Part shown: positions 1 through 64,000 of the stretch, one piece after another | Numbering within the stretch: the stretch's first letter is position 1 | How the letters are laid out: each line of letters starts with the position of its first letter | From: Geosiphon pyriformis | Taxonomy: Eukaryota; Glomeromycota; Glomeromycetes; Archaeosporales; Geosiphonaceae | DNA: 64,000 bases | Direction: 5' to 3' | Assembly: GCA_016748015.1 (NCBI GenBank) | Contig: JAAOMT010000703.1 | Coordinates: 1,010,445 to 1,074,444 of the forward strand | Translations under genes and position numbers: made by a program | Notes under the pieces: generated by a model | What the model was told of the DNA's origin: nothing | What the model saw: only the letters and a program-made list of their open reading frames with translations | Database searches by the model: none

Positions 1-669
1 GTTTAAGAGTCCTACGTCTTGATGGCCATTACTATATCTCAAAACAAATTATACCTGCAATCGCAAGAATTTTCAATCTAGTAGGAGTGGGTCAGTAAAA
101 TTGCTCATTTAATTCCACTATATCATTGAATAGGTAATGGGTTAATTAACTTATATTAGATATTGAAACTTGGTACGAGAAAATGCCGCGTACTTTAAAT
201 TCCAACACTCGTCATTCTGCGGGAATTAACTTTTACTATTGGAGCGGGACATGCATAAATTGTGGAGCCAATGTGGATTCCGTGCGAGGTTTGTCGGTCT
301 CAATTTCCCTCGATTAAGCATAGAATTATTTTTAATTCTGAATCTTCAACTTTGTACCTTTGGGATTATTTTTCTCCGAATGCCGCCTCGTGGAAACTAT
401 TTAAAGTAATATGTGAGGAATGTGTTGACGCATCACGAATTACAGCTTTTCAATTGCAAAAAAAGCTTCAACATACCCAACGGCGGTTTCGATCCCTTGT
501 TGATATCTGTGCGATGTGCTCACGCCAACCAACGGCCATCTGTGATATAGCATGTGATTCAATGGATTGTCCAGTATTTTTTGAGAGAGCAAAGGCCAAA
601 AGTGAATTACGAATGGAGCAGCACGTTAATGAGCTAGTGGAAGATTTATTAGAATACAGTTTGGATTGA
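1..669 (+). CDS. REV3: REV3, DNA polymerase zeta catalytic subunit, C-terminal end (partial, frame break)
   Basis: This is the 3' end of the catalytic subunit of the translesion polymerase zeta; the 5' part lies before the window. The first exon (to 90) reads LRLDGHYYISKQIIPAIAR, matching the conserved segment before the zinc-binding C-terminal domain of B-family polymerases zeta and delta. A 69-nt GT-AG intron (91-159) splits an Asp codon, and the next exon continues as DIETWYEKMPRT. Two cysteine clusters follow: CINCG plus CEVCR near 252-290, then CAMC with a CDSMDCPVFF element near 510-590. These are the two metal-binding modules (zinc, and iron-sulfur in this family). Reading is in one frame to about 261 and then one base over from about 262 to the TGA at 667-669. 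That shift is not explained by a GT-AG intron, so it is a sequence error, an unusual splice or a real lesion. The family call is strong; the gene's integrity is uncertain. Confidence 0.85.
91..159 (+). other. REV3 intron (69 nt, GT-AG)
   Basis: The intron begins GTCAGT and ends TTATATTAG. Joining its flanks restores a GAT (Asp) codon and the run VGVDIETWYEKMPR, which matches the family. It shows the size of host introns here. Confidence 0.8.
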
Positions 670-1429
670 GTTTCTTGAGCTCTTTTATATGAAAATGGGG
701 TCCATTCTAATCTTCATTCTTATGTTGACATCCAGTCTGGCATCTAATATACTGAAATCTTTTATCTTTTTTGGCTTATTTTACTTGAATATGTGTGGCT
801 AATTATATCCGAGATTTACTTTGAGATCTAAATTTTTATTAGCTAAACAAATATTTTACATATTATTTAAGCTTTATTAAACTGACAAACTAAATGAATT
901 GAAATTAATTTTAATTGATTATTTTGTATAAACCACAATTGTATTAAACTAATTCAGAATATTACATATATGAGAATTAATAAAATTCCAAAAAACTGAA
1001 AAACAAAAAATAATTTAAAATCAATTATTAATAATTATTTTTCAAGTAATCATAATTTTTTAACAAAATTTGTGCATTCTAAAATTAAAATTTCTAAGCC
1101 TTATTTTTATTAAGACTATAGTATTGATTATTACTAGATAACAGAAATACATTTTCACAAAAATGAATTCTAAACTTTTAAACTATTTGATTAGGCCTTA
1201 AGGTTTAATTTAAATATTGTTTGAAAATTTGCACTTGAAACTAAGATATGAGTTTGAAAAGGTAAAAAAGAAACGAGCATCGCTGGAGTTTGAAAAAATG
1301 GACTTTTTTTTAGAAGGGAAACTAGTGAACACCACCCACTGAAAACTATGCTCAAAGATGCCTATCTTCAAGGGTAAAATGTTTTTAAATTACCGTGATC
1401 GAATGAATACAAGTGGATCATCAGGATAT
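670..1429. other. Intergenic region between two convergent gene ends
   Basis: This AT-rich stretch lies between the stop of REV3 and the stop of the minus-strand protease gene, so it should hold both 3' untranslated regions and polyadenylation sites. AATAAA-like words are frequent, but none can be singled out in such AT-rich sequence. I see no ORF, RNA gene or clear transposon remnant. Confidence 0.5.
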
Positions 1430-4400
1430 TTAGAGTGTATCTTCAACTTGTGTATTAACAATATCTTTGTTGGTACTGGATATAGGGTTATTACCAGCGA
1501 AATTTATCGTTTGGCTTCTTAATTTTTCAACAAGTGAGAGAAGTCTTTCCGAAAAATTGGAAGAATTCTCCAATTTAGACAACCACGTTTTTATGAATTC
1601 TCCATCAAGATCCTCAAGACAGTCAAGATATGCTTTTTTAAGAGGGTCTTCGGAGGACATGAAGTCATCGGCAGTTAAAGCCATATTCAAGACTTCAAGC
1701 ACCTAATCAAAATTTACAAAAATTTGGCACCAAAATTAATCAAATTTGCATCGAGTTTTATAGGCGACCAAAATAAATAGTTCCATCACCAAAGAAAAAT
1801 GGTCATACCACTATTAATTGGGAAATTATGGAACCACTCCCATGTAGATCATTGGCTTTCAACCTTTCTTTTAACATTTTGACATGAGCCGCCAGTTGAT
1901 GAATATATCTAGATATAATCGGCTGAACAACATCGGCTTTATTTTTCTTGACCTAGACCAACATTAAGATCAATTAAGATGCCATTAATCGAAAATTCCA
2001 AGGAAAAATTCTAAAGCTTACAAGCTGCGTTAAAGATTTAAGCGCATCTAATTTCCCTGATGGTACGTCAAGCAGCAATGGGGAATTGAGAAGATATTCC
2101 ACCAATTTTTCATAAAGTTCTAAGAGAATTTTGAAGACGCAACCATCTTGAAACCCCATCATCTCGGTAATTACTAAAGTGCCTAGCAAAAAAAAAGTTC
2201 AAAATGATTTGTTTTATTCAAATGAATTAATTGTTCGAAAAATCATTTGTCTTACAGAGTTGAACGACTTTGTCAAATTCCTGCAATTCAATCCCTCCAA
2301 GAATAGCATGTCTCACAACCGTTAAATAAGGAGTGTATAATTCTTCTTGAAGCAATTGCTTCTCTGATGACTGTAGATTTTTCAGAAAAGGTTTGTATAC
2401 GTGTACAGAGGGCAAATTTAATAGTGCTTTTAAAGCACTCGGGCCAGGAGTTTTTTTATCCAAAAGTTGGAATTTGGTATACAAAGAGCGGTTGCCACCA
2501 AACGCTGCTAACAAATCTAGCGGGAAATTTCAAGTTAATTGCCTAAATCCAATTTATCCATTTTGCAAAAAATTAATTTTGAACAAAATACCTTCATCAT
2601 CAATGCGAGCCATCTTTTTTTGCCATTGAGTATGACTCTTAATTAGACAATCCAAAACTTCACTTGTAATATTTCGAGTAAATTCGATTTCAAGCATAAT
2701 GCTTAGAATTTCTGAAAATTACCAAAGTATATTCAACTACTAAACCCTGAAAATTTGAATTATCAGACTTAAATTACCTGTCGCCCGAATATAGATTTGA
2801 TTCTCTGTATTGGGATGTAAGAAGCTCAACAAGGTGAGGGCAAAAACTTTGCTGTTAGACCATGCCTTGAAGTAAACTTGTAGTGCTAAAAGATAAAATC
2901 AAAGTTTGAAAATTTAGAAACAAAAAAGATTGAGGATTCAAAGATTTACCTTCAGAGTCACTTGATGCGGACGCAGCAACCTTGAAGTAACAATGCAAAG
3001 CGTCCAGGCATTGAAAGAGGTTTTCATCGTTGGAATTTTTATCCCTTACTGCACCAATATACTAGATATTGTTTGATTAAAAGGTCACCCTTACATTAGC
3101 TGAGATTAGGCAACCTCGATTACAAAAAATTGAATATTAAATACCTGTGAAAAGGTATCCAGACCCAAATACTTGCAAAATATCAGTAAATCATCTACGC
3201 TATCTCGGTAAAGGAAGGTATGCAGTCTATAATAAAAGAACTGTAAGATTTGATATCAACTGAAAGCGTCTGGAAAATGGTTGAATTAAAAAATTACCTC
3301 AAACAAAGAGGAATCTTTCTTAGCAAAGGTGAATTGACGTTTCCAATCAGAGCAGTGTCCCAGCATTTCATCCTGAATTGTGCTGATCTATCAGCACTGA
3401 TTTTAACTAGTTCTTGAAGTTCATCGGTTTTCTAAAAAAAATATGAAATTAAAAACTGCAGTAAGATTACCTATGAATTAAAATTTCAAAGATATCTACG
3501 TGGTCTTCGTAAAAATCTCCCCATATCATGCTGTTGAGAGCCCACGAGAAATTCGCAGCCTCCATCCAGACAGAATGGTATTCAGGTGATTGTCGGCAAC
3601 CCATCAAAATGATACCATAATATTTTGGTAGTGTTGCCTGATTGTACGCGATATTCTCAGGCAAATGATTGATACTAAAGAGTATATGATTGTCAGTTTA
3701 ACGGTTGTTATCAAAATAAGAACCTAATCACTTGTAATTACCTGACATAAAACATATGAAGATGGTCATATATATTTGGATTTGATATAAACAAGTTCAC
3801 ATTCTCGGGGCATCCTTCACAAACTTGGTACCAAAAGTTGAACATTTCCTGAAGTTTGTCATATTAATACGTTTTTCCCATTGTGGAAAATTGGCGAAAC
3901 AGTGTTTTTACGCACCTTTTTATCCATGTCACAATCAACCCTTTGAGTATCAATAGTGATAAGGCAAGTTGAAAATCTTTCAAAATAAGGGAGGAACTGA
4001 ATGGAAAACATAATCATATTTAGTGACTTAAATAACGTCAGATGTTACTAGATTAAGAATTAATTACTAGATAAATTACCGATTTTTTTTCTTTAGGTGA
4101 CTGAACACATTTTGTCAAGACTCTAAAAAAATTGCTGAGCCTCCATCCGTAAGCTTCTATTCGTTGAGACCAATGTGAAAGGAAAAAAGTTTCATTAGAA
4201 ATTCAAAGCAAAAATTAACATGTTGCAAAAGATTCTACCTCTCCTCGGAAAAGTAGTCTTCCAGTAAGCTTCAACATTATCAATACATTTTACCAAGACA
4301 TCATACAATTTTCTAACAGATTCTAAAGCTTCTTTTTTTGCTTTTTCGTCTTCAGCCTCTTTCAGATAATTGAATATTAATAAGTCACACATATTTTCAG

Positions 4401-7400
4401 CTTGTTGTCGAATATTTTCGTAAAGATTTCCCAAAAGAAAGTCCGGCAGCCATTGATCCAGATATGTGACGAGTAATTTACGTACAAAGGCCCCATAATC
4501 TGAGGTAATCAAAGCTTCGATAAATCGTAGACATTCAAAGCTGATTTGAGGAGTAGTTTGATGTGACTTTGATAACTAATATAAAATTTAGCATATATAT
4601 TTTCATGCATGCTTAATCACATTAATCGAAAACATTAATGATCACACTGTTATTCATACCTTCAAAATCCCTTGTATCGAATGTCCAATTCTAATTTCAT
4701 AGAGGGGATCTTTTATTTGTGTTAAAAAATAAATGATCTCCAAATGAGGTTTGACATGATGTTCAGCAGTATAACTGTCGGCAGCACGGACTAGTTGACT
4801 TATGAATTCTTCGCTGAAATGTTGATTATTGGTTGCAAAATGAGTGAATATTTCGCGAGAGATTTGGATATCCACGCCATCTCGAATTTGCTTAAGGAAA
4901 AAGATGTACTCGTCATCTGATGCATTGCGTTGTAAAATTAACTCTAGCTCTTTTTGTCTAAGTTTGAACCGAGAATAGTGTTCGGTAACTAAAATATCAT
5001 CTTCCTGATCTAAATTTCTTACATCACATGCGGTCAGTAAGATACGAAGGGTCAATAGCAAATAACGGAAGGGTGGCAGCGAAAATTTGTCGCCCATTCT
5101 GCGCTTTCTTCCTTTGGGTGGAGATGTTTCGTCCAACAGAAATAGCTCCACTAATTCCCCTACTAATCCGCACTGAATCATATAAATTCTTTCAGGAAGT
5201 CCAAAATTCGCAATTTGTGACAGTAGATAAAAGTATTGGTCGAAATTACGCCACCAAAGATAAGCGCTAGGGAGCAAAGAAAATAATTCCTCGCATAGCT
5301 GTACAATTAATCCTTCAGGGTGAGAAATAAAAAGTATATCCGAATCTGGGTCAATGCTCATTTCGAAATGCTGGGTTTCATCGGCTCCCATATCTGACTT
5401 TATGAATCCATAAGCAGCAGGGTCCCCATGTCGAAGAACTTTCAAAGCGAATAAAACCAAGTCAACTATGTGTTCCCTGACGTCTTGAACATAACATGAC
5501 ATGAGTAACTGTTGGATATAGTTAGGATGTTTATCAATGAATCTTTGAATAAACCATCGACAACTATTCAAATTGCTTTGAAATAATGTTTTTAGAAAAT
5601 CAATCCATTTATTTAACTCGAGGTTATCCTTAGCGCGAGACAAAGTGCCAAGAACAAATTCGCTTGCTAACTGTATCGTACGAAATGTCAAGTCGATGTT
5701 AACAGTGCGAGTGGAAATTTGATTTTGAGTCTCAATATCCATAGAGTGAATTACGTTCCATAGCAGTCGAAAATATCCAACATCAAATATGTTCTTGTCC
5801 TGAAGGAATCCAATATTTTCTTGCCAAATGGCACTATAAATATCTTCTGGCACTTTCGAAACAGGGTCTTTTTCAATTGGAGACTGAAGGTTTTCATTTT
5901 TAAGTTCTTCACAACAGCGTTCATAAAAAAGCATATACGCGCTATATGGTTTTGCAAAAGCTCTTGTTACATTTTTCTGAGTGTTGGGATCCCAATTTGA
6001 CATGTAATCGAAGCCACCATAACAACACTTTGGAATATCTTTAGGATTAAAACTTTCAACATTAGAATCGTTAAATTGATACCATTTCTGTTCACCAGAG
6101 GGATCAGAATGTAGTGCCTTGCGCTCTTTAATAAATGAATAATAGTGTCCAGAATCTGCAGTTCCTGTATGTACTAGAACCCCGACAAGTTGATACTCAT
6201 ATTGGGGTTTGTTCACTTCATCAGCACTCGTTTCCTCGAGAAGACCTGACTCCTTTTTTGTCAGATAGTCCAAGGTATAAGGTTCCATATTGATATGATC
6301 TGGGAATTCAAATTGCTCGTTGATTTTTACGCGCTTGAATGTCTCCATATCGAAGTCGAATCGCTTAAGATGCAATATTAAATTATTTGGCAGATTCTTG
6401 ATACATACCCTAAAATTTTAAAACAGATGAGTTTATTTTTAGCAAAAATAGAACAGATATCTTGGAGAACCTTTTGATAGCATCGACTTTCATATCACAT
6501 TTGTCGCAAAAATATTTGTTATCTAAAATTCATAGATCCATTGAATTTAATGTGAAAATTGACAGTAAACCTTAGGGACCGTGATTGGCCTATTTACTCA
6601 CCTCCGTCCAAAATTTCACCTTCAACGTAGAGCTGCAAGCTTTCTTCGACATTTTTTTTATTTTTTACTTCACATTGAATAGCAAAAATTGGGTCTTCTC
6701 TCTCGGATACGTGCTCGCACTCTCTCGACTTTACTTGTTGAACGAGTGTTCCGCCGAAATGATTCTTGAAAAGCATTGCTTGTGAAGTGCCAGATACGCT
6801 GTTTTCTAAGCATTCGACTAAACCATTGAAATATTCGTCGACGTCCATTTGAACGGCAACATTCATCGGTGCATCATGTTCTTTGTATGCCAAACAGAAG
6901 GATGTGGCTTCATAAGATTTTTTTTGACTTTCCTGCAAATGACCGAAAACAACTTGTAATTGATATAATAAACTTTCATCTTTATTTTCATCACGAACAG
7001 GAGCGGAGAAAATTCCATTACGAAATGAAGGGTTCATAAAGAATTGCTGAACAATTGAGTTGACATAACAAGTAGCGCCCAAATTTTGTAATCCAACATA
7101 ACCAGAGCTAGCTTTGGTACAGGATTGAGGGCAATAGTTCCAATTGTCATTGAGTTGGTCACCACGATCCAATTGTTTCAATAATAAATCAGTCAAATGG
7201 ACAAAATTCTCGGGGCAGTCTTTTACAAGTTCGATTAAAAGTTCCATTGCCGCTGTACGTGATTCCGAAAGTTTACATTTCGGAGGTACAAGTGAAGAGC
7301 CCGAAAATTCCATAGTCGGAATTTCGAATAAGCAATCATAAAAGATCATATCTATGAATCTATAGAAATCCAAGGTCAAAAAGGTTGATTGGACGCAAAC

Positions 7401-10400
7401 CAGTTATTCTTCAAAAATATTACAAACCTATCTCCAAAGTGAGGAGTGCGTTTGAATTCGGGATATTTTTTGACCATGATTGTCGCTATCTTGATCAAGC
7501 CTATGATCACTGTATCATCGATACCAGTATTAGGTTGCTGTGGAGATAGTATTAAAAACTTTATAAGTATCCAATGATAACCAAGTTGTTAATATAATAA
7601 TTGGAAGCATGTCCTCAGCTAAAAAGTCTAATATCTTTCCCGTTAGATTTAATTAAGAATTGGCTCACCTCATTTATATGCGACATTTCTTTAATCGGAT
7701 GTTGCTTGATATGCTGGATTAAGGAAGTGAAAAATTGATTCACATTGAATTTGGTAGAATTTGGTAAAATACTTAAAAGGTTCCCGAGAAGATCGAAATA
7801 TTCTTTGCTGGTGAAAATATGTTGTTCCAATTGAGGTAATAGAGAAACTAGGAGTGGCAGGAAAAATTCAAGAGAATGTGAATGTAGCGAAGTTTTTATT
7901 AATCCTGATTCCAAGTCATCCTGTCCACAGAATTTTGTGATCATATCGGCAATATCTTTTCTTGCATCTTCCGACTGGCATTTTACCAGAGCCTTGAGAA
8001 TCCATTCATTTAATCCAGAGTAATCACAAAGGCACTTGAGTGAAAATTCGTCTCTCATACATAGACAATACAAAAGCTTGTTTGCGTATTTAATAATGAG
8101 CAAGTCCTCGTCAACTGAGGTATGAAAATTAATTTTGAGCGATAAATCATGAAAATATACAAATTATCTGAGAGATGAAATAATTACTTTGCTTTAGACC
8201 AGGATCAAAGCATTTTTCCATTATATCAAGCAATTTTGTGAGTAGATCTCTTTTATCAATGTGATTGAAGAATTCGACATTGGCGAAGTTGTGATCTAAG
8301 TTAAAAATAGGGATTTTTATCTTTACGTGAGCTTGGGGTGTGCAGGAGGCCATCGATAGCTGTACCCACCGTTAACAAAGAAATCAATGACTTTAAGTAA
8401 GAGACCAAGACAAGCTCGTTTTATCATGCTTTTTTGATGATCACGTGTGGCCGTTTGAGGTTCAATTAAGGGCTGGTCACGTTTTATGAGGACAGCTAGC
8501 AAATGATCATGTCCTCCATTTTTCAAAAAACGTTGGCCCCAACCTGCGGCGTTCAAAGTCTCGTCGCCCCCTCTCAATAACCAGTCAACGATCTGCAAGG
8601 AATAAAGAAGTCGAAATGGCGAACGACTATCGATTAGACTGTTCCAATCAACGGGAGCCCCCAAAGATTTGAGGCTGCTGAGCATTGTTCTATTGGTTGG
8701 AAGTCGCATAAGAAAATCCCATATCTGTACAGATATCAACGTGACAATGGTTATGTTATTTGACAGGAAATAGCCTCAAAAAAAATTTAAGATATTAACC
8801 TGGGCCGCATATTCCTCTTCAAGCTGCAGCATAACGAAAAATTTATCAACATATTTTGAGAGAAGATTGGTTGGTAAATCGAGATCTTTCATCTAAAAAG
8901 AATACTGATCTATTTAAACCCTAGGAGTATAAGAGGATATGAATATATTATGATTGAAAATAAAATGAACCTCTTCTTCCGGTATTGAATCCGTCTTGTC
9001 AATGTCTTGTGACCCATTAGAATCGGTAATTCGTCTCTGGCCAATAAATACTGCACCATCGTTTATTTTCAATTCTTGCAAAGTCATGCTATTCGAATCA
9101 GGAGAGAATTCTTTGCCAGAAGATATCAAGCGAAGTACTCCGGGCTGTGAGAGTTTAATTTTAGCACTAATCTTGTGCCGTAATCCCAAAATCGTTTCAG
9201 ATGTGTGCATTGGAAATTCCATCTCCTTTGTGTCCTGAAATATTTAAATCACGATTTATTACTTTAAGTGAATTTACTTTTTTTCTGAATCCCAAAGATC
9301 GTCAGCTTACCGAGCCCTGTGTAATCTTAACTTTAATAGTAATTATTTTACCATCGTTGAGCATTCCGTGGCGTCGAACAAGAGTTTGACTGGATTTAGA
9401 AGACAAATATTTCGTATCAAAATAGTCCATAAAATACTTGAGCATTTCTAAGCATCTTTTGAACATCGATGCTTCAGCCACTTTGTTGATAGATAAAAGA
9501 GGATCATTATTGGACGGTATGTTCTTAGACACTAAAAGATCATGATCTTTTTCAGCGGAAAATATTGGAGAGAGTCCACTAGCAGCCGCAAAGAGATGTG
9601 ACACGCATTTGTCAACCAATATTTCCCGATGTTTTTGAGCCAAAGAAATGCTATCTTGCATTGTGGGATCAGTCTAATAAATATTTATAAAATTGCACAA
9701 TTAGAAGTTGAAAAAGCTAACATGTGCCAACGGCTTGCAGATACCGACATTCATATATAAATGCACTAAGAAAGCTATGGCTTCTTTGCCAACCGCTTCC
9801 ACTTCGGCGGATAGAGCAATATTCCAAAGAAGTTCACAATCGATCAAGTCTCCTTGCAAAAATATTTGTTGCGATGAAGGAATCTGAACATAAGAAAATC
9901 AAATTCAGATCTCAAATCATAAGGACCATTTGGAAAATGAACTGGGAATATTGCTTACCATTCTCACACGACGAAGCTTTGCATTAACTTTGAGTAGACA
10001 GCTTTTAGCATACTTTAAAGCCTGTTCAGAGAAATACCTTACATCAAGTTGAGGCATGCGATTGTGGAAAAAGTGATTAATAAAATGATCATATTCGGTG
10101 ATATTCTCCAGACAAATAAAGGCTTCGTCTCGCTCAGGAATTCCAATTGGATTGGCTACTAAACAATCCCAGACGATATCGGTTTGAGAAGTGGAGGTGA
10201 AAAATGGCACTGTTTCACAATTGCCCATCCATTGAAGAAATTGTAATCTCCCGAGTAGCTGATCCTTCAAGATAGCTACTCGGGTAGGGGAAAGACCAAT
10301 GAGCGGAGAGGACAGCCCAATAGGGGGCATTTGATCTTGAAATGACATGGAAAAATGTTAAATTAACAATAAGGGAAAATTAGTCGAGTGGTCAATGTTT

Positions 10401-13400
10401 ACCAATTTCCATGCTAGTCATGCTGCCGCGTCGGTCTGTAAGAGATTTAATAGTTGTTGTCCAATGTGTTAAATCTTCCAGAAACAAATTTGGAAGGCCG
10501 ACTTGCGCAATCAAATGACGCAAATAGTCGGAAGGGGTACTTGTGGTAGGGAATGGAGGAGCTTTGGGTTTAGGTAAAGTGTCGAGAAAATTTTTTTAAT
10601 TTATATTAAAGTAAAATTAATAAATAGATAAAAGGGAATATAATTGATTGATTACTGTTGATTATTCGCATGATAACTCTCAGAGCCCAAACCGTGGCAG
10701 GATGGTGTGCCCTCAAATCATCGATGCACATTTGGAGCAATTCTTGACGTTTCTCCTCAGAGAGCCCATATTGCAAGACATTATTTAAAAGTTGGTTCAC
10801 TCCTTGAATGATATCTTGATCAATGAGGTTCAAAGTTGAAACAGAAGAAGCCGAAGTAGGAGTGAGAACTTCGGCATTCATTAAAGCTGTAAGCGAAAGA
10901 GAAGAATCACGCAGAATGCGCCAAAGCAAAAGGTGGGCCTCATAGGATATTTCATTGACAGCCTATTTTAAGAAGATTGATTGAATAAACGGAAAATTAA
11001 TCGGATTAAAAAATACTTTCCGTTTAACCTACCATTGTGCCTCTGACAGGAGAGTGCGCATTTTCCACCATAGAAAGAATTAATTGTTTTATCAATAGAT
11101 AAGTTTGGGTCTCGTAAGCATTTATCGGCAAAATATTGAGTTTTTTAAATAGGTATTCCCTGTGCTCCAAGCTAAGCTGGTCCGAGATATCATTTAGAAC
11201 TTGAAAAACCCCATGAACAATACTTTGATGCTGACTTCCCGCAACTGGAATCCATATTTTGTCAAGATCAAGGGAGGTTAATTCTCCAGCATGGATAAGG
11301 AAAAGTAAAACATCTGTTGATCGCTGGACAATTTCCAAATGTATATTTGGACCAAAAATGTATTCTAGAATCTCTTGTTCTCGTAGTTTCTCGACGAGTT
11401 TTCTGTATAAAAAGAGATAATAAAACCATCCTGACAAATCAATATATTTTATTATAGTATCAACCAAAAATATATTTACCGAATGATTCTAATTGAACTC
11501 TCTTCTTCTGTAAGATGGGATTCATCCTCCCCGTCAATGCTTAAACTCCTTTTTCTTGAGTTGCTCTTTTTTTTGGTCCGCCGGATAATCTTTGCCTGCT
11601 TAAACCCGTAATGTAAGATATCTTTGATTTCACTCAAACCAGCCAATCGCAAATCTAATCGAAAAGCTCTCAACAATCTACTAGCAACATCAAGTCTGAG
11701 ACAGCAACAAGTTAAAATTTGTTGTTCGTCAGGAATATCTTGGTAATGCATAAATTCTGTCTCCTCATCTTCATCATCTTCATCATCCGAGGACAGCATT
11801 GGATGATAATTCTGTCTTTCGTCTCTCAAACTCATAGGAACATGGATTGTTGAGGGACACGACATTATCATTTGAGCGACCATATGAATCATCGTTATGA
11901 CAAGTTTTTTATCATATCGATGTAAAGTTTCATCAGGAATCTCTCTGATACGCCCTTGAACACACGTGGCGACACTCAATGCAAATAAACGAAAATCCAT
12001 GTTGCCTCCACACATACCATTAGCAACAAATGGCCCTAGCTAAAGATAAAAATTTCTTATGGATAAGAAGGCAATACAATCTTTACCAAAGAATTTTAAT
12101 AAATTTTAATCCTATTTCACCTTCCAAATTATACGGATCAAACCATTTATATCTTTCAAATCAATATTTGAGGGATAATGTTCATTTTTTTGCTCATTGA
12201 CAATCTCTACACGCTCAAGAGCGCCGAGTACTGCCTGCAAGCCGCCTTTGGCAACAAAAAACTTTATACAGTTGATTTGATATTGGGATGCATGAGGTTC
12301 TAACTGTGGCGGCGGGAAATGGTTAAATTTAAACAATGGCCATGAGTATAGTAGTTAATAAAGCAAATAATGAACCTTACCTGTTCCAAACCAATCATCT
12401 CATTGGTGTTCTCTTCATATTCAACTAACTAAAATGTATTCTAGTAAATTTTTGACACATATAATTCCTATTCCAATATTGTAAACCAAGCATACCGTGT
12501 TTGTGACATCTAACCTTCTACCTCCATCCCCCCGACCATCGAAACGTCGATAAAATGACGCGTTTTCATCTCCAATTATACGTGAAACAGCTTCCATCAT
12601 TAGTTCTGATAGAGGAAAATCATCTTTATTGACACCCATTCCTTCAGGGTCTTGTAAAAGGTGAATAGCAATCTCAAGCAATTTATTGAGATATTCTTGA
12701 ATTTTCACAGCGACTGTAGTTCCATGAGGATAGCCTAATTCAGGGTAGCTATATCAAATAGGGAAAGGTAAGGGTTTTAAAAAAGGGAAGGTACGAAAAG
12801 GATTTATTGGAATCTTTCCAAGTACCTGCGAGCGAGTAAAACCGCTCCGTATTTTGGCAACCATTCTCTGTACAAAGCGTCCAAGGAAGCTCTGCTCATT
12901 TCATGACCCTTGCGACTCAATGATATCTCATTCGTAAATTCAATTAACCTAGAGACCAATTTAACAGGATTTGAAGCTAAAAATTTATATCGCATAAGCT
13001 ACCTTGTTATCGTGGAAGAATAGCATTTTCAGATAAAGAAATTCTGTGTGATCTTTTGTTAAAGAGTCTTCCTTACTTTCTTTTAAATCTCGCAAAAACT
13101 CTTCTACATTTATAGGTTTTTCTTCTTTGTAAACACGTCTTCGAGAGCCTGAAGATAAGGATGAATGTCTCCTTCGTTGCCCAGATTCTCGATCTCGATC
13201 TTCATCTTCAGCTTCATCAGAGATATATTCGTCATCTTCTTCAGACGACGAAGCAACTTGACGTTTTTCGTGTCGTTGGGTATGATCCCGTTGAGAATGT
13301 TGTTGTCGTTGTGCTTCAGTCGTCAATGCAATTCGTTTTTTTGGATGAAGCTTTGGATCCCTGCGGGGAACTCGAGTAATTTGCTTTGTTAGTAAAGCAA

Positions 13401-13728
13401 CATCATCATCTTCTTTTTCATCTCTATCCTCTTGATTTGATCCCTCCTCCAGTTCTTCTAATTCTCCTTCTTCTTGTTCTTCGCTGCTACTTGATTCCTC
13501 AGTTTTAAGATCTCGTGTTAAAGGAACATTTTCTTCTTCGAAAGACCCCTGTCTAATGTGTTCTAAAAGGCCCTGTCCTGGTTGTTTTAGAACTTGAGGA
13601 TCGATATTAAGAGATTCGATATCTTTGTGTTTCACTAAGTTTGATTTCACGCTCGCCTCTTTTGACTCTTGCTTACAGGGTTTTTTCAGTGTCAGTGATT
13701 CCTGATCTACAGGCAAATTTTTCGACAT
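1430..13728 (-). CDS. Giant ubiquitin-specific protease (USP9X/USP34-like), multi-exon
   Basis: A deubiquitinase of peptidase family C19, expected to remove ubiquitin from protein substrates. The start is taken at 13726-13728 (MSKNLPVDQ) because exon 1 (13003-13728) then ends on a codon boundary at AAG|GTAGCT. The N-terminal 240 residues are acidic and Ser/Glu/Arg-rich. Long helical exons follow (for example LEPHASQYQINCIKFF and CGGNMDFRLFALS), then a ubiquitin-like domain (8914-9230), the catalytic core (about 5930-7110) and a long C-terminal helical part ending at 1430. The Cys box NLGATCYVNS and the His box TADSGHYYSF are intact. Introns are numerous, short and GT-AG; checked joins include CGCAG|GTACTT to AG|CTACCC (restores Ser) and KITQGS|DTKEM across the intron ending near 9233. 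Total length is on the order of 3000 residues, typical of this subfamily. Not every exon edge was resolved, and the second exon's acceptor is uncertain. Codon use looks normal, with no internal stops in the exons read. Confidence 0.85.
5930..7110 (-). other. USP catalytic core (Cys box, fingers, His box)
   Basis: The nucleophile Cys codon is at 7068-7070 in SSGYVGLQNLGATCYVNS. The fingers region contains NVEESLQLYVEGEILDGG and, after a small intron, a KYFCDKCDMKVDAIKR pair. The partner site expected to be CxxC reads ECEHVSERED, so one metal-binding half is incomplete, as in several large USPs. The KRFDFDMETFKRVKINEQFE segment starts the palm. The general-base His codon is at 6145-6147 in TGTADSGHYYSFIKE, followed by WYQFNDSNVESF with the supporting Asp/Asn. 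The spacing and wording closely resemble the USP9X/Faf group. I infer that it is active. Confidence 0.85.
8914..9233 (-). other. Ubiquitin-like domain of the USP gene
   Basis: This exon encodes about 70 residues with a beta-grasp pattern: a TILGLRHKISAKIKLS helix, GVLRLISSGKEF, then MTLQELKINDGAVFIGQRR. That order matches ubiquitin-like domains in front of the catalytic core of large USPs. The exon is joined to an upstream exon by acceptor CAG at 9234-9236. Such domains usually modulate activity or bind partners; the role here is inferred. Confidence 0.65.
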
Positions 13729-14230
13729 TTTGTAATAAAATAAAAATATATTTTCAGCAATCCAAATGAGTTTGTTAGCAGGATTCAAGCAAGAATTTTT
13801 GCAGTTGACAAGGCTAAGATCAGGTAAACACGTCTCATATGTAAAAGGCAGTTGGTCAAGATCCCAAGCTATAAGGGAGTAGTTGATCTTTTGAGTTTTG
13901 GTTAAATGGAGACAAGTGCCACGTTTTAACCCGCGTTCAAAGACTCTCTTTTTATAGGCATCGAAGATGTAAATAGTAGCCGCAGCGATTTTTATCGTGA
14001 TATATGGGCGATCGTATTTTAGTCACACTGTTCCCACGAAGTGCACAAATACATTGCATAAGTTGATTTTTATAATTTTGCAAATTGTGAAATCACTTCA
14101 CGACCATGAAAATTTTTTTCACCCATCACCATCAACGATGAACGAGCTTTGTCTTCATTCTTAGCTGGTCGTGTTTGTTTAATGGATAATCTACGTTGAT
14201 CGCATGTAATGTGAATGTTTTAACATTTTA
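13729..14230 (-). promoter_or_regulatory. Upstream region of the USP gene
   Basis: About 500 bases of ordinary base composition lie upstream of the protease start, before the AT-rich transposon block. No ORF of useful length or RNA gene is visible. It should hold the promoter and 5' leader, but no single element can be assigned. Confidence 0.35.
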
Positions 14231-15195
14231 ATTAATGCTCTTATAATTATTTATCACTTCAAATATTCATTGTTTAATTATCCATATGAATTATTTAATT
14301 ATGTTAATTATTAATATAATTTACAAGAATTTACAGATATAACGAAAATGCATTGAAATGTGTAAAAATTAGAAAATAACTAGTATTATTAAAAAATATA
14401 TTTAAAAATCTAATTAATAAAAATAATACTTGAATTCTGAAAATCAAATTTTAAAAATGTAAATTTTTTTTATAAACCTTTTTTTCTTTTTCAATAATGT
14501 AACCACTTAGAAATAATATAAATGCAAAGCAGTTTTTGGCTGTTAAAAAAACATTTTTTTGTTCTTAAATAAAAGTTTTTTTCTATTCAAAATTCTTTTT
14601 AAACAACCAATTAAGATTAGTTTTAATATTTTTTATTATTATTTTAAAAAAATCTTAAAATTTTAATTACAAAGTTATTTTTTTTTAGCAATCTTTTTTA
14701 ATATTGTTCAAATGATTAAAATAACCAAAAAAGTAAAAAAACAATTTTTTATTTCTTTAAAAATACTGTTGTTAATACTAAATTGTTGTTAATTTTATTG
14801 TTAATAAAAGCTGTTAAATTTTTAATAAGTTAATTTATTTCCAAAATATGATAAAATAATAAGTAATAAATTAAATAATAATATATGTTAATTAATAATA
14901 AAAATTATAAAAATAATTTTGTGCTAAATAATAACTTAAATTTTTACTAATAATATTATAATAATTAAAAAGTATTTTTATAATAAATAATACTTAAAAA
15001 TTTTATGTTTGTATTATAAAGAATTAAAATTTTTAAATTATATTTTTACATGTAAATAAGATATTAAAAATTATGTTAAATTATTAATAGAGTTTATTAA
15101 TTATTAATAAGTATTTAATTTTTATTATTTTTGGTTTTATTAATTTTTTTTTTGTATTTTTTAATAATAATTTATATAATATATATATTTAAAAA
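14231..15195. other. Extremely AT-rich spacer, no gene
   Basis: A nearly pure A/T stretch with homopolymer runs and no ORF. It precedes the 5' end of LINE A. It may be an older transposon decayed past recognition, because fully decayed LINE fragments elsewhere in the window have the same texture, but I could not align it to any of them by eye. Confidence 0.5.
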
Positions 15196-15299
15196 ATACT
15201 TTTTTTTTTTATATCCAAAATTTACCAAAAAATTAATTCATTGAAAAGAAGTTTTTAATCATTCAATATAATAAATTCAAACTGTTTTTGTTCAACTAT

Positions 15300-17095
15300 G
15301 AGATTACTATTGGCCTTAATATTGCTGTTATAAAAAAATCTATTGGAAATTTTGGTTTTAATATTGTTAATAAATCTATTTTACTAAGGAAAAAAAATGG
15401 TGTTTTAGAAAATAATATCAATAACAAAAAAGTTTTTATTAAAAAATTAAGTAACTGTTCTTAAAACTTAGATACTAATAATATTATAGAATTTAATAGT
15501 GTTAACATAAAAAAGAAGTGTTTAATAAAGGAAATCAGTTTTGATTATAGTAAAAAAAATGTTTTTAAAAAAATATTCTAATCAGACATCAAAAAATTTG
15601 TAAGTAAAAACCAAGAAAACTTTGAAAAAATCATTAAAAAAAACTAATTTCTTGAGTAATAATAATAATATATTATTAGATGTTTTATTAACTTTTTTTT
15701 CTCTTTTGAATTTAGTAAGTATTATCTATCAGAAAATTATTTACTCTAAATATTGGTTTGGATAAGATGATTGAAAAGTCTTTTTAAGAAAAATTCATAG
15801 TAATTAGGAAATTGTTTTCAAAAATTAATGATTTTAAAGAAGTTTTAACTCCCTCAAAATTTGTTGGAATTATTAAAGTAATATTTACTTCTGAATCAAG
15901 CTTGGCACAGACTTCTGAAAAAACTAGAGATAGAAAAATCTTAATAAATATTGATATTAAAAAATTTACTAAATAGTTAAATTAGGCTGTGATGATAAAA
16001 AAAATCTCAGTTGGTATGTTGACTAAGACTGTATATATAGTGCTATCTAAATTTAAATTAATTAAGTCAATTAAAATACAGTTAGTGAGAATGTGGCAAA
16101 AAGCTATAATAAAATTCAACCAACCTAATTAGACTAATCTAATTACAACAAAATAGTATATTTTATTTAGAAAAAATACTATATAAGTTATTAAAACAGA
16201 TAAAAACAAAGAATTATAAAATATGAAAAACAGTTACAGAGTATTGCTTTACACTTTTTTAGTAAGAATAAATGCTCATAATAGCTGGAATTTTATTGAA
16301 TTAATTAGTAGAAAAATGTGTATTATTAATTATTATTTAGTTATATATATTAAAATCAGATATATGATTATTTGTTTTGACTTTTTTGAGTTATTAAATA
16401 CTGTTATAAAAATCACACCAGTACTAAAAGGCATCAATCTACACTAATCTTATTTAAACTCTGCTAAAATATAAGAATTTAGGCTATATGTTATTAAGCT
16501 ATACTATAAATAGGAATGTTTCTTCTAATAAATTACTTTATAAAGTGTTTTTTAAAGCAGATAAAAGCAAACTGGCTGCCATTTATGTCAAGCAATTAGC
16601 TTTTATAGCTCATCCAATGTTTTTTGGTGGCATTTTTTGAACAAAAATTGTTAATAAATCTTTGTTTTTTTTTTTTCAATGTAAAATAATTCTTCAAATC
16701 TTGGCTTATCTTTGAAGATAAAATCTTTTCTGCTTGTTTCAAAAAAAGTAAATAACAGATTTACTACTCTTGAATGCAGTCTTACTAGTCTTGCAAAACA
16801 AATTAGTAAGCTGATTAAGAGGTTGGACACATTTAGGCCAATGGTTTTTTAGTTTAATTTTAAATATTAGCTATTAGTAATTCTATTATTACAGAATTAA
16901 AAAACAGATATAATAATAAATAAGAATTTGGGTATAATTATTAGTAGTAAAACTATTGTAGAAGCAGTATTTTTGAATCAGTTAGTAATTTCTAAGTTAA
17001 AAGACAGTTTAAAAAGTCTCTTAAATATAGTTTTAGGCTTTTTAGCCAAAACAAATAATGCTAGTTTGAGTTTGGAATCACATTTTTCTTAATAA
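15300..17095 (+). pseudogene. LINE A ORF1 remnant
   Basis: Decayed ORF1 of LINE A. It aligns with E ORF1 from the TTTTTGTTC start region, through the segment E reads as SSKFGGIIWATFTSEE (A: 15854-15895, still legible), to the end before ORF2. Many stops and frame breaks are present. The fragment at 16223-16447 (HNSWNFIELISRKMCIIN) corresponds to E HDLWNFIGFIGGKTCFIN. It cannot encode a working protein. Confidence 0.65.
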
Positions 17096-18461
17096 CCAGT
17101 CTTGTTTAGATAATTACTATGTGTAATATTTGAGATATTAATGTTTTTATTAAGCAAAAAAATATTATTTATTAACACAAAAATATTAAATATTTGATTT
17201 TGATTATTACAGTAACTAAGTTAAAATCTAATTGCAGGCCTTAAATAATAAACAAATTTGATAGAATTTGGATTTTTGCTTTGGAACTGAATAAAATCTT
17301 TTTAAGTGTTGGTATAGCAAGAATTATGAATGTTTTTCTGGCCTATTATATGGCCAAAATCAAAAAAGTCTTAAGCTCTTTGATTTTAGTTCAAATACTT
17401 TTTAAAAATAAGCTTTTGGTTACAGTTTTGGGCTTGTATATATGTGCTTTTACAACAACATAAGCTGAGCAAACAGTAAAAATAAATCCAATTGTTGTTG
17501 GGACTGTAAATTCTAGTTTTTTTGTAATTATTGATAGAGATTTCAATAAAAATAATTCTGAAAAGAATTTAAGCTATAGATTATATTTAGATTTAGATTT
17601 AATCAATGTTTTTAGAGGTTAGTTTTTGTTTAAGATACTTATATAAAGCAATTTAAAAAAGGCTGCAAAAATTATTAACTATTTGTTTATAAGTGAAAAT
17701 CTTTTATTTTTAGTAGTTAAACATATAATAGTTGATATTTTTAAGTTTTTTAACATAAACCACAAAGCTGTTTTGGTTTCAGTTAGACTAAAAAGTTTAT
17801 TAAATATACAAATAGACATTATTCAAAAGCTGGCTAATAAAAATCATTAAGGATTTAAAATCAAAGACATAAATAACTCTAAATAGGCTGGCTTTAAAGA
17901 TTACTTATTATCTTTACTTTTTTTGGTATAAGATAAGTTCATTAATGTCAATAGCAATAATAATTTAGATGCAATATGGAAAATTTTAAGAAATATAATA
18001 TTAGATTTGACAAAAAAGGTGTTTTTTAAACAATAATACAATAAAACAAAATATTTTTCTAATAAACAGTTATTAAGATTTTATAAGTTGGTATTAATAA
18101 CTGCTAAGTTTGCTAAAGTTTTAAGTATTGGAGATAATATATGATCTGATTATTTTTTATAAGTTTGACTGATTACTGATTATAAAAGAGTCTTGAAAAT
18201 TCAAAGCTTGGTTTAGAATAATATAAGATTAAATAACATTTTTTGTAACTTGTTAAGGATCAAAAAAGAGTATCTTAAGTTTAAGTTATATAAGTCAAAA
18301 GTTACTAAAACTATAGTCATCAATATTACAATAAAGAAAAAAATAAAAATTTTTTGCTCAAATAATAGAAGACTGAATCAGAAAACAGAAAATTTCAGAG
18401 TTTGTTTCTAAAATTTGGATGAATTAATATACTTCTTTAAAGTATATAAATAATTAGATAT
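17096..18461 (+). pseudogene. LINE A ORF2 remnant, endonuclease part
   Basis: Decayed endonuclease and linker of ORF2. The segment at 17281-17463 matches the endonuclease middle (KNKLLVTVLGLYICA against E KNKLSVSILGLYADA). Near 17523 VIIDRDFNKN matches the GDFN motif of the family. Near 17970 it keeps a Trp codon (DAIWKIL) where E has TGA and B has TAG, which shows that Trp was ancestral there. It is cut at 18461 by a solo LTR. Confidence 0.65.
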
Positions 18462-19275
18462 TATTATTCTTAAAATATAGAAATTATATATTAGTATACA
18501 AATTAGCCAATTAGAATAAAATGCAGTAAAAGTGAAATTCCAAGATTTCTTTTAAAGGAATTGTAGGATTTCAGAATTACAGAATTCCAGTAAAAGAAAT
18601 TGCAAGATTCCAGAATTCCAGAATTCTTAGTTAAGGAATTGAAAAATTTAAGGAATCTTATATAACAAAAATTATGTATATATAGTGGTAGTATTAGAAA
18701 CAGAAAGAGTAGAATCTTCAAGTTAAAATTTTTAGTTTTAGAACCTCAAGTTCTAAAATTCTATATTAATAAAATACTTATTTCAAAAAAATCATAATTT
18801 ACTGTTCATTATTAACACTTTATGTTAATATCAATTAATACTTAACTATACTGGACCAATAGCTCTTAATTATGACTATTGACAAAATACTAACTCTTTT
18901 TTGTCTTGACTTATTTTCTTTATTTTCTTTTTTTTTTCTTTTTTTTTTTTGTTTTGTTATTATTTACTAATTGATTAAAGATTAATGCACAGAGTTATTG
19001 ATGTCAAAATGACTGGTAAAAAACCTAAAAATAAGGGTAGAACACTTAAGAATTAAGAATAGCTTACCAGAAGAATTACTGGCTATTATGCTGAGAAAAA
19101 AATTTGATAGAATTGCAATTTTGAAAAGCAACAGATAAAACAACACTTGAATCTCTGTCTATTATACAAAGAACTCAACCAAAACCTTCAGATATCACCA
19201 ATTATTTTAAGTTATTGAGCACCAAGTTACAGATTTGTTATTTGTTTTAACACCTCAAATAATTACTGGTAATAG
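18462..19275 (+). mobile_element. Solo LTR of the Gypsy family inside LINE A
   Basis: The block starts with the family's LTR head (TATTATTC..., with AGCCAATTAG nearby), carries the GAATTCCAG-type repeats, the TATGTATATATAG TATA region and the tail ending CAAATAATTACTGGTAATA. It aligns along its whole length with the LTRs of the Gypsy elements at 19427 and 53551. LINE A RT coding sequence resumes immediately after it, with no internal Gypsy sequence, so it is a solo LTR left by LTR-LTR recombination. The target duplication could not be resolved. Confidence 0.75.
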
Positions 19276-19426
19276 TATTTTCTAAAATAATAAACACTAT
19301 TAATTATAAAAAGTTAAGTTGGGTAATTAAGGAGTTATTAAATAAAAAAACTGTTGGTTTAAGTAGCATATTTAATAAATTATGAAAGCATTATAGAAAT
19401 GATATTCTAAGATATCTGCTAAATAT

Positions 19427-20216
19427 TATTATTTATAGAAATTAGAAATTATAATAAATAGATAAAATAGCTAATCAGAAATAATTATAGTAAAAAGAGG
19501 AATTGCAGAATTTCAAAATTCCAAAATTTTTTTTAAATAAATTGAAAGATTTTAAAAAATCTTGTATAATATAAATTATGTATATATAATAAGAATATTA
19601 GAAGCAAAAAAGACAATTCAGTTCAGAACAACAATATCTTTTTCTTCAAAAAATAATTTTTTACAATTTGAAATAAAATTATACTTATATTAATAAAACA
19701 TTTATTATTACCCAAATTTATATTATCATTACTTAATTAAAAAAATATTAATTTATTCTATATTATCAACATTCTATATTGATAAAATCTAATATTTAAC
19801 TATACTGAATCAATAACTTTTGATTATAGCTATTAATAAAATACTAATTTTTTATTTTTTTTCTTATTTTTTTTTGTTTTCTTTTATTTTGTTTTCTTTG
19901 TTGTTTATTAATTGATTAAGAGAATAAGTACTAAGTAATTGACATTAAAAATAATCTGGTAAAAAACCCAAGAACAAAAATAAAAATTTAAAGATAGCTT
20001 ATCAGAAAAACATAACTGCCAAAATAAACTGGCCATTATACTGAAAAAAAAATTTACAGAATAAAACCATCAATTAAATCCCTATTTATTATACAAAGAA
20101 CTCAACCAAAATCTTCAGACTTTAAAACCTTCAAAAATTAGCAATATTTCTAGCTATTGAACAGTAAGTTATGAGTTTGTTATTTGTTTTAACATCTCAA
20201 ATAATTACTTATAACA
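19427..20216 (+). repeat. 5' LTR of the old Gypsy element
   Basis: Begins TATTATTTATAGAAATT and ends TATAACA, the same ends as the LTRs of element F. A TATGTATATATAATAAG block corresponds to the F TATA region. It is followed by a decayed version of the F primer-binding region. Confidence 0.75.
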
Positions 20217-20280
20217 TTTAATACTTCTTGTAAAGTATAATTTAACAGAAAATCAGCACCAATATCAACTATCTGGAAAA

Positions 20281-23130
20281 ATGGCAGACCAAAAAATCAT
20301 AAAAGAAAATTATTTAGAATTTATGAAATCTTTATTTCAATATTATCAAACTCATTTTAGATTAACAAATAACTATTAGTTAGCAAAATTAGCTTTTAAC
20401 TTTTATGTTAACAAAAAAATTAAATTCTACTTGAGAAACCAAAGAGATTCAAAAGCCATACTTAAAAATTTCTATAGTAAATTACTCTAAAGTACTATGT
20501 TTTTACAAAATTTTTTGTTTATTCTACTAATTACAGAGATAAATTAAAAAATTAAGAATTATATTTAGCAAAGATTTCCTATTATTTTTGCAAACAAAAA
20601 TAAAAAAAAGTTACAAACTTTAATAAAAACACCAAGGAAAATACAACTGTTTAATTGAAAAAAACCAAGAGTTATTCCACTTATACATCTATTTTATTAT
20701 TATATATTAGGAAATACTATACACATATTATCTAAATCTATATTACTATTAACTGCAAAAACATTATTATTCAAAGTACTATTTCAAAATAATTAAAAAA
20801 AAGCCAAACTATTAAAAACTTATGACAATTTCTTTGAAAATTTTAAATTATAATTAACAATTTTATTAAAATTTAATTACTGCCATCTTAACCAAATTTC
20901 GGATCTACCAATTATTAGAAAAACACCAATTTAGAAAAAAAAAACAGTAATTAGGAAAATAATAATCAAAACCCAATTTTAATTAATCCAAAAATTATAA
21001 TTCTGATTGTTCAAATCCAGCCAAATCTGAACAATTCAAATTCAGCTTCTATTTTTTTACAAAACTTATCTTCAGTTATTCCAATTAATTAACTGCTAAT
21101 AGCACCAATAGCCACATAGCAACAATCACAACAACAATTACTACTTGTACCAATAATCTATATATCAATTATAAAACTTGAGAAATTTACTGACAAAGAA
21201 AACAACATTCAAACATAGCTAAACAATATAACAAAAGTTATTACAACCAATAAATAAAATGATGTCAAAGCATTTTAAACTATCTTATACTTTTTCCAAA
21301 ATATTACCAACTTATGATACTAGAATTTTATAAACAAACTCCAAGATTTTAATGCATTTAAAACCATGTTTTTATAGTATTTTAATGATAATAACAGCAT
21401 CAATTACTTGTTAATTAGCTTTACTATTATCAAACAAGGTAATATTAAAGCAGTTACTACTTGTTTAGAATATTTCTATAGAAATCTGCACCAAATCCAA
21501 GCAATCAATATTAACTACTTTATTGTACTACAGATTTTAAATTAATTCATTTACAGACTATATAGCAGTTTGTTACAACAAGTATGCCTAATGCATTCAA
21601 ATATTCTCTAAAACACAGTTATATACACCAAAAATTTTAAATTAGCCAAACTTAAAGCCAACTATGTGTAAATTGTAAATCTAGTTATAAATAAATTATT
21701 TAAATTAAATTCTAAACTAAAACAATTTAGTAACTCTATTAACCAGAAATTAAAAAAATACTTAATTAATAATTAAGCCATATATTAGTTTTCTCAATAT
21801 TACAACAATTCAAAAAGTTCAAGTTAATTTCAAAATTAACCACATCTATTATTATCATTATTAAATCAATTGTAATAACAAAAAATATGTAATTGGTATT
21901 ATTATGATAAACAAAATCATCTAAAAGCAGATTGCTGTTCCAAATCTAATAATTCACAATCAAAAAACCAATATAGAAGCCTTAATTACAGATTTTAAAT
22001 TCAGAACTATGCTAATAATTTATTATTAGAATCATACTAATCTTATTATATACCAATAATATAACAACTTATATATGTACTTCTAATGTATTAAACTTTA
22101 GCACCAGTAATCTATCAGCTACAGTCATAAGCAATTTATCAATCTTAATAAATTCAAATACTACTTTAATATATTATGTCAATATCAACCAAAAACCAAA
22201 AACCAAAAATTATATACATCTAACAAAACTAAAAATCAGTAATGATAATACACCAACTAATTTTTAGTTTATTAAACCAGCTATTAAAATCACACCAGTA
22301 GAATTCAAGAAGTAAATACACCTAAAACTATTTAAATCTATTAGTAATCCCAGAAATTATAACACTTAAATTACTAGAAATTAATCTAATACCACTTATT
22401 AACAACATCTTACTAACAACTATTACAGAAGACAAATTATTAGTTATTATCTTCTCATTTAAATTAAAAGATTAATCAAAAACCCTATTATTTAATAGAG
22501 CCATTTTTGATACCAAACTAATCATTACTATATATACTAATACTAAAGTTAATAACCACCCTATTAAACTAATTCTTAATAATAATTTAACAAACAGCAT
22601 TATTACACAACAACTTATGAACCAATTAAATTATCAAGTTAATTGTATTGCCAGTGCCAAAATTATCACTGCTAATAGAACCATTAAGATTCTTATCAAT
22701 GAAATTAACAACTTTTTTTTTGAAGTTAACAGCATCATCACACTTATCCAAGTTCTTGTTATAAAAACCACACAATACCAAGCTCTTATTGATAATAACT
22801 GGGTGTTCAAAACCAATACTGTGCTTAATTAAAATACTTAAGAACTATAGCATAGTCAAAATAGTTAGCATACTTGTATATCAACTATCTGCAGTCACTT
22901 TAAAACAACTCAATTACAACCACTAATAGAATTTAAGGAAGAAATAAACAAATTTATCTAAGAAGCCTATTAAGTTTTATGGACTAATGACAATTACAAT
23001 AAACTACCACCAATTTTATTCTAAAATAACAAAGAAAAAAAAAAGAAAAAGATAAATCTTAAGTTACTATCTCCACAAAAAAAACAAATAACAGTTGGCA
23101 TATTTTATATTTAGCAAAACCAAAAAAAAA
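20281..23130 (+). pseudogene. Old Gypsy gag-protease remnant
   Basis: Starts with an ATG in the context AAAAATGGCAGAC, where the better-preserved element F has GTG. It follows F Gag colinearly (ASKLINSI-type gag core near 21290-21700, zinc knuckle region near 21888) and the protease, where the active-site Asp-Ser-Gly reads Asn-rich (near 22580). Frames are broken by stops and indels. Confidence 0.6.
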
Positions 23131-26100
23131 TTACTTTATATTTTTCTCAGATATATCAATTGTAAAAAAAAGCTTTTTTTCATAAAAGCTTAAATATTGT
23201 CTAAAAAAAATTATTACATATATATCTGTTACTATTGTAAAATATGGCACAAAAAATGTTTTGGTTATTCAAAATAACAAGAAAAGTAGAACAATAAACT
23301 ATGTTTTGCTTGTAAGGAAACACTATTCAACAAAAAAATATGAAATAATATTTCTAATTAAAGAGGAACATACAATATATTATGTTAATACATAATTCTT
23401 ATAAGTAACTGAATAAGTTAAAAAATGTTTTTTAATGCTACATAGAACCAAGTACTTTTATACTTAGATAGTTATCCATACAATAAAGACAAAATCTGAA
23501 AAATAACAAGTACCAAAGTCAAAAACATTTTATCTAATAAAATATTAGTAATTAAAAACAACTTATCAAAATTTGTTAAAACCATTTTTATTCCAAATTC
23601 AGGCATCTTTGTTAAAATTCCGAGTAATTCAGAACAATTCCATGAACACTACCAAGATTTAAGATTTACTTAAGAAGAATAAAAACAGTATTTAGAATAA
23701 TTAAATGTTAGACTCTATAAATATTGTCTAATTTTCAATAACTTCAAATATTGTAATAATTGTAATTTTATTTACAATATACTATCACATATAATCTATT
23801 CAATTTCTAAAAAAAAAAAACCAATTATCAGCTATATTTTGAAATCAAAATCAAAATTCAATCACAATTCAGACTTTAATAATAATAATAACAATAGTTC
23901 TAATTCTATTTATAATAACAACTACAATAATAACAATTTAAACTCTAATTATAATTTTGAACAATATATTGTGCTCTCAAATTTTTTAATAAAGCAAAAA
24001 CTTAAATGGTTCAGCAATAATAATGAAGATATTATATTAGAATGCATACATAATATTAATTCAGAGTTTAATCTCAAATACTCAGAAAAAACTGTCATTA
24101 AATTAGAATCTCATTTGCATACCAGCATAAATTTAAAAATAACACTGGAAATTTCAACAACAATGATGGTTTAATTAGTGTTTAAATCTAGTTTAATGAA
24201 AAAAAAGATCAATATTAGAAAGGAATAATTGATGCAAAATATGTAAGAAATATTATTGTAATGCTATAAAACAAATCTGAAAAAACATATACTATTAAAT
24301 CAAATAAAAAAATAACATTGGCAATATTTCTACTTCTGATAAAAATATCTTAATTAATATTAATAAAAATAAAGAAAAAGTTAGAGATTATAGCAAAAAG
24401 AATAAATAGATTTGGATCCATGAATAGAATAGAGGTATCTGTTAATATAGTATAAAAAAAACAATTGATTAGAAAAAAATTATCTCCATCAATTAATTAA
24501 TTTTTATTTTACTATATAACCAATATATATTAATTATAAAGAAGAAAGTAAAGAATTAACCTCAAATTTTTGAAGTAAAACTTATCATTTGTAAATTAGG
24601 AAAGATTGCCATTATCAATTTTTACATACTAATCAAAAACCATAAACATATTAAAATTCTAATATATAATATAATTGAAGACTTAATTAAAATACTAAAC
24701 AGAACTACTATCAGATACTTAAACATTGAAGTTGAAAATCAAGCACCAATTATTATTTTAGATTTTCCACAACTTTGTGAATATGTAGATATTACATTAC
24801 AAACAATTTACAAACAAAAAAAATATTATTTGCTATAATTAAAACAATTGGAACAAATGAATTTAAGAAACTTAGACTTACTTTAATATATACAATTTAA
24901 GCTACTATTCAATAATTTTATTAATATCTTTGCAAATAAAAATGAATTTGGCAGAACTAATATTATTTAGCATCAGATTAAAATTGGAAATACAATATTA
25001 ATAAAACAAAGAGCATATCAAGTACTACTTATTAGTCATAAAATTATTTATTAAGAAATCAACTAAATATTAAATAATGGGATAATTCAATTATCAATGA
25101 ATTCATAGTTATTATCAGTAATACTTATTCAGAAGAAGAATAAAAAGATCTGCTTTTGTGTATATTATAGAAAACTCAATAATATTATTTATGGAAACAG
25201 TTATTCAACTTCATAGATTTAAAATTATTTAATGTTTTTGGAGAAAAAAAATAGTTTTTTATATTAGATTTAAATAATAATTACTAATAAGTAACCATGA
25301 AGTTAGTTTACAAGAAAAAAACAGTATTTACTACAAAAAAAAAACTTTGAATTTGATATTATGTCTTTTGACTTAACTAATATTCTAATTACTTTCTAAT
25401 AATTAATAAAAATTGTATATATTGAATTATTATAAAAATTGGTAATAGTCTATTTAAATAAGACCAATATGTTTTTTAAAACATTTGATAATTACTTTTA
25501 TTATCTTTAGCAAGTGTTTAAAAAACTAAAAAAAGCAGAACTAAAGTTGAATACTACCAAATATTTTTTTGGAAAAATTGAACTCAAGTTTTTGAAACAT
25601 ATTATAAACAAAGACAATATTAAAACAAATTCAAACAAAATTGAAATAGTTAAAAACTTTCTAATACTAATAAACTTAACAGAACTAAAAGCATTTTTGG
25701 AATTTGTTAAATAGTATTACTGCTTTATTCAAAACTTCTTTAAACTGGCTCAACCATTCTATTAACTTCAAGCAAAAAACATCAAATACAAATAGACTAA
25801 AACTCAACAAAAAGTTTTTGATATCTTAAGAAAAAAGCTTATTTAAGCTTTAATATTAATCTATCTAGATTATAGCAAGTTATTTATTATTACTATCAAT
25901 GTATTTAGTTAAGTATTAGAAGCTATATTGTCACAAAAAAAAGCAGATAAATGAAAACATCTAATAATATATGCTAGTTAAAGTTTGAATCTAATTGAAA
26001 AAAACTATAATATACTAATATTGTAACTCTTAGCTATCTATTGAGCTGTTATAAAATAAAAAAAATACTTGAGTCAAAAGTTTAAAGTGTATACTAATTA

Positions 26101-27800
26101 CAAGAGATTGATATTAATTTAGAAACAAAAATTTGGAAATAATTATTATACCAGATAGAAAATAAAACTCTTATTATTTAATTATACAATACACTATAAA
26201 AAAGAAAAAAAAATAGAAATGCTAATGAATTATTATAAATAAGACAAATCTAAAAACATTTTAACCCAAAAATATAACAAAAAATGAATACACAAAAATA
26301 CCAACAATTTTAACATTATATTAATACTCAATAGTTTAAAGAAAAATTATCTCAAAAAAAACAAAACTACATAAAACAACAATCAAAATATTTTATTGGT
26401 TACCAAAATATACTATATCAAAAAAACAGATTAACTACCCAGAATAATTACAAAACCAAAAAAAAAACAATATTGTTTAATATATATTCAAATCCAACTA
26501 CAAAACATTTTTATAAAAAAACAATCATAGAAAAAACCAGAACAAATAGAATTTGTTTATATTATCAGTATTATTTGCTTATTAAACAATAAAACAAAAT
26601 ACTATATAATTGAATTAGTCTATAATAGAACAGTCATAATACCAATTAAAATAGATATTAATACATATTCAACTAAACCAATAATAAAAGCCAACTTCTA
26701 AGAAATACTGCTAAGAAGAATATATGACTTAATAAAAATTCTAGAAAATAAAAGATAAAGAACAGTTAATAATATATAAAAGTTACAAGCAAAACAAAAA
26801 AAATAACATAACAACCAGTTAATAAATAAACTAGTCGAATTCAAGATTAGAAACAAAGTATTTTTATATTATATCAAAGTAAAAAACAATAATGTAAAAA
26901 ATTTGATCCCAAATAGAACAGTTTATTTTATATTAAAAAAATTTTGGGAAATAAAACATACAAGTTAAGATGAAATAACAAAATTTTAGTCAAAGCAGTA
27001 TATGGTAATTAACTAAAACTATACTATAATATAGTATTATTATTTACCAATAATATTTCACAATTAGAAGTACAATAAATACTAATTAAACCAGATGAGA
27101 TTTCATAAGATCTAAAACCAATCATAATTATTAAAACAAACATGTTAAATTAATTGATTAGAACAGTATATAAAAAATTAAAACATATGATAAAAACAAT
27201 AATAAAGATAGAAATTACTAATAATATTTACTTACTTATACAACAACTCTTACAACTTATCTAATATTAGAATACAAGTCTTAAAGTTACTATTAACAAA
27301 CAAACAATACAATATAAAGACAAAAAAGTAATTTAAAAATCTCAAAGTAAAAAACAATATCTCAAATATCATATTTTTAAAAATCCAGTAGACAAAATAA
27401 TGGAAAAAGTAGAAAAAATATTAAAAACTCCAAAAATATTAATATCAGATAAAAAATTTGTTTAAAAAATTAAAATCAATAAATATAACAAATTCCTAAA
27501 AACTTTTATTACTATCAATTAGAACAAAAACTAAATATTCAGAACTTATATATAGATAAAACTAAAAAGATATTTAATTCAATTATAGTACAACAAATTA
27601 AATAAGTTATAGGAAAAAACAATTTACTTACATATAAAAAAATTATCTACTGACTATAAATGAGATTTCAAAACCAGTTAAAAATATTGCTATACTTAAA
27701 AATAAGTACAGTAACTATTAATTAACTAAGAAAATTAACCAATGCTTAATTTAAAAAATTGCAGACTAGAATTACAAAAGCAATTCTTAAAAAAAAGTTA
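23130..27800 (+). pseudogene. Old Gypsy pol remnant (Cys-rich, dUTPase, RT, RNase H, partial integrase)
   Basis: Decayed pol colinear with element F. The Cys-rich module near 23150-23340 still shows a C-x2-C pair and CFAC. The dUTPase motif 3 at 24222-24250 reads GIIDAKYVRNI and keeps the catalytic Asp (24231-24233) that F has lost. The RT thumb is seen at 25514-25714 (TELKAFLEFVK against F TELKSFLGFTS). Sequence jumps from the H2C2 region straight to the part after the integrase core at about 26545, so roughly 490 bases of the D,D,E core are missing. Many stops mark it as dead. Confidence 0.7.
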
Positions 27801-28100
27801 TAGAGTTAATTTAAGAAAGAGATTTAGAAGATTTAAAAAATCTTAATAAAGTTTAATATTAAAAAAAAATATATTATTATTCATAAAAATTAATAATTAT
27901 AATAAATAAATAAAATAGCCAATCAAAAATAGACATAGTAAAAAAAAAAATACTAGGATTTTTTTTGAGAAATTACAGAATTCTAAAATTCTAGAGTTTT
28001 AGAATTTTTTTCAAGAAATTGCAGAATTTCAAAATTTCAAAATTTCAAAATTTTTTTTAAAGAAATTAAAAGATTTCAAAAAATCTCATTTAACATAAAT

Positions 28101-28112
28101 TATATATATAAT
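28101..28112 (+). repeat. Left target duplication of LINE E (approximate)
   Basis: TATATATATAAT-like sequence before the LINE E 5' hairpin. The matching copy follows the A tail at about 34894-34907. Exact edges are blurred by TA repeats. Confidence 0.5.
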
Positions 28113-28181
28113 ATAAAAAAAAACTTCTTTCTCTCCTACTTCCCAAAGTTCTAAAAAAGTACATATTTTGAAAGAAGTTTT

Positions 28182-30080
28182 TTGTTTCTTGTATTTTTTG
28201 TCACTATTCAGTTAGATACTTCAAAACCGTTTTTGTTCGAATACAAAGCTGCTGTCGGCAGTGACATTTCTGTTATGAAGGGATCCAAGAAAAAGTTGCT
28301 TTCTGGTACAGCTGTAGTCAACTCCTCTTCCAGGAAGAAACGCAAGGGTGGGTTGCTGAAAGAATCTGTCAAGATGGTTGGTGTCTCTGTAAGTGGCGCC
28401 TTTGACAATTTGGTTGGGCATGAGAGTGGAAATACTACTGAGTTAGAAAGTGTCAATATGGGGGAAGAATATCTGATCGAAAAAACAAGCTTTCAGCCTG
28501 AAAGTGAAGGAGAGTCTGGAGGTGATGACACTGAGGTGACACCCAAAGGTCCCAAGAGAATTGTTACCAAGCATGTTCTTGGAAAGCCTCTAGGTACTAT
28601 TAATTTCGGCAGGAAAAGCAATGATAATGATGATGTTTTGGATGATTCTATCCTCTTTCCACTACCTCTCCTGCTTAAATCTTCTGTTCAAATTTCTGTT
28701 TATAAATCTTTTGCTTTGAATTTTAATCTTGTGGCTGTTTCTAGAAAATTATCTCAGGAAAAACTACATTTTGTCAGAAAACTTTTCTCTGGTGTGAATG
28801 GTTTTGGGAGGGCTTTTACTTCCTCAAAATTTGGTGGAATCATTTGGGCTACGTTCACTTCTGAAGAGGTAATGATGACTACAGCAAATCTGGCTAATGA
28901 CTATGGTATTGTGGTAAACACCAATCTCAAGCGCCCTGTCAACAATCATACAAATCAGGCAATTGTGCTGAAGAAAATTCCTGTGGGAACATTTTTGGAG
29001 GCTGTGTGTGCAACTGTGACTGAATTTGGCATCATTAAGTCGATCAAAATGCAGCTGGTGGGTTTATGGTAAAAAGCGATCATCAAATTGGAAGATCAAG
29101 ACCAGGCTGATTTTTTAGCCTCTAAGTGGTCTATCCTCATTGGAAAGGATGTGGTTCAGATAGCCAGGGCTAACATTGACAAACAATCGTGGAATGCCAG
29201 GGATAATTTTAGGGCTTTGCTATATACTCTTCCCATGGGAACCATTGCTCATGATTTGTGGAATTTTATTGGTTTTATTGGTGGGAAAACCTGCTTCATT
29301 AATCGCAATTCTGTTAGTTATTCTCGCACCCAATGTGCCACTGTGTGTTTTAGCTCAGAAGTGGAGTTAGTTAATACAATGGCAATAACTCCAGTTATAA
29401 AAAGCTTTGGTCTCTGTTGGTTTCATTTTTCTTTGGCTTTATGTGTGGTTTGTAAGAATTTTGGTCATACTTTACTCAGTTGTAGGTCAGTTAAAGATGC
29501 TGGGATTGCAGGAGACAGGAAAGCTCCTCTTTTGGCTCAAGACCAATCCAGATTGGTGAAAATTTATGCAAAGAAATCTGTGTCTATCTCTTATTCTTTG
29601 GCTTTTGGTGGTAAAACTTAGGCGTCAGTGGTTGGCACTTCCTCTGCTCCTTCTCTCTCTGGTAGTAAGGCAAGTTTTGGTTCCGTCATCGATGGTAAAC
29701 CTACCCCTCCTGTTGCAAAAGATCTAGAAATGAGATTGGTCAATATTGAGGATGGTCTTATCAGTTTTGCAGGACAAATTAATGAGTTGACTAAGAGATT
29801 AGAGTTGCTCATGCTGGTGGTTTCCCAGTCTGGTCATAGATGCCGGCTGCCAGTGACTATTCCACCACAGAATTCAGAAAGTAATGTGACAGTGGAAATG
29901 GACTTAAGTATGGCCAATGGCCATGAGTCTGCCATAATTGTGAACTCGTCTACATCCCCCCATGTTGTCAAGTTAGAAAATATGTTGGAGGACCTTTCCA
30001 AATCTGTGTTAAGCTTGTCCGCTCGTTTCAATAGTCTGGTTTTGGCTGGTAGTGCGAACTTCCAATCCCCTTCCCAATGA
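28182..30080 (+). pseudogene. LINE E ORF1 (gag-like, RNA-binding), two in-frame stops
   Basis: About 630 codons in one frame, broken by TAA at 29070-29072 (Gln in the family) and TAG at 29619-29621 (Trp, since LINE B reads GGKTWAQV). The N-terminus is Lys/Ser-rich. A segment around GIIKSIKMQLVGLW-KAIIKLED looks like an RNA-binding (RRM-like) fold; this is inference. A zinc knuckle CVVCKNFGHTLLSC (C-x2-C-x4-H-x4-C) lies near 29440-29485. The C-terminal part has heptad-like leucines (MLEDLSKSVLSLSARFNSLV). Its stop overlaps the ORF2 start as ATGA. ORF1p is expected to coat the element's RNA. The true start is uncertain. Confidence 0.8.
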
Positions 30081-33000
30081 GTAAATTAGTATGGAAAGTT
30101 ACTACATGCAATGTTAGAGGAATGAACAATCCTGTGAAGCAGAGTGATGTCGTTTGTTGGGATAAGGACATGGACAATTCAATTTCTATTTTTACTGAAA
30201 CTAAGTTAAAGGATAAGGTTTGACCCTGGATCATTAACAAGTTTGATGGAGTTCGGGTGTTTACTACTGGCTTGGATTCTGGATATCTGGGTGCTGGTAT
30301 GGCAGTGGTTATGAACTCTTCTTTGGCAAAACATGTGTGCAAGGTGTCTGAGATACCGGGTTGGCTCATGTCTATCAAGTTATTTTTTAAGAATAAGCTC
30401 TCTGTGTCAATTTTGGGACTTTATGCTGATGCTTCTTTAGCAGTCCAGTTCTCTCAGGCAGGCGAAATCAACTCTATTATTGCAAAGACTGTTAACAAGT
30501 CTTTCTTTGTTATCCTCGGCAGCAATTTTAATGAAGATGGCTCTCGTAAGTGTGCAAGTTTCAAGAAGTGCCTTGATTTGGAATTGATTAACTCTTTGGT
30601 CAGAAGCCCAGCTGTGAAAATGCCCACTTGGGAAAATTTTAGGAGTGTCAAGAGGACGATTAATTATGTGTTTGTCTCTCCAAATCTGGTCAACGCAATA
30701 ATACGTCGTAATGTTTTGGGTATTAGTGAGCATTTTAACACAGATCATCAAGCTGTTTTGGTGTCTTTGGGTCTAGGTGGACTTCTGGATATGCAATTGA
30801 ACTCTTTTCGCAAACAAGCAAATAGGGACAGATGGAAGTTTGATTTCAAGGATGCTAATGAGAGTAAATGGATCAATTTTAAGTGTGCCACGTTGGTTAA
30901 TGCAACAATGTTCTCAGATAAGTTCACTGTTTCTGTGGAGTTTTCGGATTTGGACGCAATATGAAATGTTGTTCACAAGATATTGGTTCTTTCGGCTAGT
31001 AAAGTGTTCAAGAAAAAGTGGTTCAAGGAATTTAATGATGTCTTTACCAAAGAGTCTTCAAGGTTTTACAAGTTGGAGCTTCTGGTTTCAAAGATTATTA
31101 AGGCATTTTGTGTGAGGTGTGCTGTAGATTTTGCTTCTCTTATGAAGTGTTGGGCTTCTCTGGACAGTGTCAAGGCTTCGGTCATTCAGGATTTGGTGGA
31201 CTCTGGTGTGGAATCTGATCGTGTTCATTCTGTTCTTTTTGGTGCCAAAAAATTTTATTGGGCGTCCAAGCTCGTTGAATCTCAGAGTACTAAAGATGCA
31301 AACATCAGGTCTGTGATAAACAAGAGAATGGAAAGCTTTGAAGTAGATAAAGGTCATACAATAAGGAGTGTGTTAGAGCGCCCATTTCGTAAGATTGTGC
31401 TGAATCATTTGGTAATTGATGATGATTTGATTTTAGAACCTGAGCAGGTCAAGTCCAAGGTGGATGCGATCATGGAAGGTTGGACTAGGAAGCGTCAGGT
31501 GATTGATAATGTCTCGGATGATTGGCACCTCCAATATTGGCCACTGGAGTATGTTTTTGATGAAGCTTTTTCTGGTGTCATGTGTTCGATTGAGTATGAT
31601 GAGTTCCTTGGGGTGGTTTCTGATCTTCCGGATGGTAAAACGGCTGGTTTGTTAGGTATTTCAAATGAGCTTTGAAAACATTGTGATAAGTCAGTTTTAG
31701 ATATGTTGTTGGTGCTCTTGAACTCTTGTTTGTCTAGTGAATCAGTACCTGGCCCTTAGAAGGAAGCATGGGTCTCAATGATTCCCAAACCTTATGAGTG
31801 GGAAGATGTTTTGACAAACACGCGTCCTATTGCCTTAATCGAAATGGCTTGCAAGATTCTTTCCAAGATCCTCTCTAACAGGATTTCTTTGGCATGCAGT
31901 ACTTTTGACGTGCTTCAGGAGGCCAATTTTTCGGTTCTGAAGGGTATAACAACTCAGTTTCCTATTTTTGCAATTGGTTTAGTAGTCGAAGATGCTTTGG
32001 AAAAAAACAGGGAGCTCTGGCTGGTTCTATAGAACATGCAAAAGACGTATGACTTGGTTGGCTGAAAGCATCTTGAGAAGAGTTTGGTCAGAATTAAGAT
32101 GTGTAGCAAATTTATTTGGTTTTTTGGCGGTATTCATAGGGATCGTATCAACTGAGTCATGACTGATTTTGGATTGACAAGTGGTTATCATGTGCACAAT
32201 GGTTTGGACCAGGAAGAGATCTTCTCTTCTCTTCTCTGGTGCATATTTTATGATCCTCTTTTGTGCAAAGTCAAAAGACAGGAGAGTATATGTGGGTATA
32301 AGTTGAATTCTCACTTTGTTTCCAAGAATGGTCGTTCTAAATCCCAGGTTGGGTTTTCTTCTTTTTTTGCCACTGGTGCTTTTGTTGATAATACGATTTG
32401 GGTTGGCAGCAGTCAGATGGCTACTTAACATATTCTCAATATTGCTAGTGAATTTTTTCATGTCAATGACATCTCTATTAATAATGACAAAATAGTAGCC
32501 ATTCCTATCAATAGCAGAGTTAGCAATCCCTTGGTTTCTATCAGTGGTTCACTCATTTTCATTGCCAAAAAGGGGGAATCTCACCGATATCTGGGCATTT
32601 TTCTATCGACTAAGGGTCTTTCGAAGCCTAGCTTGGTTAAGGCGCATTCGGACATTCACTTTTTCACCAATCTGGTGTTGAAGAAGGTGGTCTCAGATAA
32701 GCAGTTCTTGTATTTGGTGTCGGCAGTTCTGCATCCAATAGTCAGCTATAAAACTCAGTTCAGTTTTATTCCTGTTGGCATGTGCAACAAGTGGGATGCT
32801 CTGATTTGTAAAGGTTTGAAGCTCAAGTCTGGTTTGCCACTTGATTTCCCTAGTAATGCAATTTATCACCCTTCATTTTATGGTTTGAAGTCATTTTTTC
32901 AAGTTCAATCTGAGAGCAAGATTGCTTCCCTTGTCAGTTTTGTGAACTCTGGTAGTATCTTGGGTCATTTGTTTTTCCACAGGTCTCATGACTTGCAAGT

Positions 33001-34764
33001 TCTGTGTTGGTGTCCTGTTCATTCATTGAGTTCTCCTGTTTGTATTCGTGTCAGTGCATTTAATAACTTTCTGGCAGGCATGGTTCGTGTTTTTCTCGAT
33101 TGCAATGTGTCTCTGGGTGGCTCTTTAGTTAGTTCCTTTTGGTCTCATGGTAGAGTGCCTATGTCTGAGGTTCTGGACAAGTCAAGGTTTCTCAGGTTTC
33201 TCCCTTCCCTTTGGCAATATGGTATTGTCTTTGTGGATCAACTTCATGACCATCATGGTGCTGTCTATGATTGGTACACTTTTAAGTGGTGGAAAAGATT
33301 GGACCCCCGTGGCCTAGTTTCTGAGTGGTTCAAGCATTCTGTTTTGTTTTTCAATAGTGTGGGATCTTCTTACACTCAGTCTTTAGTTTTGGGTAATGGT
33401 AGTCTTTCAAACATTCTTAAGTCTGGTGAATTTGTGTCTGTTTGTGATCGTCTCTTGGCAACCAGTACTAGCAGTCTGTCAGTATATACGGATAAGTCCT
33501 TTAGTAATCTTGGCATGGTTGGCTGTAGAGCTGGTGCTGCTGTTTTTTTTGAGGACATTGGTTTGAGTTTGGGTGTTAGTGTGTCGGGTTTGATGTTGTC
33601 TACTTTGGCAGAATTGCAGACTGTTGCCTTGGCTCTAGAGTGTGTTCTTTTATCAAGCTCTGTTTGTTTGTTCTCAGATAGTCAATTGGCTTTAGATGCT
33701 TGCAGGTTGGAGTTGGGTCTGGTGTATCCCAATTATCATAATCAGTGTTGGGTTAAACATTGTCATATTGTCAATGTGATTCATAGTAAGAAGTTGAGGG
33801 TTAACTTTCACAAGGTAAAAAGTCATTCTGGTGTTTTGGGAAACGAGTGTGCTGACGCAATTGCTGGTGCTGCTTCTCTCTCCAATTGGTATCTTCCCCC
33901 TTACTTGAGTGAACACTTCTTGTCAGCTGATGGTGGTATTGTTTCTGGAAATTTGAGACATTTTGTTCGTGATATTTATCGTTCTATTTGTCGTGCACAA
34001 TAGGAGGTTGGTTCTGGTTCTGGGGTTTTGGTGGGCAGCTTATCTTCTAAGGTTGATTGGCTCCACTCATCATTGGTATGGCATTCTGATTTACATATGG
34101 CTGCAGGTTTTACCAGCAGGTCTTCGTCCAGTATGCGTACTTACTTTATGAAGTCTTACACCATCGGCTGCCAATTGCTGTTTGAAAGTGCTTCTATAAT
34201 AGACATTATCCTAGCGTGTTGTGCTTGTATTGTGGTAAGGTGAAGGTGTTGGATTATGTATTCTTTTGCAAGATTGACAAGTCTGTTCGACATCAGTTGT
34301 TGGATTCTCATGTAGGGTCCTGGAAGACGCTTTCTGGTTCCTCTCATTTTTCCTCAAGTATATTGCAGCTGTTATCATCTGGTGTTTCTGATTCCTCTGT
34401 GTCCATGGCTCTTTTTAAGGGCTTTGTTTTCAATGGGTGGTTTTACAAGACTGTTTCTGTTTTTCACAACCCCAAGATTGCTGTTTTGAAGATTGTCAAA
34501 TTTGTGCACTCTCTTGGTTTTGTTTTTAGGAAGGATGTCTGGTCGGTTCATGTTAAGCATCATGTATATATAGAGAAGAATAGACTGATCCTGCTAGATG
34601 GTTTGGCCGTCGTCTCAGTTTATGGTTTGGCTTCGAGGTTTTCTGCAAGGGTGGTTAGGTTACTTGGCATCACTAATGCTTTAGGTGTTTGTTTTGGTTT
34701 TCGCAAGTCTTGCTTGTTTTTTTCAGGTATAGGTGAATCGGTATCAGTTCATATAGCTGCATAG
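30077..34764 (+). pseudogene. LINE E ORF2 (endonuclease, reverse transcriptase, RNase H)
   Basis: One frame runs from ATG 30077 to about 34140, with stops at Trp, Gln and Arg sites; one base is then lost near 34145-34205, and the last part (34216-34764) lies in another frame. The endonuclease carries SIFTETKLKDK and FNTDHQAV, but its GDFN motif reads GSNFN. The RT holds PIALIEMACKILSKIL and HNGLDQEE, with the catalytic box FVDN at 32381-32392 in place of FxDD. RNase H shows YTDKSFSN, TLAELQTVALAL, LFSDSQLALD and HKVKSHSG near 33480-33840. A CLYCGKVKVLDYVFFC element near 34219-34272 is the C-terminal zinc motif. Close in content to LINE B ORF2. Confidence 0.85.
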
Positions 34765-35526
34765 TGTTGTTCTGATTGGCCCAAGTGGCTAGTCACGTGT
34801 AGAAAGTGCATGATTCATGCCTAGTTTAGATCAATTCCTTGATGTATAGTACTAGGTAGTGTTTGGACCTCACTCGTTAAGCAATAAAAAAAATATATAT
34901 ATATATAACAAAAGTATTAGAAACAGAAAAGACAATTTAGTTCAGAACAACAATATTTTTCCTTTTAAAAAATAGTTTTTTATAACTTAAAGTAAAATTA
35001 TATTTATATTAATAAAATATTTATTATTATCCAAATCTATGTTATCATCACTTAATTTGAGAAATATTAATTTATTCTATACTATTAACACTTTATGTTA
35101 ATAAAATCCAATACTTAACTATACTGAATCAATAGTTCTTAATTATGATTATTGATAAAATATTAATTTGTTATTTTATTTTTTTTATTTTATTTTTTTT
35201 ATTTTTTTGTTGTTTAATAATTGATTAAAAGAATTAAGTACTAAGTAATTGACATTAAAAATAGTCTGATAAAAAACCTAAAAACAAGAATAAAAATTTA
35301 AAAATAGCTTATCAGAAAAATACAACTGCCAAAATAAACCAGCCATTATGCTAAAAAAAAAATTCATAGAATAAAACCATCAATTAAATCTCTGTTTATT
35401 ATATAAAAGATTCAACCAAAACCTTTAAACTCCAAAACCTTTAGAAATTACTAATATTTTTAGCTATTAAATACTAAATTACAGATTTGTTATTTATTTT
35501 AATACTCTAAATAATTATTTGTAACA

Positions 35527-38500
35527 ATATGCTAAATTTTTATTTGTTTTTAAATAAGATTCTAATATTATAGAAATGTGTTTAAATCTCAATAATATCT
35601 AAGCCATATGATTGAAAAAAAGTCTTGACAAATATATGGCTTATTGTTCTAATCAAAATAATAAAAAAAATTTTGTTTAAAATTCTTTCTAATAGAATTT
35701 TTCTTATCTACAGCAAATTTAAAGTGTTTCATAAAGACAATTTTTTAGTGTTAAAGAGTACTTTAACACAGATTCTGATTTTAATCATAAGCTTTATAGT
35801 TAAGAATACTTTGGAAAAGAATAGAAAATTGTGACTAGTTTTACAAAGCATATAACTCAATTGGTTGGCATCATTTACACAACAGCTTAATTAAAATTAA
35901 GATATATAAATGTTTTATTAAGTTCTTTAAAAATATTTATAATAAAAGAATCAATTGAATTATGACAGATTTTGGGCTTTTAAATATATATATAATTTAT
36001 AATAGACTTAATTAAAGAAAGATTTTTTTATTTTTATTGTGAATAATTTTTTATGATCTGTTTTATGAGATTAAAAGACATAAGAATTTGTATGAATACA
36101 GGATAAATTCAAAATTTTTTATAAAAACTGGCAGATCTAATCTTAAAAATGGCAAACTTTATTTTTTGTAGCAGATGTTTTTGTAGATAATACTATTTGG
36201 GTTGGAAACTATAAAATAGCAACACAATATATTTTTGGTATTGCAAATAAGTTTTTTTCTATTAATAATATTTTAATCAATACAAACAAAACAGTCATCA
36301 TTCTTATTAATTAGAGAGCTAAAGAGACTGTGTTATCCATTAATAGATTAAGAATTTTGATGACCAAAAAAAACAAGTTTTACAAATATTTGGGAATTTT
36401 TCTGTTAACTAATAATCTATTCAAACCAAGTTTAGCTAAAACTTATTCAGATATTAAGTTTTTTTTGAATGTAATTTTAAGAAAAATCATTACTAAGAAA
36501 CAATTTTTATATTTGGTGTTTGCTGTTTTGTAGTTTATTATTGACTATAGAATACAATTTGGTTATGTTTTAGAAAGTGTGTATAAAAAATGAAATAAAA
36601 TTTTAAGAAAGAGACTAAAGCTTAAAACCAATTTGTTTAAAGACTTTTCTAATAAAACTTTATATTATTCTGAGTTGTATAATCTTGAAATGTTCAAACA
36701 AATACTGACTAAAAATCTGATAATTAATCTGGTTAATTTTGCCAATACAAGTGGAATTCTTAACAGATTATTTGAGTACAAAATAATAAATTTACAAGTT
36801 GTTAGCTGAATGTTTTGACACTTTTTTTGAGTTTCAATTAAGTTGTTAATCAATTCTATAAATTGTTTTCTGATAAGTATAATACATGTTCTTATTTTTT
36901 GTAATTTGTTCTTGAGTGACAATTTGTTTGATATTTTTTAGACTAGAAATAATATTGCAGTTTTGGATGTATTGGGCTTAAATAATTATATAAACATGGT
37001 AAAATCTCTTAAGAAATTCAATAGACCAGCTTTTAAATTATCATGATATGTACTTTATATGGAACACTTTTTGCAAATAGAAAAGATTAAACTCTAAAAG
37101 TTTGATTCTTGGCTGGTTCAATTTGCTGGTCAAGTTTATTGAAAATAGTAGTTTGGTAAATAATAGGGTATTAACTTTTTATTTTGCTTTTATAGACCAC
37201 TCTTGTGATTTGAATTATGTTAGTAAATGTTTTTTAGACTTTGGATCAAATAACATGAATGTTTACACAGATAGTTCTGTTAAAAGTTTGGAATTAATAG
37301 ATGCTTATAAAAGTATTACCACTTATTTTTTAGATGTTAATGTAAATATTGGAGTAAAATAAATAGTTTGTTGTTCTTAACTTTAGTGAAATTGCAGATT
37401 ATTGCTCTTGCTTTGGAATATATATCTACTTTTAATTCTATTACTTTTTTTACAAATAGTCAGACATTATTGAATATGTGTTGTTTTATCAAGAATATAA
37501 TTAGTTTTGATTTTTACAGTAAATACTAGATTAAAAAAAAACATATTTGCCAAGTTATTTTAAAAAAAAGTTTGTCAATTAGTTAAAAAAAAATCAAAGA
37601 TTATTCTGGTGTTTTTAGGAATAAACATGTTAATTTTTATACTAATACTGCCATTATTTCTGAATTTATATTGCTTTTTTAGATATCATGCTGTTCTTTA
37701 GTATTAAAGACAGATCTGTTTCTAAAAATACTTATTACTTTGTTAAGATTTTGTTTAATACAATTAATTTTGTTAATTGAAATTCCAGATATGCTAATAA
37801 TATTTTAAATATAAACATTAATATTAGTTTTAATATGATTAAAACTTTTAGTATTTAACACCTTAATAACTAGCTTATTATCAATAATATTTTAGTCTTA
37901 TCTTATAAAAATACTATACTGCTACCTGCTTGTAACTAAAAAAAAAAGACTGTATGATCTGAAATATCTAGCTTGTATATAATATAAAATAGTAAAAAAC
38001 TTTAATTACTTATTTTTGTGTATATATAATAGTAATACCAAAGAGAAATTATTATTAAACATTATCTTAGAATAGAATAAATTATTAAGTATCTTTGCTA
38101 AAAGAAATATAGTTGTTTGATCTTTATGTAAAGCCAAATTGTCTAATAATTTGTATACATTATTGGTTAAAAGCTTTTTGTTAAAGTATTGAATAACTAA
38201 TACAATATGCCATTTGGGTACTAAATTTAATAGTTGTTAAATTGGTTTATGATCTTGTTAAAAGTTATAAGTCTGCTATTTGGTTATTAATTACTAAGTT
38301 AAGATCTTATTATAAAAAACATAATCTTTTGTTAAATAATAGATTTGATACTTCTTTGGTTTCCAGCTTGTTATTATTGTAGTTTTTTAAGTTAATTTGT
38401 AGTTTTAGTATTATATTAGGTATTTATATTTGCTTTAAGTTATACTTTTGTTTATTTAGATTAAGTTTTGGTTTTTTAAAAAATGTTTTATTAGTGAGTA

Positions 38501-38640
38501 ATTTAGGTATATAATACTGTTTTAATTAGTCTAAATAATTAGTCACATGTAAAAAAAGTATGTATTATACTTAATTTAGAGTCTTATTAATTTTATTTCT
38601 TTAAGTAATGGTTAAATTACATTCATAAAACTTAAAAAAA
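35527..38640 (+). pseudogene. LINE A ORF2 remnant, reverse transcriptase and RNase H part, plus 3' tail
   Basis: Resumes LINE A after the Gypsy insertion. The segment at 35625-35834 (KIIKKILFKILSNRIFLIYSKF) matches E MACKILSKILSNRISLACSTF. The RT box at 36177-36191 reads FVDN. The segment at 36330-36533 (KFYKYLGIFLLT) matches E SHRYLGIFLST. RNase H begins with NVYTDSS near 37258. The 3' region reproduces the E tail down to an A-run at about 38632-38642. Many stops are present. Confidence 0.75.
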
Positions 38641-39071
38641 AAATTTATATATTTTTTTTTATAAAAAATTTGTTTTTAAAATTAGTTTGCTTTAGTTTTT
38701 AAAGATATTAAAATTGTTATCTTAAAATTATTTGTTTTTATATAACAGTTTATTATAAATTACAAAGACAAAATATAATTGTATTAGATTAAATATAAAA
38801 TTATTATATAAAAAAATAATTTAATTAATAATATTAAATTAATACTTTATAATTTATGTAATTTAATAAATAGATTTTTTAATATTATAGTATATATACT
38901 TAATATTGTTAAATTTTTTATAATAAATTTTAATTTACATAGTAAATACTTGTTTTTTTGATATAAACAAAGATATTACAATATATATAAATATGTAATC
39001 TAATTTTAATTGGTTTAAATAATTGATTATATATAATAAATATATAAATTATATTTAATTAAAAATACTTA

Positions 39072-39081
39072 ATCTGTTTTT
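39072..39081 (+). repeat. Target-site duplication of LINE B (left copy)
   Basis: ATCTGTTTTT, identical to 46003-46012 on the other side of LINE B. Removing LINE B and one copy restores a continuous LINE 3' end (fragment G), which supports these edges. Confidence 0.75.
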
Positions 39082-39209
39082 TTTTTATTATGCTTAATGA
39101 ATGAGATCTAAACACAATCTAGTGTTATACATCAAAGAAATGATCTAAACTAGGCATGAATCATGTATTTTCTATACATGACCAGCCACTTGGGCCAATC
39201 AGAACAACA

Positions 39210-42200
39210 CTACACAGCTATATGAACAGAAACTGGGTCACCTATACCAAAAAAAAACAAACAAGATTTGCAAAAACCAAAACAAATACCAACAGCATCA
39301 GCTATACCAAGTAATTTAATTATACCAGCAGAAAACCTCAAAGCTGAACCAGGAACCGAGATAACAGCTGAACCATCAATTGGAATCAATTCATTCTTCT
39401 CCATATAAGCATAATACTTAGCATGAATTGACCAGACACCAGTTCTGAACACAAGACCAAGAGAATGCACAAATTTGACAATCTCCAAACTGGCAACCTT
39501 GGAATCATGGAATACAGAAACAGCCTTGCAAAACCAACTATCAAAAACAAAACCTTTATAAAAAGCCATGAACACAAAAAAATCAGAGATACAAGATGAC
39601 AACAGCTGCAATATGCCTGAAGAAAAATGAAAAAGACCAGAAACTGCCTTTCAGGAATTCACATGAGACTCCAACAAATAATGCTGAGCAAATTCATCAA
39701 TTTTACAAGAGAACACATGATCCGACACCTCCACTTGACCACAATATAAGCACAATACACTAGGGTACAGCCTAATATAAAAATGTTTCCGAACAGCAAC
39801 CAGTAGCTGGTGATACAAAGCTTTCATGAAATATGTGCATGCATTAGCCGAGAGTTTGCTGGTAAAACTGGTAGCCATATTCAAGTCAGAATGCCACACC
39901 AATAATGAGCAACACCAATCAACTTTTGATAGCAAACTGCCAGCCAAAAACTTAGAACCAGAACCAACTTCCCAGCGTGCACAGCAAACTGAATAATAAA
40001 TGTCATGGACAAAATGTCTAGAATTGCCAGAAACAATACTACCATCTGCAATCAAGAAGTGTTTATTCAGGCAAGGAGGAAAATACTAATCAGAGAGAGA
40101 AGCGGCACCAGTGAATACATCAATGCACTCATTCCCTGAAATGTCAGAGTGACTTTTTACCTTATGCCAGCTAATCCTCAAATTCTTACCATGAATAACA
40201 TTAACTATATGATGATGCTTGACCCAACATTGATTATGAAAGTCAGAATATGCCAACTTTAATTCCAACTTACAAACATCTAAAGCAGATTGACTATCTG
40301 AAAACAGGTGAATAGAGCTTGATAGAAGGACACACTTTAGAACCAGTGCAATAGTCTACAATTCAGCCAATATAGATGACATCAAACTCGACACATTAAC
40401 TCTCAAACCCAAACCAATGTCCTCAAAATAAGCAGCAGCACCAGCTTTACAGCTGGCTATGTCCAAATTACTAAAAAACCCATCCGTGTACACAGACAAG
40501 CTGCTAGTACCAGCCTGTGAGAGATGATTACAAACAGACACGAAATTATTAGATTCAAGAATGTTTAAAGATCCAATACTATATAATACCAAAAGAGGAA
40601 TAGGAGAGAAACTCACATTATTGAGAAATACAACAGAAAGCTTAAACCATTCAGGAATGGAACCATGGGGGTTTAATCTTTTCCAACACTTGAAAGTATA
40701 CCAATTAAATATAGCACCATAATGATCACAAAGTTGGTTAACAAAGGCAATATCATGCCACCGAAGAGAAGGGAGAAACCTGAGAAACTTTGACTTGTCC
40801 AGAACAGCAGACATTGGAACCCCACCATGGAATCGAAAGGGAGTGGCCAAAGAGCCACTCAAAGATAAATTGCAATCAAGAAAAACATGAATGATGCCTG
40901 CCAAAAAATTATTAGAAGCACTAACACAAATACGGACAAAGGAACTCAGTAGATGGACAGGATTCCAACACAAAACTTGCAGGTCATGAGACCTGTGAGA
41001 AAACAAGTGATCCACAATACCATTAGAGTTTACAAAACTAACAAGAGAGGCAACTTTACTTTCAGACTGAACTTGGAAGAAAGGTTTCAAACTATAAAAA
41101 GAAGGATTGTGAATTATATCACTGGGGAAATTGAGTGGTAGACTGGATTTAAGCTTCAAGCCTTTACAAATAAGAACATCCCATTTGTTACACACTCCAA
41201 CAGAAACAAAGCTAAACTGTGTTATATAGCTAACAATAGAATGGAGAACTGCCAACACCAGATACAAGAGCTGTTTATCTGAGACAGCCTTCCATAGAAC
41301 TAGATTGGTAAAAAAACAAATATTCGAATTTGTCTTAGCCAAATTAGGCTTTGAGAGACCCTTAGTTGAAAGAAAAACACCTAAATACTGATGAGATTCA
41401 CCCTTTTTGGCAATAGATATTAGTAAGCCATTGATAGACAGAGAAGGATTGCTGACTCTGCTATTAATAGGAATGATCACTGTCTTGTCATTATTAATGG
41501 AAACATCATTTATCCAAAAAAATTCACCAGCAACATCAAGAATCTGTTGAGTGGTACTCTGACTGCTACCAACCCAAATAGTATTATTAACAAAAGTGTT
41601 AGCAGCAAAAAAAGAAGAAAGTTTAGCTCGAGATTTGATACTTCTATTTTTGGAAACAAAATGAGAATTCAATCTATACCCATACATACTCTCCTAACAC
41701 TTGACTTCACATAACAGTGGATCATAAAATATGTGCCACAGAAAGGGAAAAAATACCTCTCTCTGGTCCAAACCATTATGTATCTGATAATCATCTGTTA
41801 AACCAAAATCTGTCATAATGCGATTAGTATGACCTTTGTAAATACCACTGAAAAAACAAATGAACTTGCTATATATCTTAATCCTAACTAAACTCTTTTT
41901 AAGATGCTCCCAGCCAACCAAATCATATGCCTTCCTCATATTCTGTAAAATCATCCAAAATTTCTAATTCTTTTCCAAAGCATTCTTAATAACCAAGCCA
42001 ATAGCAAAAATGGAAGACTGAGATGTTGTACCTTTTAGAACCAAAAAATTGTTTCCATGAAGAATGTCAAAAGTGTTGCATGCCAAAGAAATCTTATCAA
42101 AGAAAATTTTGGAGAGAATTTTATGAGCTGTCTCAATTAAAGCAATAGGTTAAGTATTCATAAGAACATCTTCCCAATCATATGGTTTGGAAATCATCAA

Positions 42201-43898
42201 GATCCAAGCTTCCTTCCAAGAATCAGACACAGATTCACCAGACAAACAAGAGTTCAAAAGCACCAAAAGCATATTCAGAACTGCTCTATTACAATGTTTT
42301 CAAAGCTCATTTGATATACCTGAAAGACCAGCAGCTTTGCCATTAAGCAGAGAAGAAATCATCCCAAACAATTCATTAAACTTAATTGAACACATAAGAT
42401 CAGAAAAGGCTTCATCAAAAACATATTTCAAAGATTGATATTGATAACACCGATCATCAGAAACATCATCAACCATGCAATACTTTCTAGTCCAACCCTC
42501 CATGATACCGTCCACCTTAAATTTAACCAAATCGGGTTTCAGAATAAGTTCATTATCAACAACCAGATGATCGAGAACCATTTTGTGAAATGGGCACTCC
42601 AGCACACTCCTAATTGTATGACTCTTATTCACTTCAAAGCTCTTCATTCTCTTATCTATAGCAGCTTTGATGGTTGCCTCCTTAGCCCTCAAAGATTCAG
42701 TAAGTTTGAATATGCAATAAGTCTTTCTAGCACCACAAAGAGCAGAACAAATGTGACCAGAGCCTGCACCAGAATTCACAATATTTTGAATGACTGAAGC
42801 CTTAACATTGTCCAAAAAAACCCAGCATTTCATAAGAGAATCAAAATTCACAACATTCTCCTCATGCAAAGCCTTAACAATTTTAGAAACCAAAAATTCC
42901 AATTTGTAATACCTTGAAGATTCCCTAGTAAAGACATCATCAAAGCCCTTAAACCACCTCTTCTTGAACACCTTATTAGCCAAGAGAACTATTATCTTGC
43001 AAACAACATCCTACATCACATTCAGATCCAAAAACTTCACAGCTGTGGCAAATTCATCTGAGAACATTAATGCATTGGCCAATATAGCATTACCAAAATC
43101 TTTCCATTTAGTTTCATCAGCACCCTTGAAATTAAACTTCCAACAATCTCTATTTGCTTGCTTACAAAGAGAGTTTAGCCATGTATCTAAAAGTCCATCC
43201 AAACCCACAGACATAGATATAGCCTGATGATCAGTATCAAAAAATTCCCCAATGTCAAACACATTTTGACCTGTCATAGTATTGACCAAGTTTGAAGAGA
43301 TAAACAAAAAATTGATTGTTTTAGCCACACCACAAGAGTTAGCCCATGTTGGCATTTTTTCATAAGAACATCTACTTAAGAAATTAACCAAACCAAGATC
43401 CAGACACTTTTTGAAACTGGCACACTTATGAGAGCCATCTTTATTAAAGTCACCACCTAGAATTACAAAAGAGAACTTATTTACAGCTTTAGCAATTATA
43501 AAATTAATATCACCAGCTTGAGAGAACTGAGCCACCAAAGAAGCACCAGCATAGAGCCCCAGAATTGAAACAAAAAGTTTATTTTTGAAGAGTAACTTAA
43601 GAGAGATGAGCCAACCAAGAACCTTGGAAACTTTACACATATGTTTTGCCAAAGAAACATTTATGATAATCACAACACCAGAATCCAAATAGCCAGAGTC
43701 CAAACCAAAAGTGAAAATCCAAATATCATCAAACTTATTTATGATCCATGGGCAAATTTTACTCTTTAACTTAGTCTCAATAACAACAGTAATCAAATTG
43801 TTTTGTTCCTTATGCCAACAAATTATATCATCCTGTTTCGCAGGATTGTTCATGTCCCTAATATTGTACGTAGCAACCTTCCAAACTGACACATTCAT
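39210..43898 (-). pseudogene. LINE B ORF2, 1562 codons in one frame with in-frame stops
   Basis: From ATG 43896-43898 to the terminal stop at 39210, the whole ORF stays in a single frame, broken only by stops such as TAG at 43011 (Trp) and TGA at 42300-42302 (after NEL). The endonuclease keeps an intact VILGGDFNKD and FDTDHQAI. The RT includes HNGLDQREVFF, and its catalytic box reads FVNN (41583-41588), with both Asp codons changed. RNase H shows VYTDGFFSN, LFSDSQSALD and HKVKSHSDISGNE. A C-terminal CLYCGQVEVSDHVFSC zinc motif lies near 39702-39750. It is the best template for the intact family sequence in this window, although it is itself dead. Confidence 0.85.
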
Positions 43899-45841
43899 TG
43901 AGAAGTAAAGGAAGCCAATGTACCCAAATCTGAACATAAACAGTCCAATTTATCCAAAATAAACTCAACCAAAACTTCTAAAGCCATCATTTTGGATTTC
44001 AAACCACTGACCTTGGTGGTCAAAACCTTAGAATTGCTCAAACTCAAGCCAGTAATTGTATCATTAATGACCTGAGAAGGAGGGGCAGAAATCACTGAAG
44101 CACCATTCAAAACTATATTCATATCCAAACTAGAGACCACAGACACAGGAACCACTGGAGGAAAAACAACAGATGTGACTATTGGGTGCACCAATTCTAT
44201 GGAACCCAATTTCTTCAAAATACCAGAGATTTGGTTAGCCAAAAGTTCAAAAGAGCATTCCAAAGATGCTAGATGACTATACAAGTCATGGTTACTAGGG
44301 GAAGCAGAAGCAAATATAGATGTCCCAGCAGCAAGAGATGGACTAGCACTAAAAAAAACTGAGGGAGCCACATGAAAAGAGAAACCACCAGCTACTTGAG
44401 CCCAAGTTTTGCCACCAAAAAAAACTGAACAGGCAATAGGAGCCTGTTTCTTCTTATAAATACCAGCCAAGCAGACCCAATTATGATTAGTTATCACCTG
44501 CTTCTCATAAATACTAGAATTTCTACCAACTGAACACACATCAGAGATATGACCAAATTGTTTACATTTGGTGCAACAAGCCAGAGAAAGACCAACTCAT
44601 TGCAAATTCACACCCTTAAAAACCAGAACAGAACCAATAGCAGCCAACTTGGATGCTTCATCAGCAAAACAAACCACAGCACATTTGTCATGTACATAAG
44701 AATTGGGATTACAGCCAATAAAACAGGTTTTTCTATTATATTAATCCAATAAACTAGACAAATCATGAGCAGTGGTGCCAACTGACAAAGTATAGAGTAA
44801 AGCTTTATGTCAATCTCTTGAAACTCATGATTGTTTATTATCAATAGCTTTTGCCATCTGAACAAAATCTTTTCTCATGGAGACAGACCAATTAGCTGTA
44901 ACCAAGTCAGCAATTTCAGATGATTTATATTCAACCAAAGCTTTTTGTCACAGGCCAATCAATTGCATTTTGATTAACACAATCTTTCCAAACTTAAAAA
45001 ACACAGATTCCACAGCCAATTTGGGAAGATTAACTGGAATTTTCTTAATGATCACTCTCCAATCTGAACGACTGTTTACTTTTCTTATCTTATTATTAAC
45101 CAGAATTTTCTCACTAACAGCCAATTCTTTTGTCTTATTTAAACTAGATTCCGAAATAAAAGATAACTTAATAATATCTGGAAATTTTGAGGGAGTAGAG
45201 GCTCTCCCAAAACCATCCATATAATAAAAAATTTTTTTCACACAAATCAACTTATCACTAATTGTCTTACCAGGCACAGTCAAAAGTTCAATGTCAAGTA
45301 CAAAAAATTTCAATGAATTAAAGCTCTGTTTCTTTAGGACACATGATTTGAGTGGTGGCAGCTTATTAGATCTCAAAACCACACAAGAAAGAAGTACTTG
45401 TTCACTATCATTGTCACTCATACAGTTGAACAAGAGCTGCTTTGGCAGGTTTCCCAACACATATGTACAGATGCAAGTTTTTTTTAGTGTAATTTTATCC
45501 ATATCATCATTCTCACCTAATTTTACATAACTGGTTTCTTTAGCTACCATGTTTGCCATATTTTTGACATCTGAAAGTTTGTTTACACTGCCAGTGACAC
45601 TGCCAATTTCACTGCCCCAAGACACCACAGACTTGACACCAACACCACCAATATCTCTCAAGCTCAGAGGGCCTGCAAACGAGTCAACCATATTGCTAGC
45701 TATGGTTTTCTTTGTTTTCTTGTATGATGCATTACAAGAGTAGACAGTATCTAAGTGATTCTTTTTAGCATTTAGACAGATCTCCAAACCAGCTAAAACC
45801 GAGCCAGAACCACCAGCAGACAAGTCTACTGGTTCCATCAC
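43895..45841 (-). pseudogene. LINE B ORF1 (gag-like), several in-frame stops
   Basis: Reads from MMEPVDLSAGGSGSVLAGLE at 45841 to the stop at 43895-43897. It has the RRM-like stretch (KIVLIKMQLIGL) and the zinc knuckle CTKCKQFGHISDVC near 44536-44577. It then reads GGKTWAQVAGG, with an intact Trp where E has TAG. Stops interrupt it at 44948-44950 and at several points down to 44540. Leucine heptads mark the C-terminus. The stop overlaps the ORF2 ATG as ATGA. LINE D ORF1 has the same N-terminus. Confidence 0.8.
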
Positions 45842-46002
45842 AACAAAAGAGGTTGTGTTAGAAGAAATGACTTGAATGTACTAAGAGAAAAAGAATAAAG
45901 TAAAGCGATTTCTCCTATAAATTCTTTCACTTTTATAGTGACCAGGAGATCGATGAGAAAAAGAGTTTTTGTTTATTTAATTTATATACCAAATAAAAAT
46001 TC

Positions 46003-46012
46003 ATCTGTTTTT
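46003..46012 (+). repeat. Target-site duplication of LINE B (right copy)
   Basis: ATCTGTTTTT, the partner of 39072-39081. Confidence 0.75.
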
Positions 46013-46070
46013 GTATAGTAAATAATAATTAAATCATATTTATTAAATTTTTGAATAATAATAATAAAAA

Positions 46071-46375
46071 GTTTAAAATATTAAATATAGTTTTTATATA
46101 ATATTATTATTAATATAATTTTTTTAAATATATTAATAATAAAATATTTAATAAAAAAATTAATTGTATATTATTATTTTTTTATTAGAAGTTTTACGAG
46201 TGCAGTTTAATTAATTGTATAAATTATTTAATTAATTGCTTTTTTAATAAATTGTAAATATATTTTAATAAATACTTATTTTATTATTTAATTAAAATAA
46301 CAAAAAAAAATTTAAAATTTTTGTTAATAAATTTATGTTTTATAAAAATATAATTTTTTGTTTTAAAAAACATTT
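46071..46375. other. AT-rich spacer, no gene
   Basis: About 300 bases of near-pure A/T sequence between fragment G and LINE C. No ORF, RNA or alignable element is visible. Confidence 0.5.
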
Positions 46376-46474
46376 TAAAAAACTTCTTTTTCTTATATAT
46401 TCATAATTTCCCAAAAAGTTCAATTTTGAAAAAGAAGTTTTTTTTGTTTTTTTTTTATCTAATAACTCTTTTAT

Positions 46475-48350
46475 TATGGATTTGGAAGCTGTCTTAGATA
46501 GTAATATGTCTAAAAAAAAGCATCTAAGGGTGCTTTTTATGGTCCTGCTGGTGGTTTTTTTTCTCAAAAAAAAAGAATTATTCTTGAGAATATTAAACAC
46601 TCTAGTAATAAAAAAGATATTTCTCTTATTAGGTTTGAGTCTGATAACAATATGTATTTTAATGTAAACAGTATGTTTAGTAACAATGAAAATGGTAGCA
46701 TAAATAGTATTAATAATAAATTTCTTTTGGGTTTGGCTGCTAATACTCCTAAAACAAAGAGGGTGGTTACTAGTTTGAATTGTGGTTCTCCTCTTGGCTC
46801 TCTTAATTTTGAAATAGATAAAAAAGTTAGATCTTTCTTTTACTCTCTCAATATCTCTTTTGACAAAAAGTGGATTGACCTTAAAATCGTAAAAACTCAG
46901 ATTAATGTAACAGTCAAGAAGTCTTTTGCTTTGAACATTAATCTTTTGGCAATGGATGGGAAATCAATTATGGCAAAAACTCAAATAATTAGGAAAATTT
47001 TTTCATCTATTAATAGTTTTGAAGGGACCACTATTTTCTCAAAATTTGAAGAAATTATTAAATTAATATTTACTTTAGAAAAAAGCATGAATAAAACCGT
47101 GTTATTGGCTGAAGATATAGATATCAAAGTAAATAGCAATTTCAAAAGACAAAAAATCAGGTTAGATTAAGCTGTGATTATCAAAGAAATTCTCATAAAT
47201 ACACCAAAAAAAATGATTATTACTGTAGTAACTAAGTTTGGAGAAATTAAGTTGATCTGTTAACAATTAATTAGACTGTAATAAAAGACTATAATAAAAT
47301 TTGCTGAATCAAGTTAAGCTAATCTATTGGTTACAAGATAATTATTTTTAATTAGAAAGAATTTTGTGTATATAGCTAAAACCATAGGAGATTGTAATAT
47401 TTGGGCATTAAAAAATTGGTTTAGAGTGTTTTTGTTTACTTTGTCTGTAGAAACTACTGTACATAATCTTAAAACTCTTTTAAATAGAGCTAGTGAAAAA
47501 ACTTGTATTATTAATTGTTTATTTAACATAAATAATAGAATGTGCTGTATTGTGGTTGGTTTTAAGTCAGAAGATGATTTAAAGTTAGCCTTTTATACTA
47601 AGTCTATTTTGGATAGTATCAAGTTTTCTTGGATTAGATTTGATTTGGTTTGTTGTAATAAGTGTGAGTGTTTTGGACATTTGTTCTTAGAGTGTGATTT
47701 CTCGATTTCTGTTGTCTTAATTCAGAAAATGTTTTATAAAAAGTATGTTCTAGATCAGAATTGTCTCCAGTTTGCTTATTTTTATGTAAAAAAAATGTGT
47801 CTATATTTCAGCCTGCTGCTTTTGGTAATAAATTCTGAATGTAAATTGTTTTCTTGGCATCTCTTTCACATCTTCTTTGTCTGTTGATTCTTCTTTAAAT
47901 AGTGTTTTTTTTGCTTTTTATGAAGTGTCTTATATAAATAATTGGTTGTTTTCTTTGAAACATTTTTTGGAATTGTTGGCTGATCAGATATTAATAATTG
48001 TACACAAACTAAGTAATTTAGATTTGATGTTTCCAGTTTTTATTTTTTTTTCACCCATCTTGAATTTGAATCTGGTTTTGGATATGGTTTTAAATATCTC
48101 TTTAACAGCTTCTGTTTTCTTACACTTGGATATAATTTTGAATGCTTTACAAGATTTCTTTCTTTTTGTTCTATTAAAATTGGTAAAGTTTTCAGATTTG
48201 AGTTTAAGCAGCTTTAAAGTTTTGATCACCAAAGTTAATGGTTTGAAGTCTATGATGATTGCTCTTAAAGTGTTTATCAGTTTAGTATTGGTAAGATTAG
48301 ATCAGTTGTGTGCTGGCTCAGTTTTTTTGGTAAACTCTTTTTTCCAATAA
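46475..48350 (+). pseudogene. LINE C ORF1 remnant
   Basis: Surviving pieces at 46652-47170, 47366-47887 and 47877-48350, the last in a different frame from the first two. TPKTKRVVTSLNCGSPLGSL corresponds to E TPKGPKRIVTKHVLGKPLGT. The zinc knuckle CNKCECFGHLFLEC near 47656-47697 is intact. The end is CAA-TAA, with the family's ATGA changed to ATAA. Not functional. Confidence 0.75.
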
Positions 48351-49040
48351 ATGGGTTTGTGTGAAAATTTGCTATATGTAATATTAGAGATATTAATGTC
48401 TCTGCCAAATAGAAAGATGTTATTCATTGGCATATAAATTCTGAAAATATGGTTTCAATTATAACAAAAACAAAGTTAAGATCTAATATTAGGTCATGGA
48501 TTATTAATAAGTTTAATGATATGCAAATTTTCACATTTGGCTTGGACAAGGGTTTTTTTGGTGCTGGGATGGCCATTATTATGAATAGTTCTTTGGCTTA
48601 ACATGTTTTTAAAGTTGAAGAAATTTTTGGTTATGTTATCTCAGTGCAATTTTTTTAAAGACAAGCTTTTGGTTACAGTTTTGGGTTTGTATGCTAGTAC
48701 TTTTGCTAAAACTAAATTTGGTCAAGCTTTGGATGTCAACTCTTTTATTGTAAAAACTATCAATTCCAGTACTTTTGTGGTTTTAGATAGAGACTTTAAT
48801 GAAAATGGATTTAAGAAAAGTACAAGTTTTAAATTTTGTGTGAATTTGAATTTAGTTAACTTATTTAATGGACATTCATTGTTTAAAACTTTGACTTAAA
48901 GCAATTTGAAAAATGTTAAAAAGATTATTAATTATATTTTTGTTAATGAAGACTTATTATTAATAATTGCTGGCTACAAGTAAGTTTCTTAATATTTTAG
49001 ATTGTAATAATTTGGTTTTCAATATTTTTTTTTATTTTTT
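48351..49040 (+). pseudogene. LINE C ORF2 remnant (endonuclease only)
   Basis: Reads the start of ORF2 and the endonuclease, including FKDKLLVTVLGLYASTFAKT and VVLDRDFNENGFKKS (48777-48824), where the family has GDFN. It breaks off just after the segment equivalent to E INYVFVSPNLVNAII. Confidence 0.7.
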
Positions 49041-49099
49041 TTTGATTGAAAATTTCTTTAAATATTTATTTTAAAAGTAAAAGCTAAAAAATAATTAAA

Positions 49100-51436
49100 A
49101 TAGAAAATTAAACTTTAACAAAATTAAACTGTTAAATTAATTATTGTTTTTTTTAATATTAAAGTTATTATATATATATATATTTGTAGTTTTATAAAAA
49201 AAACATATTATAATACTCTTTTTTTAATATTTCAACTTAATGTTTACTGTTATCACCAATTAGTATTTATTACTATTGCAAACTGGTATTTGTTGCTATT
49301 ACAAAATAATATTTATTACTATATTAATTATTATATTTTTAAAATTATTACTGTGCTATATTATAATTAAATAATTTATATTATTTTATAATTTTTTTGC
49401 TAAATTCTTAAATTATAATATTGTACAAACTTTTTTGTTTTTTAATTTAAACTATTATATATCTAATATTTATCTGTTAAATTAAAGTTAACATAATTAA
49501 CTTGATTATTGTAAATATTGTTAAAAAATTTTATGAATCTGTCACATATTTTTATAAATTAAATTATTTATTAAATAATACTAATTTACAAAATTATATG
49601 CTTTGTATATATATTGTAAAACCAGTTAAAATTTATGATTTTTTTCTAATATATTTTTTTATTACAAAACCAATTATAAAAATCGAAAACTAAGTTATAA
49701 TACTTTTTAAAACAAAGAAATTATTTTTTCAAAAAACATTAAAATAGTTATAAATTAAAGAAATTCTGTTTAAAAGAATCTTAAAAAAAATTATGGGCAA
49801 TTTTAATTAAAATAATAGATTAAGTATTGATTAAAATTCTTTTTTATTTATATAGTTTGAAAATTATAAATATTTAAACTTTTTTTTAATACTAAAAAAC
49901 CAATTTATATAATAAACAAAAATTCAAAAGATCCAAAAACATTTTTAAAACCAAATTATTACAATTTTTTTATAGTTTATTAATAATATAAAACAAATTA
50001 ACAGCTTTTTATTAAATAAATTTTTAATTATGCTTAATATTTTATTAAATTTAATAGTATTATAATCTTAAAAAAAACATTATTATTAATATAAGTTAAA
50101 AACAAATACTAACAGCATTATACATTGGAAATAACACTTAAAATTTCTCTTTTTCTTATTTATTTCTTTATAATTTTATTTATTTTTGACTTAATTTTAT
50201 TAAGATTTAAAATTAATTTATTACTTATAACTAAATAATTTAAAATTACTTTAAAAAATAGATATTTTAACATATTTCTAATAGTATAATTCTTATTAAT
50301 TACAAAGTTTTCTATTTATTTGACAATAACATATCTAATTTTCAATTTTTAATATGCCAAAATTTAACAAGCTTAAAAGCATAATAGAATTTTTTTTATT
50401 TAATAAAATAGATCTGATATTATTAAAATTAATATTTAATTTCAATAAAACTTAAATATATACAGTTCTGTTAATATTAAAAAACAATTAATAATTTATT
50501 AAAAAATTAAGTTTTATATTAATATTTATTTACAAAGTTTTAAAAATTCTAAAAATTTAAATTTTTAAATCATAAAACTTGAATAAAAGCTTAATAAAAA
50601 CACTATTAAACTTTTTATATCATGTTTTAAAAAACACTTTATTGGTCAAAAAACATATAATGTTCTAAACAATATTTTACATAAAATTTAAATCTAAAAA
50701 CTTTATTAAGACACCAAAATTATTAACAAATATAACAATATTACACAGTATAATATTTTTAAATTAAAACTATTTGGAAACATTTGTATTTTTAATATTA
50801 AACTTCTTATATTTAACAAATTATTCAAATTAATAAAGACAAAAACAATACAATAATCAATATTAAAATTTTTTTTTATATTTAAAACTTCTTAATTAAT
50901 TATTGTATTAATAAAATTTACAAAAACAAATATATAATTAATAATTTTTTTGGTATTTTAAAGTTTTTTTATATAAAAGTTTTAATAATTAAATTTTTAA
51001 TTAAAAAATTTATTAGATTTAAATTAAAATATTTCTTAATACTAATACATTTTTAAAAACTGTTTTTATTAAAATTATTACTTAAAATTATTAATAATAA
51101 ATTATTTATAGTATTAAAAATTTAAAAATTAATCTCTTTAACTTAAACTATATGTATTGTTAAAATAATATTAATATATAGTTCTAAAATAATAATTAAA
51201 AGTTTATTTTTGAAAAATAACTTAACTAAAATCAACTAATTAATTACTTTAAAAATTATATATATATACTTAATTAAACTATTATTCAAAACAATTACAA
51301 TATTAAAATTCAAGTAATCAAAATTTAAATCAGAAATATAAGCTAAATACTATTAAACTTATTTATAATTTAAAAGCATACTTTATTTTTTAATTTTGTT
51401 TTAGTTACTATAAAAACCATATTATTTATTTTTTTA
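49100..51436 (-). mobile_element. LINE remnant H, minus strand, AT-saturated ORF2 part
   Basis: Looks like featureless A/T sequence but aligns base for base with plus-strand coordinates 41.4-43.85 kb of LINE B (reverse ORF2: RT and endonuclease). Clear anchors are 51002-51090 against B 43380-43465, 50225-50310 against B 42577-42645, 49995-50070 against B 42317-42390, and 49600-49700 against B 41930-42035. Nearly every C and G of the coding strand is gone. It stops at about 51436, where LINE D begins. Confidence 0.7.
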
Positions 51437-51595
51437 TATCATCTAATAATATTAACAACAAATGAAAACTCTTTTTCTTGTTGATCTCTTAGTTATAATA
51501 AAAGCTTGAATATATTGAAAAGATAAATTTTTCTTTCTTTCTATTCCTTATATTTTTGCAGTTATTTCTTTCAACATATTTCTGTTTGTAAGTAT

Positions 51596-53494
51596 AAAAC
51601 CAGTAGACTTTTCTGCTAGTGGATTAGCATTTATTTTGGCTGGATTGGAGATCCAGTCTGGTGTCAAAACTAAGTGTTTAGTAAGTGTTTATTTGTGTAA
51701 TATTTCTTACAAAAAACCCAAAAAATCTACTATTGTTAACAATATAATTAAGACATCTGCTGGTTTTCTGATTTTTATGAATATAATTATTGATGGCAAA
51801 AAGTTTATGAGGTTCTGGAACAGTGAAGTAAACAGCAAAACAAGCAGTATTAGTGGTATATCAAATTTAGAAAACATGAAAAATATAGTTATGGAAAAGA
51901 CCAGCTATATAAACTTAAATGCTTTAGAAGTTAATAATATAATGGATAATACTACATCCAGAAAAACATATACCAGAACATATGTTTTAGACAACAAGCC
52001 AAAAAAGATTTCTTTTATTATTTTAAGTGATGATAATAATAATATTTTGATACTTCTAGTTCTTAAATTTTCTGGTGCTAAGTATTTGCTAACTGTTAAG
52101 TCATATGTTCTAAATAGGTGTAATTTCAAGCCAGTTAAATCTTTTGTGCTTGATATTGAATTATTAGCAGTGCTTGAAAAGACTAATAGTAATAAATTAA
52201 TGATAATAAAGAAAATTTTTTATTATATTGATGAGTTTAAGAGAGCTTCCATTCCTTCAAAGTTTTCAAGAATTATTTGATCATCTTTTACATCAAAATT
52301 TAGTTTTATTAAGATAAAAAAATTGGCAATTTGTAAAAAATTTTTGGTCAATAATAATATTAAAAAGATAAACAATTATTCAGATTGAGAAATAATTATC
52401 AAAAAGATTTCAGTTGATCTTCCAAAGTCGGCTGTGGAGTCAGTTTTTTTTAAATTTGATAAGATTGTATTAATTAAAATACAACTGATTGGTCTTTGAC
52501 AAAAGACCCTAGTAAAATATGAATTATCTGAAATAGCTAATTTGGTTGCAGCTAAATGGTCTGTGCTTATAGAAAAAGATTCTGTTCAGATGGCAAAAGC
52601 AATTAATAATAAACAAATATGAATATCCAGAAATTAACATCAGACTTTATTGTATACTTTGTTTATTAGTACTACTGCTCATAATCTTACTGATCTATTG
52701 GAATATTATGATGAAAAAATCTGCTTTATTGGTCATAATCTGAGTTCATATATACATAATAGGTGTGTAATAATTTGTTTTTTTGATAAAACATCCAAAT
52801 TAGCTGCTATTGTTTCTGTTCCAGTCTTTAAGGGTGTAAATTTGTATTGAATTAGTCTTTTTTTGGCTTGCTGTGCTCAATACAAACAATTTGGTCATGT
52901 TTTTAGTGTTTGTTCTATAAGTAAGAATTTTGGTGTTTGTAATAAATATGTAATAACTTCTCAAGATTAAACTTATTTGGTTAGCATATATAAAAAAAAG
53001 CAAGTGCCAATTGTTTATTCAGTGTCTTTTGGTGATAAAACTTGAACCCAAGTTGCTAGTAGTTCCACTTTTTATGTGGTGTCTTTGGTTTCTCTTGGTA
53101 TTGATTTGTCTTTGAATATTAAACCTCTTCTGCTGGTTTTTGTAAAAATGAATAATAAGTTTGCTACTCTTAAGCACAGTCTTGCCAGCTTCACAAAGAA
53201 AGTGAACAAGCTGGCTAAAAGGTTAGATACACTTAAACCAATAAGTTTTCAGTTTAGCTCTAAATGTCAGTCATTAGTAACTCTTTTATTACAAAATTAA
53301 GGGGCAGATACAGTAATAAGTAAAGGTTTGAGTATAGTTATTAGTAATAAAATTGTTACAAAAGCAGTGGGTTTTGATTTTTTGGCTGTTTTAAGACTTA
53401 AAATAACTTTAAACAATTTATTGAACACGATTATGAATCTAATGGCCAAATTAAACAATGCTGGTTTGGGTGTAAATACTTTCTCTTTTCAATA
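51596..53494 (+). pseudogene. LINE D ORF1, in-frame stops
   Basis: Reads KPVDFSASGLAFILAGLEIQ, matching B EPVDLSAGGSGSVLAGLEIC. It stays in one frame through 51636-52280, 52650-52850 and 53076-53300, with stops between, many of them TGA at Trp sites. The zinc knuckle near 52873-52914 reads CAQYKQFGHVFSVC, so its second Cys has become Tyr, a G-to-A change. It ends in CAATAA where intact copies have CAATGA. Not functional. Confidence 0.75.
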
Positions 53495-53546
53495 ACAGAT
53501 CTTGTTTAAAAAATAACTACATGTAATATACAAGATATCAATGTTT

Positions 53547-53550
53547 CCAC
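53547..53550 (+). repeat. Target-site duplication of Gypsy F (left copy)
   Basis: CCAC directly before the 5' LTR; the same CCAC follows the 3' LTR at 63678-63681. LINE D ORF2 is continuous across it. Confidence 0.75.
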
Positions 53551-54421
53551 TATTATTCATAGAAATATAGGAAATATATTAGCATAATTAGTAGCCAATC
53601 AGAAGTAGGCATAGTAAATGTGGAATTCTAGGATTCCTCTTATGAATTGCAGGATTTCAGGAATTTCAGAATTCCCCAATAAGGAATCGCAGGATTCCAG
53701 AATTCCAGGATTCCTCTCAAAGGAATCGCAGGATTCCAGGAATTCCAGGATTCTTGTTATGAAGAATCAAGAAATTGAGGAATCTTAATTATGTATATAT
53801 AGTAGCAAGATTAAAAGCTGAAAAGACAGACCTCTCAGTGTAGATTTAATCTAAGCAACCTTTCACTTCTCAATTATCAAATAAATAATTATTTTATATC
53901 TTAATCCACTCTTCACTATCAACACTTCATGTTGATAATAATTGATACTTAACCATGCTAGAACAATAGCTCTTGATCATGGCTATTGACAAAATATTAA
54001 CTTACCCAATTGCCTTGGCTTATCTTTATCATCATTATTTTCTTTATTGTATTTCTTTTTTTCTTTGATTCTGTTGTGTCTACTAATTGATTGAGAATTA
54101 AAAGTGCTGAGTTATTGATGTCACGGATAGCCTGATAAAAGACCCAGAAATAAGAGTAGATTTATATATATTATCAGTTAGCTTACCAGAAGGGCATGAC
54201 TGCCAGAATAAATCCGGCCACCAAGCTGAAAAAGAAATTGGGAAACAACTGACAACTACCAACAAATTGCCGCACTATCGAATCTCTGTCCATTATACAA
54301 AGAACTCCATTAAAACTTTCAGATACAACACATTCAGAATATCATCAATGGAAATAGCTTTTGAACACCAAGTTACGGGTTTGTTATTTAACTTGAGACT
54401 CCAAATAATTCAACTATAACA
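53551..54421 (+). repeat. 5' LTR of Gypsy F
   Basis: Begins TATTATTCATAG (ancestral TG changed to TA; the 3' copy has TG) and ends in CA. It carries an array of GGATTCC/GAATTCC words (about 53620-53760), a TATA block at 53791-53802 and CTCAGTGTAGATTTAATC downstream, probably near the RNA start. It is aligned over its full length with 62824-63677. Confidence 0.9.
53791..53802 (+). promoter_or_regulatory. TATA box of Gypsy F 5' LTR
   Basis: ATGTATATATAG, conserved at the same place in the 3' LTR (about 63047-63058), the solo LTR and the old 5' LTR. The position ahead of the presumed R region suits a Pol II core promoter. Confidence 0.55.
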
Positions 54422-54423
54422 TT

Positions 54424-54441
54424 TGGTGCTCCCTGTGAGGT
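54424..54441 (+). other. Candidate primer-binding site of Gypsy F
   Basis: TGGTGCTCCCTGTGAGG starts two bases after the 5' LTR and begins with TGG, the complement of a tRNA CCA end. The matching tRNA cannot be named without a tRNA set. The old element has a decayed version in the same place. Confidence 0.6.
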
Positions 54442-54483
54442 ATAATCCTACAGAGAACCAGCACCAATAACACCAAACCAAAA

Positions 54484-57400
54484 GTGGCAGAATCAAAAAT
54501 AATAGAGACAAACCATCTAGGATTTGCAAAATTCTTATTTCAACAGTATAGTCAATAGCTAGGCTTAAACAACAACCATTACCCAGCAGAATCAGCTTTT
54601 AACTTTTACGTCAACAAAAAAATCACAGATTTCTTAGGAAGACCAGTTGACATTGAATCAGCAAGAGAAAATTTCTATTCGGAACTAATCCAACACACCA
54701 ACTTACTCAGAAATCACAGCTTTGCACTTATTATCAGAGAAATCAACTAAGAAATTGAAAGATATACACAAAAGACATTCCCTATTACTTGCCAGGACAA
54801 AGGCAAAGGAAAACTATAAACACCAGCAATAACACCCAAAGGAATACAAATTTCTAACTAGAAGAAACAAAGAATTGAATCTCCGATATACCCATCATAT
54901 CATCACATGTCCAGAAGTACCATCAACATTGCATCAGTAGATGCATCCACCAGTACAAAGCCATCACTAGCAAGAATCGCGTTTTAGAGTAACCAAAAGA
55001 AAAATGAACTATTAGGAGCATACGGCAATTATTTTGAAAAATTTAAATCAAAATCGCCAACACCATCAGGATTTCGATTACCACCTTATCAGCCAGATTT
55101 TGGAACCATCAGTCCCTGAGAAATTACTGAATCAGAAGAAAAAAAAGATGAGGATTAGAAATTTAATTACCAAAACCTAATCCTAGAAGACCCGAACATT
55201 CAAACTCAGCAACATTTAGAAAATTCGGAAATCAAAACTCCAAATATTCAAACCCCGCCAAATCAAAGAAATCAAAACCCTGAGTTAATTCATCAGCAAA
55301 ATCTACCTCCAGTTATCGTCATTGATCAACTACCAATTGAGCCGATCAGTGAGCCAATTCAATCACCTCCAGTACCATCCCAACAACTATTACCTCTTCA
55401 ACAACCATTTCAACAGCCATCACAACCACCCAACTTAGATCCAATGGCCTATGCACCAATTACAAAACTTGACAACTTTACTGGCAAAGAGGATGACACT
55501 CAAGTATGGCTAAATGATGTAGAAAAAACCATCACAGCCAATAAATAGAATGATGCCCGGGCAATACAAGCTATTTCCTATTTTCTCAAGAATACTGCCA
55601 ATTCATGATACCAGAGCTTGATTAATAAATCACAAGATTTTGATGCCTTCAAAGTGGAATTCCAAAGATACTTCAGCAACAATAACAGCATTAATCACCT
55701 AGTCAACATGTTCACCACCATGAAACAAGGAGAAACTGAAGCAGTCACCACTTACCTGGGACGCTTCCATCGAAATCTGTACCAAATTCAAGCAATTGAT
55801 GCCAATTATTTCACAGCACCACAGATTCTCAACCAGTTTATTCATGGTCTGTGCAGCAGCATCCTGCAACATGTACGTCCGTTGCATCCAGGCACACTTC
55901 AAGACACAGTCACACACGCCAGAGATTTTGAATCCACTGAGTCAGAGGCCAACCATGCCCAAGCCGTTAATCTAGTAATGAATGGATCATCTGAATTGGA
56001 TTTCAAATTGGAGAAGTTCAGTGAATTAATTAATAAGAGATTAGAAGGATACTTAGCTGACAATTATGCCATTTATCAGCTTCCACAATGACGCAATAAT
56101 CAAAAAAACTCTAATTGTGGCCAAAATCAACCACGTCCAGCTTTATCCAATCAACAGTGACAACAAGAAATGTATATCTGCCACTATTGTGGTAAACAAG
56201 GACATATTCAAATCGACTGCTGCCAACATTTAAATAACCAATGATCGGGAAATCAATATCAAAACCCCAATTGCCAGTTCTCAACTCCGAATCATCAATC
56301 AAACTCAACACAATATCAAACTACTTACTTGCCAACAACGCAGCAATCAATTTATCAACCACCAGTATATCAAGCTCCAATTTATCAACCAACGGCCCCA
56401 ATTTATTAGCAACAGCCACAGGTAATATATCAACCACAACTGCCAACAATCTATCAATCCCAAATAATTCAGACCCTGCCACAAAACTTACCAGCCAGCG
56501 GAGTCCAAAGACTGAAAATCATGCAGCAAAACTGGAGATTATCAATAATAGTTCATCAGCCAATCCTCAGCTCCTTTAGTCAAACAGAATTTTGTGAACA
56601 GAATTCAGGTGCCAGAAATTCCCAAAACCCGAATTCCCAGGACTATTTAAGTCTTCTGGTTACTCCAAAAGACACCTCACCCAGCAACCAGGAACCCACC
56701 CAAAAACAACAAACATGTACCAGCAATATTCCACCAGCAACAGTCACCAATGACGAATCACTGAATGCCATTTTCTTATTCAAACTTGAGGAACTGTCAA
56801 CCATGCCATTATTTAGTGGAGCCGCACTAAAAGAAAAGCCAATTACCACCATGTACACTGATGCAAAAATTAATGGCCATCTCATCAAACTAATTCTTGA
56901 CAGTGGTTCAGCAGGCAGCATCATCACATGACAACTCATGGATCAATTAGGTCGCCGAGTTGATTGAACTGCTAGTGCCAGAATCATCATGGCTGATGGA
57001 GCAACCAAGACTCCAATCAGTGAAATTGATGACTTACCAATCGAAATTAATGGCATTATAATACCAATTAAAGTACTCATTATGGAAGTCATCCAATACC
57101 AAGCTCTAATTGATAATGACTGGCTGTCCAAGACAAACGCCACTCTGGACTGGAATACACAAAAGCTTTAACTCAGCCAGAACGGGCAACACACGTGAGT
57201 ACCAGCAACGTGTGGCCACTTCAAGGCTACTAACACCACAGCACCACTAATCAACTTTGAGGAAGAGAAACCAAAACCTACCTGGGAAGCCTACCAAGTG
57301 TCATGGGCTGACAAAGAGCACAATGAACTGCCACCAATACTCTCTTGGGACAACAATGGGAAAGGGAAGCAAATAAACAAACTTACCTAGGAAACCGATA

Positions 57401-57560
57401 ATCTGACTTGGACCAACAATGAACAAGAAGAAGCCTCTAGTTGAGAATAGAATGAAGATAAGGGAAAAAGAAAAAAAAAAAAGAAGGAATGCCACCAACC
57501 ATCATCATTTATAATCCCTATACCCACCACACTCCACAACAATCTAATTATTGATAGCCA
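54484..57560 (+). pseudogene. Gypsy F gag-protease frame
   Basis: One frame with several stops. The expected start codon is GTG at 54484-54486; the old copy has ATG there. Domains in order: an N-terminal part (IIETNHLGFAKFLFQQYSQ), a Pro/Gln-rich linker with repeated PNIQTP-like words, a retrotransposon Gag core (about 55440-55970, ITKLDNFTGKEDDTQVWLND, then TYLGRFHRNLYQIQA), and a zinc knuckle CHYCGKQGHIQIDC (about 56179-56220). A YQP/YQA-rich stretch follows (about 56300-56470), then the aspartic protease with ILDSGSAGSIIT near 56893-56928 and an ALIDNDWLSKTNATLDW end. The frame continues to about 57560, where pol takes over one base back. Stops are mostly at Trp and Gln codons. Confidence 0.8.
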
Positions 57561-57569
57561 AGGCTTGTA

Positions 57570-57810
57570 TGCATCAATTGTGGCAAGAAACTGTCATCAA
57601 TGGGTGCATGCTGTGGCAATGATAAGGAATACTACACCACAACAAAGTTCTACTGTCGTCTATGCTTACTCGAACACTTTGGACAACCAAAGAGACAAGG
57701 AAAATGGGATAACCAATCTTGTTTCACTTGTGAAGAGACCCTGCTAAATAAAGGAATGTGGAATGACATCCCAGGACGTGGAGGAATGTGTGACGCATTG
57801 TGTCAATACA
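57570..57810 (+). other. Cys-rich zinc-binding-like module in Gypsy F pol
   Basis: Reads CINCGKKL, CC, YCRLCLLEHFG, CFTCEETL and MCDALC, that is, repeated C-x2-C and C-x3-C pairs about 25-40 residues apart. The old Gypsy copy keeps the outline at about 23150-23340. It lies between the protease and the dUTPase. I do not recognise the family; a metal-binding fold is inferred. Confidence 0.6.
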
Positions 57811-58469
57811 CAATTCTAATAAGTGACTGGATAAAAAAAGGAACACCAATAGAAGCAGCCTGGAGAAGAGCTGTGCAGTGACTGGACAGTTGTCCACATG
57901 ACGATAACAAAATTTGAAGAATGGCAATTGGCAAAATAGAAGAAGTGACACTTAAAGAGATCAGAGAAATCAAAAACAACCCACCAGAACCCATTGAGCT
58001 TGACTGGGACGCAGAGCCAGTCATAAATTTTCTGAAACCAGAAGAGTTCCATGAACACTACCAAAACTTGGCACCCACTAGAGCAGAGCAAGAACAATGG
58101 CTAGCACAGTTGAATACAAGACTGTGTCACCATTGTTTAATTCTTAATGACTTTGAATATTGTGACGATTGTGACCTCATATACAATCCACCACCATGCA
58201 TGATCTACACAATCCCCAAAGAGGAAGAACCAATCAGCAGCTACACATCGAAGTTGGCATTGCCGCTCAATCCCAATTCAAACTCCAATGATGATGATAA
58301 GAATAACGGTTCCAGCTCCATTCAAAATGGCAATGACAATGACAACAATATTAACTCAGATTCAAACTCTGACTCAAACTATGAACAATATATTGTGCTT
58401 TCTGACCTCACCAAGGAACAAGAACTGAAATGGTTCAGCGATAATAATGAAGATATTATGCCAGAACAC

Positions 58470-58866
58470 GTGCACAATACTAATGTAGGATTTGATCTGA
58501 GATATCCAAGAACAGAAGCCATCAAATTGGAACCACATACATGCACCTGCATTGATTTGAAAATAGCACTGGAAATTTCAGCAACAACAATGGTTCAATT
58601 AGCATTTAGGAGTAGTTTAGCAAAAAGAGAGATTAATATAAGAGGAGGAATAATTAATGTGGGATATGTAGAAAATATCATCACTATGCTACAAAATGAC
58701 TCAAACAAAACCTATATAATAGAACTGAATGAAAAGATAGCACAAACAATATTCTTACCTTTGGTTAAAATAGCTCAGTTAGTACCAGTAGGAAACAGGA
58801 AAGAGTTAGAAATAACAGCAAGAAAGATACAGGGATTTGGGTCAATGGGTAGAATAAATGTATCAG
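58470..58866 (+). other. dUTPase domain of Gypsy F
   Basis: All five motifs of trimeric dUTPases are visible: VGFDLRYP (1), FRSSLAKR (2), RGGIINVGYVEN (3), EKIAQTIF (4) and QGFGSMGR (5). The motif 3 catalytic Asp is Asn at 58656-58658. The enzyme family hydrolyses dUTP to dUMP and keeps uracil out of DNA. Its place upstream of RT in pol fits a role during cDNA synthesis. Confidence 0.85.
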
Positions 58867-61800
58867 TTAATATGGCAGAGGAAAAAATTGTTGGCCAAGG
58901 AGAAATTATCTCAACCGGTCAAGCTATTTCTATTCCACCATATAGCCAGTACATGCTAGCAATAGAAAGAAAGGAAAAGAAGCAAGAACAGATTTTTGAA
59001 GCTAAAGCAAGCCTTTGTGAATCAGGAGAGATTGGACTGATCAATCTCTACATACCAGCCAAAAGCTATAGCTGCATAAAAATTCCCATCTACAACAATA
59101 CTGATAATATTATCAACATACCAGAAGGAACCACTATCAGATATTTAACCACAGAAATAAAAGACCAACCACCAAACCCCATTCCAGACTTTCTACAACT
59201 TTGTGGATATGTTGACATCACATCACAAACAATCTATGGACGAGACAAATGTTATTTACTCCAACGAGAACAATTAGAACAAATAAACATGGGAAACTTA
59301 AATCCACTCCAATGTATGCAGCTCAAGATGTTGCTCAACAATTTCAAGGACATCTTTGCTAGTGAAAACAAGTTTGGCTGAACTAACATCATCCAGCATC
59401 AGATCAAAACTAGAGATATAATGCCAATCAAACAAAGAGCATATAGAGTGCTGCCAGCCAGCCACAAGATCATTTATTAAGAGATAAACCAAATGCTTAA
59501 CAATAGGCTAATTTAACCATCAATGAGCCCATAATTGTTATCAGTAGTACTTGTTCGTAAAAAAAATGGGAAAATCCGATTTTGTGTGAACTACAAGAAA
59601 CTCAACAATGTAATTCGTGGAGACAGCTATCTAACTCTATGAATACAAAAATTATTCGATGCTTTTGGTGGGAACAAATAGTTCTCAACATTAGACTTGG
59701 ACAGTGGTTATTGGCAAGTAGCCATGAATCCAGCTGACAAAGAGAAGACAGTATTCACTACTAGAGAAGGGAATTTTGAATTTGAAGTGATACCATTTGG
59801 CTTAACCAATGCCCCAGCCACTTTCCAATGGCTAATGAAAATTGTTTATACTGGCTTATTATGGAAATCAGTAGTTGTATACTTGGATAACACCAATGTA
59901 TTCTCAAAAACATTTGATGATCACTTTCATCATCTTCAACAAGTGTTTGAAAGGTTAAGAAGAGCAGGACTAAAGTTAAATGCAACAAAGTGCTTCTTTG
60001 GCAAAACAGAACTAAAATTCTTGGAACACATAGTCAGTAAAGATGGCATCAAAATGAATCCAAAGAAAATAGAGATAGTAAAGAACTTTCTAGTACCAAC
60101 CAATATGACTGAATTGAAATCATTCTTGGGATTCACGAGCTATTATCGATGCTTTATAAGAAACATTTTAAAGATAGCTCAACTGCTCAATAATCTACAA
60201 ACCAAGAATACCAAATATGAATGAACAGAAAGTCAACAAGAAGCTTTTGATATTCTGAAAAGAAAGCTTATTCAAGCTTCAGTACTGATCTACTCAGATT
60301 ACAACAAACTATTCATTATTACTACTGATGCATCAGACCAAGCATTAGGAACAGTACTATTTCAGAAGGGACCAGACAGCAGAGAATATTCAGTAACATA
60401 TGCCAGCTGAGGTCTAACACCAGCTGAAAAGAACTATGGAACACCAGAACTAGAACATTTAGCAATCTATTGGGCAGTTATGAAATAGAACAAATACTTG
60501 AGCTAAAAGTTTGATATATACATGGATCATAAAGGGTTAACATCACTTCAAAAGCAAAAATTTGATGACGGCTGCCAATTCAGATGGAAAATGGCACTAT
60601 TACGATATACTTATACTATACACTATAAGAAAAAAAAAGACAACAGAAATGCTGATGGTTTGTTGTGAATAAGACAAATTTAAGAACATTTCAACCCAAA
60701 AATATAACAAAACCAGAACAATATCAATGAAAAATAATAAAAGATAAACATACAAAAATATCAACAACTCTAACATTATATAAACACTCAACAGTTCAAG
60801 GAGAATTTATTTCAAATGGAACAAAAGAGGATCAAACAACAATCAAAATATTTTATCACTTACCAAAATATACTTTCTCGGAAAAATAAGAGGGATCCAG
60901 ATCAGCCAACCAGAGTAATTACAGAGCCAGAAAAAGAGACAATATTATTCAACATGCACTTAAATCCAACAGCCAGACACTTTCACAAAGAAGCAACCAT
61001 GGAAAGAACCAGAAAAAGATACTATTAGCCATCAATGTATCCAGACATCATCCAATATGTTCAAAATTGTGATGCTTATTAGCAAAGAGGAGGAACAAGA
61101 CCCAGTGAACCATTAAGACCAATCAAAGTGAGACAACTATTTGACCAGATTGGAATTGATTTAGTTGGACCATTAACAATCACCAGCAGAGGAAACAGAT
61201 ATATAGCAGTAGCCATGAACTATCTCACTAAATGGCCAGAGGCAAAAGCAATTCAAAAAGCAGATGCAAAATCTGTTGCTGAATTTGTTCATTAAGATTT
61301 AATTTGTCAACACAGATGTCCAAAGGAATTATTATCAGACCAAGGAACTTATTTTGTAAACAGAACATTAACAGAATTGAGCCAAAGATTCGAAATTAAG
61401 AGACCATTATTATTACCATACCATCCACAAACCAACAGATTAGTCAAAAGATTCAACAGAACATTGTGTGAAGCAATTGCCAAACTCAGCCAAAAAAACC
61501 AGGATGAATGAGATTTGTTCATACCATCAGTATTATTTGCTTATTGGACAATGAAGCAAGATACTACACAAGCAACACCATTCAAATTAGTATACGGTAA
61601 AACAGCAACATTACCAGTAGAGAGAGAAATTAATACATATCCAGCTAAACCAATAACAGAAGAGAATTTTCAAGAAACATTACTGAGAAGAACATATGAC
61701 TTAATGGAAACATTGGAAAACAAACAAAGAAGAGCAGCTGATAATATTCAAAAGTCACAAGAAAAACAAAAAGAAAGACATGATAGTCAACTACTAAACA

Positions 61801-62099
61801 AACCAGTTAAATTCAAGATTGGAGACAAAGTACTTTTATATCGTACTAAAGCGGAAAAACAATGAAGTGGAAAATTTGACTCCAAATGGGATAGACCATT
61901 TTACATAGAAGAAATTCTAGGAAATGGAGCTTACAAATTAAGACTGGATAACAAAATTTTAACTAAAGCAGCATATGGAGATCGACTGAAACCATACCAC
62001 AACATCACACTACCATCTACCAGTAATATTCTACAATTAGGAGTACAGAGAATACTAATCCAACCAGATGAGATTCCACAAAATCTGGAACCAATCATT

Positions 62100-62777
62100 A
62101 TTATTGACAACAACACATTAAATTGATTCAGCAAAGGAATATATAAAGACATGGTAGACACGACAGGAAATATCAGAAAAATAGAAATTACAGACAATAT
62201 TCACTCACTAACACAATAACTCTTTCAATTAATCCAACACCAGGAAATAGAAATTACAATCAATCAACAAACCATTCGATATCAAGATACTAGAAAGACA
62301 TTGCAACCCAGAACACAGAAAAAAACTGAAAATACAGTAGACAAAATCATTGCGAAAGTAAAATTAGCAATAAGAGAGCCGACAAAAGAGGCATTATATC
62401 AAGAGTTGACTAAAAAAACTTGGAATTGGTGGATACAACAATTTCTGAGAAACTATTGTTATTTTTACTTGGGACAACACATAAATATCCAGAATCTATA
62501 TATGGATAAAACAAAGCAATTATTTGACAAAAAAATACTACAACAATTAGAACATTTTGTGGGAAAAAACAACTTATCCACACAGGCCCGAGCCATATAC
62601 CGAATACACACAGCATTTCAGGATAGACCAGAAATATTACTCAACAAAACAATGGATATGGTTACCAGTAATCAATTGGGAAAGATCACCAATGCTCAAT
62701 TTAAAAAATTACAGACCCAAATAACACAAGTAATTCTTGAAAACGAAATCCAGGAAATACTTCAAGAGGAGGAATAA
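62100..62777 (+). other. C-terminal extension of Gypsy F pol after integrase
   Basis: About 225 residues in the pol frame after the integrase end (LKPYHNI). They are Gln/Lys-rich and probably helical, with KTWNWWIQQFLRNYCYFYLG and QLGKITNAQFKKLQTQITQV. The old copy keeps recognisable parts near 27340-27800. The family was not recognised. It occupies the place where some elements carry an extra ORF, but no membrane segment or signal peptide is seen. Confidence 0.55.
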
Positions 62778-62808
62778 AACGAGTTAGATTTCAATGGAGC
62801 TCAATATT

Positions 62809-62823
62809 AAAAGAAGGGAATAA
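62809..62823 (+). other. Polypurine tract of Gypsy F
   Basis: AAAAGAAGGGAATAA lies directly before the 3' LTR, where plus-strand priming is expected. The old copy has an A-run at the same place. Confidence 0.7.
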
Positions 62824-63677
62824 TGTTACTCATAGAAATATAAGAAATATATTAGCATGATTAGTAGCCAATTAGAAGTAGGCATAGTAAATATGAAATT
62901 CTAGGATTCCTCTCAGGAATTGCAGGATTCCAGGAATTTCAAAATTCCCCAATAAGGAATTGCAGGATTCCAAAATTCCAGAATTCCTTTCAAAGAAATC
63001 GCAGGATTCCTGTCATGAAAAATCGAGAAATTGAGGAATCTCAATTATGTATATATAGCAACAGGATTAGAAGCTGAAAAGACAGACCTCTTAGTGTAGA
63101 TTTAATCTAAGCAACCTTTCACTTCCCAATTATCAAATAAATAATTATTTTATATCTCAATCTACTCTCCACTATCAACACTTCATGTTGATAATAATTA
63201 ATACTTAACCATGCTGGAACAATAGCTCTTGATTATGGCTATTGACAAAATACTAACTTACCCAATTGTCTTGGCTTATCTTCATTATCGTTATTTTCTT
63301 TATTGTATTTCTTTCTTTCTTTGATTCTGTTGTGTCTACTAATTGATTGAGGATTAAAAGCGCTGAGTTATTAACGTCATGGATAGCCTGGTAAAAGACC
63401 CAGAAATAAGGGTAGATTTATATATATTATTAGTTAGCTTACCAGAAAGGCACAACTGCCAGAATAAATCTGGCCACCAAGCTGAGAAAAAAATTGGGAA
63501 ACAACTGACAACCACCAACGAATTGCCGCACTATCAAATCTCTGTCCATTATATAAAAGACTCCATCAAAACCTTCAGATACAACATGTTCAGAATATCA
63601 TCGACAGAAATAGCTTTTAAGCACTAAGTTATGAGTTTGTTATTTGACTTGAGACTCCAAATAATTCAACTATAACA
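62824..63677 (+). repeat. 3' LTR of Gypsy F
   Basis: Begins TGTTACTCATAG and ends TATAACA, giving canonical TG...CA ends. It matches 53551-54421 apart from scattered substitutions (mostly C/T and G/A) and a shorter GGATTCC array. An 82-codon reading frame inside it is not shared with the 5' copy and is not counted as a gene. Confidence 0.9.
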
Positions 63678-63681
63678 CCAC
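63678..63681 (+). repeat. Target-site duplication of Gypsy F (right copy)
   Basis: CCAC, the partner of 53547-53550. Confidence 0.75.
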
Positions 63682-64000
63682 TAAGCAGGCGAATGTTATT
63701 TGTTGGCATAAAAATATAGACAATTTAATTTCAATAATTACTGAGACAAAACTAAAAGAAAAGATCTGTCCATAAATTGCTGACAAGTTTGTTAAAGTTT
63801 ATGTGTTTATTTCTAGTTTGGAATCTGGTTATCTGGATTCTGATGTTGCAGTTATTATGAACATTGATTTGGCAAAACATGTGTATAAAGTTTTGGAAAT
63901 TGCTAATAGATTTTTGTCTATTAAGCTGTTTTTCAAAAATAAGTTATCTATTTCAATTTTGGGGCTGTATATTGGTGCTACTCTGGCTGTGTATTTGTTT

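What the first reader, a model, noticed from the sequence alone, without database searches (positions are those of the whole stretch)
58470..58866. Retrotransposon-encoded dUTPase whose catalytic Asp is Asn in the young copy but Asp in the old copy
All five dUTPase motifs are present in Gypsy F, between protease and RT. Motif 3 reads GIIN (AAT at 58656-58658), whereas the far more decayed copy reads GIID (GAT at 24231-24233). The loss is therefore derived and is a G-to-A change with an A/T-ward direction. A dUTPase next to RT is notable in an element that suffers C-to-T decay, because the enzyme limits uracil in cDNA. dUTPase-containing Ty3/Gypsy elements in fungi are rare in what I know. The link to deamination defence is speculation.
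Basis: partly seen in the sequence, partly recalled or inferred. Interest (0 to 1): 0.6.

Follow-up and report, generated by a model that had tools for sequence, protein, structure and literature searches.

The report
Retrotransposon dUTPase with ordinary decay mutation
A dead copy of a very abundant fungal-type jumping gene carries a real dUTPase domain whose catalytic aspartate has decayed to asparagine, but the same change arose separately in many other copies at the normal decay rate, so it is ordinary mutation and says nothing special about how the element works.

Summary
A dUTPase domain (PF00692, 59 bits) lies between protease and RT. The motif-3 codon is AAT (Asn) at 58656-58658 and GAT (Asp) at 24231-24233. 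The Asn aligns with the engineered, nearly inactive D90N mutant of E. coli dUTPase.

The interpretation mostly fails. The window copy is not young: its LTRs differ at 70 of 852 sites, its protease frame has stops, and its RT motif reads YLDN. Among 90 same-family copies, 73 have Asp and 17 Asn. The catalytic G has decayed to A in 18.9% of copies, the median of 100 comparable G columns. The 20 Asn copies in a 120-copy tree need at least 18 changes, and the window copy's nearest relatives all have Asp. Asn is therefore private decay after insertion.

Between lineages, net dN/dS of the domain is 0.05-0.23, so the enzyme was kept while the elements replicated. LTR decay is almost purely C:G to T:A and equal on both strands, which points to damage after integration, where a dUTPase cannot help. 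The host has its own dUTPase gene. dUTPase between PR and RT is already published for fungal Gypsy elements.

The parts
53553..54421 (+). 5' LTR of the element that carries the dUTPase
   Evidence: blastn self-match to 62826-63677; 70 differences in 852 aligned sites, 69 of them transitions
55609..56091 (+). gag fragment
   Evidence: Pfam Retrotrans_gag 3.4e-8 and Ty3_capsid 1.7e-7
56782..57200 (+). aspartic protease region (LILDSGSAGSIIT), broken by in-frame stops; limits approximate
   Evidence: read by eye in the three-frame translation; no Pfam hit on the open piece 56410-56928
57558..57881 (+). cysteine-rich, zinc-finger-like stretch between protease and dUTPase
   Evidence: ORF list; no Pfam hit; cysteine pattern by eye
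58455..58848 (+). dUTPase domain; catalytic Asp replaced by Asn at 58656-58658
   Evidence: PF00692, 59.1 bits; alignment to E. coli dUTPase D90N
58869..59174 (+). linker between dUTPase and RT, less constrained, no detectable relation to dUTPase
   Evidence: alignment A3; hhalign probability under 1%; net dN/dS 0.17-0.47
59682..60224 (+). reverse transcriptase palm; YLDD motif decayed to YLDN (AAC at 59889-59891)
   Evidence: Pfam RVT_1 2.3e-24; motif counts
60774..61028 (+). piece of integrase with zinc-binding domain
   Evidence: Pfam Integrase_H2C2 1.3e-4, below its curated cut-off
62826..63677 (+). 3' LTR of the same element
23995..24420 (+). dUTPase domain of the more decayed copy, with frameshift and stops; catalytic codon GAT at 24231-24233; end approximate
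   Evidence: repeat family D7 covers 23995-24219; three-frame translation; tblastn codon GAT

Best explanation
The feature is a genuine retrotransposon dUTPase of the homotrimeric all-beta family, encoded in pol between protease and RT of a very abundant Ty3/Gypsy family. While the elements replicate, the enzyme is kept by purifying selection and presumably removes dUTP near the reverse transcriptase (function inferred from the family; shown here are conserved motifs and low dN/dS). After insertion each copy decays by C-to-T changes on both strands. The Asp-to-Asn change in the window copy is one such private G-to-A hit in a dead copy and has no functional meaning for the family.
For: PF00692 match. 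Of 90 same-family copies 73 have Asp, 17 Asn and none any other residue. The catalytic G column has an A fraction of 0.189, equal to the median of 100 G-majority columns. The 20 Asn rows need at least 18 changes on a 120-row tree built without that codon. The window copy's four nearest relatives all have Asp. All 17 copies of a second lineage have Asp. Net dN/dS between lineages is 0.05-0.23 for dUTPase against 0.01-0.13 for RT. The LTR pair differs by 34 C/T, 35 A/G and 1 transversion. The RT motif has decayed from YLDD to YLDN in the same copy. Asn copies have no extra G-to-A load.
Against: Copies were sampled by similarity to the window copy or to Pfam, not at random, so the 19% Asn may be off. 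Synonymous divergence between lineages is near saturation, so the dN/dS values are rough. No enzyme activity was tested. Two Asn copies (L040, L077) are each other's nearest relatives and may share one event.
Confidence: 0.94

Rival explanations
1. A subfamily lost dUTPase catalysis and still spread, keeping the domain for a structural role, as reported for the inactive dUTPase-related protein of bovine immunodeficiency virus.
For: Asn occurs in 17 of 90 family copies and in 3 of 13 copies of another lineage; L040 and L077 share it and are mutual nearest relatives; inactive but needed dUTPase-like proteins exist in a lentivirus (title and abstract of PMC4261571).
Against: At least 18 separate changes for 20 Asn rows; the Asn fraction equals that of an average G column; the window copy's nearest relatives have Asp.
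Confidence: 0.03
2. One reading: the dUTPase counters uracil in cDNA and its loss relates to the C-to-T decay of the elements.
For: dUTPase-minus lentiviruses gain G-to-A changes (PMC4531489), and the change seen is G to A.
Against: LTR differences are strand-symmetric and post-insertional; synonymous G-to-A and C-to-T fractions are nearly equal; Asn copies have no more G-to-A; dUTPase acts on the nucleotide pool, not on cytosines in integrated DNA (family knowledge).
Confidence: 0.02
3. Sequencing or assembly error at this one base.
For: Reads were not available.
Against: The same change is seen in many other copies on other contigs and fits the local decay spectrum.
Confidence: 0.01

Closest known systems
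dUTPase-containing Ty3/Gypsy elements of fungi (PosPlaTy3-3, -4 and -5 of Postia placenta; elements of Phanerochaete chrysosporium; Tuber melanosporum), PMC2864245
   Same: dUTPase domain encoded in pol; in PosPlaTy3-5 it lies between PR and RT, as here
   Different: Very abundant here (150 of 150 scored candidates match, about 3,200 candidates in the first look); no chromodomain found in the pieces tested; host lineage probably different
Juno, Vesta and TelKA LTR retrotransposons of bdelloid rotifers, PMC5408684
   Same: dUTPase between PR and RT
   Different: Animal hosts; no env-like ORF identified here
Retroviral dUTPases (beta-retroviruses, non-primate lentiviruses), PMC4531489
   Same: Retroelement-encoded trimeric-type dUTPase; a retroviral pol polyprotein dUTPase is among the PDB hits (1f7d)
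   Different: Often at a different position in the polyprotein; far sequence relation
E. coli dUTPase D90N (PDB 1rnj, 1syl) and M. tuberculosis D83N (PMC5519681)
   Same: Same Asp-to-Asn exchange at the water-activating residue
   Different: Engineered there; random decay here

Membership tests
Homotrimeric dUTPase family (PF00692) | Profile match over the whole domain | tested here: met
   59.1 bits, cut-off 22, profile positions 5-127 of 129
Homotrimeric dUTPase family (PF00692) | Five conserved motifs in order | tested here: met
   Motifs read in the window protein; motif columns counted in 60 copies
Homotrimeric dUTPase family (PF00692) | Catalytic Asp in motif 3 | tested here: not met
   Not met in the window copy (Asn), so this copy is a homologue, not a working dUTPase; met in 73 of 90 family copies
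Homotrimeric dUTPase family (PF00692) | dUTP hydrolysis | not testable with these tools
   Needs an enzyme assay
Ty3/Gypsy LTR retrotransposon | LTR pair flanking gag and pol | tested here: met
   LTRs at 53553-54421 and 62826-63677; gag hit
Ty3/Gypsy LTR retrotransposon | RT upstream of integrase | tested here: met
   RVT_1 at 59682-60221; Integrase_H2C2 downstream, E 1.3e-4 but 22.4 bits against a cut-off of 25.5
Chromovirus branch of Ty3/Gypsy | Chromodomain at the end of integrase | tested here: inconclusive
   No Pfam hit in the pieces 61512-61862, 61866-62123 and 62220-62774 of this broken copy; other copies not tested

The most novel reading that the evidence does not exclude
Some copies with an inactive dUTPase did transpose (for instance the pair L040 and L077), because enzyme from other copies or from the host was supplied in trans.
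Probability: 0.05. Interest if true: 0.3.

Novelty: new member of a known kind. Interest (0 to 1): 0.13.

Why it matters
It shows that a catalytic-residue change read off two transposon copies is not evidence of loss of function in the family. It also documents a genome in which dUTPase-bearing Gypsy elements are extremely abundant and have kept the enzyme under purifying selection, even though the host has its own dUTPase gene.

Tried and rejected
The linker after the dUTPase looked like a second, degenerate dUTPase by eye; profile-profile comparison gave no support (probability 0.1%, within shuffled controls), nor did Pfam. An AlphaFold model of dUTPase plus linker was poor (mean pLDDT 38), so no fold search was run. 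A host lacking its own dUTPase was considered after the yeast Dut1 query returned only transposon copies; a shorter query found a candidate exon, and L063 shows a multi-exon host gene with intact motif 3, GAGVIDADYRGE. An Rfam search for rRNA failed. A first dN/dS script failed on a wrong program option and was rerun.

Full report
Observation. The sequence at 58656-58658 is AAT and at 24231-24233 GAT, both in the frame of a dUTPase motif 3. The ORF 57921-59381 contains a dUTPase domain (PF00692, 59.1 bits) with all five motifs. phmmer against PDB sequences aligns the Asn with position 90 of E. coli dUTPase, and one of the best matches is the D90N mutant itself (1rnj, 1syl). D90N in E. coli and D83N in M. 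tuberculosis leave extremely low activity (PMC5519681). If expressed, the window copy's dUTPase would therefore be expected to be almost inactive (inference).

Anatomy. The element lies between LTRs at 53553-54421 and 62826-63677. It carries gag, a protease region with the DSGSAGS signature and in-frame stops, a cysteine-rich stretch, the dUTPase, a linker of about 100 residues, RT with motif YLDN, and an integrase zinc-binding domain. The copy is not young: the LTRs differ at 70 of 852 aligned sites and pol has several stops. In less decayed relatives the dUTPase sits inside long open frames, for example 1847 aa at C296:192347 (L016) and 1307 aa at C238:346475 (L007).

Is Asn a trait or decay? 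The own genome (124.7 Mb, 406 contigs) gave 150 of 150 scored dUTPase matches from about 3,200 first-look candidates, and 150 of 150 with the window domain as query. I read 60 loci and 60 further copies. In the window's family 73 of 90 copies have Asp and 17 Asn, with no third residue. The first base of this codon is A in 18.9% of copies; over 100 G-majority columns of the domain the median is 18.9% and the mean 20.4%. On a tree of 120 copies built without this codon, the 20 Asn copies need at least 18 changes, and the window copy's four nearest relatives all have Asp. In lineage B all 17 copies have Asp; in lineage C 10 of 13. With 19% Asn, finding one Asn among two copies has a chance of about 31% (2 x 0.81 x 0.19). 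The same copy has also lost the second Asp of the RT motif, as have 15 of 27 readable family copies.

Selection. Divergence between lineages minus divergence within them removes most of the decay after insertion. The net dN/dS of the dUTPase is 0.06 (C1 against C2), 0.05 (A1 against A2), and 0.15-0.23 between the three lineages; for RT it is 0.01-0.13 and for the linker 0.17-0.47. The lineage comparisons are near synonymous saturation, so these are rough. The enzyme was maintained while the elements replicated.

Decay and the deamination idea. Between the two LTRs there are 34 C/T, 35 A/G and 1 other difference. Per cytosine the differences are commonest at CpG (11 over about 30 cytosines), then CpA (29 over 207), computed from the counts. 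In lineage B, G-to-A and C-to-T are three to seven times more frequent at CpG than elsewhere. This is strand-symmetric change after integration, of the kind expected from methylcytosine deamination or a RIP-like process; which of these was not tested. Retroviral dUTPase limits uracil and G-to-A change during reverse transcription (PMC4531489), but here synonymous G-to-A and C-to-T fractions in the domain are alike (0.257 and 0.242), and Asn copies have no more G-to-A than Asp copies (0.198 and 0.206, P = 0.83). The proposed link is not supported.

Host. A multi-exon host dUTPase lies at C262:401900-403500 (L063), with GAGVIDADYRGE in motif 3. The host was not identified. An SSU rRNA gene on C320 matches the arbuscular-mycorrhizal primer AML2 (primer letters recalled from memory) with one mismatch, so an early-diverging fungus is likely but not shown.

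Known or new. dUTPase in fungal Gypsy elements, including the PR-dUTPase-RT order, is published (PMC2864245); the same order is known in bdelloid rotifers (PMC5408684); and dUTPase domains are enriched among TE-related families in Entomophthora muscae (PMC11105155). The window element is a new member of a known kind, and the Asn is ordinary decay.

Limits. Copies were chosen by similarity, no reads or expression data were available, and the structure model was too poor to use. As the genome tool forbids a consensus of such elements, I counted residues per column and compared copies pairwise; the alignment tool prints a majority line by itself, which was not used.

Noticed in passing
53553-54421 versus 62826-63677: 69 of 70 LTR differences are transitions, equal on both strands, commonest per site at CpG and then CpA: an almost pure C-to-T decay.
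   Followed up: partly
L063 (G000:C262:401900-403500): The host's own multi-exon dUTPase gene, with intact catalytic Asp.
   Followed up: partly
62220-62777: Open frame of 185 aa between integrase and 3' LTR without a Pfam match; may be an additional ORF of the element.
   Followed up: no
57558-57881: Cysteine-rich, zinc-finger-like stretch between protease and dUTPase without a Pfam match.
   Followed up: no
59889-59891: RT catalytic motif YLDD has become YLDN; 15 of 27 readable family copies share this state.
   Followed up: partly
L061 (G000:C320:1044400-1046200): Only one place in the genome matches the AML2 SSU primer with up to one mismatch; the host may be an early-diverging fungus.
   Followed up: partly
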